Source: Verrucomicrobiaceae bacterium
GTDB lineage: Bacteria; Verrucomicrobiota; Verrucomicrobiia; Verrucomicrobiales; Verrucomicrobiaceae
Reading direction: 5' to 3'
Assembly: GCA_016795365.1 (NCBI GenBank)
Contig: JAEUHN010000001.1
Coordinates: forward strand, 124,001 to 188,000
DNA: 64,000 nt
Positions within the stretch are counted from its first letter, which is position 1, and every line of letters starts with the position of its first letter. Positions 1 to 64,000 of the stretch are shown here, piece after piece. A model generated the notes under the pieces. The model was given only the letters and a program-made list of their open reading frames with translations. It searched no databases and was not told where the DNA came from. A program made the translations under genes and the position numbers.

Positions 1-1
1 C

Positions 2-1387
2 ATCATCTATCGCGCCGAGTGGGGCGATGAAGTCGGAAAGGATTCCGTGGAGCTGCGCTTTGCCCTGGGTGGTCGTTACAATGATGCCTCGTATCACAAT
101 GGACTGCTTGACGAGTTCGTCTTCCACACCTGCCAGCTCACCGCGCCTGAGGTCGTCCAGCTTGCAGGCAAGCCTGACACCTCCAAGCCCGAAGACTGGT
201 TTGCCTGGTATCTGCGCGAGCGTGACAAAGAGTGGCGTGCCGTTCAGAAGCGTCTGAACCGCGCCCGCGAAGAAGAAAACGCCCTCTCCGCCAAGGCCAC
301 AGAACTGATGGTGATGAAGGAGTGGACCGGCCCCAAGCGCCCTACTCACATCCTCAATCGCGGCCAGTTCAACGAACCCAAAGAAGAAGTCGCGCCTACG
401 ACCCCATCGAACTTTTTCAAGATGCCCGAGGACTGGCCTCGCAATCGCCTTGGCCTCGCGAAGTGGCTCACCGACAAACGTAATCCTCTCACTTCGCGCG
501 TGGCCGTGAACCGCCTGTGGCAGCAATTCTTTGGCCGCGGACTTGTCTCCACTACGGAGGACTTCGGCACGCAAGGGCAGTTCCCCACGCATCCCGACCT
601 GCTCGACTGGCTGGCCACTCATTTCGTGGATTCCGGCTGGGACGTGAAGGCGCTGTGCAAGACCATGGTGCTCTCCGCCACCTACCGGCAATCCTCCACG
701 CCACGCAATCTCGCCTGGCTCAAGGACGATCCGGAGAATCGCTGGCTCAGCCGTGGTCCTCGCTACCGCCTGGGAGCCGAGCAGGTGCGTGACATGGCTT
801 TGCACACCAGCGGATTGATGGTCAAGACCATCGGTGGTCCCAGCACCTTTCCCTATCAGCCCGAAGGCTTGTGGGAGGAGTCCGGCACCCAGCATGATTA
901 CCGTCAGGATCATGGAGCCAATCTGTATCGCCGCAGCCTCTACACCTTCTGGCGCCGCACCATGCCGCCACCCACGATGACGATCTTCGATGCGCCCACA
1001 CGCGAGTTTTGCAAAGTCCGCCGCGAGCGCACCGCCACGCCGCTTCAGGCTTTGGTCCTGATGAATGATCCCCAGTTCATCGAAGCCGCCCGCGTGCTCG
1101 CCACCTCACTCGTGAAGAAGTATCCGCAGGCCGTCGAATCGCGAGTGACCGATGCCTTCCGCCTGCTCACCAGCCATCGCCCTTCCACCGAACAACATGC
1201 TACACTCACCAGCTTCCTGAAAGCCGAGCAGACGCGCTTCGCCCAGTCGCTTCCCGAAGCCAACGAGCTGCTCACCAAGAACGGCGAATGGCCGACTGAC
1301 AAAAACGTGCCCCCTGATGATGTGGCCGCGACCACGATGATGATCCGCATGTTGATGGGCTTCAGCGAAGCCACGATGAAACCCTGA
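2..1387 (+). CDS. DUF1553 (PSD1) domain protein, partial at 5' end
   Basis: The frame is open from base 2, so the gene starts before the window; a GTG at 47 is internal. The visible N-terminal part resembles the end of a LamG/concanavalin-like domain (NGLLDEFVFH). Residues after about 140 match the DUF1553 domain of planctomycete and verrucomicrobial cytochrome-c-type proteins, including RLGLAKWLTDKRNPLTSRV and VNRLWQQFFGRGLV, with the usual ATPLQALVLMNDPQFIEAA block near the end. These proteins normally start with a haem c domain, a DUF1549 domain and a LamG domain, and are exported. The cellular role is not established; they are often linked to polysaccharide breakdown. The next gene is the DUF1501 partner 15 bases downstream, the standard pairing. 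Family assignment is firm; biochemical function is unknown. Confidence 0.9.
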   Translation: MIYRAEWGDEVGKDSVELRFALGGRYNDASYHNGLLDEFVFHTCQLTAPEVVQLAGKPDTSKPEDWFAWYLRERDKEWRAVQKRLNRAREEENALSAKATELMVMKEWTGPKRPTHILNRGQFNEPKEEVAPTTPSNFFKMPEDWPRNRLGLAKWLTDKRNPLTSRVAVNRLWQQFFGRGLVSTTEDFGTQGQFPTHPDLLDWLATHFVDSGWDVKALCKTMVLSATYRQSSTPRNLAWLKDDPENRWLSRGPRYRLGAEQVRDMALHTSGLMVKTIGGPSTFPYQPEGLWEESGTQHDYRQDHGANLYRRSLYTFWRRTMPPPTMTIFDAPTREFCKVRRERTATPLQALVLMNDPQFIEAARVLATSLVKKYPQAVESRVTDAFRLLTSHRPSTEQHATLTSFLKAEQTRFAQSLPEANELLTKNGEWPTDKNVPPDDVAATTMMIRMLMGFSEATMKP

Positions 1388-1402
1388 TCCGCCGCTCACG
1401 TC

Positions 1403-2860
1403 ATGATCTCGACTCACTGCAATCGATACACTTCCACCCTCGGCTGGAACCGCCGTGACTGGCTGCGTGGCACTGGCATGGGCCTCGGGGCCATGGCTCT
1501 CGCCGACATGCTCGGATCACAGGCACGAGCCGAAGGCATCCCCGGGCTGCCCGGCCTGCCTCACTTCGCCCCGAAAGCGAAGCGTGTGATCTTCTTGTTC
1601 ATGAGCGGCGGCTTGTCGCAATTCGAGAGCTTCGATTACAAGCCGATGCTCAACAAGCACTCGGGCGAGGAAATGCCTGCGTCTCTGCGCAAGGGCAAGG
1701 AGATCCTCGGCATGTCGAAGAACCAGGCTTCGTTCAAGCTGGTGGGTTCGCCCTTCAAGTTCCAGCAGCATGGTCAGTCGGGTGCATGGTTGAGCGACTT
1801 GTATCCGCACACGGCAAAGGTGGTGGACGACCTGTGCTTTGTGAAGTCGATCGTCTCCGAGCCAGTCAATCACGACCCCGCGCTCACCTACTTGCACACG
1901 GGTGCTCCCCTGCCCGCCAGACCCAGCATGGGAGCCTGGCTCAGCTACGGCCTCGGCACCGAGAACAAGGACCTGCCCGCCTTCATCGTGATGGTCTCGA
2001 AGCGCCCGACTGACCAGCCCCTCTCGGCTCGTCTGTGGGATAGCGGCTTCTTGCCCACCCAACACCAGGGAGTGCAGTTCCGCTCCGGCAGCGATCCGGT
2101 GCTCTACCTGAGCAATCCGAAAGGCGTCAGCGGTGAAGCCACACGCCGCATGCTCGATGGTCTCAAGGCCCTGCACCAGCAGCAGCAGGCCGTCACCCCC
2201 GGCGCGATGGAACTCGACGCCCGCATCCAGCAGTTTGAGATGGCTTATCGCATGCAGACGGCCGTGCCCGAAGCGACTGACATCAGCAAGGAGCCCGAAA
2301 GCGTGCTCAAGATGTATGGCGACAAGGTGAAGGAACCCGGTTCCTTCGAGCGCCATTGTCTGCTCGCCCGTCGATTCGCCGAGCGTGGTGTGCGTTTCAT
2401 CCAGCTCTATCACCCTGGCTGGGACCACCACGGCGCCCTTCCCGCCAGCATGAAGATCAATGTGGAGCAGGTGGATCAGGGCTGTGCGGCGCTGATTCAG
2501 GACCTCAAACAACGCGACTTGCTCAAGGACACCCTCGTGGTCTTCGGCAGCGAGTTTGGCCGCACCTGCTACTCGCAGGGTTCGATCGTCAAAAGCACCG
2601 GCTCCTTCGGCCGCGAACATCACCGCGATTGCTTCACCTTCTGGATGGCAGGCGGTGGTGTGAAGCCCGGCATCAGCTACGGCGAGACCGATGACTTCGG
2701 CTACCAGGTGGCGCAGAACCCCGTTCATGTGAATGACTTCCACGCGACCATGCTGCACCTGCTGGGCATCAATCACGAGCGCCTCACCTTCCCGAATCAA
2801 GGTCGCGACTACCGCCTCACCGACCTCGCAGGAAAACTGGTCAAGGGTATCCTAGCCTGA
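1403..2860 (+). CDS. DUF1501 family protein with Tat-type signal
   Basis: This 485-residue protein has a twin-arginine signal near residues 17-40 (NRRDWLRGTG followed by a hydrophobic stretch), so it is probably exported folded. The body is the DUF1501 fold, related to sulfatases and alkaline phosphatases: RVIFLFMSGGLSQFESFDYK near residue 60 and a metal-site-like LVVFGSEFGRT plus GREHHRDCFTFWMAGGGVK near residues 370-420. It follows the DUF1553 gene by 15 bases and probably shares its transcript. The pair is very common in Planctomycetes and Verrucomicrobia, usually next to carbohydrate-active genes, which fits the esterase downstream. The enzymatic reaction is unknown; sulfatase-like hydrolysis is only a fold-based inference. 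Confidence 0.9.
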   Translation: MISTHCNRYTSTLGWNRRDWLRGTGMGLGAMALADMLGSQARAEGIPGLPGLPHFAPKAKRVIFLFMSGGLSQFESFDYKPMLNKHSGEEMPASLRKGKEILGMSKNQASFKLVGSPFKFQQHGQSGAWLSDLYPHTAKVVDDLCFVKSIVSEPVNHDPALTYLHTGAPLPARPSMGAWLSYGLGTENKDLPAFIVMVSKRPTDQPLSARLWDSGFLPTQHQGVQFRSGSDPVLYLSNPKGVSGEATRRMLDGLKALHQQQQAVTPGAMELDARIQQFEMAYRMQTAVPEATDISKEPESVLKMYGDKVKEPGSFERHCLLARRFAERGVRFIQLYHPGWDHHGALPASMKINVEQVDQGCAALIQDLKQRDLLKDTLVVFGSEFGRTCYSQGSIVKSTGSFGREHHRDCFTFWMAGGGVKPGISYGETDDFGYQVAQNPVHVNDFHATMLHLLGINHERLTFPNQGRDYRLTDLAGKLVKGILA

Positions 2861-2893
2861 CAAGACGACGATTGACTCCCTTTGGCGCTTCGT

Positions 2894-4180
2894 ATGAGCA
2901 TCATGCTCATGCGCCCGCTCCTGTTTCTCGCCCTTGCCACCCTCGCCTCTGCCCAGAACCGCCCGGGCATCAACTACGATGAAGCCAAGGTCGGCAACCA
3001 TCCGCTGCCCCCATTGCTGATCGCCAAAGACGGCAGCAAGATCGAAACCAGCGAGCGATGGACCACCAAGCGTCGCCCCGAAGTCCTCCAGCTTTTCCGC
3101 GACCACGTCTATGGCCACACGCCCGCCATGCCGGACGACGTGAAGATGGAAGTCACCGGCACCAAGGCCGACGCCCTCGGCGGCCTCGCGACGCGCAAGT
3201 TCGTCCACATCTCCCTCAGCAAGCATCCTCAGTGGGCGGGCATGGACGTCATGATCTACATCCCGAATGGCCTCGCCAAACCCGCGCCCGTGTTCTGCGG
3301 CCTCAGCTTTGGCGGCAATCACGCCGTCTCCAAGGAAACCGATATCCCGCTCTCCACTCGCTGGATGCGCGAATCAAAGGAGAAGAACATCGTCGATCAC
3401 CACGCCACCGAAGCCACGCGCGGCACCGAGAGCAGCCGCTGGCCGCTGGAGATGATCGTGAAGGCAGGCTTCGCCGTCGCCACCGCCTACTACGGCGACA
3501 TCGAGCCCGACCATGCCGACGGCTGGAAGGATGGCCTCCGTGCCGCCCTCAGCCCTGACGGCCCTAACACCTCATGGAAAGCCAACGACTGGGGCGCGAT
3601 CGGAGCCTGGTCCTGGGGCCTCAGCCGCATCCTCGACTACTGCGAGACCGACAAAGCCATCGACGCCAAGCACGCCGCCGTCATCGGCCACTCACGCCTC
3701 GGCAAGACCTCCCTCTGGGCCGGCGCGCAGGACGAGCGCTTCGGCCTCGTCATCAGCAACGACTCTGGCGAAGGCGGTGCCGCCTTGTCCCGTCGCGACT
3801 ATGGCGAGACCACCAAGGTCATCACCAAGGCCTTCCCCCACTGGTTCTGCGCCACCTATGCCAACTACGCCGACGCCCCCAACGCGAACCCCGTCGATCA
3901 ACACATGCTCATCGCCCTGATCGCTCCCCGCGCCGCCTACATCGCCAGCGCCCAGGAAGACAACTGGGCTGACCAGAAAGGCGAGTTCCTCTCCGGCCTA
4001 CACGCCAGCGAAGTCTATGCTCTCTTCGGCAAAACCGGTGTCGGCGTCAAAGACTGGCCCGCTGTCAACACGCCCGTCGGCGACTGCATCGGCTACCACA
4101 TGCGCACCGGCAAACACGACGTCACCGACTACGACTGGGAGCAGTATCTGAAGTTCGCCGCTCGGCACTTTGGACGGTGA
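2894..4180 (+). CDS. CE15-type glucuronoyl esterase, secreted
   Basis: CE15 enzymes cleave esters between the glucuronic acid of xylan and lignin alcohols. The family motif G-x-S-R-x-G-K is seen as GHSRLGK, with candidate nucleophile Ser267 and candidate catalytic His408 in GKHDVTDYDW (numbering from the ATG at 2894). The typical SNDSGEGGAALSRR segment follows the nucleophile. A short signal peptide ends around LASAQ. A TTG at 2882 opens the frame, but ATGs at 2894, 2903 and 2909 are better starts; 2894 is used here. Length (428 residues) fits a single-domain bacterial CE15. It lies 33 bases after the DUF1501 gene, so the three genes may form a transcript for plant polymer attack. A general alpha/beta hydrolase is the fallback call. 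Confidence 0.85.
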   Translation: MSIMLMRPLLFLALATLASAQNRPGINYDEAKVGNHPLPPLLIAKDGSKIETSERWTTKRRPEVLQLFRDHVYGHTPAMPDDVKMEVTGTKADALGGLATRKFVHISLSKHPQWAGMDVMIYIPNGLAKPAPVFCGLSFGGNHAVSKETDIPLSTRWMRESKEKNIVDHHATEATRGTESSRWPLEMIVKAGFAVATAYYGDIEPDHADGWKDGLRAALSPDGPNTSWKANDWGAIGAWSWGLSRILDYCETDKAIDAKHAAVIGHSRLGKTSLWAGAQDERFGLVISNDSGEGGAALSRRDYGETTKVITKAFPHWFCATYANYADAPNANPVDQHMLIALIAPRAAYIASAQEDNWADQKGEFLSGLHASEVYALFGKTGVGVKDWPAVNTPVGDCIGYHMRTGKHDVTDYDWEQYLKFAARHFGR

Positions 4181-4237
4181 TCATCTCGTCTTGTGGTGCC
4201 GAGCAAGATCAGCCGCGTTCAAGTTCATCGAAGGGAG

Positions 4238-5281
4238 TCAGTAGGGTGGAAGCAAGCGTCGAAGCCCATGAAGCAGGACCACGATGAGAAAGAAAAGGTT
4301 TCTCAAAGGCAGGGCGGGCCAGAACATGCTTGGCGGCTTTGCATCAGCCTGATCTAACGCGCGAGCGACCTTACGAATGTATGGAATTGACCTTGGCCAC
4401 TCATTGATGCCAGCGAGCCAGTCATTCGGAATGGCCTGCTCACCGAGTTCCGCGCCACAAAGCCCGCCCGTGATGGCAGCGACCGTATCCGTGTCTCCGC
4501 CGCACCAGATGACCGCACGAATCGCCTCGGCAAAGTCATCGCGGTGTCGCAGCCAGCTGTAGATCGCCACGGCCACTGTGTTCGGAGCAAAACCCGAGAC
4601 CCCATGCTGGCAGCCGATGCGTTGTGCAAACTCGCCAACGCTGAGACGTTCGTTCAAAGCGTGTCGCAAGGTCGCCCAATGGCTTTGCATTTCGCTGCTA
4701 ACGACCAGCAGATTCAAAGCATCTAACACGTTCGCCGTCGGAGTATGGATTGACGCCTGTGCCGCAGCCTCCGCCACAAGCAGTGCCGCTTCGATGGCTC
4801 TGGGATCGGTGTGAGTCATGCGTGCGCAGCCTTCGACGAAAGTCAGGCGCTTCCTTGCATTATCGCGGAACACCACGCCGATGATTGCGCTTCGCATCGC
4901 AGCACCATTGCCCGCCGAGAAAACGCCCGAGCGTGAGGCAGGCCATCCAAGCCAAAGACGGAGGATCGCTTTCGCCGTGCTCAATCCCACTCCCGCAGGA
5001 AGCCCCAGCAACCACCAGCGCAGCTTCCAGCCCAGGCATCGTTTGAACGCATCGACATCGTCACGATGCAGCACAAGTGCCGAAGCCACCATGAGCGTGT
5101 GTTCGGTATCATCGCTGAACATGCCAGTTCCCTGCCAGAACCGATGCCGAAGGTCCTTCCATCGCCTAGAGATACGCTCACGCGACATGCCTTCCGCAGG
5201 CAGTCCAATCGCATCGCCCACTCCCGCGCCGAGCAAGCATCCAAGAATGGCATCGTGCGATAATGTGGGGCTGGCATTCAT
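4238..5281 (-). CDS. ADP-ribosylglycohydrolase family protein
   Basis: This 347-residue ARH/DraG-type protein would remove ADP-ribose from proteins or small molecules. Both metal-binding signatures are intact: GAGVGDAIGLPAEGM with SDDTEHT in the N-terminal third (DDTE ligands), and GGDTDTVAAITGGLCGAELG near residue 265. A C-terminal hydrophobic segment (LRNLFFLIVVLLHGLRRLL) is unusual for soluble ARH enzymes and may anchor the protein in the membrane. It starts 7 bases after the macrodomain gene stop, so it is the last gene of the four-gene NAD/ADP-ribose operon. It converges on the esterase gene with 57 bases between stops. Family is clear; the target is unknown. Confidence 0.92.
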   Translation of the reverse strand: MNASPTLSHDAILGCLLGAGVGDAIGLPAEGMSRERISRRWKDLRHRFWQGTGMFSDDTEHTLMVASALVLHRDDVDAFKRCLGWKLRWWLLGLPAGVGLSTAKAILRLWLGWPASRSGVFSAGNGAAMRSAIIGVVFRDNARKRLTFVEGCARMTHTDPRAIEAALLVAEAAAQASIHTPTANVLDALNLLVVSSEMQSHWATLRHALNERLSVGEFAQRIGCQHGVSGFAPNTVAVAIYSWLRHRDDFAEAIRAVIWCGGDTDTVAAITGGLCGAELGEQAIPNDWLAGINEWPRSIPYIRKVARALDQADAKPPSMFWPALPLRNLFFLIVVLLHGLRRLLPPY

Positions 5282-5288
5282 CGGAGTT

Positions 5289-5795
5289 CTACCTCAACAG
5301 CGTTTCATACCGCTCCCGGTCCGGCGCACTGAAGCAGCAGAAGATCACCGTCTCCAATGTCGAGGGACGGCTCAAGAACCCGCGCACAGCAGCGACCGCC
5401 ATCTCCGCCGCATGATCAGGCGGGAAGCGATACACACCCGTCGAGATGCAGGGGAAGGCGATGCTCTGCAGTCCATGCTCCGCCGCAAGCCGGAGCGAAT
5501 TCGCATAGCACGAGCGCAGCAACTCCGGCTCTCCGTTGCTGCCGCCATGCCAGACCGGACCGACGGTGTGTATCACATGCCTGGCCTTGAGCTTGTAGCC
5601 CTTGGTGATCTTCGCCTCGCCCGTCTTGCAACCGTTCAAGCCCATGCACTCGCGCACCAAATCGGGACCGGCAGCCCTGTGAATCGCGCCATCCACGCCG
5701 CCTCCACCCATGAGCGAGGTGTTGGCCGCATTGACGATGGCATCGACATCAAACTGGGTGATATCGCCTTCGAGGACTTGGAGGTGGGTGGTCAT
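5289..5795 (-). CDS. Macrodomain O-acetyl-ADP-ribose deacetylase-like hydrolase
   Basis: A stand-alone MacroD/YmdB-type macrodomain of 168 residues. It shows the ADP-ribose-binding motifs in order: [43 protein letters not shown] and [13 protein letters not shown]. Members hydrolyse O-acetyl-ADP-ribose (the sirtuin product) or remove mono-ADP-ribose from Asp/Glu. The ATG at 5795 overlaps the TGA stop of the SIR2-TPR gene by four bases (ATGA), indicating translational coupling; this decides the start over an upstream in-frame codon at 5834. Coupling of a sirtuin-like protein to a macrodomain recalls the SirTM-macrodomain operons of Firmicutes and fungi, but the lipoylation partners of that system are absent here. 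Confidence 0.93.
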
Positions 5796-7789
5796 TGCTT
5801 TTTGGTTTGCGTTGTTTGGGTCGTGCCAAGCCATTCAGGGAATCGTTCGAGGCTCTCCACCGGCTCCCCCTTGGTGATGACAGCAGCGATGGCAGTCAGA
5901 AGCTCGGGATTGGGATGACCGGATTCACGAGCCACCGTTATGTTCCCATCCAAATCCCAACTCGGTGATCGAGCACCTGAAGCCAGCAGGTCCGCCATCC
6001 TCTTCACCCCCTCCCGCCACTCGCCTGCAGCATGAGCTAGGCGATAGAAAGCAAGCTCCACAAGGAGATCGACCCCTCCTGGGTTCAATCTCTCAGCTCG
6101 ATTGAGAAGCTCGGAACCTTCATCATGCCGACCCTGCAGAAAGCAAAGCTGGGCATAGTTACCAAGGTTGTTGGCGTGCTTGGGATCGGCCTCAATAGCG
6201 CGCTTGTAGAACTCCTCCGCCTTGTCCATTTCCTTGCGCTCGTGCAAGAGGAAGTTGGCGTAGTTGCCAAGGTTGTTGGCGTGCTTGGGATCGGCCTCGA
6301 TGGCCCGCTTGTAGAACTCCTCCGCCTTGTCCATGTCCTTGCGCTCGTCGACAAGGAAGTTGGCGTAGCTGCCGAGGTTGTTGGCGTGCTTGGGATCGGC
6401 CTCAATAGCGCGCTTGTAGAACTCCTCCGCCTTGTCCATATCCTTGAGCTCGTTCATGAGGAAGACAGCATAGTTACCGAGGTTTTTGGCTTTCTTGGGA
6501 TCGACCTCAATTGCGCGCTTGTAGAATTCCTCCGCCTTGTCCATATCCTTGCGCTCGTTCTCAAGGAAGAGGGCATAGTTACCGAGGAGTTCCGCACTTT
6601 CAGGCAAGGCACGGATTCCATTTTGATAAATCGTGTCCCGTTCCTCAATCGAAGAGGCATCGGTCACTTCGTTCTCCCATTGCCACCAGGGTTTGACCTT
6701 GTTGGCCGCTGCCAGTTCTGACATTGCATCCCTCAGCATCGCGTTCACAGCAGGAGTTGGGTGCTGTGCTGCCGATGCCGAAGGCGCTTGGGCCTTGCCA
6801 CTAACCCGCTCATTCAACTCACTCTCCTGTTTTGCATAGAGATCGTGGCGTTTCTTTGCCCTCTCTTGCATGCGCTCCCGAAGATTCGGCATTTTCATTA
6901 CCGGGCTCATTTGCCGTTGAAGGAGCAGCATGATTTCATCAAACCCCGGAATGGGGACGAGACGCCCGCGTTTGGCCGTCACGAGACTCAAGACTCGCTC
7001 CGGGACTTGCTTGAGGTTCTCTTCGTTGTCTTCGCGAGGTGCATAAAAGCACCAGCGAAGGTTGTCGATGCTGTCGTCCGGCATCTGTTCGAGCAAGCTC
7101 ATCAGACTGCCATCATTTCCGTCGTAACCAATCACGATGGGCGAGCAGCGCTCGAAGATTCGTTGCAACGCCTTGCTCCACCCGTCCGTCAGACAGCCCA
7201 GATCGCCCGGCTCGCTTTTGGGTGCGAAGCCCAGTCCACCGTGAACCTTGGCGATTAGTGGGCGGCGCAACTCGACGCGGGCATACTGCGCCAACGAATC
7301 ATGACCTACCACGAGTGGGAACACCGTTGAGTGAATGGACAAGGCGTCAGCGACGAGGTTGTCGAAGTTCGTGGTGACGACGATCTTGTGCTGAGTCTCT
7401 GAAAGCAGATAGGCAAGAACAGAGTAGCCATAGCTGGGCTCTTTGTCCCTCATCACGTCCTCGAGATACGCATACCCGCTTTCGGGACTGTCATGAAAGC
7501 GCTTCTCGTAAAGCTGGGAGTAGAAGCTGGCGACTTGCTTCAAGTCGAAGTCCGGGATGCCAAGGTTGTCCGCCGTAGCCCACTTCTCCAATGTCTGTCC
7601 GCCAAAGTCCAGGTCACGATGAAGGTCGCGCAGCCAGTCCATGGCTAGCTCTTTACCAGTAGGGATCTTCGACATGCGAGACGCACCTGCGCCCAGGACA
7701 AAACAGAAGGGCTTCTCCTGGCGGTGAAGATGCTGTTGACGAAATTGCTCAAGGAAGCCTTGAACGGTGATGAGGCGATCGTGTGGCAT
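5792..7789 (-). CDS. SIR2-like NAD-binding domain plus TPR repeats
   Basis: This 665-residue protein has a SIR2_2-type domain in its N-terminal half: NAD-binding GAGAS at residues 33-37, TTNFDNL with TNFD at 140-143, and the candidate catalytic His183 in KVHGG. A linker (about 300-360) rich in charged residues follows. Residues 399-573 hold five 35-residue TPR units, of which units 2-4 are almost identical ([19 protein letters not shown]). SIR2_2 proteins either transfer or deplete NAD+; many known ones are effectors of anti-phage systems (Thoeris ThsA, DSR, SIR2-HerA). It lies 12 bases after the Nudix gene and overlaps the macrodomain gene by 4. Whether the enzyme destroys NAD+ or modifies a partner cannot be told from sequence. 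Confidence 0.88.
6071..6595 (-). repeat. Tandem 105-bp repeats encoding TPR units
   Basis: Inside the SIR2-TPR gene a 105-bp unit (35 codons) repeats with exact phase. The decamer ttggcgtgct occurs at 6171, 6276 and 6381 on the plus strand, each 105 bases apart. Three central units are close to identical in DNA, while the first and last are diverged. Near-identity at silent sites suggests recent duplication or gene conversion, so copy number may vary between strains. Confidence 0.9.
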
Positions 7790-7801
7790 GATGGTGTGTT
7801 G

Positions 7802-8491
7802 TTAAATCTCAAACAAAAACCCCTTCTTCTTCAGCCGCTCATACTTCACGGGGTCGAACCGGAAGAGTTGGGCGGGGCGGTGGGCGCCTTCTCGGCGTTT
7901 CTCTTTCAGGGGGATGAGCAGGTCGTAGCCGAGGACCTTTTTGCGGAAGTTGCGTTTGTCGATCTCGTGGCCGAGCACGGCTTCGTAGAGGGTCTGCAAC
8001 TGGGTGAGGGTGAACTTCGGCGGAAGCAGCTCGAATCCGATGGGTTGGTAGGTAATCTTGCCGCGCAGGCGTTCGAGCGCGGTAGCGAGGATGTAGGTGT
8101 GGTCGAAGGCGAGGCGGGGCAAGTCGCTGAGGGCGAACCAGCGAGCGTCGGTGGCATCGGTCGCGGCGGTGGTGTGATGCTCGACACGCTTCACCAGCGC
8201 ATAGTAGGCGACGCTGACGACGCGCTCGCGGGGATCGCGTTTGAGGCTGCCGAAAGTGTAGAGCTGTTCGAGGAAGACGTCCTTCAAGCCGGCCTCCTCC
8301 TCGAGTTCGCGACGCGCGGCTTCATCGAGCGTCTCATCCACCCGAACGAACCCGCCCGGCAACGCCCAGCAACCCGCGAATGGCTCGATACCGCGCTTGA
8401 TAAGCAGGATCTTCAGCTCGTGTTCGTCCACACCGAAGACCACGCAATCCACCGTGAGCGCGGCGCGGGGGTATTCGTATTGGAAGGGCAT
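7802..8491 (-). CDS. Nudix hydrolase / NrtR-like regulator
   Basis: A 229-residue protein with an N-terminal Nudix fold and a C-terminal winged-helix-like part (about 150-229, with [15 protein letters not shown] and RPAQLFRFD), the architecture of NrtR and related ADP-ribose-sensing regulators of NAD metabolism. The Nudix box is complete: G-x5-E-x7-REL-x-EE-x-GL in [18 protein letters not shown]. Hydrolysis of ADP-ribose or a similar nucleotide therefore remains possible, whereas classical NrtR repressors often lose it. It is the first gene of the NAD/ADP-ribose operon, and a 15-bp imperfect palindrome lies 12 bases upstream of its ATG. Proposed role: sense or consume ADP-ribose and control the operon. 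Nudix identity is sure; DNA binding is inferred from architecture. Confidence 0.88.
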
Positions 8492-8503
8492 GGCTTCATG
8501 AAA

Positions 8504-8518
8504 GTGTAAATATCACAC
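8504..8518. promoter_or_regulatory. Candidate operator of the NAD/ADP-ribose operon
   Basis: The 15-base sequence GTGTAAATATCACAC has outer arms GTGT and ACAC and mostly paired inner bases. It ends 12 bases before the Nudix start codon in an AT-rich stretch otherwise rare in this DNA. Position and symmetry suit autoregulation by the NrtR-like product; no binding data exist. Confidence 0.4.
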
Positions 8519-8593
8519 GAAGTAAAGGTGAAACTGAGTCAAGCGTGGATGGGACCTGCGCGGGTGCTATCAATCGGCATCGAATAGCCTAGC

Positions 8594-8618
8594 CCTCATG
8601 CCATTACCGGCATTGAGG
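8594..8618 (-). terminator. 3' hairpin after the small gene downstream of guaA
   Basis: Arms CCTCATGCC and GGCATTGAGG, with one bulged base and a six-base loop, begin directly after the stop codon of the 8619-8978 gene. No U-tract follows, so this may act as an mRNA 3' end or a weak terminator separating the guaA transcript from the Nudix operon. Confidence 0.35.
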
Positions 8619-8978
8619 TTAGCCGATGGGCTTCCCTTCACCGATCACCACCTTCAACGTCTGCTGCTCGTGATCGACATCAAGGCGCTCAATGGCAAAA
8701 CGGTCTCGACGGCTATGCAATATCCTTTGGGGAACTGACACTCGGAAGCGATATGGCTTCTGTTCACGCGGCCCTTCACCTGTCCATGCCGTGCCCTCAA
8801 TATCCACGCCAAGCTGTGTGTTGGCTGCGCTTTCCGGCAAAAAATCATCGATCCAAAATCGACGAAATGAAGCATCCTCCTCACCTCGAAGCCAGCCACA
8901 CACATCATACGCCAGCTTCGTCCAGAAAAGAGAGTCCTTCATGATTTCGTGACGATGAGGAGGATCGTCGATAGCCAT
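8619..8978 (-). CDS. Conserved-looking hypothetical protein, 119 residues
   Basis: I do not recognise this family. The ATG at 8978 gives 119 residues; a TTG at 9014 would add 12. The product is soluble, acidic in its middle part (WLRGEEDASFRRFWIDDFLP), with a C-terminal half that looks like alternating beta strands (KPYRFRVSVPQRI, RFAIERLDVD, TLKVVIGEGK). There is no signal peptide or membrane segment. It starts 44 bases after the guaA stop on the same strand and is followed immediately by a hairpin, so it probably ends the gmk-guaA transcript. No function is proposed. Confidence 0.6.
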   Translation of the reverse strand: MAIDDPPHRHEIMKDSLFWTKLAYDVCGWLRGEEDASFRRFWIDDFLPESAANTQLGVDIEGTAWTGEGPREQKPYRFRVSVPQRILHSRRDRFAIERLDVDHEQQTLKVVIGEGKPIG

Positions 8979-9022
8979 GGTTTGGACTCCCTTGGATGTG
9001 ATGAGGATGGGCAATTTCGCGC

Positions 9023-10552
9023 TTACTCCAGTTCAATACTCGCCGGGGGCTTGGTGCTGATGTCGTAGAAGACGCGGTTGATGCCTTTGACTTGGTTGAG
9101 AATCTTGTTCGACGCGGTGCGCAGCACTTCGTAGGGCAGCTCCACCCAGTCGGCGGTCATGGCGTCTTCGCTGATCACAGCGCGGAGGCTGATGGCGGCT
9201 TCGTAGCTGCGTTCGTCGCCTTTGACGCCGACGGTCTTGATCGGCAGCAGCGCGGCGTAGGCTTGCCAGACGCGCTCGTATTGGCCGCTGCGGTGGAGTT
9301 CCTTGATCCAGATGTCGTCGGCGGCACGGACGATGGCGAGCTTCTCGGGCGTGATCTCGCCTGGGACGCGCACAGCGAGGCCAGGTCCGGGGAACGGGTG
9401 ACGCCAGAGGGCGCGATGCGGGATGCCGAGGCTGGCACCAAGGGCGCGGACTTCGTCTTTGAAGAGTTCCGCGAGCGGTTCGAGCACCTTGCCCTGCGCC
9501 TTGAGTTCCATGATGCGGTCCACGCGGTTGTGGTGCGTCTTGATCACGCTCGCAATGCTGCCGCTGGTCGCGCTCTCGATCACGTCTGGGTAGAGCGTGC
9601 CTTGCGCGAGGAGTTCGACGTTGTCGGCCACGCCCCAGAACACATCGACAAACAGGGTGCCGATGATCTTGCGCTTCTTCTCAGGATCGGTCTCGCCTTT
9701 GAGCGCGGTGAGGAAGCGCTCGCTGGCATCGACGACTTCGATCGGCACGCCGACCTCTTGGAACTGTGCAACGACATCAGCCGTCTCGTTGAGACGCATG
9801 AGGCCGTTATCAATGTAGATCGCGCGCACCTTCACGCCCGCACGTTGCAGCAGCACGGCGAGCACGGTCGAATCAACACCGCCGCTGACGCCGCAGATGA
9901 CTTCGCGATCGCCGACCTCGGTTTTGATGCGCTCGAGCATCTGCGCCTTGAACGCCTGGATGTCGAACTTCGCGAGCTTCGCGCCCGTCTTCGTGAGGAA
10001 GTTGCGCAGCATCTCGGCGCCTTCGTGCGAGTGCGTGACCTCGGGGTGGAACTGAATGCCGAAGCACGTCGGACTCCATTGCAGCGCCACAGGCACGCCG
10101 TCTTCGTTGGTCGCGATGACTTTGGTTTCACCGCCGCGATCCTGGCAGGTATCGCTGTGGCTCATCCACACCTGCGATTCGTGCGAGATGCCGTCGAACA
10201 ATGCGCACTGTGCCGCGACCACCAGCTTCGCCGGGCCATACTCACGAGTGACACCTGGCTTCACCGTGCCGCCGTGCTTGATATTGAGCAGCTGCATGCC
10301 GTAGCACACGCCGAGCACCGGGACGCCGAAGGCCATGAGCTTGGTGAAGTCCACGTCGGGAGCGTCCTTCTCCGAGGTGGATCGCGGGCCGCCGGACAAG
10401 ATAATCGCGCCGGGCGCATTGAGATCGGCGAGTCGTGCCGGCGGATACAGATGCGCCATATAGCCTAGCTCGCGCACACGGCGCACGATGAGCTGCGAAT
10501 ACTGCGAGCCGTAATCGAGGACGGCGACTTCTCCAGGCTGTGGCTGATTCAT
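9023..10552 (-). CDS. guaA: GMP synthase (glutamine-hydrolysing)
   Basis: Converts XMP to GMP using ATP and glutamine-derived ammonia, the last step of guanylate synthesis. Full length at 509 residues. The class I glutaminase comes first (VLGVCYGMQLL with the nucleophile Cys, and FHPEVTHS with the catalytic His), then the ATP pyrophosphatase P-loop CGVSGGVDSTVLAVLL near residue 220, and the C-terminal dimerisation domain ending in KPPASIELE. It lies downstream of gmk (77-base gap), so two consecutive enzymes from XMP to GDP are probably co-transcribed. Nothing unusual in sequence. Confidence 0.98.
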   Translation of the reverse strand: MNQPQPGEVAVLDYGSQYSQLIVRRVRELGYMAHLYPPARLADLNAPGAIILSGGPRSTSEKDAPDVDFTKLMAFGVPVLGVCYGMQLLNIKHGGTVKPGVTREYGPAKLVVAAQCALFDGISHESQVWMSHSDTCQDRGGETKVIATNEDGVPVALQWSPTCFGIQFHPEVTHSHEGAEMLRNFLTKTGAKLAKFDIQAFKAQMLERIKTEVGDREVICGVSGGVDSTVLAVLLQRAGVKVRAIYIDNGLMRLNETADVVAQFQEVGVPIEVVDASERFLTALKGETDPEKKRKIIGTLFVDVFWGVADNVELLAQGTLYPDVIESATSGSIASVIKTHHNRVDRIMELKAQGKVLEPLAELFKDEVRALGASLGIPHRALWRHPFPGPGLAVRVPGEITPEKLAIVRAADDIWIKELHRSGQYERVWQAYAALLPIKTVGVKGDERSYEAAISLRAVISEDAMTADWVELPYEVLRTASNKILNQVKGINRVFYDISTKPPASIELE

Positions 10553-10629
10553 GGGGGCGAAAACGGGAAGGGCGCAGTGGAGCCGAGGTTGCGGCCCGGC
10601 TCAACTTGAAATCCGATCGTTTCGCCTGC

Positions 10630-11241
10630 TCACACTGCCAGGGCCACCCGCATCCGCTGCGCCACGAGGATTGACTTGAACCGCGCGTAATCCTCCTCGC
10701 GGGAGCCGCTCACCAGCGCGTAGTCGTAGCGCGGCCAGTGCTCGATTTCGTCCGCTGCATTCTTCAGGCGCAAGGCGACGGCCTCGGCGCTCTCGGTGCC
10801 GCGACCGGATAGACGGGCGTTCAGCTCGTCCAGCGATGGTGGCAAAACGAAGACCTGAGTGAGGCAGCGTTGCACCAGTTCATCATCGCACGCGCGCACC
10901 TGCGCAGCGCCTTGCACATCGATGTCCATCAGCACGTCGATGCCGCGCTTCAGATTGTCCGTCACGTAGCTCTTCAGCGTGCCGTAGCGACGGCCATGCA
11001 CGTTCGCGTGCTCGAAGAACTCCCCGCGCTCGATGCGTGCCACGAAGTCATCTTCGGTGAGGAAGAAGTAATCCTTTCCGTCCACCTCGCCGGGACGCGG
11101 CGCGCGCGTGGTGCAAGACACGGAAAAGATCGCCTCACCCTCCTCGCACAGCTTGCGGCACAGCGTCGTTTTGCCCGTTCCGGAGGGGCCGGAAACGAGC
11201 ATGAGAACACCGAGACGCTGCTGAGGAATGGGGGCGGACAT
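10630..11241 (-). CDS. gmk: Guanylate kinase
   Basis: Phosphorylates GMP to GDP. The P-loop is GPSGTGKTTL near residue 18, followed by the GMP-binding SCTTRAPRPGEVDGKDYFF and the lid with DVQGAAQVR. Length (203 residues) is normal. The ATG at 11241 is preferred to a GTG at 11250 because conserved sequence starts shortly after it. It sits 18 bases after the small phosphatase gene and 77 bases before guaA on the same strand, suggesting a guanylate operon. Confidence 0.97.
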   Translation of the reverse strand: MSAPIPQQRLGVLMLVSGPSGTGKTTLCRKLCEEGEAIFSVSCTTRAPRPGEVDGKDYFFLTEDDFVARIERGEFFEHANVHGRRYGTLKSYVTDNLKRGIDVLMDIDVQGAAQVRACDDELVQRCLTQVFVLPPSLDELNARLSGRGTESAEAVALRLKNAADEIEHWPRYDYALVSGSREEDYARFKSILVAQRMRVALAV

Positions 11242-11259
11242 GCGCGGCACGTAGCGCGA

Positions 11260-11595
11260 TCACGCGGGCGGTTCAAGCAACGGCTCCACGCTCGCGCGGA
11301 TCAACTCGACCAGCTCGGGGTCCATGAACTCGTAGTCGTCCGGGATGTCGAGCACCTCGATGTGTAGCTCGAGCGCGAGGCCAGGAAACTGCTCGTGCAA
11401 GCGACGACGGTGCGACGATTCCATCACCAGCACGAGGTCCGCCCAGCGCAGCAGCTTCTCCGTCACACGACGTTGCGCCTTCGGGCTCACGCCCGCGCTG
11501 GCGACCTCGACGCGCGGATCGTTTTGATACACTGCCTCCGCCGTGGGGCTGCGCGACTGGTTGCGGGAGCAGATGAAGAGCACTTGAATCATCAT
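11260..11595 (-). CDS. Low-molecular-weight protein phosphatase-like
   Basis: About 111 residues, shorter than typical LMW tyrosine phosphatases (about 150). The phosphate-binding loop C-x5-R-S is intact as CSRNQSRSP at the N-terminus, and a late acidic segment DIPDDYEFMDPEL may supply the general acid. This short form is annotated in many bacteria as protein-tyrosine-phosphatase; arsenate reductase is an alternative with the same fold. Start: ATG at 11595 (another follows at 11592), since residues encoded further upstream overlap the divergent kinase promoter. It heads the gmk-guaA run; a functional tie to guanylate synthesis is not evident. Confidence 0.8.
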   Translation of the reverse strand: MMIQVLFICSRNQSRSPTAEAVYQNDPRVEVASAGVSPKAQRRVTEKLLRWADLVLVMESSHRRRLHEQFPGLALELHIEVLDIPDDYEFMDPELVELIRASVEPLLEPPA

Positions 11596-11628
11596 CGACA
11601 CAAGAGCACATCGGACCTCAAGTCGCCG

Positions 11629-11669
11629 TGACATTTCGCTGACAAATCGCAGCCTCCACCTGCTATCCT
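11629..11669 (+). promoter_or_regulatory. Promoter with two 11-bp direct repeats, histidine kinase gene
   Basis: TGACATTTCGC (11629-11639) and TGACAAATCGC (11640-11650) abut as direct repeats with an 11-bp period, the layout bound by OmpR/PhoB-family regulators. TATCCT at 11664-11669 is a good -10 element, and the GTG start codon at 11676 follows after six bases, so the mRNA would have almost no leader. The same layout occurs at 14446-14486. Confidence 0.7.
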
Positions 11670-11675
11670 CGCGAC

Positions 11676-13574
11676 GTGAAAAATCCGAGCCCTCCCTCCT
11701 GGCGCTGGCAGGCTGCACTCATCGTGCTGCCCGTGGTGGTGCTGGCGGCGGTGGGTGGAATGGGTCTGTTTCAGATCAAGCGCATCATCATCGACGAGGC
11801 GACATCCAAAGCTCAGCACTGGTGCGATCTTCGCGCACAGCAGGTGCGGACCGCGCTCAGTCTGGCACTTCGCGATCATCCCGTGCCCGGCACCTTCGAC
11901 GATCCACCGATTCCTCCTCCTCCAGGGCAGGCGATGAGCGTGGACGATCTCGATGCGCAGGAGCAGGGCCAGATGATGGCTTTGCTTGATTTCGGGAAGC
12001 AAGGGACGGCTCTGCCGCCCAAAATGACCACAGGACTCAATCGGCTCTTCAATCCCAAGCCTTACCGAACAGCCAGCGGCCTGCCCACCCGGCTGCTCCA
12101 GCTCTTTGACGGCTATCAGCACCCCTCACCGAAAGCCCCGGCGGAGGCGAGCGAAACAGAAGCCTTCATCATCCGGCGATACGCGCTCTTCGACGAAGCC
12201 TGTGTGCTGAGTCCCTTGATCCTCGCGACGCTCGACCCGACGAACAAGACGGGCTGGAGGGCAACGTGGGACCACACCCAACGAGCCCAACGCCTGCTCC
12301 GTCACGGTGAACTGCCCACGCGGGCCTTCGACTCGTGGGTTCTAATGGCAGAGCCCGATGTGCCCGACCGGGAGCGCTCCACGAACGACCCGTTTTGGCT
12401 CATCGGACGCGGGCAGGAGGCTGACCGGCAGATGACCTTCGGCAGCAGGACCAACGGATTGTCGCTGATCGATTCGACGCTGATAGAACAGGTCGTCACC
12501 GCCACGCTGCGAGAGCATCCCGCGGGGCCGGAATCCACGGTCACGGTAGAGAAGGTCAAGCATCGGACCTTGCCGGAGCTGGAGATCTGCGAGCGTTCGC
12601 CAGCGATGGAGTCCATCGCCATTTCGATCCGGCTGGGCCCCAGTGCTCGCAGCTCCACACCGTTTCCCTTTCTGGGCACTGGCAGCGTGCTCGCCGCTGT
12701 GGAGGGCATACCCCAAGTCGTCGCCACTTTGGAAGACTCGAGCCCATGGCAGATGCGATGGCGGTTGTGGACGTCGGCCTTTGCCACCTTGCTCGCGGTG
12801 TCCATCCTCTCTGCCTTGACCGGCCTCTGGATGCTACGGCGCACGATCCTGCGCGAGCGCGCGCTGAGCGATATGAAGACGAACTTCATCGCCAGCGTAA
12901 CGCACGAGCTGCGCGCGCCGGTGGCGTCATTGCAATTGCTTTCGGAGGGACTCGAAGCAGGCACGGTGAGCGATGAGACGAAGCGCCGCGATTACTTCCG
13001 GCTGATGGTGGAGGAGTGTCGCCGGCTCGGTGGCTTGATCGCGAACGTGCTCGACCTCTCGCGCATCGAGCGCGGCAGCCGGGAGTTCCGCTTTGAGGAA
13101 TGTGATCTGCACGCTCTGGTGCTGGACACCGTGAAGCTGCACGAGCCTCGCGCCTCGTCGCTGGGCATCACGTTGCAAACCGAGGCCGCCGATTTTGATC
13201 CGCCCGCTGTGGTGGATGCGATGGCGATGCAGCAAGCCCTGACCAATCTGATCGACAACGCGCTGAAGTTCGCGCCTCGCGACAGCACCGTGCTGGTGAC
13301 GCTCTCGCAACCCGATCCTCAGCACTGGCGGCTTTGCGTTCAGGACGCCGGTCCTGGCGTGCCCGAGGCGGAGCGCGAGCGAGTCTTCGACGCCTTTCAT
13401 CGCATTGGTTCCGAGCTGCGCCGCGAGACCCAAGGCGTAGGCATCGGCCTCGCCATTGTGAAGCACATCGTCGAGGCGCACCGCGGCAAGGTGTGGGTGG
13501 AAGGTGAGCCGACGCGGTTCATCATCGAATGTCCGGGACGAGGGATTCCAATGACGAAATCCGAATGCGGGTGA
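11676..13574 (+). CDS. Sensor histidine kinase
   Basis: A 632-residue membrane kinase. A first membrane segment (about 8-32) and a second (about 365-390) enclose a large periplasmic sensor domain of some 330 residues without a recognised fold. The cytoplasmic HisKA domain carries the phospho-accepting His410 in VTHELRAPVASLQ, followed by the HATPase domain with DNALKF (N box), DAGPGVPEAERE (G1) and GVGIGLAIVKHI (G2). The GTG start at 11676 follows the -10 box by six bases. The response regulator gene lies 86 bases downstream. The last seven codons (MTKSECG) and the stop are supplied by a dispersed repeat element, so the original C-terminus may have differed. The signal is unknown. Confidence 0.93.
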   Translation: MKNPSPPSWRWQAALIVLPVVVLAAVGGMGLFQIKRIIIDEATSKAQHWCDLRAQQVRTALSLALRDHPVPGTFDDPPIPPPPGQAMSVDDLDAQEQGQMMALLDFGKQGTALPPKMTTGLNRLFNPKPYRTASGLPTRLLQLFDGYQHPSPKAPAEASETEAFIIRRYALFDEACVLSPLILATLDPTNKTGWRATWDHTQRAQRLLRHGELPTRAFDSWVLMAEPDVPDRERSTNDPFWLIGRGQEADRQMTFGSRTNGLSLIDSTLIEQVVTATLREHPAGPESTVTVEKVKHRTLPELEICERSPAMESIAISIRLGPSARSSTPFPFLGTGSVLAAVEGIPQVVATLEDSSPWQMRWRLWTSAFATLLAVSILSALTGLWMLRRTILRERALSDMKTNFIASVTHELRAPVASLQLLSEGLEAGTVSDETKRRDYFRLMVEECRRLGGLIANVLDLSRIERGSREFRFEECDLHALVLDTVKLHEPRASSLGITLQTEAADFDPPAVVDAMAMQQALTNLIDNALKFAPRDSTVLVTLSQPDPQHWRLCVQDAGPGVPEAERERVFDAFHRIGSELRRETQGVGIGLAIVKHIVEAHRGKVWVEGEPTRFIIECPGRGIPMTKSECG

Positions 13575-13652
13575 TGCCATTCAATTCTCCTTTCGCACCG
13601 CGCCCCATGCCCCGGTTTCGCCTTCGACATTCCTCATTCTGATTTCGTCATT
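13550..13652. repeat. Intergenic inverted-repeat element
   Basis: Two 21-base arms, AATGACGAAATCCGAATGCGG at 13550-13570 (sense; quoted in full only to its length of 21 minus the last base would be AATGACGAAATCCGAATGCG) and its near-complement at 13632-13652, differ at only two positions and enclose 61 bases. The core words ATGACGAAATCCGAATG resemble dispersed intergenic repeats I associate with Verrucomicrobia. The left arm lies inside the 3' end of the kinase gene and provides its stop codon. Confidence 0.65.
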
Positions 13653-13660
13653 CTCCCCAC

Positions 13661-14353
13661 ATGACTCACATCCTGATCATCGAAGACGAGACCGCCATGC
13701 GCACTGCGCTGGTGGACACGTTGATCGCGCACGGCCATCGCGTGGACTCGGCGGCGGATGGTTCGAGTGGTTTGAAGAAGGCGCTCGAGGGCGGGCACGA
13801 TCTCATCTTGATGGATGTGATGATGCCGAAGCTGGATGGTCTCGCCTTGTGTGAAGCGCTGCGTCGTCGCGACGTGCAGACGCCCGTGCTCATGCTCACG
13901 GCGCGTGGGCAGATCGATGACCGTGTGGCAGGACTCGACGCGGGCGCGGACGACTACTTGGTGAAGCCTTTCAGCACTCGTGAACTGCTTGCGCGAGTGC
14001 GCGCACTGCTGCGTCGCACCGAACGCGCCAGACCAGCGCCGGAGGTGCTGACGATGGGTGAGGTGATGATCGATCTGACGCACCAGACTGCCACGCGCGC
14101 AGGCCGGGCATTGGCCCTGAGCGAGCGTGAGTTTCAGATGCTGCGGCTGCTCGCCCAGCACCACGGCATAGCGGTCACGCGCGAGCAATTCCTCGATGCC
14201 GTGTGGGGCTACAACACCTACCCAACCACGCGCACGGTGGACAATTTCATCTCCTCGCTACGCGCCAAGATCGAGCCCGACCCCAAGTCGCCGCGCCACC
14301 TCATCACCGTTCATGGCATGGGCTACCGGCTTCAAGATGTCGCGCGGCAGTGA
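13661..14353 (+). CDS. OmpR/PhoB-family response regulator
   Basis: A 230-residue two-domain regulator. The receiver domain has the acidic pair in IIEDE, the phospho-acceptor Asp52 in LILMDVMMP and Lys102 in YLVKPFS. The C-terminal winged helix shows the family pattern SEREFQMLRLLAQHHG, TRTVDNFISSLRAKIE and HLITVHGMGYRLQ. It is the cognate partner of the kinase just upstream. Because OmpR-family dimers bind direct repeats about one helical turn apart, it is the obvious candidate to bind the TGACAnnTCGC tandem repeats in front of both the kinase and ankyrin genes, giving autoregulation plus one adjacent target. Confidence 0.97.
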   Translation: MTHILIIEDETAMRTALVDTLIAHGHRVDSAADGSSGLKKALEGGHDLILMDVMMPKLDGLALCEALRRRDVQTPVLMLTARGQIDDRVAGLDAGADDYLVKPFSTRELLARVRALLRRTERARPAPEVLTMGEVMIDLTHQTATRAGRALALSEREFQMLRLLAQHHGIAVTREQFLDAVWGYNTYPTTRTVDNFISSLRAKIEPDPKSPRHLITVHGMGYRLQDVARQ

Positions 14354-14445
14354 TGGCGTTGGGAGGCCCCCCATGATTTTACCCGCCCTTATCTTACCAT
14401 GTCGTTCTGGCAGAATAATGGGATCACTTTTCCCATCCATCGTCG

Positions 14446-14486
14446 TGACAACTCGCTGACAAATCGCCGCCCTTCTCTGCTATCCT
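14446..14486 (+). promoter_or_regulatory. Promoter with two 11-bp direct repeats, ankyrin gene
   Basis: TGACAACTCGC (14446-14456) abuts TGACAAATCGC (14457-14467), then 13 bases later TATCCT (14481-14486) and, seven bases on, the ATG at 14494. Spacing between repeats and -10 box is identical to that at 11629-11669, although the intervening sequence differs, which argues for functional conservation rather than a simple copy. Confidence 0.7.
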
Positions 14487-14493
14487 CCCGCCC

Positions 14494-16314
14494 ATGAAAC
14501 GCTTTGCGCTCACCTTGCTGCTGCCTTGTCTTGTCGTCGCAGGCGAACCATCGCTCGATCTCAGCGAAACCCTGCGCAAAGGCTTGTTTGCCGAGGAGGC
14601 CACGCGCGATCTGAAGACCGCCGCAGAGCACTACCAGGCGATCATTGATGCCTATGGCAAGCAACGCCAGTATGCAGGCACCGCGCTTTACCGGCTGGCC
14701 GAGATCAAACGCAAGCAAGGCGACAAGGACTCAGCCGCGAAGCTCTACCAACGAGTCGTGGTGGAGTTTCCCGACGATGAAATCCTGGCCAAGTTGAGCC
14801 GCGAGAACCTCACGACCCTCGGTGTGGAGATCGCCGGCACACCGAATGCTCCCGCCGTGGTGGACGAAGAAGCGAAGGAGATCTCGCGGCTCACGGCGTT
14901 GTTTGAAAGTAGTCCCGACCTGCTCTCCAACTGGGTGGGCAAGGAACAGCCACCACTCCATGCTGCGGTCACGAAGAACCAGCGCAAGGTCTTGGAATTC
15001 CTGGTGAAGCGCGGGGTGAAGATAAATCTCGAGTTGTCTGGATCGACCGCGCTGGAAATAGCCTGTGCCAAAGGCAACATGGCGCTGGCCACCTATCTCA
15101 TCGAGCACCAGGCGGACATCCACGGTCGCGAAGGCTCATCGACGCCCTTCGGTAAAGCTTACGAGAGCCAAATGATTCAGGTGGCGCGGATGCTTATCGA
15201 AAAGGGCGCGGACCCCAACCGCGCCTACATGAGCACCAATTTCGGCAATACACAGGTGAGCGGAGGCTATCCCATCGTTACTCCACTGACCCACGCGGTG
15301 AACCGGGGCGACGCTGAGATGGTGGACTTGCTTATCAAGAAGGGTGCTGACGTGAACAAGGCGAGACCCCAGAACCAGGGCAATCGCATGATTCGCCCAG
15401 GCCTCCCCGTGCCTTCATCCGGGCAGGGTCAGGAGCAAAGCACGCCCATCGCCATCGCGGCAGGCCGGGGGAATGCCGCACTGTTGAAGACACTGCTCGC
15501 CGCCGGAGCGAAGGTGAACGCGGAGAAAGATGCGTATCCCGTGCCTATCCATGAAGCGATCTCCAGCGGTAGCGAAGCCTGTGTGAAACTGCTGATCGAA
15601 GCCAAGGCGGACGTGAACACCCGCGTCGGCCCATACGAATCCCCCCTCAGCCTCGCAGCCATGGCGGGAAGCGAGGTCCTCGTGAAGCTGCTTCTTGAAG
15701 CCGGTGCCAAACCTGACACTCCCTGGGTGCTGCCGAACGCGCTTACCCAGCAGCAACCTCCGAAGCCCGAGTTCCTGCGTTTCCTGGTGGATCATGGCAT
15801 CCGAAATATCGAGGGCATCAACTGGGACACACTCGCTCCCGAGACTGAGGCTGCGCTCCACGAACTGCGCTACCCTGAGTGGTTCGCCGCGCCGCAGATC
15901 ACTCTATCTCCACCAGGAGTGTCTTGGTTCACCCGAAACAAGGACTCAGACACGCCGCCCGAACTGTGGTCCATCGTGAATATCAGTGGCATCATGCCTG
16001 AACTCGATGCCTCCACCTGTGTGATCGTGCGTCGAAGCGAGGATGGCAAAGGCATTGAGCGACTGCCCTTCGATCTCGCCGCTTGGTCGGAAAAGCCTGA
16101 CCGCGATAAGCTCCCGAAGCTGAAGTGGGGCGACGTGCTGGAGTTCAAGCTTGCAGAGTCAGGGACTCCCAACGGCCAGGCCCAGGGCGCACCGAATCGC
16201 AGGCGGACACTGATCCCGCCGCAGCGCCCAGCCCCCGTGTTGTCACCAACATCGCCGTCGCCATTCAATTCAGAGGTCACTGAACGACTGCGCAAAGCCG
16301 GTGCCGCGAAATAG
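14494..16314 (+). CDS. Exported ankyrin-repeat protein with N-terminal TPR-like part
   Basis: 606 residues. A signal peptide covers about residues 1-17 (MKRFALTLLLPCLVVAG). Residues 25-105 resemble a tol-pal/TPR-type unit (YAGTALYRLAEIKRKQGDKD). From about 130 to 430 there are ankyrin repeats, for example STALEIACAKGNMALATYLI, TPLTHAVNRGDAEMVDLLIK and SPLSLAAMAGSEVLVKLLLE. The C-terminal 170 residues are not recognised and end in a Pro/Ser-rich tail. It probably acts as a periplasmic or envelope scaffold. The promoter is shared in design with the kinase gene, so it is the likely target, and possibly the sensory partner, of the adjacent two-component system. Confidence 0.85.
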   Translation: MKRFALTLLLPCLVVAGEPSLDLSETLRKGLFAEEATRDLKTAAEHYQAIIDAYGKQRQYAGTALYRLAEIKRKQGDKDSAAKLYQRVVVEFPDDEILAKLSRENLTTLGVEIAGTPNAPAVVDEEAKEISRLTALFESSPDLLSNWVGKEQPPLHAAVTKNQRKVLEFLVKRGVKINLELSGSTALEIACAKGNMALATYLIEHQADIHGREGSSTPFGKAYESQMIQVARMLIEKGADPNRAYMSTNFGNTQVSGGYPIVTPLTHAVNRGDAEMVDLLIKKGADVNKARPQNQGNRMIRPGLPVPSSGQGQEQSTPIAIAAGRGNAALLKTLLAAGAKVNAEKDAYPVPIHEAISSGSEACVKLLIEAKADVNTRVGPYESPLSLAAMAGSEVLVKLLLEAGAKPDTPWVLPNALTQQQPPKPEFLRFLVDHGIRNIEGINWDTLAPETEAALHELRYPEWFAAPQITLSPPGVSWFTRNKDSDTPPELWSIVNISGIMPELDASTCVIVRRSEDGKGIERLPFDLAAWSEKPDRDKLPKLKWGDVLEFKLAESGTPNGQAQGAPNRRRTLIPPQRPAPVLSPTSPSPFNSEVTERLRKAGAAK

Positions 16315-16322
16315 TTCTAAAA

Positions 16323-16742
16323 TCACTCCACGAACCGCGCCCTGATCTCCGGCGTTGGCACCCAGCAGGCATCCTTCTGGCCGAACCAGCGGTAGCGATT
16401 GCGTGCGATGACTCGATAGGCAGCGTCGCGCAGGAAGGCTGGCACCAGCCAGCCAACAGAACACAGCGGCCAGGGAAAGGTGAGACGTGCGGCAACTTTC
16501 AAGGCCGCCGTGCTACGAGTGAAGGCCACACCATTTTCCACCAGCACGAAGGTGTCCATCGAGTCCGGCAGGCCCGCCGCAGCCAGCAGGGCCTTGCCCT
16601 GGCTTGATTGCTGGGAGGCAAACTTGAAGTGCCCCTGCGGATCGCGAGCGATGATGAACTGCACCGAGGCGCAGCAGAAGTTGCACACACCATCGAAGAG
16701 AATGATGGCGCGACGATCTTCTGCCGCGGGCTCGGTGTTCAT
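16323..16742 (-). CDS. DCC-family thiol-disulfide oxidoreductase (DUF393)
   Basis: A 139-residue DCC protein named for its D-x-x-C-x-x-C motif, seen here as FDGVCNFC near residue 18. The fold is thioredoxin-like and the family is assumed to act in thiol redox reactions; substrates are unknown. It starts four bases after the gpmI stop, so it is co-transcribed, though no functional link is evident. It converges on the ankyrin gene with 8 bases between stops. Confidence 0.88.
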   Translation of the reverse strand: MNTEPAAEDRRAIILFDGVCNFCCASVQFIIARDPQGHFKFASQQSSQGKALLAAAGLPDSMDTFVLVENGVAFTRSTAALKVAARLTFPWPLCSVGWLVPAFLRDAAYRVIARNRYRWFGQKDACWVPTPEIRARFVE

Positions 16743-16746
16743 CGAA

Positions 16747-18297
16747 TTACTTTTTCACTACGAGACTCTGGCCGGTCATTTCTTTCGACTGCGGCACGCC
16801 CAGGAGAGAGAGGAGAGTCGGGGCGATGTCGGCCAGGATGCCATTGCGCACTGTGTATTGATCGGCGTCAGCGGCCACGTAAATGCCGTGCACAAGGTTC
16901 GTCGTGTGCGCGGTGTGCGGGCTGCCATCGGCATTGCGCATCTGCTCGCAGTTGCCGTGGTCGGCGGTGATGAAGAGCTTGCCGCCAAGGGCGAGCGTCT
17001 TCTCGACGATCATGCGCACCCCGAGGTCGATGGTCTCGCAGGCGTGGACGCCCGCCTCGACAACGCCCGTGTGACCAACCATATCAGGATTGGCGTAGTT
17101 CATGATGACCAGATCGTAGTGCTCCAGGCGACGCAGCACCTCGAATGTGAGATCGGGCGCGCTCATCTGCGGCTTCTTGTCATAGGTAGGCACTTCCTTC
17201 GGGCTGATCGCAAGGTAGCGATCCTCGCCCGGATTGGGCTCCTCGATGCCACTGTTGAAGAAGAAGGTGACATGCGGGTATTTCTCCGTCTCGGCAGCGC
17301 GGAGCTGCTTGAGCCCGGCGGCGGCAACGACTTGACCCAGATTGTTGTCGAGGCTCGCCGTGCCGAACACGACACGTGCACCCAACTCCGTGTAAGTCGC
17401 GTCGTATTCCGTGAGCGTGTAGTAAGCGGTGCGCGGATGCACCTCGCGATCAAACCCTTCGAAGCCGGTCTTGAGGAAGGCATCGCTCAACTGGCGTGCG
17501 CGGTCAGCGCGGAAGTTGAACCACAGGATGACATCGTTATCGCGAATGCGCTGCTCGTTGCCATGGCTGAAGATCATGGGCTGGAGGAACTCGTCACCAC
17601 GGGGCTCGCTCGCATACGCGGCCTTGATCGCAGCGGAAGGCGCATCCGTGCGGGCTTCACCACGACCCAGCACAATGGCGTCCCAGGCGAGCTTGTTGCG
17701 CTCCCAGCGCTTGTCACGGTCCATGGCGAAGTAGCGGCCGATCACCGTGGCGATCTGAGCGTCGCTGCCTTGCAGGTCACGCTCCAGCTTGGCCAGATAT
17801 TCGGCACCGCCGGTGGGCGAAGTGTCGCGACCATCAGTGATGGCATGGACGAGCACGTCGGTAACGCCCGCCGCTTTTGCCGCATGACAGAGCGCCGCCA
17901 GATGATCCTGGTGTGAATGCACGCCACCATCGCTGACGAGTCCGAGCAGGTGCAGGCGCTTGCCCTTGGCCTTCTCGAAGGCTTCCACGAGCACGGGGTT
18001 CTGAGCGAGTTCACCGTCGCGGATCGACTTGTTGATGCGGGTGAGGTCTTGATAAACGATGCGCCCGGCTCCGAGATTGAGGTGGCCCACTTCGCTATTG
18101 CCCATTTGTCCGGCGGGCAGGCCCACATCCTCGCCGCTAGCGCTCACGGTGCCGCGAGGATACGTCGCATACAGGTGATCATGAAAAGGCGTGCGTGCGA
18201 GCAGGGTGGCGTCGCCATTGGCTTCGGCTTGAGCTTTGCCGCCGGGATTGATGCCCCAGCCGTCGCGGATGATGAGAACTACGGGTGATTTGGCCAT
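16747..18297 (-). CDS. gpmI: 2,3-bisphosphoglycerate-independent phosphoglycerate mutase
   Basis: Interconverts 3- and 2-phosphoglycerate in glycolysis using a Mn-dependent phosphoserine mechanism. The catalytic Ser lies in PAGQMGNSEVGHLN, and the metal sites are visible as LIIRDGWGIN at the start and FITADHGNCEQM near the end. Length is 516 residues, normal for the family. The ATG at 18297 (MAKSPVVLIIRDGW) is chosen over a codon at 18339, which would add 14 unrelated residues. The upstream neighbour is the giant TPR gene, ending 77 bases before. Confidence 0.97.
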   Translation of the reverse strand: MAKSPVVLIIRDGWGINPGGKAQAEANGDATLLARTPFHDHLYATYPRGTVSASGEDVGLPAGQMGNSEVGHLNLGAGRIVYQDLTRINKSIRDGELAQNPVLVEAFEKAKGKRLHLLGLVSDGGVHSHQDHLAALCHAAKAAGVTDVLVHAITDGRDTSPTGGAEYLAKLERDLQGSDAQIATVIGRYFAMDRDKRWERNKLAWDAIVLGRGEARTDAPSAAIKAAYASEPRGDEFLQPMIFSHGNEQRIRDNDVILWFNFRADRARQLSDAFLKTGFEGFDREVHPRTAYYTLTEYDATYTELGARVVFGTASLDNNLGQVVAAAGLKQLRAAETEKYPHVTFFFNSGIEEPNPGEDRYLAISPKEVPTYDKKPQMSAPDLTFEVLRRLEHYDLVIMNYANPDMVGHTGVVEAGVHACETIDLGVRMIVEKTLALGGKLFITADHGNCEQMRNADGSPHTAHTTNLVHGIYVAADADQYTVRNGILADIAPTLLSLLGVPQSKEMTGQSLVVKK

Positions 18298-18374
18298 AAG
18301 AGTGCAGCGCTCCATGTGCCAACTTCCCGACGGAATCAAGGATGGGGGCAGGGAAGTTCTCGGTCAGCGGGGCG

Positions 18375-21300
18375 TCAGGGTTTGGCGGTGGATTCCTTTT
18401 CGATGGCTCCGATGCGTTCGAGGGCGCGGGCGTGCTTCGAGGGATCACACTTGGGCTTCACGGCTTTGATTGCATCGAGCAAGGGTTTGGCGTTGGGCTC
18501 GTTGGTCCACGCATTCATGACGGCATCGAGGGCAGCAAGGTTGCCAGGATCGGCTTTCAGGATCTCGGCGGTATGAGCACGCAGGGATTCATCGTCGAGT
18601 CGTTTGGGCCAGCGCTCGTGATACTTGAAGTCGATCTCTTGCTCCGTAAGCGCCTGACTCCACGGATGCGACAGGATCGCCAGCACGATCTTGCCACCGT
18701 CTTCCTTGCCGTTCGCAGGCAGCACATCGAGCCCATACTCCATCCACACAGGCCGGGGTGGCGTTGCCGCCTTGACCTGCTCCTTGGGCAGCGCCTGTCG
18801 CCAGGCATCGAAGTCCTTCATGCGATTGCCCAGGAGGCAAAAGGTGAAGTGCGTAGTGGCAATCGCATCGAGCGAGTCGCGTCCCGAAGGCGAAAGGGCC
18901 ATGAGGTCACGCATCGCCTTGATAAGCGGGTCTGCCTTGGCCCAGCCGTGGAATCGCAGCTGGGCGATGGCAACGGTGGCGACGCGGAAAGAGAGGGCAT
19001 TCCACAGGTCACTACCGATGTTGCCCTTGATCGCCGCGAGCAAGGCCTGCCATGGCTTGTCATCACCGACGGTCAGTGCGCTGAGGGCAAAGGTGACGGG
19101 CAGTTCCAACACCTTGGACACCTGATCCTGTCCGCTGCTGATCCCGGCCGCCCTCCGAATGACGTCATCCATCCTGATCTCCGGGAGCAAGGCGGCCGCC
19201 AGCACTTCGGTCGCAGGCACGCTGTCCATGAAGTGCTTGATCATCGGATGGTCGAGCTTCTTGTCCTTGCCCATGTGGTCGAGCAAGCGCCTAGCCTCGG
19301 CCTTGAGCCGCTTGTTGCGTTTGAGGTCCTCCGTCGTCACCTCACCATCCGCAGCCGCCACCACGTAGGTGCGCGCCCGTTCCGCCAGCCGGGCATCGGC
19401 TTTGAATGCTTCGTCAACCAAGCGTGCAAGATCCTTGTCCGACTCGTAGAACCGGCACCAGCGCTTCGAGCTTTCGATCTCGCCTTTGACGACCCCGTCG
19501 CAGGCTTTGAATAGCTCCTTGAGCAAGTCGAACCGCTGATGGCGCGCGAGCACCATGGGGGTGTCGACGTTCGACTGGAACACCCTCGGGCAGCCATCGT
19601 AGAGTTCACGCAAGGCCTTCTCGTCTTTGCCACGAGCGAAGATCTCCAGGATCTGCGGAGCCAGACCCGCATTCGGTTCCAGCGTTCGGCCAGACTTGGA
19701 GCCCAGCTTGTTGTGGCGTGCGCGATGGAGCCATGCCTTGCGCAGCCGATCCGTCAGGGCTGGCATCTCGGGATCAGCGACAGAACGAAGCACCGCACTC
19801 AACAGGGGACCCAGGATCGTATTGCTGCCGGGCCAGTCATTTTCCAGCAATGGCAGGATGGCTTCGATGCACTGGCGAGTCTCGGCGGGCTTGAGTTGAG
19901 CCGACACACGATCCAGCAAAGTAGCCGCAATGGTGGAGCGCGTGAAGGGATGCAGCTTCTCGTCCGTGACGCGCTTCATGAGGAAGGCGATGGCAGGCGC
20001 GGGCTCATCCACCATGGCCATGCAGGTGCTCAATTCGATGGCAAGCGACTGAAGTTCTCCCGGAGCCGCCCCTATCTTCTTCACCTCATCCAGCACCACG
20101 CGACGATACCAGCGCGGCAGACGGTTGCCGAAGTCGAGGAACATCTCCGACAACAGTGCCGGAGATGCTTCGCCGAGCACGCGGTGGAGTTCCTTGAGCG
20201 TTGCTCGCGCTGCCTCGCGAGGCTCGCGATAGCCCGCGCTTCGCTCCCAGAAGGTGAAGAGCAACTGCGCCCACTTCCAGTCGCCATCTCCATAGGAGCA
20301 GAGGTAGTCGCGCTGCTCGGGCACCTCGCACAGGCGAAGCGCAAAGCCGATATTCTCCAGCGACGGCAGATCGACGCGCTTGATCTCCCGCTCGCTCGCT
20401 GTGCTGCTGATCTTCTGGAGCGTGGCCGTGGGAAGGGTGTAGGCATTGTTCCAGCTCGTGCCATTCCAGATGTTCTGGGACTGCAATTTGAGAATCATCT
20501 GAACTCCCTTCTCGAGCGCCTTTCTGGCAATGGCGGGATCGACGGGGATAGCATCGGCCACGGCATTCACCAGAGCGCTCTCAAACTTGGTGTCCTCACG
20601 CTCGACGGCTGAGGTCTTCTCTGACGCAATGATGAGCAGGGCCGGATTGATCTTGGCTTCAAGCACCACCTTCGCAAACGGCTCCAGTGCTGGCACCTTC
20701 GTCACATCGCGATCAAATCCCGACCAGACGCTGCGCACGGTTTTGAGGATCTCCTGCTGACGCGTCTTGGAGAGCGAGGCAAACGCATCGACTTGTGGAG
20801 CGAGAGCCAGCGTCACGTCAGGCGTGAGTTCCACCAATCGACCGATGAGCAGCGAAGCACCCAGCGATCGCTGCTTCTCCTGCCGCAGCTGAAGTGCCTG
20901 CACGAGGGGAGCCGTGTAGCCCCGCCCTTTGGACTGAAGCGCGTTAACGAAGTTGTCGAAGGCGGAGCTGAGTCGTGCGTTGCCAGGCTGGATCGGCTCG
21001 AAATCCGGCAAGTCCTTGAGCCAGGGCGAACGTTCCAGCATGGGCATCAGGTCCACCGCTTTCTCAGGAAGACGAGACTCGGGAATCTGAACGACGTAAC
21101 TGAAGTTGTTGTAGTCGCTGAAGCCTTCGCGCTTCATGGTCATGAGCACTTCCATCCAGGAACGCAGGTCTGCTTCAGCGATCGCGCCAGCGAGATTCAA
21201 CATCTGATGAATCCGCGCCACGGGCGAGCCCTGGACAGGTTGCTGCTGGGTGTCGCGCGGAGGGCGATGATTCGCCTGCATCTCCTTCCACCCGCTCTCG

Positions 21301-24300
21301 GGAACCTCCAGAACGGTGACCATCAACTGCCGCAAAAAAGTCATGAGATCATCACGCCTGCCTTTCTCCACGAGCCCCTTCGCATACGACTTGATCACCT
21401 CGTCATCCATGCCGTAGCCACGACGAAGCTGGGCACCCACGTAGGTGGTGAGAAACTCAGATAGCGAAACCGACAAACCGCGCGTCTTCCACACTCGAAC
21501 GACGCTGGCGGGATTGAACACGTCCGTGCTGCTGCGGGATCCAGACGAGTGCTTCTGTAATTCCTTGACCACTTCCACAAACTCCGACTCGGGGCAGAAC
21601 CAGAGCTTTGACCTCAGCTCGTATTCAATGCCTGCATCGGTGCCGTAGGCCTGACGAATGAGCGGCACGATCTGGTCGCGGAACTCCTTCTCCCGCCCGC
21701 GCTCGCGGGCATCGTGCAGCAGCATCTCTGGCAGACGCGGTGCCCAAAGGCGCACGTTGTAGCTGCCGTTGTAGGACTCCACGGTGGCGTCGTCGCCATA
21801 GTAGGCACCGCTGCCTTTGAGCAGCGAAGCCATCTCGGTCAGCGTGGCACGCGCCTGTTTGAGAACAGGGGCCGTGTCTTTTTTTTCCTCAACGGCGAGA
21901 GCGAACATCGCTGGCAGCAAGTGCTGAGCGATGGTGGGGAAGCTCGTCGCCACCTGGCAGTGCTCGTCAAACACCCGGCGCCGTTCATCGTAAAGAGCCC
22001 TCACCGAATCACTCACCTGCGGATTCTTGTCGAGCATGCTGGGGAGGGACGATCCGTCTCGCCAGACAGCAGAAATCACAAGATCCGCTGCGCGCTGGCA
22101 CCAGAGCAGATCACCAGCATCGACCTTGCCCTTCACGTGGGTCAGGTAGGCATTCACCATTCGCACGATCTGGATGCGATCCTCGGCGCTCGCAGAACTG
22201 TCGATTCGCCTCATCAAGTTGCCGGCCACGGAATCGAGCTGAGCGGCCTCGACTGCCGTGAGGTGCTCGACTGCCGCCTTAGGATCCTTTTTCGTGCGGG
22301 CGAGGAGCATCGCCATTCGAAAGCGCAGCGCGGCTTCACGAGGCTTCACCTTGATCACCTTCTCGTAAAGACTCGTCGCCTCTTCCGACTTCCCCAGCAC
22401 GTCGGCCATGAGTGCTTGCTCATGCATGGCCTTCAGCGTGGAAGGCGGTGGAGTGGACACCTGTTTCCAGATTTCGTCGGCCAGCTTGGGCTGGGAGGCA
22501 GCGAAGTTGCTCCACTGGTTAAGTTCATACGAGGACGACAGACTGCTGGAATCTGTCATCGCATCGGCGGCTGCCGATTGGCGCACCGCACGCACGGCCA
22601 GAGGCAAGGCAGTGGCTGTCTTTCCTTTCCGAAGGTCTTCCTGAATCTGGTAGGGGCTCGACGCGGGCTGGGTATTCACCGATGACCGGAAGCGGCTCAT
22701 TTGTGCTGACTTCACGGTGGCGAGGAGCTGCCGCTGCTTCTCCACCTCATCCTTCATGTCGAGCGCCTCCATCGCCTTGAGCACTCGCTCCACGTCCAGG
22801 TAGGAACTGGTGGCCGTGGCACGACGGAGCAGCAGCAGAGCTGCCTGGGCATCTTCGCGAAACGGCGCGACCGCACCCCGATCCGACGTTGCGAGACCGA
22901 CGACAGCCTTCACAAAAGCACTGTTGATGAAGGTGAGCTGGTCGCGATCCGTCGTCGCTTTGCGTGCCTTCTGCAGCCACTGCGCCGCCGCGAGGTGATC
23001 CAAATCCGACGCCTCGAAGGCCTTCACCAGCAGAGGCCAGAGCACTGGTTTGTCAGATTCCTTCTGCTGATTCGCGAAGGCATTGAACGCCTCCTTGTCA
23101 CCTGTGCGCCAGGCGAACAGAGCTCGCAGCTCTGGATTGGTCAGGCTTGCGGCTGCCTTGCTCAGTGCCTTGGCGTCGTCCTCAGGCATGGGCACGAGGG
23201 TGCTCCGATTCTGGTCATCCACGAGGATCTTTACGAGGTCGTAAGGCAGCACCTGGATCGACGAAAGGACCTGATACAGGTTGATGGGTTCCAGACGAAA
23301 CAATGAAGACGTGAACACGGAGGATGTGTTGGCTCGCTTGCCCTTCTGCGCCGCGAGTGCGGACTCCAGGCTGGTGATAAAGGCTTCCCAGTCACCCACA
23401 CAGGCATGCAGCACGGGTATCTGCATCTTCCACGATGATTGTTCGGGATGCGCCTGCACATAACGATCAATGAGCAGCAGCGTGGCATCGCGAAGCTTTC
23501 GTCCTTCAGGACTGCGCAGTGCCTCCACCTGACGGTTGTAGCCGAACGGCATGGTGAAGGCATACACGCTAGATGAAGTCGTGACCGGGACGCGTGGAGC
23601 CAGCGCCACCACCTTGTCGAGCGCGGAGGCGTTCTTGGGGTCCAGCTGCCAGAGTTTCACCGCAGCCTGCGCTGCAACGACTGGATCACTCCCCTGGTAG
23701 TGGTCATGAATCTTCTCCAGCAGCACCTTTACCGCAGGCGGGTTCTGCGGTGTCCGGGGCGATCCCGACAACGATGGCAGCTTGATGCCGCGTGCCTGAA
23801 GTTGCGCGAGCAAGGCGGCAGGAATGGCCGCTGCCACGGCAGTCGATCCCGTCTGCACCTGGCTCACCCAGAGGCTGGCCAGCTTGCGATTGTCGATGTG
23901 CTTCTCCACCTGCTCGAGGATGATCTTCAGCGAAACCAGCCGACCCGAATCCATCTCAAACCACTGGATAGCCTCGCCCAGCGGATGCCCGGCTGCATTG
24001 AGCCGGGCGACCACCTCATTGACTTTCTTCTCATCCCAGCCGTGCTTGATCTTCATGCCGATCAGGATGCCGGTGACGAAGCCTTTCACGGTTCGCACCG
24101 TGTCGGGAATGAACTGGAGCTGGCCCGCCGAACTCGAGCTGATGAGGAAACGATAGCGCGAGGACTCGGCCAGCCGCTTGAGGTCCTCTTTGTAGCGCAA
24201 CGCGGTGCCGCCATAAATGGAGATGTCTCCCAACGTCTGTGAAATGGGATCGATTTCTTCAGGCACGAGCGAAGGCACGGCCGTGACCTTCTTGCTCGTG

Positions 24301-27125
24301 GAAGGTGTGAGCACTTCGGCCCGTGCATTCATGAGGGCGACTGCTTCGCTGATCGCCCGCTCCGTCTCATCACCCTCCTCAAGACAGATCATCTTCAAGT
24401 AACGAAGCCGGTAATCTTCCGGGTGATGCGAGAGCATCGGATCGGCAATGGAAATGGCGGCACTCCAGTTCCCGCGCGCCATCAGGCTAGTGATCATGTT
24501 CTCCGCATCGCGAGGATCCATGTCCGTGCCGCCACTGAGGTCGAACGCCATGCGCACACCCGTCTCCTCGTCACCATAACGCAGATGAACCTCCGCCATG
24601 CGCTGCCTGGTCTTCGTTGTCTTATCGAGAGGTGCCGCGAGGGCCAGGGTGTCGAGCGCCTTGCGCCACTCGCCCTGATCCTCATCCATCTTCGCGATCT
24701 GATGCAGGAGGTCGATGTCTTTGGGTTTGAGCCGGGAGGCCTCCAGCAGCGCGCTTCGTCGGCCCTCGTAGTTGTTCGAGCGCCGATGAATTTCGGCAAT
24801 GGCCAGCCACGGGGTGATGCTGGTGCGATTCGATCTCTGACGCTCCTGGAACAGCAGCAAGAGGTCCTTCAAAGTGCCGCGCTTCTGAGCCACATCGGCG
24901 AGCAATCCCGCCCAGCGCATCTGCCCGGCTGCATCCTCGGCATCTTCATAAAGCCGCAGGTAGATGGCCTCGGCATCGGGCAGCTGATGGTTTGAGATCA
25001 TCGCCTCTGCGAGCGCGCTGGACACACTGACATCATCCGTGAATTTCCTCGCTGCCTGCTTGAGCAAGGCGACGCCTTCATCGGCACGGTTCAGTCTCTC
25101 CAGCACACGTGCCTCGCTCATCCAGGGACGCGGACTGCCTGGCAGCAGGCGCTTCCATTCGCCGCACCATTTCAGTGCCGAGGTGAGATTGCCGACGCGC
25201 TGATGCAGCGAAACCAGCTGCTCGACGAGCGCTGCATCCTTGCCGCTCTCCGCCACCTTCTCGAGCACCTGCACCGCACGTTCGAAGTCCTGTCGCAGCA
25301 GATAAAGCCGTGCCTGCAGGCGTTGAGCAATGCCTTGATCCTTCGGGGTCCCAGCGGCTGCCAGCACCTTGTCGGCTTGCTCAGGGTCGCCGGTTTGTTC
25401 CAGCAATTCGGCGAGGAGACACCGGTGCTGAATGCTCAGGCTCGCATCCTCTTTGAGCTTCTGAATCGTCGCCTCTGCCACCTTGGCATCGCGAAACACA
25501 GGCTTCACCTGACGCAGCGCATCTTCGATGGATTCCCCACCCTCCGCGAGGGCCATCACCTGCAAGGCCCAGCCCTGGGCCAGATCGTGCCGCTGATTCG
25601 CCGTGGCCGAGGTGATCAACTGATTGAGGTAGCGAACGTCCTGCCCAAATTCCTTCTCGCGGGCACGCAGCACTTCGAACGCCGCTTCACTCTCACCGCG
25701 TGAACTCAAGGCCACCGCCACACGCAGCACTTCAATCTGCGGAGCTGGAGATGCCGCCTGTTTTTTCCACATCTCCACCGCACTGAGCTTCTCGCGATTG
25801 GCGTGGAGAAAACTCGCCAGTGCATTTTGCGCACTGGTGCTCGATGGGTTCTCATCGACGGCACGCTTGTAGAGCGCCTTGGCCTCCTTTCGAAAGCTGA
25901 AGCCCTCATACAATCGCGCCGCACGATGCAGTTCAAACTCATCCACCTTGCCGCTTTCCACGAGCAGCTTCACCTCGGCAGCTGCTTCACCCGGACGCTT
26001 GGCTTGGTAGAGCAGGGTGGCCAGTTGTGCCCGCAGCTCCTTGTCCTGCGGACTGCGTGCGAGGAGTTCCTGGCACTGCGTGACGGCGTCATCGAATCGC
26101 TGCAGCTTCACCAGCATTTCAATGAAAGCGGTGCGCAGTTCCACCTTGCCCGGGTTCGACTCCAGCAGCCTCACATAAAACGAGCGGGCCTCATCGCCCT
26201 CATCGAGGTCCACAGCAACCACCGCTCTCAACTGCGCCAGCCCGGCGCGTTGTGGATACTTCTGAGCAAGCTTCGCCAGATGGCTCTTCAAGCCCACGAG
26301 ATCATCTTTACGCCGGAACACTTGCGCAATCTGCGCGAGCGCCTCGGCCTCCACCCACGAGTCCTGAGCAGCGTCCGCAAGACACTGCTCGTAGGCTTCC
26401 AGCGCTTGGTCCTGCTGACTGTTCTGCGTCAACAGATCCGCCATTCGCAGCCGTCGCACCACGCGCACATACGCATCCTTGGTGCGCTCGATCAGCCCCT
26501 GCAGGAAGCTCGTAGCCTCGGCTTGCAGCCCTTCGTCAGCGAGAAGTTCCACGATGTCGTCCTGAGAGTCCTCATTGTCAGCCTCGGTCTTGGCCAGTGT
26601 TTCGAGCACTTCCATCGCCTTCGCGCTTTGCCCCGTTCGTGCGAGCAACCGCGCCCGCAACATGTTGGCATCCTTCGCAAACGGACCCGTCTTCTCCGTG
26701 ATATGCGCGAGAGACTCCAGCGCCTGGGTATTTCGCGAGAGCTTGGCCTCAGCCCCCGCACGCTGCAGCCACACCTCGGGATTCTTCTCGTCCAGCTGGC
26801 TAGCCTTGGTGAAGACCTCCACCGCCGCCTCCAGATCGCCCTGCCGGGCAAGGAAAACGCCGAACAGTCGCACGTCCGCTGGCGTGGCATCCTTGGCGTC
26901 AGCACGCTGCTGGAGGAACCCCCGAAGCGCACTCATGTCACTGCTGCCCAGCCAGCCATTGATGAAGCGCTCCAGAATCGTTCCGCTCCGTGGACGCTTG
27001 AGCAGCGCCGCATGATACGAGGCAGCTTCCTGAGGCATGGCCACCTCCCCGTGGGACCCACTGACCACCAATGCAAAAAGCAGCGTGGCAATCCACCACG
27101 AGCGAGAAAATATCCGAGCAGACAT
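18375..27125 (-). CDS. Giant secreted TPR-repeat protein, 2916 residues
   Basis: One uninterrupted reading frame of 8.75 kb. It starts with a signal peptide (hydrophobic residues 11-23, cleaved near SGSHG). Roughly residues 30-950 consist of TPR-like helical hairpins (for example GDLEAAVEVFTKASQLDEKN, RPGEAAAEVKLLVESGKVDE). The middle and C-terminal two thirds remain mostly alpha-helical and TPR-like but are more degenerate, and end in a charged tail. No enzyme domain, membrane anchor or cell-wall motif was seen. Such proteins may serve as periplasmic or surface scaffolds. It lies between an M20 peptidase gene (61-base gap) and gpmI on the same strand. Function unknown; the lack of any frameshift over this length indicates selection. 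Confidence 0.9.
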   Translation of the reverse strand: MSARIFSRSWWIATLLFALVVSGSHGEVAMPQEAASYHAALLKRPRSGTILERFINGWLGSSDMSALRGFLQQRADAKDATPADVRLFGVFLARQGDLEAAVEVFTKASQLDEKNPEVWLQRAGAEAKLSRNTQALESLAHITEKTGPFAKDANMLRARLLARTGQSAKAMEVLETLAKTEADNEDSQDDIVELLADEGLQAEATSFLQGLIERTKDAYVRVVRRLRMADLLTQNSQQDQALEAYEQCLADAAQDSWVEAEALAQIAQVFRRKDDLVGLKSHLAKLAQKYPQRAGLAQLRAVVAVDLDEGDEARSFYVRLLESNPGKVELRTAFIEMLVKLQRFDDAVTQCQELLARSPQDKELRAQLATLLYQAKRPGEAAAEVKLLVESGKVDEFELHRAARLYEGFSFRKEAKALYKRAVDENPSSTSAQNALASFLHANREKLSAVEMWKKQAASPAPQIEVLRVAVALSSRGESEAAFEVLRAREKEFGQDVRYLNQLITSATANQRHDLAQGWALQVMALAEGGESIEDALRQVKPVFRDAKVAEATIQKLKEDASLSIQHRCLLAELLEQTGDPEQADKVLAAAGTPKDQGIAQRLQARLYLLRQDFERAVQVLEKVAESGKDAALVEQLVSLHQRVGNLTSALKWCGEWKRLLPGSPRPWMSEARVLERLNRADEGVALLKQAARKFTDDVSVSSALAEAMISNHQLPDAEAIYLRLYEDAEDAAGQMRWAGLLADVAQKRGTLKDLLLLFQERQRSNRTSITPWLAIAEIHRRSNNYEGRRSALLEASRLKPKDIDLLHQIAKMDEDQGEWRKALDTLALAAPLDKTTKTRQRMAEVHLRYGDEETGVRMAFDLSGGTDMDPRDAENMITSLMARGNWSAAISIADPMLSHHPEDYRLRYLKMICLEEGDETERAISEAVALMNARAEVLTPSTSKKVTAVPSLVPEEIDPISQTLGDISIYGGTALRYKEDLKRLAESSRYRFLISSSSAGQLQFIPDTVRTVKGFVTGILIGMKIKHGWDEKKVNEVVARLNAAGHPLGEAIQWFEMDSGRLVSLKIILEQVEKHIDNRKLASLWVSQVQTGSTAVAAAIPAALLAQLQARGIKLPSLSGSPRTPQNPPAVKVLLEKIHDHYQGSDPVVAAQAAVKLWQLDPKNASALDKVVALAPRVPVTTSSSVYAFTMPFGYNRQVEALRSPEGRKLRDATLLLIDRYVQAHPEQSSWKMQIPVLHACVGDWEAFITSLESALAAQKGKRANTSSVFTSSLFRLEPINLYQVLSSIQVLPYDLVKILVDDQNRSTLVPMPEDDAKALSKAAASLTNPELRALFAWRTGDKEAFNAFANQQKESDKPVLWPLLVKAFEASDLDHLAAAQWLQKARKATTDRDQLTFINSAFVKAVVGLATSDRGAVAPFREDAQAALLLLRRATATSSYLDVERVLKAMEALDMKDEVEKQRQLLATVKSAQMSRFRSSVNTQPASSPYQIQEDLRKGKTATALPLAVRAVRQSAAADAMTDSSSLSSSYELNQWSNFAASQPKLADEIWKQVSTPPPSTLKAMHEQALMADVLGKSEEATSLYEKVIKVKPREAALRFRMAMLLARTKKDPKAAVEHLTAVEAAQLDSVAGNLMRRIDSSASAEDRIQIVRMVNAYLTHVKGKVDAGDLLWCQRAADLVISAVWRDGSSLPSMLDKNPQVSDSVRALYDERRRVFDEHCQVATSFPTIAQHLLPAMFALAVEEKKDTAPVLKQARATLTEMASLLKGSGAYYGDDATVESYNGSYNVRLWAPRLPEMLLHDARERGREKEFRDQIVPLIRQAYGTDAGIEYELRSKLWFCPESEFVEVVKELQKHSSGSRSSTDVFNPASVVRVWKTRGLSVSLSEFLTTYVGAQLRRGYGMDDEVIKSYAKGLVEKGRRDDLMTFLRQLMVTVLEVPESGWKEMQANHRPPRDTQQQPVQGSPVARIHQMLNLAGAIAEADLRSWMEVLMTMKREGFSDYNNFSYVVQIPESRLPEKAVDLMPMLERSPWLKDLPDFEPIQPGNARLSSAFDNFVNALQSKGRGYTAPLVQALQLRQEKQRSLGASLLIGRLVELTPDVTLALAPQVDAFASLSKTRQQEILKTVRSVWSGFDRDVTKVPALEPFAKVVLEAKINPALLIIASEKTSAVEREDTKFESALVNAVADAIPVDPAIARKALEKGVQMILKLQSQNIWNGTSWNNAYTLPTATLQKISSTASEREIKRVDLPSLENIGFALRLCEVPEQRDYLCSYGDGDWKWAQLLFTFWERSAGYREPREAARATLKELHRVLGEASPALLSEMFLDFGNRLPRWYRRVVLDEVKKIGAAPGELQSLAIELSTCMAMVDEPAPAIAFLMKRVTDEKLHPFTRSTIAATLLDRVSAQLKPAETRQCIEAILPLLENDWPGSNTILGPLLSAVLRSVADPEMPALTDRLRKAWLHRARHNKLGSKSGRTLEPNAGLAPQILEIFARGKDEKALRELYDGCPRVFQSNVDTPMVLARHQRFDLLKELFKACDGVVKGEIESSKRWCRFYESDKDLARLVDEAFKADARLAERARTYVVAAADGEVTTEDLKRNKRLKAEARRLLDHMGKDKKLDHPMIKHFMDSVPATEVLAAALLPEIRMDDVIRRAAGISSGQDQVSKVLELPVTFALSALTVGDDKPWQALLAAIKGNIGSDLWNALSFRVATVAIAQLRFHGWAKADPLIKAMRDLMALSPSGRDSLDAIATTHFTFCLLGNRMKDFDAWRQALPKEQVKAATPPRPVWMEYGLDVLPANGKEDGGKIVLAILSHPWSQALTEQEIDFKYHERWPKRLDDESLRAHTAEILKADPGNLAALDAVMNAWTNEPNAKPLLDAIKAVKPKCDPSKHARALERIGAIEKESTAKP

Positions 27126-27186
27126 GCTAAGAGCCTGACGGCTCCATGCTGCAAAGACAACTCTAAAACACTGGCAGGAAAACCGG

Positions 27187-35335: not shown

Positions 35336-36298
35336 ATGTCCTACTACGCCAACATCATTGAAACCGTCGGCCACACACCATTGGTGAAACTCAACCGCAT
35401 CGCTGCCGGACTGTCGGCGACCATCGCGATTAAGGGCGAATTTAAGAACCCACTCGGCAGTGTGAAGGATCGCATCGGTCGCGCGATGATCGAAGCCGCA
35501 GAAGCCTCGGGTCAGCTCAAGCCTGGTGGTTCGATCATTGAGCCAACGTCTGGCAACACAGGCATCGCGCTCGCATTCGTCGCCGCCGCGAAGGGTTACA
35601 AGCTCACGCTCACCATGCCGGAAACGATGAGTCTGGAGCGTCGCACGTTGCTTGCCTTGCTTGGTGCGAACCTCGTGCTCACGCCTGGCGCTCAAGGCAT
35701 GAAGGGAGCCATCGCGAAGGCGGAAGAACTCGCTGCCGCTGATCCCACGGCCTGGGTGCCGCAACAATTTAACAATCCGGCGAATCCCGAAGTGCATCGC
35801 AAGACTACGGCGGAGGAGATTTGGTCCGACACCGAAGGCAAGATCGACATCTTCGTTGCTGCCGTCGGCACCGGCGGCACGATCACGGGCGTGAGTGAAG
35901 TGATCAAGTCGCGCAAGCCCGAGCTGCAATCCATCGCGGTCGAGCCCACGGCATCGCCAGTCATCTCGCAGACTCTGGCTGGTGAACCCATCGTTCCAGG
36001 GCCGCACAAGATCCAAGGCACCGGCGCTGGCTTCGTGCCAAAGAACCTCAACACCACGATTCTCGATGGCGTCATCAAGGTGACGAACGAAGACGCGATC
36101 GCGACTGCGCAACGTCTGGCCACCGAGGAAGGCATTCTCGTTGGCATCTCCACCGGAGCGAACGTGTGGGCTGCTTTGCAAGTCGCCGCCCGTCCTGAGA
36201 ACAAGGGCAAGCTCATCGTCACGATCGGCTGCAGCACTGGCGAACGTTATCTGTCCACCGCGCTCGCCGAGGCGGCACGCGCAAAGGTTTCGTCGTGA
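35336..36298 (+). CDS. cysK: Cysteine synthase A
   Basis: Forms cysteine from O-acetylserine and sulfide with PLP. The PLP Lys44 is in [11 protein letters not shown] and the phosphate and substrate loop is [11 protein letters not shown] near residue 75; the glycine-rich PLP-phosphate loop VGTGGTITG is also present. Length of 320 residues and the C-terminal STGERYLST agree with CysK rather than cystathionine beta-synthase. It is the last sulfur gene of the run, downstream of the uptake components. Confidence 0.97.
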
Positions 36299-36328
36299 GC
36301 CTGGGTTGAAACTTGTTCATCGCAAGCC

Positions 36329-37111
36329 ATGATCCGCGCCCCTGTGAGCATTGCCCAAAGCTGGTTGTCCTTTGAAGGTCACTTCGCGCAGCGTCCTTTC
36401 CGACGCGGCGCGGAGTTGATCGTGCCCACGGACGATGCGCAGGGCATTTACATGCAGAAGGTCGTGTCGCGTCCCTCGAAGCGTGGGCAGGGCTACAAGT
36501 TCGGCATCTTCGCCGGACTTCATGGTGATGAAGAAGCGGGTGTGCTCGCGGTGCAGGAACTCATCCGCTGGGCGAACACGCATCCGCAGGAACTTGCCGA
36601 CTTCGAGCTGAATCTTTACCCCGTGTGCAATCCCACGGGCTGCGACCAAAAGACGCGCCACAGCAGTGCGGGGCTCGACTTGAATCGCGAGTTCTGGACC
36701 GGCTCCACCGAGCCCGAGGTGATCTACCTGGAGAGCGAACTGCGTCGCGAGCAGTTCCACGGCATCGTGCAACTGCATAGCGATGACACCAGCCACGGCG
36801 TCTATGGCTTTGTGCGAGGCAGCTTGCTCAGCGAGGAGTTGCTGAAGCCTGCGCTTGCACGCTCTGCTGAGTTCCTGCCCTTCAACTACAATGCCATCAT
36901 TGATGGCTTCGAGGCCGACAACGGCATCATTCGCGAGTGCTACGAAGGCATTCTCAGCGCGCCGCCGGAGCAACGTCCGCGACCGCTGGAGATCGTCTTT
37001 GAAACACCTGCGCTCGCTCCGCTCGATCAGCAAGTCACCGCCACTATCGAAGCGGTGAAGACCATCCTCGCCGAGTATCGCACACTGCAAGCCTACGCGG
37101 CGGACCTTTGA
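36329..37111 (+). CDS. Succinylglutamate desuccinylase/aspartoacylase family hydrolase
   Basis: 260 residues of the AstE/AspA branch of M14-type zinc hydrolases. The zinc site begins with IFAGLHGDEEAGVLAV (His and Glu), continues with GLDLNREFW and a later QLHSDDTSHGVYGF. The family removes acyl groups from amino acids or acts as carboxypeptidase on peptides. The gene starts 30 bases after cysK and might be co-transcribed, though a sulfur role is not evident. Exact substrate unknown. Confidence 0.82.
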   Translation: MIRAPVSIAQSWLSFEGHFAQRPFRRGAELIVPTDDAQGIYMQKVVSRPSKRGQGYKFGIFAGLHGDEEAGVLAVQELIRWANTHPQELADFELNLYPVCNPTGCDQKTRHSSAGLDLNREFWTGSTEPEVIYLESELRREQFHGIVQLHSDDTSHGVYGFVRGSLLSEELLKPALARSAEFLPFNYNAIIDGFEADNGIIRECYEGILSAPPEQRPRPLEIVFETPALAPLDQQVTATIEAVKTILAEYRTLQAYAADL

Positions 37112-37383
37112 TTTCATGGTTTCCATGCACGTCACTTGTCACAGCCATTCAGCTCATCGCGCATCATTCAGGCACGCGATGTGTTGCTGTTGAGTGACGC
37201 ACTGAGTTGAGAGCCTCTCTGCTTTCGCAGGCCGCGACGACAACGAAGCGAGCGGTCTGAGTCCCCGATCCGATCACGGAAGGACTGCTTCGCCCCCATG
37301 CCTCAGGGCCGCGCATCGCGATGACGACTGCCGCTCTCAAACCCTCACCGCGTGCCTTCGTGCCCGCACGGAAACCCCTCGTC

Positions 37384-39972
37384 ATGAAACCTGCCAACTA
37401 CCTCATTCTTCACTTTCTGCTCATCGTCTTCACCCTTCTCGCTCTTCAAATCGCCAGCGCTCAAACCAACGGCACATGGACCAATGCGACATCGACCTCC
37501 GCCTGGAGCACCACCTCGAACTGGTCGGGCGGCATCATTGCGAATGGTGCGGATGCCATCGCGGACTTCAGCACGCTCGACATTGCAGCGAACCGCACGG
37601 TGAACCTGGGCGCTAGTCGCACCATCGGATCGCTCGTCTTTGGCGACGCCGTCACTTCATCGAACACCTGGACGCTGGCCAATGGCACAGGAGGCCCATG
37701 GACGCTGACGCTGCAAACGACGAGCACCACGCCGGTCATCCAGGTAGTCAATCAAACGGCCACGATCTCCGCGCTGCTCGGTGGCACGCAGGGCTTCATC
37801 AAGACCGGTGCCGGCACGCTCACGCTGAGCAACGCAGGCAACACCTTGTCCGGCGGCATCACGCTGAACGCAGGTGCGCTGAACTTCGCCAGCGGAGCGT
37901 TGGGCGGCATTTTGATCACCATCAATGCCAGCGCCTCGCTGGGTTGGAGCGCGGGCAATACGCAGGACATTTCCTCCCAGCTCAAGATCGAAGACGGCGT
38001 GACGGCCACTCTCGCCACCGGAGCCAACAATGTCACTGCGGCTTCGACGATCCAGACCGGCACCAATGGCAATGCCTCCGTCACGAAGACTGGCGCAGGC
38101 ACGCTTACCTTCACCGCTGTGCAGAGCTACACTGGCACCACGCGCGTTAGTGGTGGTCGTGTGGTGCTGGCCGGTGGCAACGATAGGCTGGCCACCACGA
38201 GTTCGCTCACGCTCGGTCAAGCCGCTGCGAGCGGCGTGCTGCAACTCGGTGATGCCTCAGCCGCTGTGAGTCAGACCTTTGATTCGATCGCCATCGCAGG
38301 CACGGGGACGGCGAATGCGATCGTGGGTGGCAATGCGAGCAACTCGGTGCTCACGGTGAACAACAGCGCTGCGGTCGCTTATGCGGGGTTGCTTGGTGGT
38401 GCAGGGACGAACGAGAACAACCTCGCGCTGACGAAGTCCGGCGCAGGCGCACTGACGTTGAGCAACGCGGGCAACACGTTCGTCGGTGACGTGCTGATCA
38501 GCGGAGGCACGCTTGCGATCACGAAGTCCACGGCGCTTGGCAGCACGGCCAAGACGATCAGCATCACTGGCACGAGCAACGCACCAACGCTGAAGCTCGA
38601 TGGCACGTCCGGCGACCTCAGCCTGCCTGCGGCGCTGAGTTTGATCACCAGCAATGACAACACGAACAATCCGGCCATTCTTAGCAGCGTTGGGAACAAC
38701 GTCATCGCAGGCAGCATCGCGCCCACGACAGGTGGCTTCGGCGGTGGCAACACGCGCATTAAAGTCACCGCTGGATCACTGGCACTCACAGGCAACATCA
38801 GCCCTCACGCGACTGCCAGCGGACCAGTGACGCTCATCCTTGATTCCGCCGTCGGCACCACGGGCAGTGCGAGTGGCATTCTCAGCGACAATGGTGCGAC
38901 CACACTCGCCATCACCAAGGCGACTGGTGGCAATTGGTCGCTGACCGGCACAAACACTTACACGGGTGCGACCACGATCAATGCGGGCACCCTGCAAGTA
39001 ACGACCATCGCTGCGAACGGCACCGCGCAGCCCCTGGGCACTGCGTCGTCGGCCCTCTTGATTGGCACCAATACCACCATCGGCACGCTCGACTACACGG
39101 GCAGCAGCAACGCCACGCTTACACGCGGCATCACGGTGAATGGCAATGCCGGAGCGATTCTCAAGAACAGCGGCGGAGCCACGCTCACGCTCAGTGCCAC
39201 GCAGGCACGCGGTGCGCGCGGCCTCACCTACACCGGCGGTGACTTCATCGTCAGCGGTCGTATCACCGGCACCGCCAGCACGAATCCGCTGGTGATTGAT
39301 GCCGCCACCGTGCGCCTAATGCACAACAACAACAGCTACCTCAGCTCCACCGTGGTGCAGAACGGCAGCACGCTCGTCGCTTCCAACACCACCGCAACCA
39401 GCTCAGCCACTGGCACAGGCAGTGTCTCCATCGACACCAAGAGCACACTCGCTGGCACTGGCTACATCAACTCCGGCACCGACAACACGATCACCATCAA
39501 TGGCGCGCTCGTGGTCGGTGATCCCGGTGCCACGTCGGCCGCGAATCTCGATCTCACCACGTCTGGCACTGGTAGCACCATCCTTGGCTCAACGAGCATC
39601 CTTTACTTAGATGTCTTTAGCGGTGCCGGGCTAGGCGATAACTCTGCCAACGCCAGCGCGGCGGACCAACTTCGTCTCTTCGGTGCGTTAGAGATTGCCT
39701 CCGATGCCACGCTGAAACTCACGAATCCGAATCATCTCTCGAACTGGGCCGATAGTGATGTCTTCAAGCTCTTCGACTGGACAGGCCTGACCTCCAGCAC
39801 TGGCAGCTTCAACGTGGACTACTCCGACCTCAATCTGCCCAGTGGCTACAGCTTGAACACCAGCAGTCTCTACTCGCTAGGCACCGTTGCCATTGTCGTG
39901 CCTGAACCGGGGCGCGCGATGCTCACACAGATCGGAGTTCTGGCACTGCTCTTGCGAAGACGTCGTGACTGA
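37384..39972 (+). CDS. PEP-CTERM surface protein with autotransporter-type beta-strand repeats
   Basis: 862 residues from the ATG at 37384; an earlier codon at 37321 would put a basic stretch before the signal peptide (NYLILHFLLIVFTLLALQ). The body is Gly/Ala/Thr/Ser-rich with repeated autotransporter-associated strands such as GAGTLTLSNAGNTLSGGITL, GAGALTLSNAGNTFVGDVLI and NTYTGATTINAGTLQV, predicted to form a long beta-helix. The C-terminus is a PEP-CTERM sorting signal: VPEPG, a hydrophobic segment and RRRRD. It would be sorted to the envelope by an exosortase system encoded elsewhere. A role in adhesion or matrix is inferred. Confidence 0.92.
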   Translation: MKPANYLILHFLLIVFTLLALQIASAQTNGTWTNATSTSAWSTTSNWSGGIIANGADAIADFSTLDIAANRTVNLGASRTIGSLVFGDAVTSSNTWTLANGTGGPWTLTLQTTSTTPVIQVVNQTATISALLGGTQGFIKTGAGTLTLSNAGNTLSGGITLNAGALNFASGALGGILITINASASLGWSAGNTQDISSQLKIEDGVTATLATGANNVTAASTIQTGTNGNASVTKTGAGTLTFTAVQSYTGTTRVSGGRVVLAGGNDRLATTSSLTLGQAAASGVLQLGDASAAVSQTFDSIAIAGTGTANAIVGGNASNSVLTVNNSAAVAYAGLLGGAGTNENNLALTKSGAGALTLSNAGNTFVGDVLISGGTLAITKSTALGSTAKTISITGTSNAPTLKLDGTSGDLSLPAALSLITSNDNTNNPAILSSVGNNVIAGSIAPTTGGFGGGNTRIKVTAGSLALTGNISPHATASGPVTLILDSAVGTTGSASGILSDNGATTLAITKATGGNWSLTGTNTYTGATTINAGTLQVTTIAANGTAQPLGTASSALLIGTNTTIGTLDYTGSSNATLTRGITVNGNAGAILKNSGGATLTLSATQARGARGLTYTGGDFIVSGRITGTASTNPLVIDAATVRLMHNNNSYLSSTVVQNGSTLVASNTTATSSATGTGSVSIDTKSTLAGTGYINSGTDNTITINGALVVGDPGATSAANLDLTTSGTGSTILGSTSILYLDVFSGAGLGDNSANASAADQLRLFGALEIASDATLKLTNPNHLSNWADSDVFKLFDWTGLTSSTGSFNVDYSDLNLPSGYSLNTSSLYSLGTVAIVVPEPGRAMLTQIGVLALLLRRRRD

Positions 39973-40005
39973 AGGATCGCGCTCTGCACCTCTGCTCTCT
40001 CAACC

Positions 40006-40983
40006 ATGCTCATCGTCTTGTTCCTCACCTGCGCTGCCGTGCTCGGCATGTCGTTCGTTTGCTCTTTGTCTGAAGCTGTATTGCTAAGCCTCAATCCACT
40101 CGCGCTGAAGGTGCAGGAGAAGCAGCTAGGCAAGACCAGCGCTGCGGCACGATGGCTGGCGATGAAGAACCACATCGAGCAACCGGTGTCTGCGATCCTC
40201 GTCTTCAACACCCTGGCCAACACGGGTCTCGCGACGTTTGCAGGGGCCTTGTTCTCTGATGTGGTTGGCGACCAATGGCTCTGGCTCTTCTCCGCCGTCA
40301 TGTGCGTGGCCGTTCTCTTTGCGGGTGAACTCGCACCGAAGATTCTCGGCGTGCATCATGCCGAACGACTCGCGCCGCGCATCATCGGTCCGCTCACCGT
40401 CATGGTTCGTGTTTGCTACCCGGTGATCCTATTGATTGAGAAGTTCGGCCAGCGCCTCAAGTCTTCCACCAGCGGCGACAAGTCGAAGAGTGACCAGATC
40501 ATGGACATCATCACGCTCGTGCAGTCCGCGCGTGCCGAGCAGCTCCTGCATAATCACGAAGAGATCATCATGATCCACGCCGCCACCCTCGGCGCGCGTC
40601 GTATCAAGACCGCGATGGTTCCCCGTGAAGCCGTGAAGGTCTTCGATCAACGCAAGACACTGCAAGCGAACGTGGAGGCTCTAGGCCCGAAGTTACATCG
40701 CAGCTACCCCGTCAGCAGCGACGGAACGCTGGAGCATATCACCGGCTACATCCGCGTGCGCGAACTCTTCGTGCAGAACCTCGCCGACCCCGCGAGCGCC
40801 GACTGGCGGCAACTCATCCGCCCAGTGCTGCACATTGATGAAAAGGCCTCGCTCACCCAACTCCTCACCCTCTACCTTCAGAAGCAAGAAATCGCCGCCC
40901 TCGTGGACAACCAAGGCAGCCTCATCACCGGCTGGATCACCATGGACGATGTGATGAAGGTGCTGATGGGCGCACGGGTGTGA
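40006..40983 (+). CDS. CNNM/CorC-type membrane protein with CBS pair
   Basis: 325 residues. The N-terminal DUF21 (CNNM) domain has four hydrophobic segments (about 3-25, 60-82, 90-108, 125-145) including NTLANTGLATFAGALF and FAGELAPKILGVHHAERL. A CBS domain pair occupies about 195-322 (TAMVPREAVKVF, ITGWITMDDVMKVL). Relatives move or sense magnesium and other divalent metals. The usual C-terminal CorC/HlyC domain is missing, as in many short bacterial forms. A strong bidirectional terminator follows. A decayed copy of the last 50 bases occurs at 45221-45269. Confidence 0.9.
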   Translation: MLIVLFLTCAAVLGMSFVCSLSEAVLLSLNPLALKVQEKQLGKTSAAARWLAMKNHIEQPVSAILVFNTLANTGLATFAGALFSDVVGDQWLWLFSAVMCVAVLFAGELAPKILGVHHAERLAPRIIGPLTVMVRVCYPVILLIEKFGQRLKSSTSGDKSKSDQIMDIITLVQSARAEQLLHNHEEIIMIHAATLGARRIKTAMVPREAVKVFDQRKTLQANVEALGPKLHRSYPVSSDGTLEHITGYIRVRELFVQNLADPASADWRQLIRPVLHIDEKASLTQLLTLYLQKQEIAALVDNQGSLITGWITMDDVMKVLMGARV

Positions 40984-40988
40984 CGACA

Positions 40989-41028
40989 ACAAAAAGCCCG
41001 GCTCCGTCGCTGGAGCCGGGCTTTGTTG
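40989..41028. terminator. Bidirectional intrinsic terminator
   Basis: A 13-bp perfect stem AAAGCCCGGCTCC (40993-41005) pairs with 41012-41024 around the loop gtcgct, and the CAACAAA/TTTGTTG flanks extend it with a bulge. A/T tracts on both sides make it work in both directions, suiting the convergent genes ending at 40983 and 41040. Confidence 0.9.
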
Positions 41029-41039
41029 ATGAGCTGCGA

Positions 41040-41228
41040 CTAGTGCACGTGGGCTTCGCCAGCAGCGCTAGGCTTGTCACAGCATGAGGCTTTGGCCTTC
41101 GTCGCGCAGCAGCTCTTTTCGGGAGCAGCAGACTTGCAGCAATCCTTCTTGGCGGTGGCGGTCTCACACGAGGTGAGGACGGTAGCGGTAGCTATGGCGA
41201 CGGCGAGGGTAGTGATCAGTGTTTTCAT
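41040..41228 (-). CDS. Small cysteine-rich lipoprotein
   Basis: 62 residues from the ATG at 41228. A lipoprotein signal ends in LTSC (residue 21). The short mature part carries three CC pairs (KDCCKS, KSCCAT, ASCCDK) and ends in AHVH, a composition suited to metal binding. It lies 125 bases downstream of the ECF sigma gene on the same strand and close to copper-type genes, so an envelope metal-buffering role is a reasonable inference. No named family recognised. Confidence 0.75.
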   Translation of the reverse strand: MKTLITTLAVAIATATVLTSCETATAKKDCCKSAAPEKSCCATKAKASCCDKPSAAGEAHVH

Positions 41229-41353
41229 GAGTTCGGTAGTTTGATGTTTGAGTTTGGATTCGAAGAGCATCGGCCCTTCATCAACGCAAAACACCGCAGG
41301 CGCTATGGTCCCTTGAGCTTCGCAACCGAAGCGCGATGGCGCGCAATTCGTAG

Positions 41354-41923
41354 TCAGTGAGGCTCGCTGGCGAGTGCGGCCTTCAGCATCTGCCGTGCGC
41401 GGTAGATGCGCGTCTCGACCGCCTTCGTTGTGCAGCCGAGTGAGTTGGCAATCTCGACCTGGCTCATATCCTCGTAAGTGAATAGCAGCATGGCTTCGCG
41501 AAGATCATCGGGCAGGGCGGCGAGGGCGCGCTCCACGCGAGCAAGTTGCTCGCGATGATCGGCAGACTCGTCCGGCGATGACGAGGGCTCGCGCAGTTCG
41601 CTGACGAATGACTGTTCGTCTTCGATGGACACGGCAGGATGGCGTTTGCGCCAGCGGGCGTGGTTGCGTGCGAGGTTCGCAGCAATGCGGAACAGGTAGG
41701 TCGCAAACGGTGCCGTGGGCTGATAGCGATCGCGGCTCTGGTAGAGGCGAACGAAGGTTTCCTGCGCGAGGTCGAGAGCGGCCTCGTGGTTGCCCGTCAT
41801 GCGATAGAGAAACGCCGCGAGCCGGTCGCGCCAGCGGTGGATGAGGTCGTTCAGCGCAAGGTCATCGCCCTCGGTGAGCCGCTTCATGCACTGTGCATCG
41901 GCATCTGGAGGTGCGTCGCTCAT
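41354..41923 (-). CDS. ECF RNA polymerase sigma factor (CnrH-like position)
   Basis: 189 residues with sigma region 2 (LNDLIHRWRDRLAAFLYRMT, DLAQETFVRLYQSRDRY) and region 4 (ALPDDLREAMLLFTYEDMSQ, EIANSLGCTTKAVETRIYRA). Its ATG overlaps the stop of the sensor gene by four bases. The gene order anti-sigma, periplasmic sensor, sigma matches cnrY-cnrX-cnrH of Cupriavidus, where nickel or cobalt binding by CnrX frees CnrH. Here the divergent multicopper oxidase points to copper as the signal. Sigma identity is firm; the CnrH parallel is inferred from order and partners. Confidence 0.95.
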   Translation of the reverse strand: MSDAPPDADAQCMKRLTEGDDLALNDLIHRWRDRLAAFLYRMTGNHEAALDLAQETFVRLYQSRDRYQPTAPFATYLFRIAANLARNHARWRKRHPAVSIEDEQSFVSELREPSSSPDESADHREQLARVERALAALPDDLREAMLLFTYEDMSQVEIANSLGCTTKAVETRIYRARQMLKAALASEPH

Positions 41924-42399
41924 CGGTGCGCAACAGGGGCTTCGCAGCAGTTCACGCCGAGCGTGCTGGGGATCATGAGATCGAGGTAGCGCTTCGCTTG
42001 ATCAGGCTTGAGCAGCGCGGCAGTTTCATAGACATGCTGCAGGAGTGCGGCGCGACATTCACCCGTGAGCTTCGCGTGCGCAGTGATGGATTCGGCGAGC
42101 GCAGGATCGACCTGCAATTGCTTCCGGCTGAGGGCGAGCACGCTTTGATTTGCCTCATGCACACGCTGGCAGAGGGCTTCGCACTTGGGCAGGTAGGCGA
42201 GGTGTAGTTGCTTCACGCGAGCGAACTGCTCATCGTCGAGCGCGAGCCACGTCTTGAGCCATTGCAGCTCGGGCAGGCGGCTGGCGTGATCGGTCGGCAT
42301 GGCCGCCTCACGCGAATGCGACAGCATTGAGCGTGTGCAGACAAACATCGAAGCGCCGAGCGCGAGCGCACCGAGGAGGATGAGCAGTCCTTTCTTCAT
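41920..42399 (-). CDS. Periplasmic metal-sensor-like protein (CnrX/Metal_resist type)
   Basis: 159 residues with one N-terminal membrane segment (about 4-24) and a helical periplasmic domain. The segment WLALDDEQFARVKQLHLAYL followed by PKCEALCQRVHEAN has the Metal_resist/ZraP/CnrX look (a helical hairpin with His and Cys). A further Cys lies in TGECRAALLQHVYE and a CC pair sits near the C-terminus (GVNCCEAP). It overlaps the anti-sigma and the sigma genes by four bases each. By analogy with CnrX it would sense periplasmic metal and pass the signal to the membrane anti-sigma factor. The extra cysteines would suit Cu(I). Confidence 0.8.
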   Translation of the reverse strand: MKKGLLILLGALALGASMFVCTRSMLSHSREAAMPTDHASRLPELQWLKTWLALDDEQFARVKQLHLAYLPKCEALCQRVHEANQSVLALSRKQLQVDPALAESITAHAKLTGECRAALLQHVYETAALLKPDQAKRYLDLMIPSTLGVNCCEAPVAHR

Positions 42400-42719
42400 G
42401 GTGAGGTCGTCGTGACATGACGGAGCAAGGGGTTAACCGCTTGCTGATAGACCAGTGCTGCATCGTCCTTCGCTTCGCGTTCGTGCTGGACCCAGCCAAG
42501 ACCGAGACCGACGGAGGCAAAGAGCAGCAGCGTGGCCAAGGCAGGCGCGGGCCGCGCCAGCGAGGCGAGCAGACGTTGAATGAGTTCACCAAGCAGCGAT
42601 CCCACGGACAGCGTTTGCTCACCCTCGATGCGCGCCCACACCTCGCGCTGGAAGTCGCGTGGCACGGTGATCCGCGCTGGATGCTGGCGCAGGAGTTGAT
42701 GGAGCTCGTGGTCGTTCAT
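42396..42719 (-). CDS. Membrane-anchored anti-sigma-like protein (CnrY position)
   Basis: 107 residues. The N-terminal cytoplasmic part (MNDHELHQLLRQHPARITVP) is a short helical stretch like those of small anti-sigma factors, then one membrane segment at about 58-76 (ALATLLLFASVGLGLGWV) and a periplasmic tail of about 30 residues. Size and topology fit CnrY (about 95 residues, one membrane span). It is the first gene of the three-gene overlapping operon and diverges from the multicopper oxidase gene. No sequence motif proves anti-sigma function; the call rests on topology and gene order. Confidence 0.7.
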   Translation of the reverse strand: MNDHELHQLLRQHPARITVPRDFQREVWARIEGEQTLSVGSLLGELIQRLLASLARPAPALATLLLFASVGLGLGWVQHEREAKDDAALVYQQAVNPLLRHVTTTSP

Positions 42720-42738
42720 GGCTGAAAGGTGGTGTTAC

Positions 42739-42752
42739 CGAGACAAACACCA
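42739..42752 (-). promoter_or_regulatory. 14-mer motif upstream of the anti-sigma operon
   Basis: On the reverse strand this reads TGGTGTTTGTCTCG. It differs at one base from TGGTGTTTGGCTCG at 42810-42823 on the forward strand. It ends 19 bases before the anti-sigma ATG. The divergent pair suggests a common regulator or sigma element for both transcripts. Confidence 0.45.
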
Positions 42753-42809
42753 CACAGAGCGGCATCCCTCGCAATCTTTTGAAAATACTTTGAGGGGTTA
42801 GCCACGCAC

Positions 42810-42823
42810 TGGTGTTTGGCTCG
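42810..42823 (+). promoter_or_regulatory. 14-mer motif upstream of the multicopper oxidase
   Basis: TGGTGTTTGGCTCG ends two bases before the oxidase ATG and is the partner of the reverse-strand motif at 42739-42752. Its closeness to the start codon favours an operator or a transcript-start element over a -35 box. Confidence 0.45.
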
Positions 42824-42825
42824 TC

Positions 42826-44826
42826 ATGAATAGATTCCCTCGCCTCGTGGTTAGCTTTGTTTTGGCGACCTCATGCGTGCGTTCTGCTGTGGTTGAATAC
42901 GATCTCACCATTGAGCAAAAGACACTCTCGCCTGCCGGTAAAACGACCAGCGTCTTCACGATCAATGGCCAGATGCCGGGACCGACGCTGCGCTTCCACG
43001 AAGGTGATTGGGCGCGCATTCGGGTTCATAACAAGCTGAGCGAAGAGACGATGATGCACTGGCACGGCCTGTTGGTTCCGAATGGTCAGGATGGAGTGCC
43101 CCACATCACCGCGCCCCCGATCGAGGCGGGCGAGACGCGCCTCTACGAGTTTCCAATCAAGCAGAGCGGCACGTATTGGTATCACTCGCATCAGGGCCTC
43201 CAGGAGCAGAAGGGAATCCTGGGAAGCATCGTGATCACGCCGCATGAGGGTGAGAGCATCAAAGCGGACCGCGATCATGTCTTGCTTCTCTCTGATTGGA
43301 CGAACGAAAGCACGAACGAAGTGCTCCGCACGCTGGTGCGCGGTAGCTCCTATTACTCGTTAAAAAAAGGCAGCCCGCAGTCCTTCCTCGGCGCGGTGAA
43401 GGCGGGCGCGACACGCGCCTGGTTCGATCGTGAGAAGAGCCGAATGCCTGCGATGGACATCTCGGACGTGGCTTACGATGCCTTCTTCATCAATGGACAA
43501 CGCGAGCAGACACTCGCAGGCAAGCCGGGCGAACGCATCCGGCTGCGGCTGATCAATGGCGGTGCGGCGAGCTATTTCTATGTCGAGTCCAGCACGGGCG
43601 AGATGACGATCACCGCGTCCGATGGACAACGCGTGGAGCCAGTGCAAGTGAAGCGCCTGCTAATGGGCAATGGCGAAACGTATGATATGCTCATCAACGT
43701 GCCGTCGAGCGGCTCGTGGGAGGTGCGTGCGACGGCGAACGATGGATCGGGTCATGCATCGGCGTGGATTGGCGAAGGCGAACGCCACGCCGCGCCTGAG
43801 GTGCCGAAGCCTGATTTGTATCGCATGGAGGCCATGCTCATGGCCGCAATTGATGATACGATGGCCGATCCCGAACGCCCGAGCGCGCCGTATGCAGAAC
43901 TGCGCGCCCCGCGTTCCACCACACTGCCCAAACATGCGAAGGTGAACACGATGGAACTCCGCCTCACCGGCGATATGCAGCGCTACATCTGGTCCTTCAA
44001 CGGCAAGACGATGGTGGAGGAATCCATGATCCCCGTGCAACGCGGGGAGGTGCTGCGGCTGGAGTTGATCAACGACACGATGATGCATCATCCGATTCAT
44101 CTGCACGGCTTCTTCTTTCGCGTGATCACCGATCAAGGCGAGCGCTCGCCGTTGAAGCACACCGTGGATGTGCCGCCGATGGGCCGACGCACGATTGAGT
44201 TTGAGGCGAATGAACTCGGAAGCTGGATGTTCCACTGCCATCTGCTCTACCACATGGCCAGCGGCATGGGTCGCATGGTGATGGTGAGCAACGGCATGCA
44301 CATGGACATGCCCGAGATGGGCGAGCATGGCAAGGTGCCGTGGCATTTGCTGCTCGATGGCAGCGTGCAGTCGCACATGACGGACGGCAATCTGATGCTG
44401 ATGCACGAGCGCGACAGCCTCAACGCACGCTGGCAGGTGGGCTTGTTCGATTCGCACGATGCACCGTATGAGATTGACCTGACCTACGATCACTACTTCA
44501 ACGCGAACCTGAGCAGCTTCGTCGGCGCGCGGCTGACTGACGATGATCACGACAAGAACCGCGCTATCGCGGGCATCACCTATCGGCTGCCGTATCTAAT
44601 TGATAGCAGCCTTGGCGTGGACAGCGAAGGCGGCATCCGTGTGGGTGTTGGCAAGACGGTCCAGCTCACCGATCGCCTGAGTGTCTTCGGCATGATCCAC
44701 TACGACACGCGCACCCGGATCGAGTGGCAGGCAGGCTTCGACTACACGCTCAGCAAGCAGTTCTCCCTCGTCGGCCAGTATCACTCCGAGTTCGGCCTCG
44801 GCGCAGGCTTTGGCTTTCACTTCTAA
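42826..44826 (+). CDS. Multicopper oxidase with C-terminal beta-barrel-like domain
   Basis: 666 residues. A signal peptide ends near residue 21. Residues 22-485 form a CopA-type multicopper oxidase with all copper ligands visible: HWHG, YWYHSHQG, HPIHLHGFF and MFHCHLLYHMASGM (HCH at 470-472). A Met/His patch (GMHMDMPEMGEH) follows. Residues 505-666 do not belong to the oxidase: they alternate like outer-membrane strands (WQVGLFDSHDAPYEIDLTYD, LSVFGMIHYDTRTRIEWQAG, FSLVGQYHSEFGLGAGFGFH) and end in phenylalanine. This could fuse CopA-like oxidase to a CopB-like barrel and tether it at the outer membrane. Likely role: periplasmic Cu(I) oxidation, induced by the divergent CnrYXH-like system. Confidence 0.9.
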   Translation: MNRFPRLVVSFVLATSCVRSAVVEYDLTIEQKTLSPAGKTTSVFTINGQMPGPTLRFHEGDWARIRVHNKLSEETMMHWHGLLVPNGQDGVPHITAPPIEAGETRLYEFPIKQSGTYWYHSHQGLQEQKGILGSIVITPHEGESIKADRDHVLLLSDWTNESTNEVLRTLVRGSSYYSLKKGSPQSFLGAVKAGATRAWFDREKSRMPAMDISDVAYDAFFINGQREQTLAGKPGERIRLRLINGGAASYFYVESSTGEMTITASDGQRVEPVQVKRLLMGNGETYDMLINVPSSGSWEVRATANDGSGHASAWIGEGERHAAPEVPKPDLYRMEAMLMAAIDDTMADPERPSAPYAELRAPRSTTLPKHAKVNTMELRLTGDMQRYIWSFNGKTMVEESMIPVQRGEVLRLELINDTMMHHPIHLHGFFFRVITDQGERSPLKHTVDVPPMGRRTIEFEANELGSWMFHCHLLYHMASGMGRMVMVSNGMHMDMPEMGEHGKVPWHLLLDGSVQSHMTDGNLMLMHERDSLNARWQVGLFDSHDAPYEIDLTYDHYFNANLSSFVGARLTDDDHDKNRAIAGITYRLPYLIDSSLGVDSEGGIRVGVGKTVQLTDRLSVFGMIHYDTRTRIEWQAGFDYTLSKQFSLVGQYHSEFGLGAGFGFHF

Positions 44827-44845
44827 CCCACAACCGCAACCCACC

Positions 44846-45106
44846 ATGAAAACACGACACATCCTCAGCGTCCTCGTCGCGCCCCTTGCGATCACCCTCA
44901 CCTCCTGCGCCACCAGCGGCGGCAGCACCAGCGGAGTGAAACCGTATCCGCTCAAGACCTGCATCGTCACCGGCAACGAACTCGGCTCGATGGGCGATCC
45001 CATCACCGAGGTCTATCAAGGCCAGCAGATGAAGTTCTGCTGCAAGCCCTGCGTCGCCAAGTTCCACAAGGACCCGGCGAAGTATCTGGCGAAGCTCGGT
45101 GGCTAG
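44846..45106 (+). CDS. TRASH/YHS-like metal-binding lipoprotein
   Basis: 86 residues from the ATG at 44846. A lipoprotein signal ends in LTSC. The mature part is a small YHS/TRASH-type domain, with TCIVTGNELGSMGDP and FCCKPCVAKFHKDPAKYL, where the paired cysteines would bind Cu or another soft metal. It starts 19 bases after the oxidase gene and is probably co-expressed, acting as a periplasmic metal carrier or buffer. Confidence 0.85.
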   Translation: MKTRHILSVLVAPLAITLTSCATSGGSTSGVKPYPLKTCIVTGNELGSMGDPITEVYQGQQMKFCCKPCVAKFHKDPAKYLAKLGG

Positions 45107-45220
45107 TGGCCGACCTCATTGACCGCTGTCGTGATGGTCACGGCAGCGTGGCATAGAGGCGGGCAATCGTATCAGAGCCACCTGTGAGATGTGCAGCTTC
45201 GCCTGACCTTTTTCCAGATT

Positions 45221-45269
45221 GGATCACGATGGCCCGATGATGAAGGTGCGGATGGGCGCACGGGTGTGA
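45221..45269 (+). pseudogene. Relic copy of the corC 3' end
   Basis: 49 bases here align to the final 50 bases of the CorC-like gene (40934-40983), with one gap and a few mismatches, including an identical run GATGGGCGCACGGGTGTGA at the 3' end. The gap destroys the reading frame. No further similarity extends upstream or into the terminator. It appears to be a short duplication or the remnant of a lost paralogue. Confidence 0.6.
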
Positions 45270-45316
45270 GGCAAATTCGACTGTGCAACCGGCACCTTTG
45301 AGTTCATTCTATCGAC

Positions 45317-45910
45317 ATGAACAAGTCTCTGCTCGCCCTGATCGCTGCTGCATCGCTGGGCACCATCGTGCCGCAGTATGTCGCGCTGGGCTTCACGCAT
45401 ATTTTGCCGGGCGGGCTGGATCACATCCTGTTCATCCTTGGCCTGTTCCTTCTGGCACGCGATGCGTTCACGCTGCTGGTGCAGATCACGCTCTTCACCC
45501 TCGCGCATTCGCTGACGCTAGGACTGTCGTTAGTGGGCTGGGTATCGCTGCCGACGCAGTGGGTGGAAGTCGTCATCGCGCTAAGCATCGCCTTCATCGC
45601 GATCGAGAACCTGTTCTGCGACCGGCTCAGCAAGTGGCGTCCGTGGATGGTGTTTGGCTTTGGGTTGATCCACGGCCTTGGTTTCGCGCACACGTTTCAG
45701 GAGACGTCGGTGGACGCGGCTTCGCTGGTTCCCGCGCTGTTCAGCTTCAATGTTGGCATCGAAGTCGGACAACTGGCTGTGGTCAGTCTCGCCTTTCTCG
45801 TCGTCGCTGCATGGTGGCGTCGCGAGGACTATGCGAAGCTCATCGCACGCCCAGCGTCGGCAGTGATCGCGCTCGTCGGATTGTATTGGGCCATCGAACG
45901 GAGTCTTTGA
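45317..45910 (+). CDS. HupE/UreJ family membrane protein
   Basis: 197 residues with about six membrane segments. The family signature is present: GFTHILPGGLDHILFILGLF near residue 25 (His and Asp-His likely metal ligands), later LFTLAHSLTLGLS and FGFGLIHGLGFAHTF. HupE/UreJ proteins are nickel or cobalt permeases or chaperones; in many genomes they sit beside TonB-dependent receptors. Here the receptor gene lies downstream at 46564, so the whole block looks like envelope metal uptake. The metal could be Ni, Co or Cu. Confidence 0.9.
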   Translation: MNKSLLALIAAASLGTIVPQYVALGFTHILPGGLDHILFILGLFLLARDAFTLLVQITLFTLAHSLTLGLSLVGWVSLPTQWVEVVIALSIAFIAIENLFCDRLSKWRPWMVFGFGLIHGLGFAHTFQETSVDAASLVPALFSFNVGIEVGQLAVVSLAFLVVAAWWRREDYAKLIARPASAVIALVGLYWAIERSL

Positions 45911-45967
45911 CGGTTCGTTGGCAATTCGCTGATTGCACGGCGCGGATTCAGCGTTCACTATCGCGCC

Positions 45968-46360
45968 GTGACTTCCCCGCGCATCAGCATTCGCACTCTC
46001 TACCTGCTGGCCTTGTTCCAGTTGGTGGCGGGGCCGTTGGTGTTGGGATTGGTGTTTGCGTTCGCAAAGGTCGCCGTGCGTGAGGCTCCGCAGCAGGGCC
46101 TGGCCAAAGCGGCGCAGAAGGCGTGGCATAGTCCCGAGGTGCGGACAGCGCTTCAGGCGGTGACGCGGGAGTCACAAGACAGCTCAAAATCCTCGCTTCC
46201 CAAAGCGGCGAAGGGCAAGCTGAAGATCATCAGCGTGACATGGATACTGGAGACCTTTGCGGTGGCGGAACCGGCGCAAAGCAAAGTCAGTTCGACCCTC
46301 CAAGCCTGGACTCCCGCGTGGCCACAGGCTCCGCCGGGCACGCCGCCACGAGCAGCGTAA
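45968..46360 (+). CDS. Hypothetical protein with N-terminal membrane segment
   Basis: 130 residues starting at GTG 45968. One hydrophobic segment (TLYLLALFQLVAGPLVLGLV) is followed by a basic, Ala-rich region and a Pro/Trp-rich tail (LQAWTPAWPQAPPGTPP). I do not recognise the family. It lies 57 bases after the HupE-like gene and before the receptor gene, so it may be an accessory of metal uptake. The 3' end runs into a repeat-rich intergenic stretch, so the C-terminal tail could be partly repeat-derived. Confidence 0.55.
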   Translation: MTSPRISIRTLYLLALFQLVAGPLVLGLVFAFAKVAVREAPQQGLAKAAQKAWHSPEVRTALQAVTRESQDSSKSSLPKAAKGKLKIISVTWILETFAVAEPAQSKVSSTLQAWTPAWPQAPPGTPPRAA

Positions 46361-46380
46361 GTGCGACGCACCGTGGACTG

Positions 46381-46525
46381 CGGCAGCCTGCTGCCGCTTT
46401 CTTGAAGCCAGCCCTGCTGGCGTGAACGTCTGTGATGCTTCGCCAGGAACCGAGGTCACCGCTTCCCGTGGAATGATGTGCGGCATGATCTCGTGACCCA
46501 TCCGTCTGCACGCCAGCAAGCTGGC
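46381..46525. repeat. Cluster of short palindromes in intergenic DNA
   Basis: Three short hairpins lie in the 203 bases before the receptor gene: CGGCAG/CTGCCG (46381-46396), GCCAGC/GCTGGC around CCT (46407-46421) and GCCAGC/GCTGGC around AA (46512-46525). The words match dispersed palindromic elements typical of verrucomicrobial intergenic regions. No coding potential seen. Confidence 0.5.
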
Positions 46526-46563
46526 TCGTCAAAGCGCTCCGCGCCTGCACTTCATCACGTCCC

Positions 46564-48696
46564 ATGAAACCCATCTCTTTTTACACTGCTCTGCTTCTTA
46601 CTCTCCCTGCCTTCGCGCAGGACGCCCCTCCAACCGAACCCACCACCACGGCGGAAGTCGTCGTCACAGGCAAAGCCGAGGACCTTGTCGGTGTCGCACC
46701 GGCGGCGTCCAAAGGCCAGGCCAGCGCTGAGGAAATCGCTGACCGTCCTTACCTGCGTCGCAGCGAGATCCTCGAAACCGTCCCTGGCGTGATCACCACG
46801 CAGCACGCAGGCGGCGGCAAGGCGACGCAGTATTTCCTGCGTGGCTTCAACCTCGACCACGGCACCGACTTCGCGACGAGCATCGACTTCATGCCGATGA
46901 ATCTCAAGACGCACGCCCACGGCCAGGGCTACACCGATCTCAATCCGCTGATCCCCGAACTCATCGAGCGCGTGGATTATGTGAAGGGCACTTACACCGC
47001 TGCGAACGGTGACCTCAGCACCGCAGGCAGCGCGAACTTCAAGCTCTGGGATGTGCTGCCGCACAATCTCCTCAGCGCGGAGGTCGGCGAGCATGGTTAC
47101 TATCGCGGGCTGATCGCGGGTTCGATTGATCTCAATGGCCCGATCCCCGCGACCGCTCCGAGCGGCAAGAATCCAGGCAAGAACCCGGTGACGCCTGCCA
47201 CCCAAGAAACCAACGCGCTGACTTACGCGCTCGAATACAACACGTATGAAGGTCCCTTCGCGCTGAGCGAGGACTTCGAGCGCTGGAACGGCACGCTGCG
47301 TTACTTCAAAGGCGATGCGGACAACCACTTCGCCGCCACCTTCATGGGCTACCATGCGACGTGGACCTCCAGCGATCAGATTCCGCAGCGCGCAATCAAC
47401 AGCGGGCTCATCCCTCGGCTTGGCAATCTCGATCCCACCAACGGCGGTAACTCGCAGCGCTACTCGCTCAATCTCGAATGGGCCGAGCGCGAAGGCGATG
47501 TGGTCACGAAGGCGAACCTCTTCGGCATCTACTACGACCTCGATCTGTTCAGCAACTTCACCTACTTCCTCGATTACCCGGATCGCAGCGACCAGTTCGA
47601 GCAGGCGGAGAAACGCTGGATCATCGGCGGCAACATCGCACGCACTTGGGAGAAGCGCAGTGTGTTCGGTCACGAAGCAGAGTTCACGCTCGGCTTGCAG
47701 ACGCGCCACGATTTGATCGATGGCATCGGCTTGTGGCGGACGAAGCAGCGCGAGCGCTTCAAGAACATCCGCCAGGACGATGTGTATGAAGCCAGTGTCG
47801 GCGTGTATGCGGACAGCACGGTGCATTGGAACGACTGGTTCCGCACCAACGTCGGGGTGCGCGGCGATGTGTTCTACTTCGACACGCAGAGCAACAATGT
47901 CCTCAACAGCGGCGACGACTTCGCCGGCATCGTGAGCCCGAAGATCAGCGCCGTCTTTGGCCCGTGGCATGACACCGAGTTTTATCTGAACTACGGCACC
48001 GGCTTCCACAGCAACGACGCCCGCGGCACCAGCACCATCATTGATCCCAACAGCGGCGAGCGCATCGCCACCGTTGATCCGCTCGTCCGCACGCAGGGTG
48101 CGGAGTTCGGCATCCGCAGCAGCGCCATCCCGCATCTCACCAGCACGCTCACCTTCTTCTGGCTGCAATCCGACAGCGAACTCGTCTATGTCGGTGACGA
48201 AGGCAAAAACGAAGCCGGTCCCGGCAGCGAACGCTACGGCATCGAGTGGTCCAACTACTGGCGTCCGACTGATTGGTTCAGCATGGATGCCGAGGTCGCT
48301 CTGACGCATGGTCGTCTCACTGATTCAGGCAATGCGGACTACATCCCCAACAGCGTGCCCGTCATGTTCAGCGGCGGCATCAACCTCGGCGCTCAAGGCG
48401 GAGCCGATGGCTTCTTCGCCAACCTCCGCGCCCGCGCTTTCAATCGTCGTCCGCTCATCGAAGACAACAGCGTGAAAGGCAAGAACAGCTTCCTGGTCAA
48501 CGCAGGCATTGGCTACCGGAAGAAGAACTGGGAGGCCGCCGTCGAGTGCCTCAATCTCTTCAACCGCGCGGACAACGACATCGAATACTACTACACGAGT
48601 CGTCTTCCCGGAGAAGACGCCGCCGGGGCGGATGACATCCATCTGCATCCCACCGAGCCGCGCATGTTCCGCTTTCGCGTGACTTACAAGTTCTGA
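46564..48696 (+). CDS. TonB-dependent outer-membrane receptor
   Basis: 710 residues. A signal peptide ends near AFAQD. The plug domain covers about 35-160 with ILETVPGVITTQHAGGGKAT and QYFLRGFNLDHGTDF, ending at the YTAANGDLSTAGSANF segment. The barrel follows and ends with aromatic FRFRVTYKF. Substrate is not obvious from sequence; flanking HupE/UreJ proteins and the adjacent TonB-ExbB-ExbD genes suggest a metal or metal complex (Ni, Co or Cu). No TonB-box-like sequence was assigned with confidence. Confidence 0.94.
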   Translation: MKPISFYTALLLTLPAFAQDAPPTEPTTTAEVVVTGKAEDLVGVAPAASKGQASAEEIADRPYLRRSEILETVPGVITTQHAGGGKATQYFLRGFNLDHGTDFATSIDFMPMNLKTHAHGQGYTDLNPLIPELIERVDYVKGTYTAANGDLSTAGSANFKLWDVLPHNLLSAEVGEHGYYRGLIAGSIDLNGPIPATAPSGKNPGKNPVTPATQETNALTYALEYNTYEGPFALSEDFERWNGTLRYFKGDADNHFAATFMGYHATWTSSDQIPQRAINSGLIPRLGNLDPTNGGNSQRYSLNLEWAEREGDVVTKANLFGIYYDLDLFSNFTYFLDYPDRSDQFEQAEKRWIIGGNIARTWEKRSVFGHEAEFTLGLQTRHDLIDGIGLWRTKQRERFKNIRQDDVYEASVGVYADSTVHWNDWFRTNVGVRGDVFYFDTQSNNVLNSGDDFAGIVSPKISAVFGPWHDTEFYLNYGTGFHSNDARGTSTIIDPNSGERIATVDPLVRTQGAEFGIRSSAIPHLTSTLTFFWLQSDSELVYVGDEGKNEAGPGSERYGIEWSNYWRPTDWFSMDAEVALTHGRLTDSGNADYIPNSVPVMFSGGINLGAQGGADGFFANLRARAFNRRPLIEDNSVKGKNSFLVNAGIGYRKKNWEAAVECLNLFNRADNDIEYYYTSRLPGEDAAGADDIHLHPTEPRMFRFRVTYKF

Positions 48697-48704
48697 TTCA
48701 TTCG

Positions 48705-48761
48705 CCACCAAGGGCACAGAGAACGCAAAGATCTCTTTGTGTTCCTCTGTGATCCTTGTGG
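48705..48761. repeat. Imperfect inverted repeat of the CCACNAAGG type
   Basis: The left arm begins CCACCAAGGGCACAGAGAAC and the right arm, reversed, begins CCACAAGGATCACAGAGGAA. The roughly 28-base arms meet at the centre (AAAGATCTCTTT). This is a widely dispersed intergenic palindrome class in many GC-rich bacteria. It directly follows the receptor stop and could end its transcript. Confidence 0.65.
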
Positions 48762-48842
48762 CTCAAGAACTTGTGGCTGGCGGGTCGCCCGCGACTCACA
48801 GCGCGTTCATTCAGGCCCGCTTTCTGCGCATTGATCAAGCCT

Positions 48843-49451
48843 ATGAAATCATCCTTCGCTTCTGATTCCCATCTGGTTCGTGCACTTCTGCTTGTGATGC
48901 TCGGACTGCCTTCTCTCGCTCATGCTCACATCGGCGTCGGTCATGCCAGCGGCCTCCTCCACGGAATGGCGCATCCGGTGTCTGGCCTGGACCATCTCTG
49001 CGCCATGGTCGCTGTGGGACTGTGGGCGGCTCAATGCGGCGGGCGCACTCTCTGGCTGGTGCCACTGGCGTTTGTGTCAGTGATGACCGTGGGCGGAATG
49101 CTTGGCGCAGCGGGCATGCCGCTGCCGTTGGTGGAGCAGGGTATTGCAGCCTCGCTGCTGGTGCTGGGGTTGCTCATGGCGGCGGCAGTGCGTCTGCCGC
49201 TGGCTGCCAGTGTTGGCCTCGTCGGCCTGTTCGCTTTGTTTCACGGTCACGCCCATGGAACGGAGATGCCCGACACGGCATCGGGACTGGCTTACGGGCT
49301 TGGCTTTGTGATTGTCACCATCAGTCTCCATCTCCTGGGCATGGGCGCGGGAGTGCTGGTTCAGAAGTGGGGCAGCGCCCGGCTCCTTCGTTTCGCAGGT
49401 GGAGCTGTGACAGTTTGCGGCGTCTATCTATGCCTTCAGTTCCTGACGTGA
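48843..49451 (+). CDS. HupE/UreJ family protein, second copy
   Basis: 202 residues from the ATG at 48843. A signal peptide (LLLVMLGLPSLAHA) is followed by a mature N-terminus with HIGVGHASGLLHGMAHPVSG then LDHLCAMVAVGLWA, the classical HupE/UreJ His-rich pattern, and FALFHGHAHGTEMP further on; about six membrane segments. This is the classical branch, whereas the gene at 45317 is the second branch of the family. The stop is one base before the TonB start codon, so it belongs to the TonB-ExbB-ExbD transcript. Confidence 0.92.
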   Translation: MKSSFASDSHLVRALLLVMLGLPSLAHAHIGVGHASGLLHGMAHPVSGLDHLCAMVAVGLWAAQCGGRTLWLVPLAFVSVMTVGGMLGAAGMPLPLVEQGIAASLLVLGLLMAAAVRLPLAASVGLVGLFALFHGHAHGTEMPDTASGLAYGLGFVIVTISLHLLGMGAGVLVQKWGSARLLRFAGGAVTVCGVYLCLQFLT

Positions 49452-49452
49452 C

Positions 49453-50181
49453 GTGATCACCGCCCCCAAGACCAGCAATGCCTACCTGCTCTCCACCTGG
49501 AGCGCAGGCGTTGCGTTGCTGTGTCTTGGCATCGGGCTGCATGGCGCAGGCGCACCACTGCTGCCAGCGAGTGATGAGTCGATTCAAAAGCCCGTCAGCG
49601 ATGACACGGTGATGGTGGAGACCTTCCAGCCGCCTGCCGCTGCCGCAGCGCCAGAAGAGTCACCACCTGAGCCGGAGACGAAGGAAGAAGACATCGAGAT
49701 TCCGCCTTTGCCAGACATCACTCCACCGCTCACGCCGCCGGAGATGGTCGAGATCACGCCGCTGGAAGAAGCACCGCCACCTCCACCACCGATGCCGATG
49801 CCCAAACCGGTGGAAAAGAAACCCGAGCCTCCGAAGCCAGCACCAACGCCGAAGCCCGCACCGCGCCCAGCGACAAAGCCCGACACCACGGGTGGCAACA
49901 GCAGCGGCAGTTCACCCGTGCCCTTCAATCGCGCAGGAAGCGCCGGGCGTTTCCCTGATCCGACTTATCCCGCCTCGGCTCGCGCCGCGAAGCAACAAGG
50001 CACCGTGCGGCTGCTCGTCACCGTGGAGGCGAGCGGCATTCCCAGCGCTGTCGAAGTCACCACCTCCAGTGGCAGCGGCGCACTCGATAGCGCTGCACGC
50101 GACACTATCTCGCGACGCTGGCGCTGGCCTGCGGGTGCCGTGCGCAAGTTCATCATCCCTGTTCGATTCGTTCTCCAATGA
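49453..50181 (+). CDS. tonB: TonB energy-transducing protein
   Basis: 242 residues from a GTG one base after the HupE stop. There is one N-terminal membrane anchor (LSTWSAGVALLCLGIGLHGA), then a Pro/Glu then Pro/Lys-rich periplasm-spanning region (about 55-145), and the C-terminal TonB domain with DPTYPASARAAKQQGTVRLL and DSAARDTISRRWRWPAG. It transmits proton-motive force to the nearby receptor. The gene overlaps exbB by four bases. Confidence 0.94.
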   Translation: MITAPKTSNAYLLSTWSAGVALLCLGIGLHGAGAPLLPASDESIQKPVSDDTVMVETFQPPAAAAAPEESPPEPETKEEDIEIPPLPDITPPLTPPEMVEITPLEEAPPPPPPMPMPKPVEKKPEPPKPAPTPKPAPRPATKPDTTGGNSSGSSPVPFNRAGSAGRFPDPTYPASARAAKQQGTVRLLVTVEASGIPSAVEVTTSSGSGALDSAARDTISRRWRWPAGAVRKFIIPVRFVLQ

Positions 50182-50795
50182 CCCCCATCCTCGCCAACAC
50201 CCTCGTTGATCTGTTTCACAAAGGTGGCCCCATCATGTGGCCGATCATCTGCGTGTGCATCACCGCCATCGCCATCATCGCCGAGCGCAGCTGGTGGTGG
50301 TTGCAACTCGCCCGCTCGCGTCGCCTTGACCTGCTTGACCAAGTTCTGACACAACTCGACCAAGGCAATGCCGATCAAGCCCAGCAGCTCAGCTCGAACG
50401 CCAGCGATCCCGCCCTGCGCGTGTTGCACGCGGGCATCACGCACCGTCACGCCAGCATCACCAGCGCGCTGCAAGCCGCCGCAAGCATCGAGATCAAGCA
50501 AGCCGGACGCTTCCTCACCGCGATGGACACCATCATCACACTCGCGCCGTTGCTTGGACTGCTCGGCACCGTCACCGGCATCATGGGCAGCTTCCAGAGC
50601 ATCGGTGGCAGCGAACTCGCGGTGGAGAAAGTCACCGGCGGCATCGGCGAGGCCTTGATCGCCACAGCGTTTGGCCTTGGCATCGCCATCGTCACGCTGA
50701 TCCCTTACAACTACTTCCACGCGAAAGTCGCGTCGTTGCAGCACGACATCGAGACCGCCGCGAGCAACCTGGAAGTCATCGCGTCCAAGTCATGA
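50178..50795 (+). CDS. exbB: ExbB/TolQ-type proton channel subunit
   Basis: 205 residues with three membrane segments: about 17-35 (IMWPIICVCITAIAIIAERS), about 118-140 (TLAPLLGLLGTVTGIMGSF) and about 160-182 (ALIATAFGLGIAIVTLIPYN). The conserved LLGLLGTVTGIM and GGIGEALIATAFGLGIAI motifs are intact. It forms the proton-driven motor with ExbD. It overlaps tonB and exbD by four bases each. Confidence 0.95.
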   Translation: MTPILANTLVDLFHKGGPIMWPIICVCITAIAIIAERSWWWLQLARSRRLDLLDQVLTQLDQGNADQAQQLSSNASDPALRVLHAGITHRHASITSALQAAASIEIKQAGRFLTAMDTIITLAPLLGLLGTVTGIMGSFQSIGGSELAVEKVTGGIGEALIATAFGLGIAIVTLIPYNYFHAKVASLQHDIETAASNLEVIASKS

Positions 50796-51205
50796 AGATC
50801 GCCTCCCCCTTGCCTCAAAAGAAAGCGCGGTTGGAGATCATCCCGCTGATCGACATCATGTTCTTCCTGCTCGCCAGCTTCATGCTCGTTAGCCTGAGCA
50901 TGACGAAGCAGCGCACGGTCAGCGTGAACCTGCCTGCTGCCGCGTCGGGACAAACCAACCTCAAGCCAGACAACATCAGCCTCGCTGTGAAAGCCGACGG
51001 CCAGCTCTTCATCGAGAAGCAAGCCATCACTCTCGAAGCGCTCGAACCGATGCTCAAAGACAAGCTCAAGGTGAACAAAGACCTGCCTGTCTTCATCAGC
51101 GGGGACGCTGCCACACCGCACGGCGCGATGATCGCCGTGCTCGATTACGTTCGCCGCTGTGGCGTCACCAAGGTCGCCTTCAGCGTGAAGGCCCCAGCAC
51201 CATGA
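50792..51205 (+). CDS. exbD: ExbD/TolR-type proton channel subunit
   Basis: 137 residues with a single N-terminal membrane segment whose pattern LEIIPLIDIMFFLLASFML carries the proton-relay Asp. The periplasmic domain ends with a typical VLDYVRRCGVTKVAFSVKA. It partners ExbB and TonB for receptor energisation and overlaps the downstream coiled-coil gene by four bases. Confidence 0.95.
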   Translation: MKIASPLPQKKARLEIIPLIDIMFFLLASFMLVSLSMTKQRTVSVNLPAAASGQTNLKPDNISLAVKADGQLFIEKQAITLEALEPMLKDKLKVNKDLPVFISGDAATPHGAMIAVLDYVRRCGVTKVAFSVKAPAP

Positions 51206-51660
51206 AGCCCGTGCCGAACATTCTCCTGTCGCTGCTGCTCATCGCCCTCTGCGGCCTGTGCGGCTGGCAGTGGCATCGCGAGACGCAACTACGTGCTCTC
51301 GCTGCATCGCAACGCGAGGCCATCGAAGTCCTCACGGCCAAACGTGATGACCTCGACACCCGTGTCAAAGCAGCCGACGCCGAAGTGCTCCGCCTCACGC
51401 AAGCGCTCGCCGAGTTGCGTGCGAACTCTGTTTCTAAAGACATCCACGCCGAAATCGTCGAGACCAATACCAAGCTCCGCGACGCCATCACGAAGCAGAA
51501 TGCCGCGATCACCCAGCAGAACGAGCTGATCGCCAAACAAAACGCCGCGATCCAGATCGCGAACGACAACCTCAAGAAGCTTGCCACCGAACGCGACGAT
51601 CTGGCAAAGCGACTGAACGACGTCACCGCGATGTATAACAAGCTGGTGAAACAGGAGTGA
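51202..51660 (+). CDS. Membrane-anchored coiled-coil protein
   Basis: 152 residues. One N-terminal membrane segment (ILLSLLLIALCGLCGWQW) is followed by a continuous coiled coil to the C-terminus, with a run of short NAAI/NELI heptad-like repeats (KQNAAITQQNELIAKQNAAI). No known domain. The ATGA overlap with exbD makes it the fourth gene of the TonB system operon, so an accessory or spacer role around the ExbB-ExbD motor is inferred. Confidence 0.75.
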   Translation: MKPVPNILLSLLLIALCGLCGWQWHRETQLRALAASQREAIEVLTAKRDDLDTRVKAADAEVLRLTQALAELRANSVSKDIHAEIVETNTKLRDAITKQNAAITQQNELIAKQNAAIQIANDNLKKLATERDDLAKRLNDVTAMYNKLVKQE

Positions 51661-52014
51661 AAACGGCACCATGGATCGCATCCAAGTGATTCAGTCCTCT
51701 GGCAGTCCTTCACTCAATGCCGCAGCAGTGACAGCAGAGAAAAATCTCGCTTCAGTCCCCAGGTAAAGAACGGCCAGCCTGCAATGTTCTGGGTGAAGGT
51801 GTCATATCGGTTTCACATCCAGAGAAGATGAAATCCCACTTGATAAGTGTGGATTGAAGAGCACTGTCGCGCCGTCTGAAGCTCTGACTGGAAAACCGGA
51901 GGCGTGGAGGCACTTGTTGCATCGTGTGCGTGGCTGCTGGCTATCGCTCAGGTGCGTGTCGTTCAACCCCCTTCTTTTTGTTTTCTGATGTCCGCCTTGC
52001 GGCGCTTTCCGGTC
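51661..52014. other. 354-base stretch without a recognised gene
   Basis: No reading frame with a convincing start, signal or domain was found between the coiled-coil gene and the ABC ATPase gene. No strong inverted repeat or intrinsic terminator was seen. It presumably holds the promoter for the ABC genes; in-frame codons at 51904 and 51988 precede the chosen ATPase start. Confidence 0.5.
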
Positions 52015-52821
52015 ATGAGCACGTCTGATGAATTGCAGATCCTTCCTCCGTCCAAGCTGGTGGTGGATCATGTCACCAAATCCTTTCACACACAGCGCGG
52101 CTGGCTCAAGGCGCTGGATGATGTGAGCCTCACCGTGGATGAAGGCGAATTCGTGTGCCTCGTGGGGCCGAGTGGTTGCGGCAAGAGCACACTGCTGAAT
52201 TTGATCGCGGGACTCGATACGCCGGAGAGCGGCACGCTGAGCTGCGATGGAATGCCGATCACGACGACCGGTCGGGATCGCGGAGTGATGTTTCAAGAGC
52301 ATGCACTCTTTCCCTGGCTGGATGTGCTGGGCAATGTGCTCTTTGGTTTGAACCTGAAACCGAGCCTCAACAAGGCGGAGCGTGTGGAGATTGCGAGGTA
52401 TTACCTGCAACTGGTCGGGCTGGGACGCTTCATCCATGCGAACGTTCACGAGTTGAGCGGCGGCATGAAGCAGCGCGTGGCACTTGCTCGTGCGCTGGCT
52501 CCGAACCCGCGCATCCTGTGCATGGATGAGCCCTTCGCTGCGCTAGATGCAATGACGCGCGAGCAGCTCTACGCGGATCTGCAACGCATCTGGGATCAGC
52601 GAAAGAAGACGATCATCTTCGTCACGCACAACGTGCGCGAGGCGGTGTGCCTCGGTGATCGCGTGGTGCTCTTCTCGCCCAATCCGGGTCGCATTCGCGA
52701 GCAGTTCCGCATCGACTTGCAACGCCCGCGCGACATCAACAGTGTTGAACTCGCCGAGCACGCGACGGAGATCACGCGTGCTCTGAAGCAACACAACGCA
52801 AAGCGGGAGGTGGCGGAATGA
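52015..52821 (+). CDS. ABC transporter ATPase, SsuB/TauB/NrtD-like
   Basis: 268 residues from the ATG at 52015 (51988 is possible). Walker A is VGPSGCGKSTLLNLI, the Q-loop is FQEHALFPWL, the signature is HELSGGMKQRVALARALA, Walker B is ILCMDEPFAALDA and the switch His is in FVTHNVREAV. The subgroup serves sulfonate, taurine or nitrate import. It overlaps the permease gene by four bases. No binding protein lies next to it; the SsuA-like lipoprotein at 34345 is the probable partner. Confidence 0.95.
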   Translation: MSTSDELQILPPSKLVVDHVTKSFHTQRGWLKALDDVSLTVDEGEFVCLVGPSGCGKSTLLNLIAGLDTPESGTLSCDGMPITTTGRDRGVMFQEHALFPWLDVLGNVLFGLNLKPSLNKAERVEIARYYLQLVGLGRFIHANVHELSGGMKQRVALARALAPNPRILCMDEPFAALDAMTREQLYADLQRIWDQRKKTIIFVTHNVREAVCLGDRVVLFSPNPGRIREQFRIDLQRPRDINSVELAEHATEITRALKQHNAKREVAE

Positions 52822-53582
52822 AGCGCGTCCTTGTCATCCTCGGATTCTTCGGCGGTTTGGTTGTGCTCTGGCAGGCGCTGGTCAGCGCAGGTCTTTGGTC
52901 GCCCGTGCTGCTGCCACCCCCAGCAGATGTCGCACGCTACCTGTGGCGTGCGATTGTGGATGGCTCTCTCGCTGAGGCGTCGTGGATCACCATGAAGCGG
53001 CTCATGCTCGGCTACGTCATCGGCTGTGTGCTGGGCCTGCCGCTCGGGCTTGCAACGGCGCGCTCGAAGTATCTGAGCGACACCGTAGGCGTGCTGGCGC
53101 TCGGATTGCAAACGCTGCCCAGCGTGTGCTGGGTGCCGCTGGCCTTGCTTTGGTTTGGTCAGACTGAGACCGCGATGTTATTCGTGGTCGTGATGGGCAC
53201 GCTGTGGTCGGTCTTGATCGCGGTGGACAATGGCGCGCGCAATCTGCCGCCGATCTATGTTCGCGCCGCGCGCACCATGGGTAGCAAAGGCTTGCACACA
53301 CTGGTGAAGGTCATCCTCCCCGCCTCGCTGCCTTTTGTCGTCAGCGGCATGAAACAAGGCTGGGCCTTCGCCTGGCGCTCGCTGATGGCGGCGGAGATCT
53401 ACGTCACCATCCTCACCGGCTACGGCCTCGGCCACCTGCTGCACTTTGGTCGTGAGCTGAACGCGATGGATCAAGTGATTGGCGTAATGCTGATCATCGT
53501 GCTCATCGGATTGCTCGCTGACAAAGTGCTGTTCTCGCCGTGGGAGAAGTTCCTCCAGAAACGCTGGGGCACGGGGAAGTGA
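52818..53582 (+). CDS. ABC transporter permease, SsuC/TauC/NrtB-like
   Basis: 254 residues with about six membrane segments and the BPD_transp_1 EAA-type loop, seen in AARTMGSKGLHTLVKVILPA followed by SLPFVVSG. The N-terminus contains LWSPVLLPPPADVARYLW, typical of the SsuC group. It pairs with the ATPase just upstream. A short six-bp hairpin (53588-53604) lies between its stop and the convergent next gene. Confidence 0.95.
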   Translation: MKRVLVILGFFGGLVVLWQALVSAGLWSPVLLPPPADVARYLWRAIVDGSLAEASWITMKRLMLGYVIGCVLGLPLGLATARSKYLSDTVGVLALGLQTLPSVCWVPLALLWFGQTETAMLFVVVMGTLWSVLIAVDNGARNLPPIYVRAARTMGSKGLHTLVKVILPASLPFVVSGMKQGWAFAWRSLMAAEIYVTILTGYGLGHLLHFGRELNAMDQVIGVMLIIVLIGLLADKVLFSPWEKFLQKRWGTGK

Positions 53583-53587
53583 GCTAG

Positions 53588-53604
53588 TGATCGTTGTGCG
53601 ATCA
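53588..53604. terminator. Short hairpin between convergent genes
   Basis: TGATCG and CGATCA form a six-bp stem around TTGTG, five bases after the permease stop. It has no T-tract, so it is at best a weak terminator. Confidence 0.3.
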
Positions 53605-53617
53605 GCCGCCTACACAT

Positions 53618-54526
53618 TCATCGACCTGGAGGAGGCGGGAATCCTGGTGGTAGCGGTGGCTTCTGGTCGCTCGCCGGTGCTATTTTGCCAGTGGAGGCAC
53701 CAGGAAGCTTGGGCAATTTCTTGACCAGTTCCAGCAAGCCATCAAGCGATGGCAGCATCGGGATCGTCTCTGGATTCACCGGCTTCGCGCCCACCCACGG
53801 AGGGTCGAGTTTCTGAAGTTCGGGCTGCATACTTTTGGCCTCGCCGAGCAGGCTGCCATCTGCACCATGCACACGCACCCAGCCGCCACCGAAGCGCTCT
53901 CTAGCGCGCGTGGTCGTCTTGCCGGTGGATACCGAACCGCTGCTGCGGCTCACATTGACGTTCAGTGTCATGCGTGTGGTTTTGGTGCGCGAGAGCGACA
54001 TGCCTTCGGTGATCAAGGTGGCACCCTTGGACGCGGCCAGCACGTCGAGCGACTGGCTGCCGGCTTCAGCATCCACAGAGCCATCGGGTTGGATTGCGTA
54101 GAGCACGTAGTCCACCTTGAGGGCCGTGGCGTCGCAGATGTTGGGATTGGCCAGTGAAATGACGCAGTGCTTGAAGCTTTGCTTGGTGTCGGTGCTGACA
54201 CCTGGCAATGATGGAGGAGCTGGTGATGAAGCCGAGCTGGTGAACAGACCTCGCTCGCCGATGCCGTCGCGTTCACTGATGCGGGTCTGAAGCTGCTTGA
54301 TGCCGCTATGCGTCGTGCGCCATTCGCGAACAAACGCCTGGTCAATGGCAGACAATTTCGCGGTCGGCCACAGTCCGGCCACGCCGCTCCGGGCAAGAAT
54401 GACATGATCACCACGCACGCCGCCGATCTCAGCCTCGACCGTGCGCCCCATGTCATCCGTGAACAAGTGAGCGCGGGCCAAGGGTGTAACGAGCGTCGTG
54501 AGAAGGAGGCAAGCGAAGTAGCGCAT
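53618..54526 (-). CDS. Exported SHD1-domain protein of unknown function
   Basis: 302 residues. A signal peptide ends near LARAH. Residues 20-70 resemble the SHD1 (SLA1 homology) domain common in Planctomycetes and Verrucomicrobia (FTDDMGRTVEAEIGGVRGDH followed by VILAR and KLSAIDQAFVREW). A beta-rich middle part (about 115-225) lacks a known match, and the tail is Pro-rich (PPLPPGFPPPPGR). The gene stands alone between convergent and divergent neighbours. Function unknown; envelope location expected. Confidence 0.75.
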   Translation of the reverse strand: MRYFACLLLTTLVTPLARAHLFTDDMGRTVEAEIGGVRGDHVILARSGVAGLWPTAKLSAIDQAFVREWRTTHSGIKQLQTRISERDGIGERGLFTSSASSPAPPSLPGVSTDTKQSFKHCVISLANPNICDATALKVDYVLYAIQPDGSVDAEAGSQSLDVLAASKGATLITEGMSLSRTKTTRMTLNVNVSRSSGSVSTGKTTTRARERFGGGWVRVHGADGSLLGEAKSMQPELQKLDPPWVGAKPVNPETIPMLPSLDGLLELVKKLPKLPGASTGKIAPASDQKPPLPPGFPPPPGR

Positions 54527-54640
54527 GCACGAATGTTATGAAGACGTGGAGCGACAGGCAAGTCTCGATCATCGAAGGGTGCGGAAACCTGCGATCGTTT
54601 TGCCCCTTGATCGTCGCTGGACGCTGGCCACATCCCTTCC

Positions 54641-55798
54641 ATGCCTGCCACTGCTACCCGTCTCGCCGCGTTTACCGAGTCCGTCATTCGTGGAATGACA
54701 CGTCTCTGCAATCAGCATGGAGCCATCAATCTCGCCCAAGGGTTCCCTGATTTCTCACCGCCGGAGGAACTGCTGCAAGCTCTCGAGCGCGCGACACGCG
54801 GGCCGTTTCATCAGTATGCCGTCACTTGGGGTGCGCCGCGTTTCCGGCAAGCATTGGCGGCGAAGGTGAACCGCTTCACCGGACTCGCGCTGGAGCCGGA
54901 TGAGCACTTCGTGGTCACCTGTGGCAGCACGGAGGCGATGATGGTCGCGATGATGACGGCGTGCAATCCGGGCGACAAGGTGATCGTCTTCTCGCCCTTC
55001 TACGAGAACTACGCCGCTGACGCGATCCTCTCCGGTGCCGAGCCGATCTATGTGCCACTGCGCGCTCCGGACTTCACCTTTGATCCCGACGAACTCGCGC
55101 TCGCCTTCGCGCAGAAGCCAAAGGCGATCATTGTGTGCAATCCCTCGAACCCGACGGGCAAGGTCTTCACGCGCGATGAACTCATAACCATCCTGCGACT
55201 CGCCGAGCAGCACGATGCGTTCATCATCACCGACGAACCCTACGAGCACATTGTCTATGCGCCGCACGAGCATGTGCATGTCGCCGCGCTGCCAGGAGCG
55301 TTCGAGCGCACGATCACCTGCAACTCCTTGTCCAAGACTTACTCGATCACGGGCTGGCGCCTTGGCTACGTTCAAGCAGCGCCGCACGTGATTCATCAGG
55401 CGCGCAAGGTGCACGACTTCCTCACCGTCGGGGCTGCCGCGCCTTTGCAGGAGGCGGCGGTCGCGGGACTTGAGATGCCGGACAGCTACTACCAAGGCCT
55501 GCGTAATCTGTATGCGAAGAAGCGCGGCTTCTTCCTCGATCTGCTGCGGCAGACAGGCTTGCCGTTCACCGAGCCGCAGGGCGCTTACTATGTGCTGCTG
55601 GACATTTCTTCACTTGGCTTTGCCACGGACCTGGCAGCTGCGGAATGGATGGTGCGCGAAATCGGGGTCGCCGGGGTGCCGGGCTCCAGCTTCTTCCGAG
55701 AGCCGGAACATCGGTTCATCCGCTTCCACTTTGCAAAGAGCGAAGACCTGCTGCGTGGCGCCGGCGAGCGACTGACGCGGCTGAAGCAGGGACGTTAG
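54641..55798 (+). CDS. Class I/II PLP aminotransferase
   Basis: 385 residues of fold type I. The N-terminal INLAQGFPDFSPPEELLQAL and the HQYAVTWGAPRFRQALAAK segment are typical of the kynurenine/methionine/glutamine aminotransferase group. The PLP Lys is in SLSKTYSITGWRLGY, and the phosphate-binding NPSNPTGKVF and DEPYEHIVY segments are intact, with an Arg near the end (RFIRFHFAK) for the substrate carboxylate. A methionine-salvage or kynurenine-type transaminase is most likely; the substrate cannot be fixed from sequence. Confidence 0.92.
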   Translation: MPATATRLAAFTESVIRGMTRLCNQHGAINLAQGFPDFSPPEELLQALERATRGPFHQYAVTWGAPRFRQALAAKVNRFTGLALEPDEHFVVTCGSTEAMMVAMMTACNPGDKVIVFSPFYENYAADAILSGAEPIYVPLRAPDFTFDPDELALAFAQKPKAIIVCNPSNPTGKVFTRDELITILRLAEQHDAFIITDEPYEHIVYAPHEHVHVAALPGAFERTITCNSLSKTYSITGWRLGYVQAAPHVIHQARKVHDFLTVGAAAPLQEAAVAGLEMPDSYYQGLRNLYAKKRGFFLDLLRQTGLPFTEPQGAYYVLLDISSLGFATDLAAAEWMVREIGVAGVPGSSFFREPEHRFIRFHFAKSEDLLRGAGERLTRLKQGR

Positions 55799-55812
55799 GT
55801 GTGCCGGACTTC

Positions 55813-55831
55813 GAGAGAAAAAATTCGCTTT
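55813..55831 (+). promoter_or_regulatory. Candidate BlaI-type operator, copy 1
   Basis: GAGAGAAAAAATTCGCTTT lies about 70 bases before the BlaI-like start. It resembles, in the opposite orientation, the sequence at 55874-55893 (both share GAGAGAAA, five A/T bases and CGCT). Two such sites next to a BlaI gene suit a repressor with two operators. Confidence 0.4.
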
Positions 55832-55873
55832 AAAGCTCGACATGGCAGGCAGCTTTTGCCAGTCTTGCAACAT

Positions 55874-55893
55874 AGAGCGAAAAATTTCTCTCC
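55874..55893 (-). promoter_or_regulatory. Candidate BlaI-type operator, copy 2
   Basis: AGAGCGAAAAATTTCTCTCC is itself near-palindromic: GAGCGAAA and TTTCTCTC are arms around AA with one mismatch. It ends five bases before the BlaI-like ATG, a position that would block transcription or translation when bound. Confidence 0.45.
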
Positions 55894-55898
55894 AATCT

Positions 55899-56300
55899 AT
55901 GCACTTCGACAAACAGCTCAGCCGACGGGAACGCGAGATCATGGAAATCGTCTATGCGCGGGGCACGGCCACCGCGGCGGACATCCGCGAGGCCCTGCAC
56001 GATGCACCCAGTCCGGCCAGCGTGCGCAAGCTCATCCAGATCCTGGAGGCCAAGGGGCACCTGAAGCACGACAAGGACGGGCGCGAGCATGTGTATCGAC
56101 CGGTGAAGGCGAAGCAGACCGCCGCACGCCGGGCGCTGTCCTCATTACTGGAGACGTTTTTTGGCGGCAGCTTGCGCGACGCCATCGCCACACACCTCAC
56201 CGGCACCTCGAAACCGCTGCCAGATGCGGAGCTACGCGAGATTGCCAAACTGATCCGTGAAGCCCAGCGCGACACCAAAACCCAGGGAGGTGAATCATGA
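55899..56300 (+). CDS. BlaI/MecI/CopY-family repressor
   Basis: 133 residues from the ATG at 55899; the frame opens at 55842, but the added residues overlap the operator-like repeat. The winged helix is clear: LSRREREIMEIVYARGTATA, ADIREALHDAPSPASVRKLI and LEAKGHLKHDKDGREHVYRP. The C-terminal dimerisation helices follow (LSSLLETFFGGSLRDAIATHL). It would repress its own operon until cleaved by the M56 protease encoded by the next gene, which it overlaps by four bases. Confidence 0.94.
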   Translation: MHFDKQLSRREREIMEIVYARGTATAADIREALHDAPSPASVRKLIQILEAKGHLKHDKDGREHVYRPVKAKQTAARRALSSLLETFFGGSLRDAIATHLTGTSKPLPDAELREIAKLIREAQRDTKTQGGES

Positions 56301-59300
56301 ATGCCGCCGCCGATTTGATTGCGGCCACCGCACTGCGCGGTCTGCTGCTGGGAGCTTGTGTGTGGCTCGCGCTGCGACTGCTGCGTGCAAGTTCGGCGGA
56401 ACTGCGGCATCGCGTGCTGCTGCTCGCGTTCCTCGCACTGCTGGCGATGCCATGCATCATTGCTGTGTGCGCCGGATGGAAGGTGCTGCCTGCGCTGACG
56501 AACGAGCCGGTGCCAGTGTTCAAGCCTGAGTCGTTGCCGGTGATTGTGTCCTCGCCGACTCCGCCTCGCAAAACTGGACCCACATTGGCGATGCAAGACG
56601 ACCGGGCGAGGCCGCGTCCCAGGCAGGGATTTGCCGAACCCGAAGTGCGCACAGTGGTGTGGCCGCTGCGATCGTATTTGCCGCGCTGGCAGACCATGGT
56701 GGTGAGCGTGTGGTCGGTAGGTGCTTTGCTTTGTCTGCTGGCCATCGCTCGCGCGGGATGGCGACTGCGCTCGCTCGTGCGCGACTGCGAGCCTGCGGAC
56801 GAGGCTCAACTCGCGCACTGCGCTGAGCTGGCGGGCCGAAAGCTCTCGATTAAGTTACGCGTAACCAACAGCACCACCGGACCGATGGTCGCAGGCTTCT
56901 TCAGGCCAGTGCTGGTGCTGCCGGATGACTTTTTTAGCTGGGAGCATGATCGTGCGCGCGCTGTGCTGCTCCATGAGCTGGCTCATGCACAGCGACGCGA
57001 CGGATTGCTGCATCTGCTGGCCGCCATCACCTGCGCGCTGCACTGGTGCAATCCCTTTGCCTGGTGGATGCTGCGCCGTCTGCAGCATGAGGCGGAGTGT
57101 GCTTGTGACAATGCGGTGCTGGCCGCCGCGATGCCTGCGCATGACTATGCGGGACATCTGCTGGCCGTGGCCACTGGCGAACGCGAGGTGATGGCGCTCG
57201 CACCTTCCATGGCCCGGCCTTCCGGTCTGAGGCATCGAGTGCAAGCGGTGCTCAGCAACCAAGTGCGACGTGGTGCGGTCGGCCGTGCCACTGGACTGCT
57301 GGTGGTTCTGGGCACACTGGCAACAGGCCTGCCCATGATGCTCGCCCAGCAAGCCGCACCGAAGCCCACTGCCCCCAAGTCCGTGCCACCAAGCACTGAA
57401 CAACCCAGGGCTGCCAACGCCAAGCCTGCGCCACCAGCCGAACAACCCAAGGCAGACAAAGCCAGACCTTCGACCGCCGCTAGCAAAGCGACGATCGAGG
57501 TGACAACAGTGGATGAGAACGACCAGCCTCTGGCGAATGCAGAGCTGCGTCTTTTTCGAATGGATCGGCCGGGACCCGTGAAGCCGCTAGAACCGGACGT
57601 TGTCGCCCACACGGACGCGCAAGGTCGCTGGCAGAGTGAGCTGCCCTTTGGCGAGTTCATGGTAAGTGCCACGAAGGGCAATCGCGTAGCCGCCTTTGAA
57701 AAGAGCCAGACATGGTTGTATCCCAGCAAGAAGAATCATGCGCTGAAGCCGAAGCTGGTGCTGCGTCCCGGTGGCACGCTGGAAGTGCTGGTGCTCGATG
57801 CCGCCACGCAGAAGCCGGTTCCTGGCGCGCCGGTGTATCTGGATTCGGGCCTGGCGGTGAAGGCGGATGCGCAAGGTCTGGCCGTGCTGAGCCCGGTATC
57901 ATCAGGTGAGCACACGGTGATGGCGGTCTCACCACCGTATGCGGACAAATGGATCGACATCAATCTGCAAGGCACCAGCACCATGCGGCAGCCAATCTCG
58001 CTGGTGCCGGGGTTCGCCGTCGTCGGTCGCGTGGTGGACGAGAAAGGCGCGTCTGTGAAGGGGGCGGAGATCAGGGACAATTACTCCGGCTCAACCTTCC
58101 TCCTGGCTACGCGCCATGCGGTCACCGGTGAGGACGGTCGCTACCAACTGGGCTGGTATTCCAAGGCCAAACCGCTGTGGAGCTTTCAGGTGGAGCACAA
58201 GGACTTCGCCGAGCTAAGTGTGAGCGCACTGCCACCGCCCACAGAAGGTGACCTCGTCACGCACGACTTCTTCCTGGACAAGGGTTCCGAGATCGCCGGC
58301 GTGGTGAGGGATACCGAGGGCAAGCCGGTGAAAGGTGCGAGCATTCGCTACGGCAGCAGTTGGTCGCTGGTGGGGATGCGTTGGGCGAACAGCGACGCGG
58401 ACGGGACGTTTCGCATCACGAAAATCGGACGCAAAGAAAGCCGTGAGATCGTGGTGGAGGCGAAGGGCTATGCGCCCGCGTGGCTGCGCGCCGCTCCTGG
58501 CAAAGGTGACCAAGTGCCGCAACTGGCCTTCTCACTCACACCAGGACTCAAGGTGAAAGGCAGGGTGGTGGACGCCAAAGGCAGGCCTGTGACAGGTGTG
58601 ACGCTTTCAACTCGTGCGATGATCAACGGCCGCTCCGAGTATTGCGGACCACGCGTCGGCGTGAATGAGCAGGGTGAGTTTGTGCTGGAAAGCCAGCCTG
58701 CCACGGGAGCCGCTTTGGATGTCTATGGGGGCGGCGTTTCCGCGGTGCGGAATTTCAAGTTTGATCCCACCAAACCCTTGGTGGTCACGGTGGATCGGCC
58801 CGGGGTGATCCGGGGCCACGTGGTCGATGCCGTCACGGGTGAGCCCATTCAGCGCTTCACCGCACGGCTGGATCACTCAAAGGCAAAGCGTGAGGCAGGC
58901 GAGCCTTCCGCCAGCTACTCCGCTCATCTCTCGATGCGCGGCCAAGCATGTCAGGCGGCAGATGGAAGTTTTGTCATTGAGGACCTGATCACCCGCGCGA
59001 GTCACGCCCTTTTCATTGAGGCCGAGGGCTATGCACTGTGGCAACGTGACGTGGTGAAGGCTGCGCCGGAGGATGACAAGGCCTGGCCGCTGGAGATCAA
59101 GCTGGAGCGCGGTGTGGCATTGCCGGTTCAGGTGGTGGACGCCGTTACGGGTGACGGAATGCCGGGGGCAACGGTTTACTTTGCCGCTCGGGATCTGGAC
59201 AGCCTGCAAGTGACCATGCAATCGCTGCTGAGCGGCGAACCGCGAGACTATGGAGACGGCGGCCAGATGGTCATCCAGTCCGCCGGTCCCGAGGGACGCA

Positions 59301-59947
59301 GCGTGCTGCATTTCCCGTCGGGCACGACCCAAAGCACGCTCGTGGTGCGTGCGGAGAAGCACCCGCCAGTGCTGCTCAAGGATGTGCATCGTGGCGAGGG
59401 CAGTGTGCTGCGAATCGAGATGACCCCAGAAGCCAGGATCAAGGGCACCGTGGCCGGACTGCCGGGCTTCGATCCCGCAAAGGACTCCATCCGCATCCAA
59501 ACCACCTCCAAGGACAGCCAGGACATCAAGGTGGCACCGGATGGCCGCTTTGATGCCGGATCATTACCTGCCGGCTCGGTGATTGTTTCCACCAACAGCG
59601 GCGGTGATGGCACGACCCTGGCAAGCTACATCGCACAAGTGCATCCAGGCGTCACCACGGAGGTGGACCTGGTGAGTGATGCGAAGGCCTCGCTCACGGT
59701 GATCGTGACGAAGGGTGGCAAGCCAAGTGCCGGCATGGCGGCTTATCTTGTCCCTGCTGCCAGCAGCCCGCTCGTGGGTTGCACGGTCGCCGAGGGACGC
59801 AGCAATGGCGATGGTGTCATCCAGTTCAAGCGCCTTCCCGCCATTGAGGCCCGGCTGTTGGTGCGCGGCGTTCAGGCGGGCCTGCGAGAACACAACGTGG
59901 ACCTCAGGGACACCGAGCACCCGCCAGTGCTGCGGATTGATTTGTGA
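56297..59947 (+). CDS. BlaR1-like M56 membrane protease with Ig-like repeat sensor
   Basis: 1216 residues. The N-terminal 350 residues form the M56 (BlaR1/MecR1) membrane protease with several membrane spans and the zinc motif HELAH in LLHELAHAQRRDGLLHLLA. After a last span a Pro/Lys-rich linker (about 350-395) leads to a chain of carboxypeptidase-regulatory-like/CnaB beta-sandwich domains up to the C-terminus, for example VVDEKGASVKGAEIRDNYSG, DTEGKPVKGASIRYGSSWS and VVDAKGRPVTGVTLSTRAMI. The penicillin-binding sensor of true BlaR1 is absent. The long repeat part would lie outside the membrane and could sense envelope stress or bind glycan. It forms a regulatory pair with the BlaI-like gene. 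Confidence 0.9.
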   Translation: MNAAADLIAATALRGLLLGACVWLALRLLRASSAELRHRVLLLAFLALLAMPCIIAVCAGWKVLPALTNEPVPVFKPESLPVIVSSPTPPRKTGPTLAMQDDRARPRPRQGFAEPEVRTVVWPLRSYLPRWQTMVVSVWSVGALLCLLAIARAGWRLRSLVRDCEPADEAQLAHCAELAGRKLSIKLRVTNSTTGPMVAGFFRPVLVLPDDFFSWEHDRARAVLLHELAHAQRRDGLLHLLAAITCALHWCNPFAWWMLRRLQHEAECACDNAVLAAAMPAHDYAGHLLAVATGEREVMALAPSMARPSGLRHRVQAVLSNQVRRGAVGRATGLLVVLGTLATGLPMMLAQQAAPKPTAPKSVPPSTEQPRAANAKPAPPAEQPKADKARPSTAASKATIEVTTVDENDQPLANAELRLFRMDRPGPVKPLEPDVVAHTDAQGRWQSELPFGEFMVSATKGNRVAAFEKSQTWLYPSKKNHALKPKLVLRPGGTLEVLVLDAATQKPVPGAPVYLDSGLAVKADAQGLAVLSPVSSGEHTVMAVSPPYADKWIDINLQGTSTMRQPISLVPGFAVVGRVVDEKGASVKGAEIRDNYSGSTFLLATRHAVTGEDGRYQLGWYSKAKPLWSFQVEHKDFAELSVSALPPPTEGDLVTHDFFLDKGSEIAGVVRDTEGKPVKGASIRYGSSWSLVGMRWANSDADGTFRITKIGRKESREIVVEAKGYAPAWLRAAPGKGDQVPQLAFSLTPGLKVKGRVVDAKGRPVTGVTLSTRAMINGRSEYCGPRVGVNEQGEFVLESQPATGAALDVYGGGVSAVRNFKFDPTKPLVVTVDRPGVIRGHVVDAVTGEPIQRFTARLDHSKAKREAGEPSASYSAHLSMRGQACQAADGSFVIEDLITRASHALFIEAEGYALWQRDVVKAAPEDDKAWPLEIKLERGVALPVQVVDAVTGDGMPGATVYFAARDLDSLQVTMQSLLSGEPRDYGDGGQMVIQSAGPEGRSVLHFPSGTTQSTLVVRAEKHPPVLLKDVHRGEGSVLRIEMTPEARIKGTVAGLPGFDPAKDSIRIQTTSKDSQDIKVAPDGRFDAGSLPAGSVIVSTNSGGDGTTLASYIAQVHPGVTTEVDLVSDAKASLTVIVTKGGKPSAGMAAYLVPAASSPLVGCTVAEGRSNGDGVIQFKRLPAIEARLLVRGVQAGLREHNVDLRDTEHPPVLRIDL

Positions 59948-60022
59948 AGCCTGCGCATGGGCAGCTCACCAGGCTGACGAACGGACGATGAGCATGCAGC
60001 CCCGAAATCCCATTTGCCCGAT

Positions 60023-60039
60023 ATAGATTCAGTGTCTAT
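60023..60039. promoter_or_regulatory. Candidate Rrf2 operator
   Basis: ATAGA and TCTAT form perfect five-base arms around seven bases, 11 bases before the Rrf2 start codon. An AT-rich palindrome at this position is typical of autoregulated Rrf2-family genes. Confidence 0.4.
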
Positions 60040-60050
60040 GGTTTGGGCTC

Positions 60051-60593
60051 ATGAAACTGACCAAACGTGGCGAGTATGCTCTGCGCACCTTGATTCGTCT
60101 CGGCATCGCCGAGCGGATGAAGGAGGGCGTCATTTCGGTCTCGAACCTGGCCCAGCAGGAGATGCTGCCGTTCAAGTTCCTGGAAGCCATCTTGTTCGAG
60201 CTTCGCACAGCTGGCTACGTTGAGAGCACGCGCGGCAAGTATGGCGGCACCAAGCTGGCGAAGCCCATGAAGGCCATCAAGATGGGCGAGGTGGTGCGCT
60301 TGATTGATGGCAAGCTGGCCCCCATCGGATGCGCCAGTGAGACCGAATATGAGAAGTGCTCCTGCCCGGATGAAGATCACTGCGGACTGCGCATGCTGAT
60401 GATCGACGTGCGCAATGCCATCGCCAACATCCTGGACCGCTACACTCTGGAACACGTCGTGGAGGTCACCCTGCGAAAGCAGGAGCGCGACCTCGCTGCG
60501 AAAACGAAGGCGAAAAAGAAAACCTCCAAGGGCCGTCATGCCGATCCCGCAGATGGCTTCCTCGCAGCCCTGCTCGATTCAAATCCTTCCTGA
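60051..60593 (+). CDS. Rrf2-family transcriptional regulator
   Basis: 180 residues. The N-terminal winged helix is typical of Rrf2: LTKRGEYALRTLIRLGIAER, FKFLEAILFELRTAGYVEST and GKYGGTKLAKP. Four cysteines in C-x8-C-x-C-x5-C (GCASETEYEKCSCPDEDHCG) sit where IscR and relatives bind an iron-sulfur cluster, though the spacing differs from IscR (C-x5-C-x5-C). A basic C-terminal tail follows. The next gene is an SLC13 carrier nine bases downstream, suggesting control of anion (perhaps sulfate) uptake, like CymR for sulfur. Iron-sulfur or redox sensing is inferred from the cysteines. Confidence 0.9.
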   Translation: MKLTKRGEYALRTLIRLGIAERMKEGVISVSNLAQQEMLPFKFLEAILFELRTAGYVESTRGKYGGTKLAKPMKAIKMGEVVRLIDGKLAPIGCASETEYEKCSCPDEDHCGLRMLMIDVRNAIANILDRYTLEHVVEVTLRKQERDLAAKTKAKKKTSKGRHADPADGFLAALLDSNPS

Positions 60594-60602
60594 CCTCGCT
60601 AC

Positions 60603-62432
60603 ATGCCTCCCGATCAGATCTTTGTTTGTATTCTCGTGCTGCTCACCGTGGCCATGTTCGTCTGGGAGAAGTTTGCTCCCGACGTCGTGTCGATGGGTGC
60701 ACTCTTCCTGCTGCTGGTCGTTCCCTTCAATGGACACCCGATCCTCAGCCCCTCGGACAAGGCGACTCAGACAGCGATCCTCGGCAATATCTTTGGCAAC
60801 AATGCCATCCTCACCGTCGCCTTTATGTTCATCGTCGGTGCTGCGGTGGAGCGCACAGGCCTCGCTGAAGCCTTTGGCCATTGGTTCGAGCGCATCGCAG
60901 GCAGTGGCGGACGGCGCACGGTGCTGATGCTGGGACTGCTGGCCATCCCCATCAGTGCTTTCCTCAACAACACCACGGTGGTGGTGGTTTTTATCCCGAT
61001 GGTGCTGGGTCTGTGCCGCCGGAAGCAGCTCATTCCATCACATTACCTGATTCCCCTGTCCTATTTCGCCATCGCAGGCGGCATGTGCACGATCATCGGA
61101 ACGAGCACCAATCTCGTGGTTAATGGGATCGTGAAGCAGAAAGGTCTCCATGCGTTCCAAATGTTCGACATCGCCCCCCTGGGCATCACGCTGTCGTTGG
61201 GAATCCTCGTCTTCATGGTTCTCTTTGGCAGGCGAATGCTGCCCGAGCGTCCGAGCCTCGCGGTGCTCATCGACAGCGAGAGTTCACACGAGTTCCTGAT
61301 CGCCGCGATCATCGGACAGGACTCGCAACTGGTGAATGCCACCCTGGGCAAATCACCCCTGGGGGCCATGAAACGCCTGCGCCTCATCGAGGTGCGCCGC
61401 AGTGGCAATCGCGTGGAGACTCCGCTCAATGAACTCCAGTTCGAAGCCGGGGATCGTGTGATCTTGAAGTGCCATTGCTCCAGTGACCAAAGCAAGGCCG
61501 AAATCGAAGCGAAGGTGAAGGCGGACCTCGGCCTCACCTACGTCCACACGGAGCCTGCAGTGCTGATGGAAGGCATGATCGGTCCGCATTCCACACTGGT
61601 GGGCAAGAGCCTGGTGGACATCAATTTCCGCCAGCACTTCGGCGTGCTCATCGTGGCGCTGCATCGCGAGGGTGAGAACCAGCGGGACAAGTTTGAGCGC
61701 ATCAAGCTGGAGGTCGGTGACACCCTCTTGCTCGAAGGATCAAAGGAGCGAATGACCGAGCTGTTCGCCAGTGGTGACTTCATCAACCTGAGCGAAGTGA
61801 AGCCCAAGACCAAGCCCCAGCCATCGATGCCTGGGTATCGCGCCAGCCGCTCATGGGTGGCGCTCACGGCGCTCGCCGCAGTCGTCGTGCTGGGCTCCAT
61901 CGACTTCATTCCCTTTGAGTGGGTAGCGCTGGGAGCCGCCCTGCTGGTGACGTTGGGTGGCTGCCTCAAGAGGGATGAGATCTATGCCGCCGTGGACTGG
62001 CCCATCATCATCATGATCCTGGGCACGCTGGGGCTTGGCGTGGCCATGGACAAGACCGGCGCAGCCAAGACCATCGTTCATTACCTCATGGAAGTGGTGG
62101 GCACCTGGGACAAGAGTCTCATCGTTTCCGCCGTGCTGCTGCTGAGCATCGTGCTCACCGAACTGCTGAGCAACAACGCCGTCGCCGCCCTGCTCACGCC
62201 ACTCGCGATTCAACTCGGCGCGGATCTCGGGTGCGATCCACGTCCTTTCATCGTTGCCGTGATGGCGGGTGCCAGCATCGGGTTTGCGATTCCCGCGGGC
62301 TATCAGACGCACATGCTGGTTTACAGCGCGGGCGGCTACAAATTCAGCGACTTCTTCCGCATCGGCCTGGTGATGGACTTGATCTGCTGGGTGCTGGGAT
62401 CGATCGCAATCCCGCTCATCTGGCCGGTGTGA
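60603..62432 (+). CDS. SLC13-family anion carrier with TrkA-C domains
   Basis: 609 residues. Membrane halves (about 1-215 and 410-609) flank two soluble TrkA-C (RCK-C) domains (about 225-390). The DASS signatures are FLNNTTVVVVFIP and IIGTSTNLVVNG in the first half and ELLSNNAVAALLTPLA in the second. Relatives carry sulfate, phosphate or dicarboxylates with sodium. Because the regulator just upstream is Rrf2 type and the genome carries a sulfur cluster nearby, sulfate is the leading guess. The 3' end overlaps the convergent glycosyltransferase gene by 17 bases. Confidence 0.92.
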   Translation: MPPDQIFVCILVLLTVAMFVWEKFAPDVVSMGALFLLLVVPFNGHPILSPSDKATQTAILGNIFGNNAILTVAFMFIVGAAVERTGLAEAFGHWFERIAGSGGRRTVLMLGLLAIPISAFLNNTTVVVVFIPMVLGLCRRKQLIPSHYLIPLSYFAIAGGMCTIIGTSTNLVVNGIVKQKGLHAFQMFDIAPLGITLSLGILVFMVLFGRRMLPERPSLAVLIDSESSHEFLIAAIIGQDSQLVNATLGKSPLGAMKRLRLIEVRRSGNRVETPLNELQFEAGDRVILKCHCSSDQSKAEIEAKVKADLGLTYVHTEPAVLMEGMIGPHSTLVGKSLVDINFRQHFGVLIVALHREGENQRDKFERIKLEVGDTLLLEGSKERMTELFASGDFINLSEVKPKTKPQPSMPGYRASRSWVALTALAAVVVLGSIDFIPFEWVALGAALLVTLGGCLKRDEIYAAVDWPIIIMILGTLGLGVAMDKTGAAKTIVHYLMEVVGTWDKSLIVSAVLLLSIVLTELLSNNAVAALLTPLAIQLGADLGCDPRPFIVAVMAGASIGFAIPAGYQTHMLVYSAGGYKFSDFFRIGLVMDLICWVLGSIAIPLIWPV

Positions 62433-63573
62433 CGAGGCGCATCGCGTCATCATAGACGGCCTCCAGCTTGGCGATCTGCGCGGTGCTCTCGAACTGCTCG
62501 CGCACATCCGCAGCGGCGGCCTCGCTCATCGTTGGCCAGAGTCCGCCCGTGAGCTTCAACATCGAATCGAAGAGTCCGTCCACATCGCGTTCGGGCACGA
62601 GCAGACCAGTCACACCGTTGCGCACAGCCTCAGGGATGCCGCCGTGCAAGGTGGCGATCACGGGCAAGCCCGTGGCCATGGCTTCCAGCATGGCGTTCGG
62701 AATGCCCTCCTGGTTGCCATCCTCGGTGATGCGACTCGGATGGATGAAGAGATGCGATTCGTGGTAGAGCTGGCACAACGCGCCCCCCTTCAAGAATCCG
62801 GCAAAGGTGACGTTGTTCGCGAGCCCTAGTTCATCGCGGAGCTTGGTCAAGGGATCGAGCAAAGGCCCCTCGCCAGCGATCGTGAAATGCGCGGTGGGAT
62901 TGATCTTCACGAAGCGGGCGAAAGCATGGAGCGCATCGTCCAGCCCCTTCTTCTCGATCAGGCGGCAGGCCTGCACGAAGCGCCACGAACCATCCGCCGG
63001 AGCGATGCGTGCAATCTTGGTAAACTGATCCATCGGAATGCCCGTGCGATTCACACGCAGCTTGGATTCGGGGCAGCCAAGTTCGCGCAGGCGATCGAGC
63101 AGCGAGTTTGATCGAGCGAGCACCAGCGTGGTGGTTTGCAGCAGTTCTCGCAGGCGCGGTTCATAGCTGGGATCGTGCGCGCGAGCCTGCACGTCCATGC
63201 CGTGGAAGGAGACGACGCTCGGCCCTGGCCAGCGCTTGAGAAACGGCAGCAAATGCACGCCCGTGTGGCCGAAGTAAACGTGCAGCACATCGGCATGACG
63301 ACGCTCCAGGATCTTCGCCAGCACACCATACTCGCCGCGATAAACGATGGGGGGCTCGCGCTTGATATACTTGAGCCAGAAACGCCGGATGAAGTTGCTG
63401 CGCACAGCGGGAGCCAGCTCCACGGCACCATCGGGCATGGGGTAGAGGTCCTCGCACTTGCGCTCCTTCGTAATCACAAAGGTCTGCCATGCCCGCAGTC
63501 CGGTGATCTGCCGGTAGATGTGCAGCATCTCAGGCTTCAGAAACGTGGTGCAGTAGCTTGCGACGGTGGGCAT
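62416..63573 (-). CDS. GT4 glycosyltransferase
   Basis: 385 residues with the GT-B fold. The donor-binding C-terminal half shows FVQACRLIEKKGLDDALHAF, FTIAGEGPLLDPLTKL and an E-x7-E element in EDGNQEGIPNAMLEAMATGL, followed by PVIATLHGGIPEAV. It is close to WcaL/colanic-acid or other exopolysaccharide mannosyl/glucosyltransferases. No membrane segment was seen. The stop lies inside the 3' end of the SLC13 gene (convergent overlap). Confidence 0.92.
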   Translation of the reverse strand: MPTVASYCTTFLKPEMLHIYRQITGLRAWQTFVITKERKCEDLYPMPDGAVELAPAVRSNFIRRFWLKYIKREPPIVYRGEYGVLAKILERRHADVLHVYFGHTGVHLLPFLKRWPGPSVVSFHGMDVQARAHDPSYEPRLRELLQTTTLVLARSNSLLDRLRELGCPESKLRVNRTGIPMDQFTKIARIAPADGSWRFVQACRLIEKKGLDDALHAFARFVKINPTAHFTIAGEGPLLDPLTKLRDELGLANNVTFAGFLKGGALCQLYHESHLFIHPSRITEDGNQEGIPNAMLEAMATGLPVIATLHGGIPEAVRNGVTGLLVPERDVDGLFDSMLKLTGGLWPTMSEAAAADVREQFESTAQIAKLEAVYDDAMRLVTPAR

Positions 63574-63600
63574 GGGACACGTCCTGAGTCTGGCAGCTTC

Positions 63601-64000
63601 CTACATCGTGCCATGCACCGACATCTCGCCGATGCGCTGATCGAGGTAGGTCTTGAACTCATCAATGCCTTCGCCCGTGTCGGCTGAGATGGCGATGAGC
63701 TTGATGCGTTTGAAGCGCTCCTTGAGGCGGGCAATGTTCTCGGCGGCCTCGGGCAGATCGATCTTGTTGGCAACGATGAACCAGTGACGCTTCGACAGCT
63801 CCGTGGAGTAGAGTTTCACCTCGGTGCGCAGCGTCTCGATGTCTGCCACCGGATCACGCCCTTCGCTGCCTGCGGCATCGACGACGAAGATCAGACTGCG
63901 GCAGCGCATGATGTGACGCAGGAAGTCATGGCCCAGGCCGATGTTCTGGCTGGCACCTTCGATGAGCCCAGGAATGTCCGCCATGGTGCCACGGCGGAAG
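63601..64000 (-). CDS. obg: GTPase Obg/CgtA, 3' part only
   Basis: The gene enters from beyond the window: codons upstream of the ATG at 63984 remain in frame (FRRGT before MADIPGLIEG). The visible part has the G3 region ADIPGLIEGASQNIGLGHDF, an FLRHIMRCRSLIFVVDAA helix, the G4 base motif NKIDLP and the G5-like ISADTGEGID, all typical of Obg, which binds the 50S ribosome subunit and acts in assembly and stress. The Obg-specific glycine-rich N-terminus and the P-loop lie outside. The gene ends 27 bases before the GT4 start on the same strand. Confidence 0.93.
   Translation of the reverse strand, partial: FRRGTMADIPGLIEGASQNIGLGHDFLRHIMRCRSLIFVVDAAGSEGRDPVADIETLRTEVKLYSTELSKRHWFIVANKIDLPEAAENIARLKERFKRIKLIAISADTGEGIDEFKTYLDQRIGEMSVHGTM

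Follow-up and report, generated by a model that had tools for sequence, protein, structure and literature searches.

The gene at positions 42826-44826 of the forward strand in the window, by which we mean the whole analysed stretch of 64,000 nucleotides from a Verrucomicrobiaceae bacterium, most probably encodes a copper-tolerance pair of the PcoA-PcoB (CopA-CopB) kind joined in a single chain. We put the probability of this reading at roughly 80%, with the location and the function of the protein deduced from its predicted fold, its conservation and its gene context. The open reading frame is uninterrupted and specifies 666 amino acids, in which Pfam domains and structural modelling place a multicopper oxidase (MCO), a short linker and a predicted C-terminal barrel of the outer-membrane type within one chain. 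The oxidase and the barrel share a single open reading frame in the homologues as well, as would be found in a fused PcoA-PcoB. An assembly or frameshift artefact can be dismissed as the source of the fusion, since it is kept in 78 complete homologues of several phyla. Oxidase-barrel fusions as such are already known (Legionella, Bizionia), and the window protein is a further case.

In regard to the N-terminal part, the chain starts with a probable Sec-type signal peptide, MNRFPRLVVSFVLATSCVRSA, that holds no twin-arginine motif (residues 1-21, 42826..42888, + strand), as read from the sequence and from a comparison of the N-termini of fused and separate homologues. The three-domain multicopper oxidase that follows (residues 22-489, 42889..44292, + strand) was recognised by Pfam, TIGR01480 and the positions of its motifs. 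Pfam domains Cu-oxidase_3 (29-140), Cu-oxidase (150-306) and Cu-oxidase_2 (377-489) all score far above their cut-offs and, as the last of them ends at residue 489, the oxidase is complete by about this position; the first-pass annotation correctly described a finished domain, yet placed its end at residue 485, a few residues off. The set of type 1, 2 and 3 copper-ligand motifs characteristic of multicopper oxidases (HWHG, YWYHSH, HxxHLHG, HCHxxxHxxxxM) is complete and intact, being located at residues 78-81 (HWHG), 117-122 (YWYHSH), 421-428 (HHPIHLHG) and 470-481 (type 1, HCHLLYHMASGM), and the alignment of 62 homologues shows no variation in the motif columns. The CopA/PcoA model TIGR01480 is the best NCBIfam model for this oxidase, but at 412.5 bits the match falls short of the curated threshold of 478.95 bits, so that formal CopA/PcoA membership is not assigned and a different substrate is possible. 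The nearest characterised relatives of the oxidase are nevertheless CopA/PcoA, which form the sister branch in the tree.

The short linker between the two domains (residues 490-506, 44293..44343, + strand), defined by a comparison of linkers within the family, comprises 17 residues including the stretch MHMDMPEMGEH, while its length across the family ranges from 16 to 68 residues. The mean content of methionine and histidine is 13.5% in the linkers vs 8.9% in the oxidases, and it is higher in the linker in 58 out of 79 fused proteins. PcoB, on the other hand, possesses a long disordered His/Met-rich N-terminal region, to which the Met/His-enriched linkers of the window protein and of its relatives can be compared.

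The remaining part of the protein (residues 507-666, 44344..44823, + strand), which ends with GLGAGFGFHF, is predicted to form a 12-stranded CopB/PcoB-like outer-membrane beta-barrel, according to the AlphaFold2 model, the PDB match and the match to CopB at the family level. The model of the tail alone, built with an alignment of 62 homologues, shows 12 strands over residues 507-665 with a mean pLDDT of 91.9, while the full chain was modelled with a pLDDT of 93.9 and a pTM of 0.92, compatible with a fixed arrangement of the oxidase and the barrel. Of the 12 strands, 11 have two faces that differ clearly in hydrophobicity, the difference being negligible in strand 2. Proteins assembled by BAM usually end in an aromatic residue, as does every one of the 78 fused homologues used (61 F, 11 Y and 6 W). 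Top structural matches of the tail in the PDB are outer-membrane barrels; in the Foldseek search PcoB (7pge) ranks first, with an E-value of 1.1e-6 followed by 1.1e-4 for the next match, and it is also ranked at the top by VIA-align (Z 16.7, rmsd 3.2 over 161 residues, 16% identity). Such a structure agrees with the 12-stranded fold of PcoB, and the earlier proposal that the last 160 residues build a small beta-barrel ending in Phe holds for the model and for the terminal residue alike. A smaller barrel of 8 strands, guessed from the length of the tail, was rejected because the model has 12. However, other 12-strand barrels score close to PcoB in VIA-align (VhGalP with Z 15.2, which is 1.5 lower, and OMPLA with 14.9), and the fold by itself is therefore no proof of kinship to CopB.

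Evidence for this kinship comes from the family of tails and not from direct matches of single proteins. The tail of the window protein gave no match to Pfam CopB (PF05275) at E<=1, whereas 30 of 62 family tails match this model with a best E-value of 1.4e-9, compared to about 3.4e-4 for the best other family. When the tail family was aligned by hhalign with 13 CopB/PcoB proteins, a colinear match over 119 columns was obtained (E 2e-10, probability 97%), vs E 0.01 and a probability of 4% in the reversed control; a smaller set of 8 CopB proteins gave E 1.4e-9. Bacteroidota tails alone had no significant hhalign match to the CopB profile, and their profile matches that of Verrucomicrobiota tails with E 5e-26. 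In six genomes the tail profile found only the fused proteins, with nothing else above about 11 bits, while ten CopB proteins score 14-33 bits. General barrel composition is thus an unlikely cause of the link to CopB. E. coli-type PcoB did not match the tail profile directly, and a search of PDB sequences with this profile recovered no natural protein, PcoB included, its sole match being a designed 12-strand barrel. Since these direct matches to E. coli-type PcoB are missing, we describe the tail as a diverged CopB-like barrel whose homology to CopB/PcoB is supported at the level of the family. Together with the 12-strand model and PcoB as the top PDB match, the family profile bears out the original suggestion of a CopB-like barrel attached to a CopA-like oxidase.

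At least 78 full-length fused homologues were found in Verrucomicrobiota, Planctomycetota, Lentisphaerota and Bacteroidota, and the Bacteroidota genera with a full-length fusion in the scan of species genomes were Chryseobacterium, Elizabethkingia and Mucilaginibacter. Some match was given by 64 of 96 relatives, in many cases at full length, and the tail profile matches 32 of 387 genomes of the phylum. No clear stand-alone tail was present among these 387 genomes, as full-length matches lie in frames of 674 or more amino acids, apart from one of 489 amino acids with a stop, and the rest are fragments. Stand-alone CopB genes were found in only 3 of 68 genomes of the family to which the window belongs, all of them fragmented assemblies and possibly contamination, and they are absent from the present genome. 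The statement that CopA and CopB are normally separate proteins is true of Pseudomonadota, while in the present clade the fusion is the norm, and it had also been reported earlier. Plasmid-borne fused forms occur in Hymenobacter, Spirosoma, Ornithobacterium, Flavobacterium and the fusobacterium Ilyobacter, where they are annotated simply as "multicopper oxidase". In one genus of the order, represented by many small genomes, there is also a more diverged second fused group of about 774-801 amino acids, with an oxidase identity of 45-47%, which is missing from some species of that genus.

In a quick tree of 77 oxidase sequences the fused proteins occupy one side of one branch (SH-aLRT 99), and in a careful tree of 56 sequences with PcoA/CopA outgroups the fused branch obtained a bootstrap of 91 and an SH-aLRT of 85. 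It is placed beside the CopA/PcoA proteins of Pseudomonadota, whose CopB is a separate gene and follows the oxidase as the next gene. These topologies favour a single origin of the fusion within a sample that was collected by similarity to the window protein. Regarding export, Tat signals are present in 10 of the 12 separate Pseudomonadota oxidases examined, while the fused proteins, including that of the window, mostly carry Sec-like signals, a loose RR pattern being matched by no more than 6 of 79. A strict rule by which the fusion equals the loss of Tat is weakened by these 6 proteins and by the Sec-like signals on two separate oxidases, from Porticoccus and Acinetobacter. The latter two suggest that the switch between the Tat and Sec pathways may be older than the fusion.

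A gene begins 19 bases downstream of the fused gene for a small YHS-type protein, probably a lipoprotein with an LTSC lipobox (44846..45106, + strand; Pfam YHS E 3e-6, just under the cut-off). Of the 76 loci that extend far enough to judge, 58 have a homologue adjacent to the fused gene in the same orientation; most PVC loci encode it directly downstream, and the ten Bacteroidota loci all lack it there. Residues C39, C65, C66 and C69 are 100% conserved among 66 aligned sequences, 32 of which hold a lipobox-like motif, and the protein is likely a copper-binding partner. Divergently from the fused gene lies a cassette of three genes on the - strand: a small protein that has a single hydrophobic segment of membrane type (42396..42719), which by this segment and by its position, that of CnrY, is a probable anti-sigma factor although it has no significant match in Pfam; a Metal_resist-like periplasmic sensor of the CnrX type (41920..42399; Pfam Metal_resist E 6e-5, below the cut-off); and, as the last gene, an ECF sigma factor and probable regulator (41354..41923; Pfam Sigma70_r2/r4_2). 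The order of anti-sigma factor, Metal_resist sensor and ECF sigma factor resembles the gene order of CnrYXH, a metal-sensing sigma-factor system, and the window sensor differs in carrying conserved cysteines. In the alignment, the sensor shows a conserved C...C, a further Cys and a His, and its cysteines may point to a sensor variant for thiophilic metals, Cu(I) for example. Homologues of the cassette occur near the fused gene in 10 (anti-sigma factor), 12 (sensor) and 13 (ECF sigma factor) of 78 loci, often divergent likewise, and in the present species the operon is probably under the control of these Cnr-like genes. Several fused homologues have genes for P-type copper ATPases or DUF3347 proteins beside them, and the present genome encodes elsewhere a Cu-type P-ATPase and CusA/CzcA-type pumps.

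Several other genes surround this region. Adjoining the sigma cassette, a small Cys-rich protein with a lipobox-like LTSC, KKDCCKSAAPEKSCCATKAKASCCDK, is encoded at 41040-41294 (- strand); it could be a metal sponge, and no homologue of it was found at other fused loci. Just downstream of the copper genes, 45317-50181 (+ strand) holds two HupE/UreJ-like membrane proteins, the second recognised by eye, a TonB-dependent receptor and a TonB-like protein, and none of these HupE/UreJ-like and TonB genes were found beside other fused oxidases. A large autotransporter-like repeat protein with a PEP-CTERM-like tail, VVPEPGRAMLTQIGVLALLLRRRRD, lies just upstream of the copper region (37321-39972, + strand).

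With PcoA and PcoB (CopA and CopB) of Pseudomonadota, which can be plasmid-borne or chromosomal, the window protein shares the neighbourhood of the oxidase family, the order of oxidase and barrel, the 12-strand fold and a Met/His-containing stretch ahead of the barrel. It differs from them in its single chain, where they have two adjacent genes, in its highly diverged barrel of about 160 residues, in its Sec-type signal, and in its YHS-type neighbour in place of PcoC/PcoD. Fused PcoA-PcoB proteins were reported in 2012 in five Legionella species (PMC3548706); judged by that description, they represent likewise fused forms in another phylum. In 2024, the multicopper oxidase G2EDV6 of Bizionia argentinensis was noted to carry a C-terminal "porin-like region" (residues 611-809) that resembles PcoB to some extent (PMC11213822), in one genome and without a structure or a survey. 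As far as the description allows comparison, G2EDV6 also consists of an oxidase followed by a PcoB-like tail, and it very probably belongs to the Bacteroidota branch of the fused family. No description of the Verrucomicrobiota/PVC fused family, its extent or its YHS partner was found in the literature searched, which lay mostly outside subscription journals.

If the single-chain reading is correct, the fused chain would be exported by Sec, the route to be expected if it has to arrive at BAM in an unfolded state, and BAM would insert its C-terminal barrel into the outer membrane. PcoB is a 12-strand barrel with an electronegative funnel and both termini at the periplasmic end (PMC9210255), and an oxidase attached at the N-terminal side would therefore lie in the periplasm. 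Beneath the barrel, on the inner side of the outer membrane as the first-pass annotation had proposed, it would turn toxic Cu(I), which the YHS-type protein may deliver or buffer, into Cu(II), and the acid-rich lumen could let Cu(II) cross the membrane beside the site of its production. Lumen-facing positions in the family hold on average 10.8 acidic vs 6.6 basic residues per protein, and the inward charged residues E549, D551, R569, R579, R587, D599, R605 and D627 are conserved at 93-100% (the acids E549, D551, D599 and D627 at 93-98%), which places them among the most conserved positions. A more specific proposal, which we consider tentative, is that a one-chain copper machine of the outer membrane is widespread in PVC bacteria and Bacteroidota, in which the YHS-type protein hands over Cu(I), the tethered oxidase oxidises it, and the minimal 12-strand pore covalently attached to it channels Cu(II) directly out.

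It is also possible, though less likely than not, that the barrel is a mere anchor that keeps the oxidase at the outer membrane and carries no copper. Most direct sequence similarity to CopB has been lost from the tail, its loops are short and the long disordered N-terminal region of PcoB is replaced by 17 residues; the overall confidence of the full-length model (pTM 0.92) would suit an anchored oxidase as well. Conservation of inward charged residues would, however, be needless for a plain anchor, although the role of some may be limited to stabilising the barrel. Less probable is a scenario in which the oxidase acts on phenolics, iron or manganese instead of Cu(I) and the barrel serves as its port. 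Multicopper oxidases have broad substrate ranges and the CopA model score stays below the curated cut-off (412 of 479 bits), but the nearest characterised relatives are CopA/PcoA, the barrel is CopB-like, and the Cys-rich YHS neighbour, the metal-sensor cassette and the copper P-type ATPase or DUF3347 genes found by several homologues all speak for copper. Finally, the tail could be a soluble beta-sandwich or a beta-rich lid and no membrane barrel. Nothing was found in favour of such a tail, even though 160 residues are short for a 12-strand outer-membrane protein, and the barrel model, its 12 strands with a hydrophobic and a polar face in most of them, the aromatic C-terminus in 78 of 78 homologues and the outer-membrane barrels among the top PDB matches make it very improbable; the structure prediction proposed as a check by the first-pass annotation returned a barrel, and the AlphaFold2 model and the fold search together rule the beta-sandwich out.

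The cooperation of PcoA and PcoB and the direction in which PcoB moves copper are unsettled in the literature, with uptake argued from work on E. coli (PMC9210255) and efflux from work on Caulobacter (PMC12509749). In Caulobacter, PcoA is stabilised by the disordered N-terminal region of PcoB and docking of the two proteins has been proposed (PMC12509749), so a natural fusion fits such a partnership. As the fused proteins are annotated only as "multicopper oxidase" in the records examined, their predicted outer-membrane half and likely location have been overlooked across Verrucomicrobiota and Bacteroidota. A natural fusion of the two proteins sets their stoichiometry and relative geometry, lends support to the view that PcoA and PcoB are direct physical partners, and provides one purifiable polypeptide in which the coupling of oxidase and barrel can be studied. 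If the one-chain machine outlined above is true, these bacteria would possess an oxidation-coupled export device that needs neither ATP nor a proton gradient.
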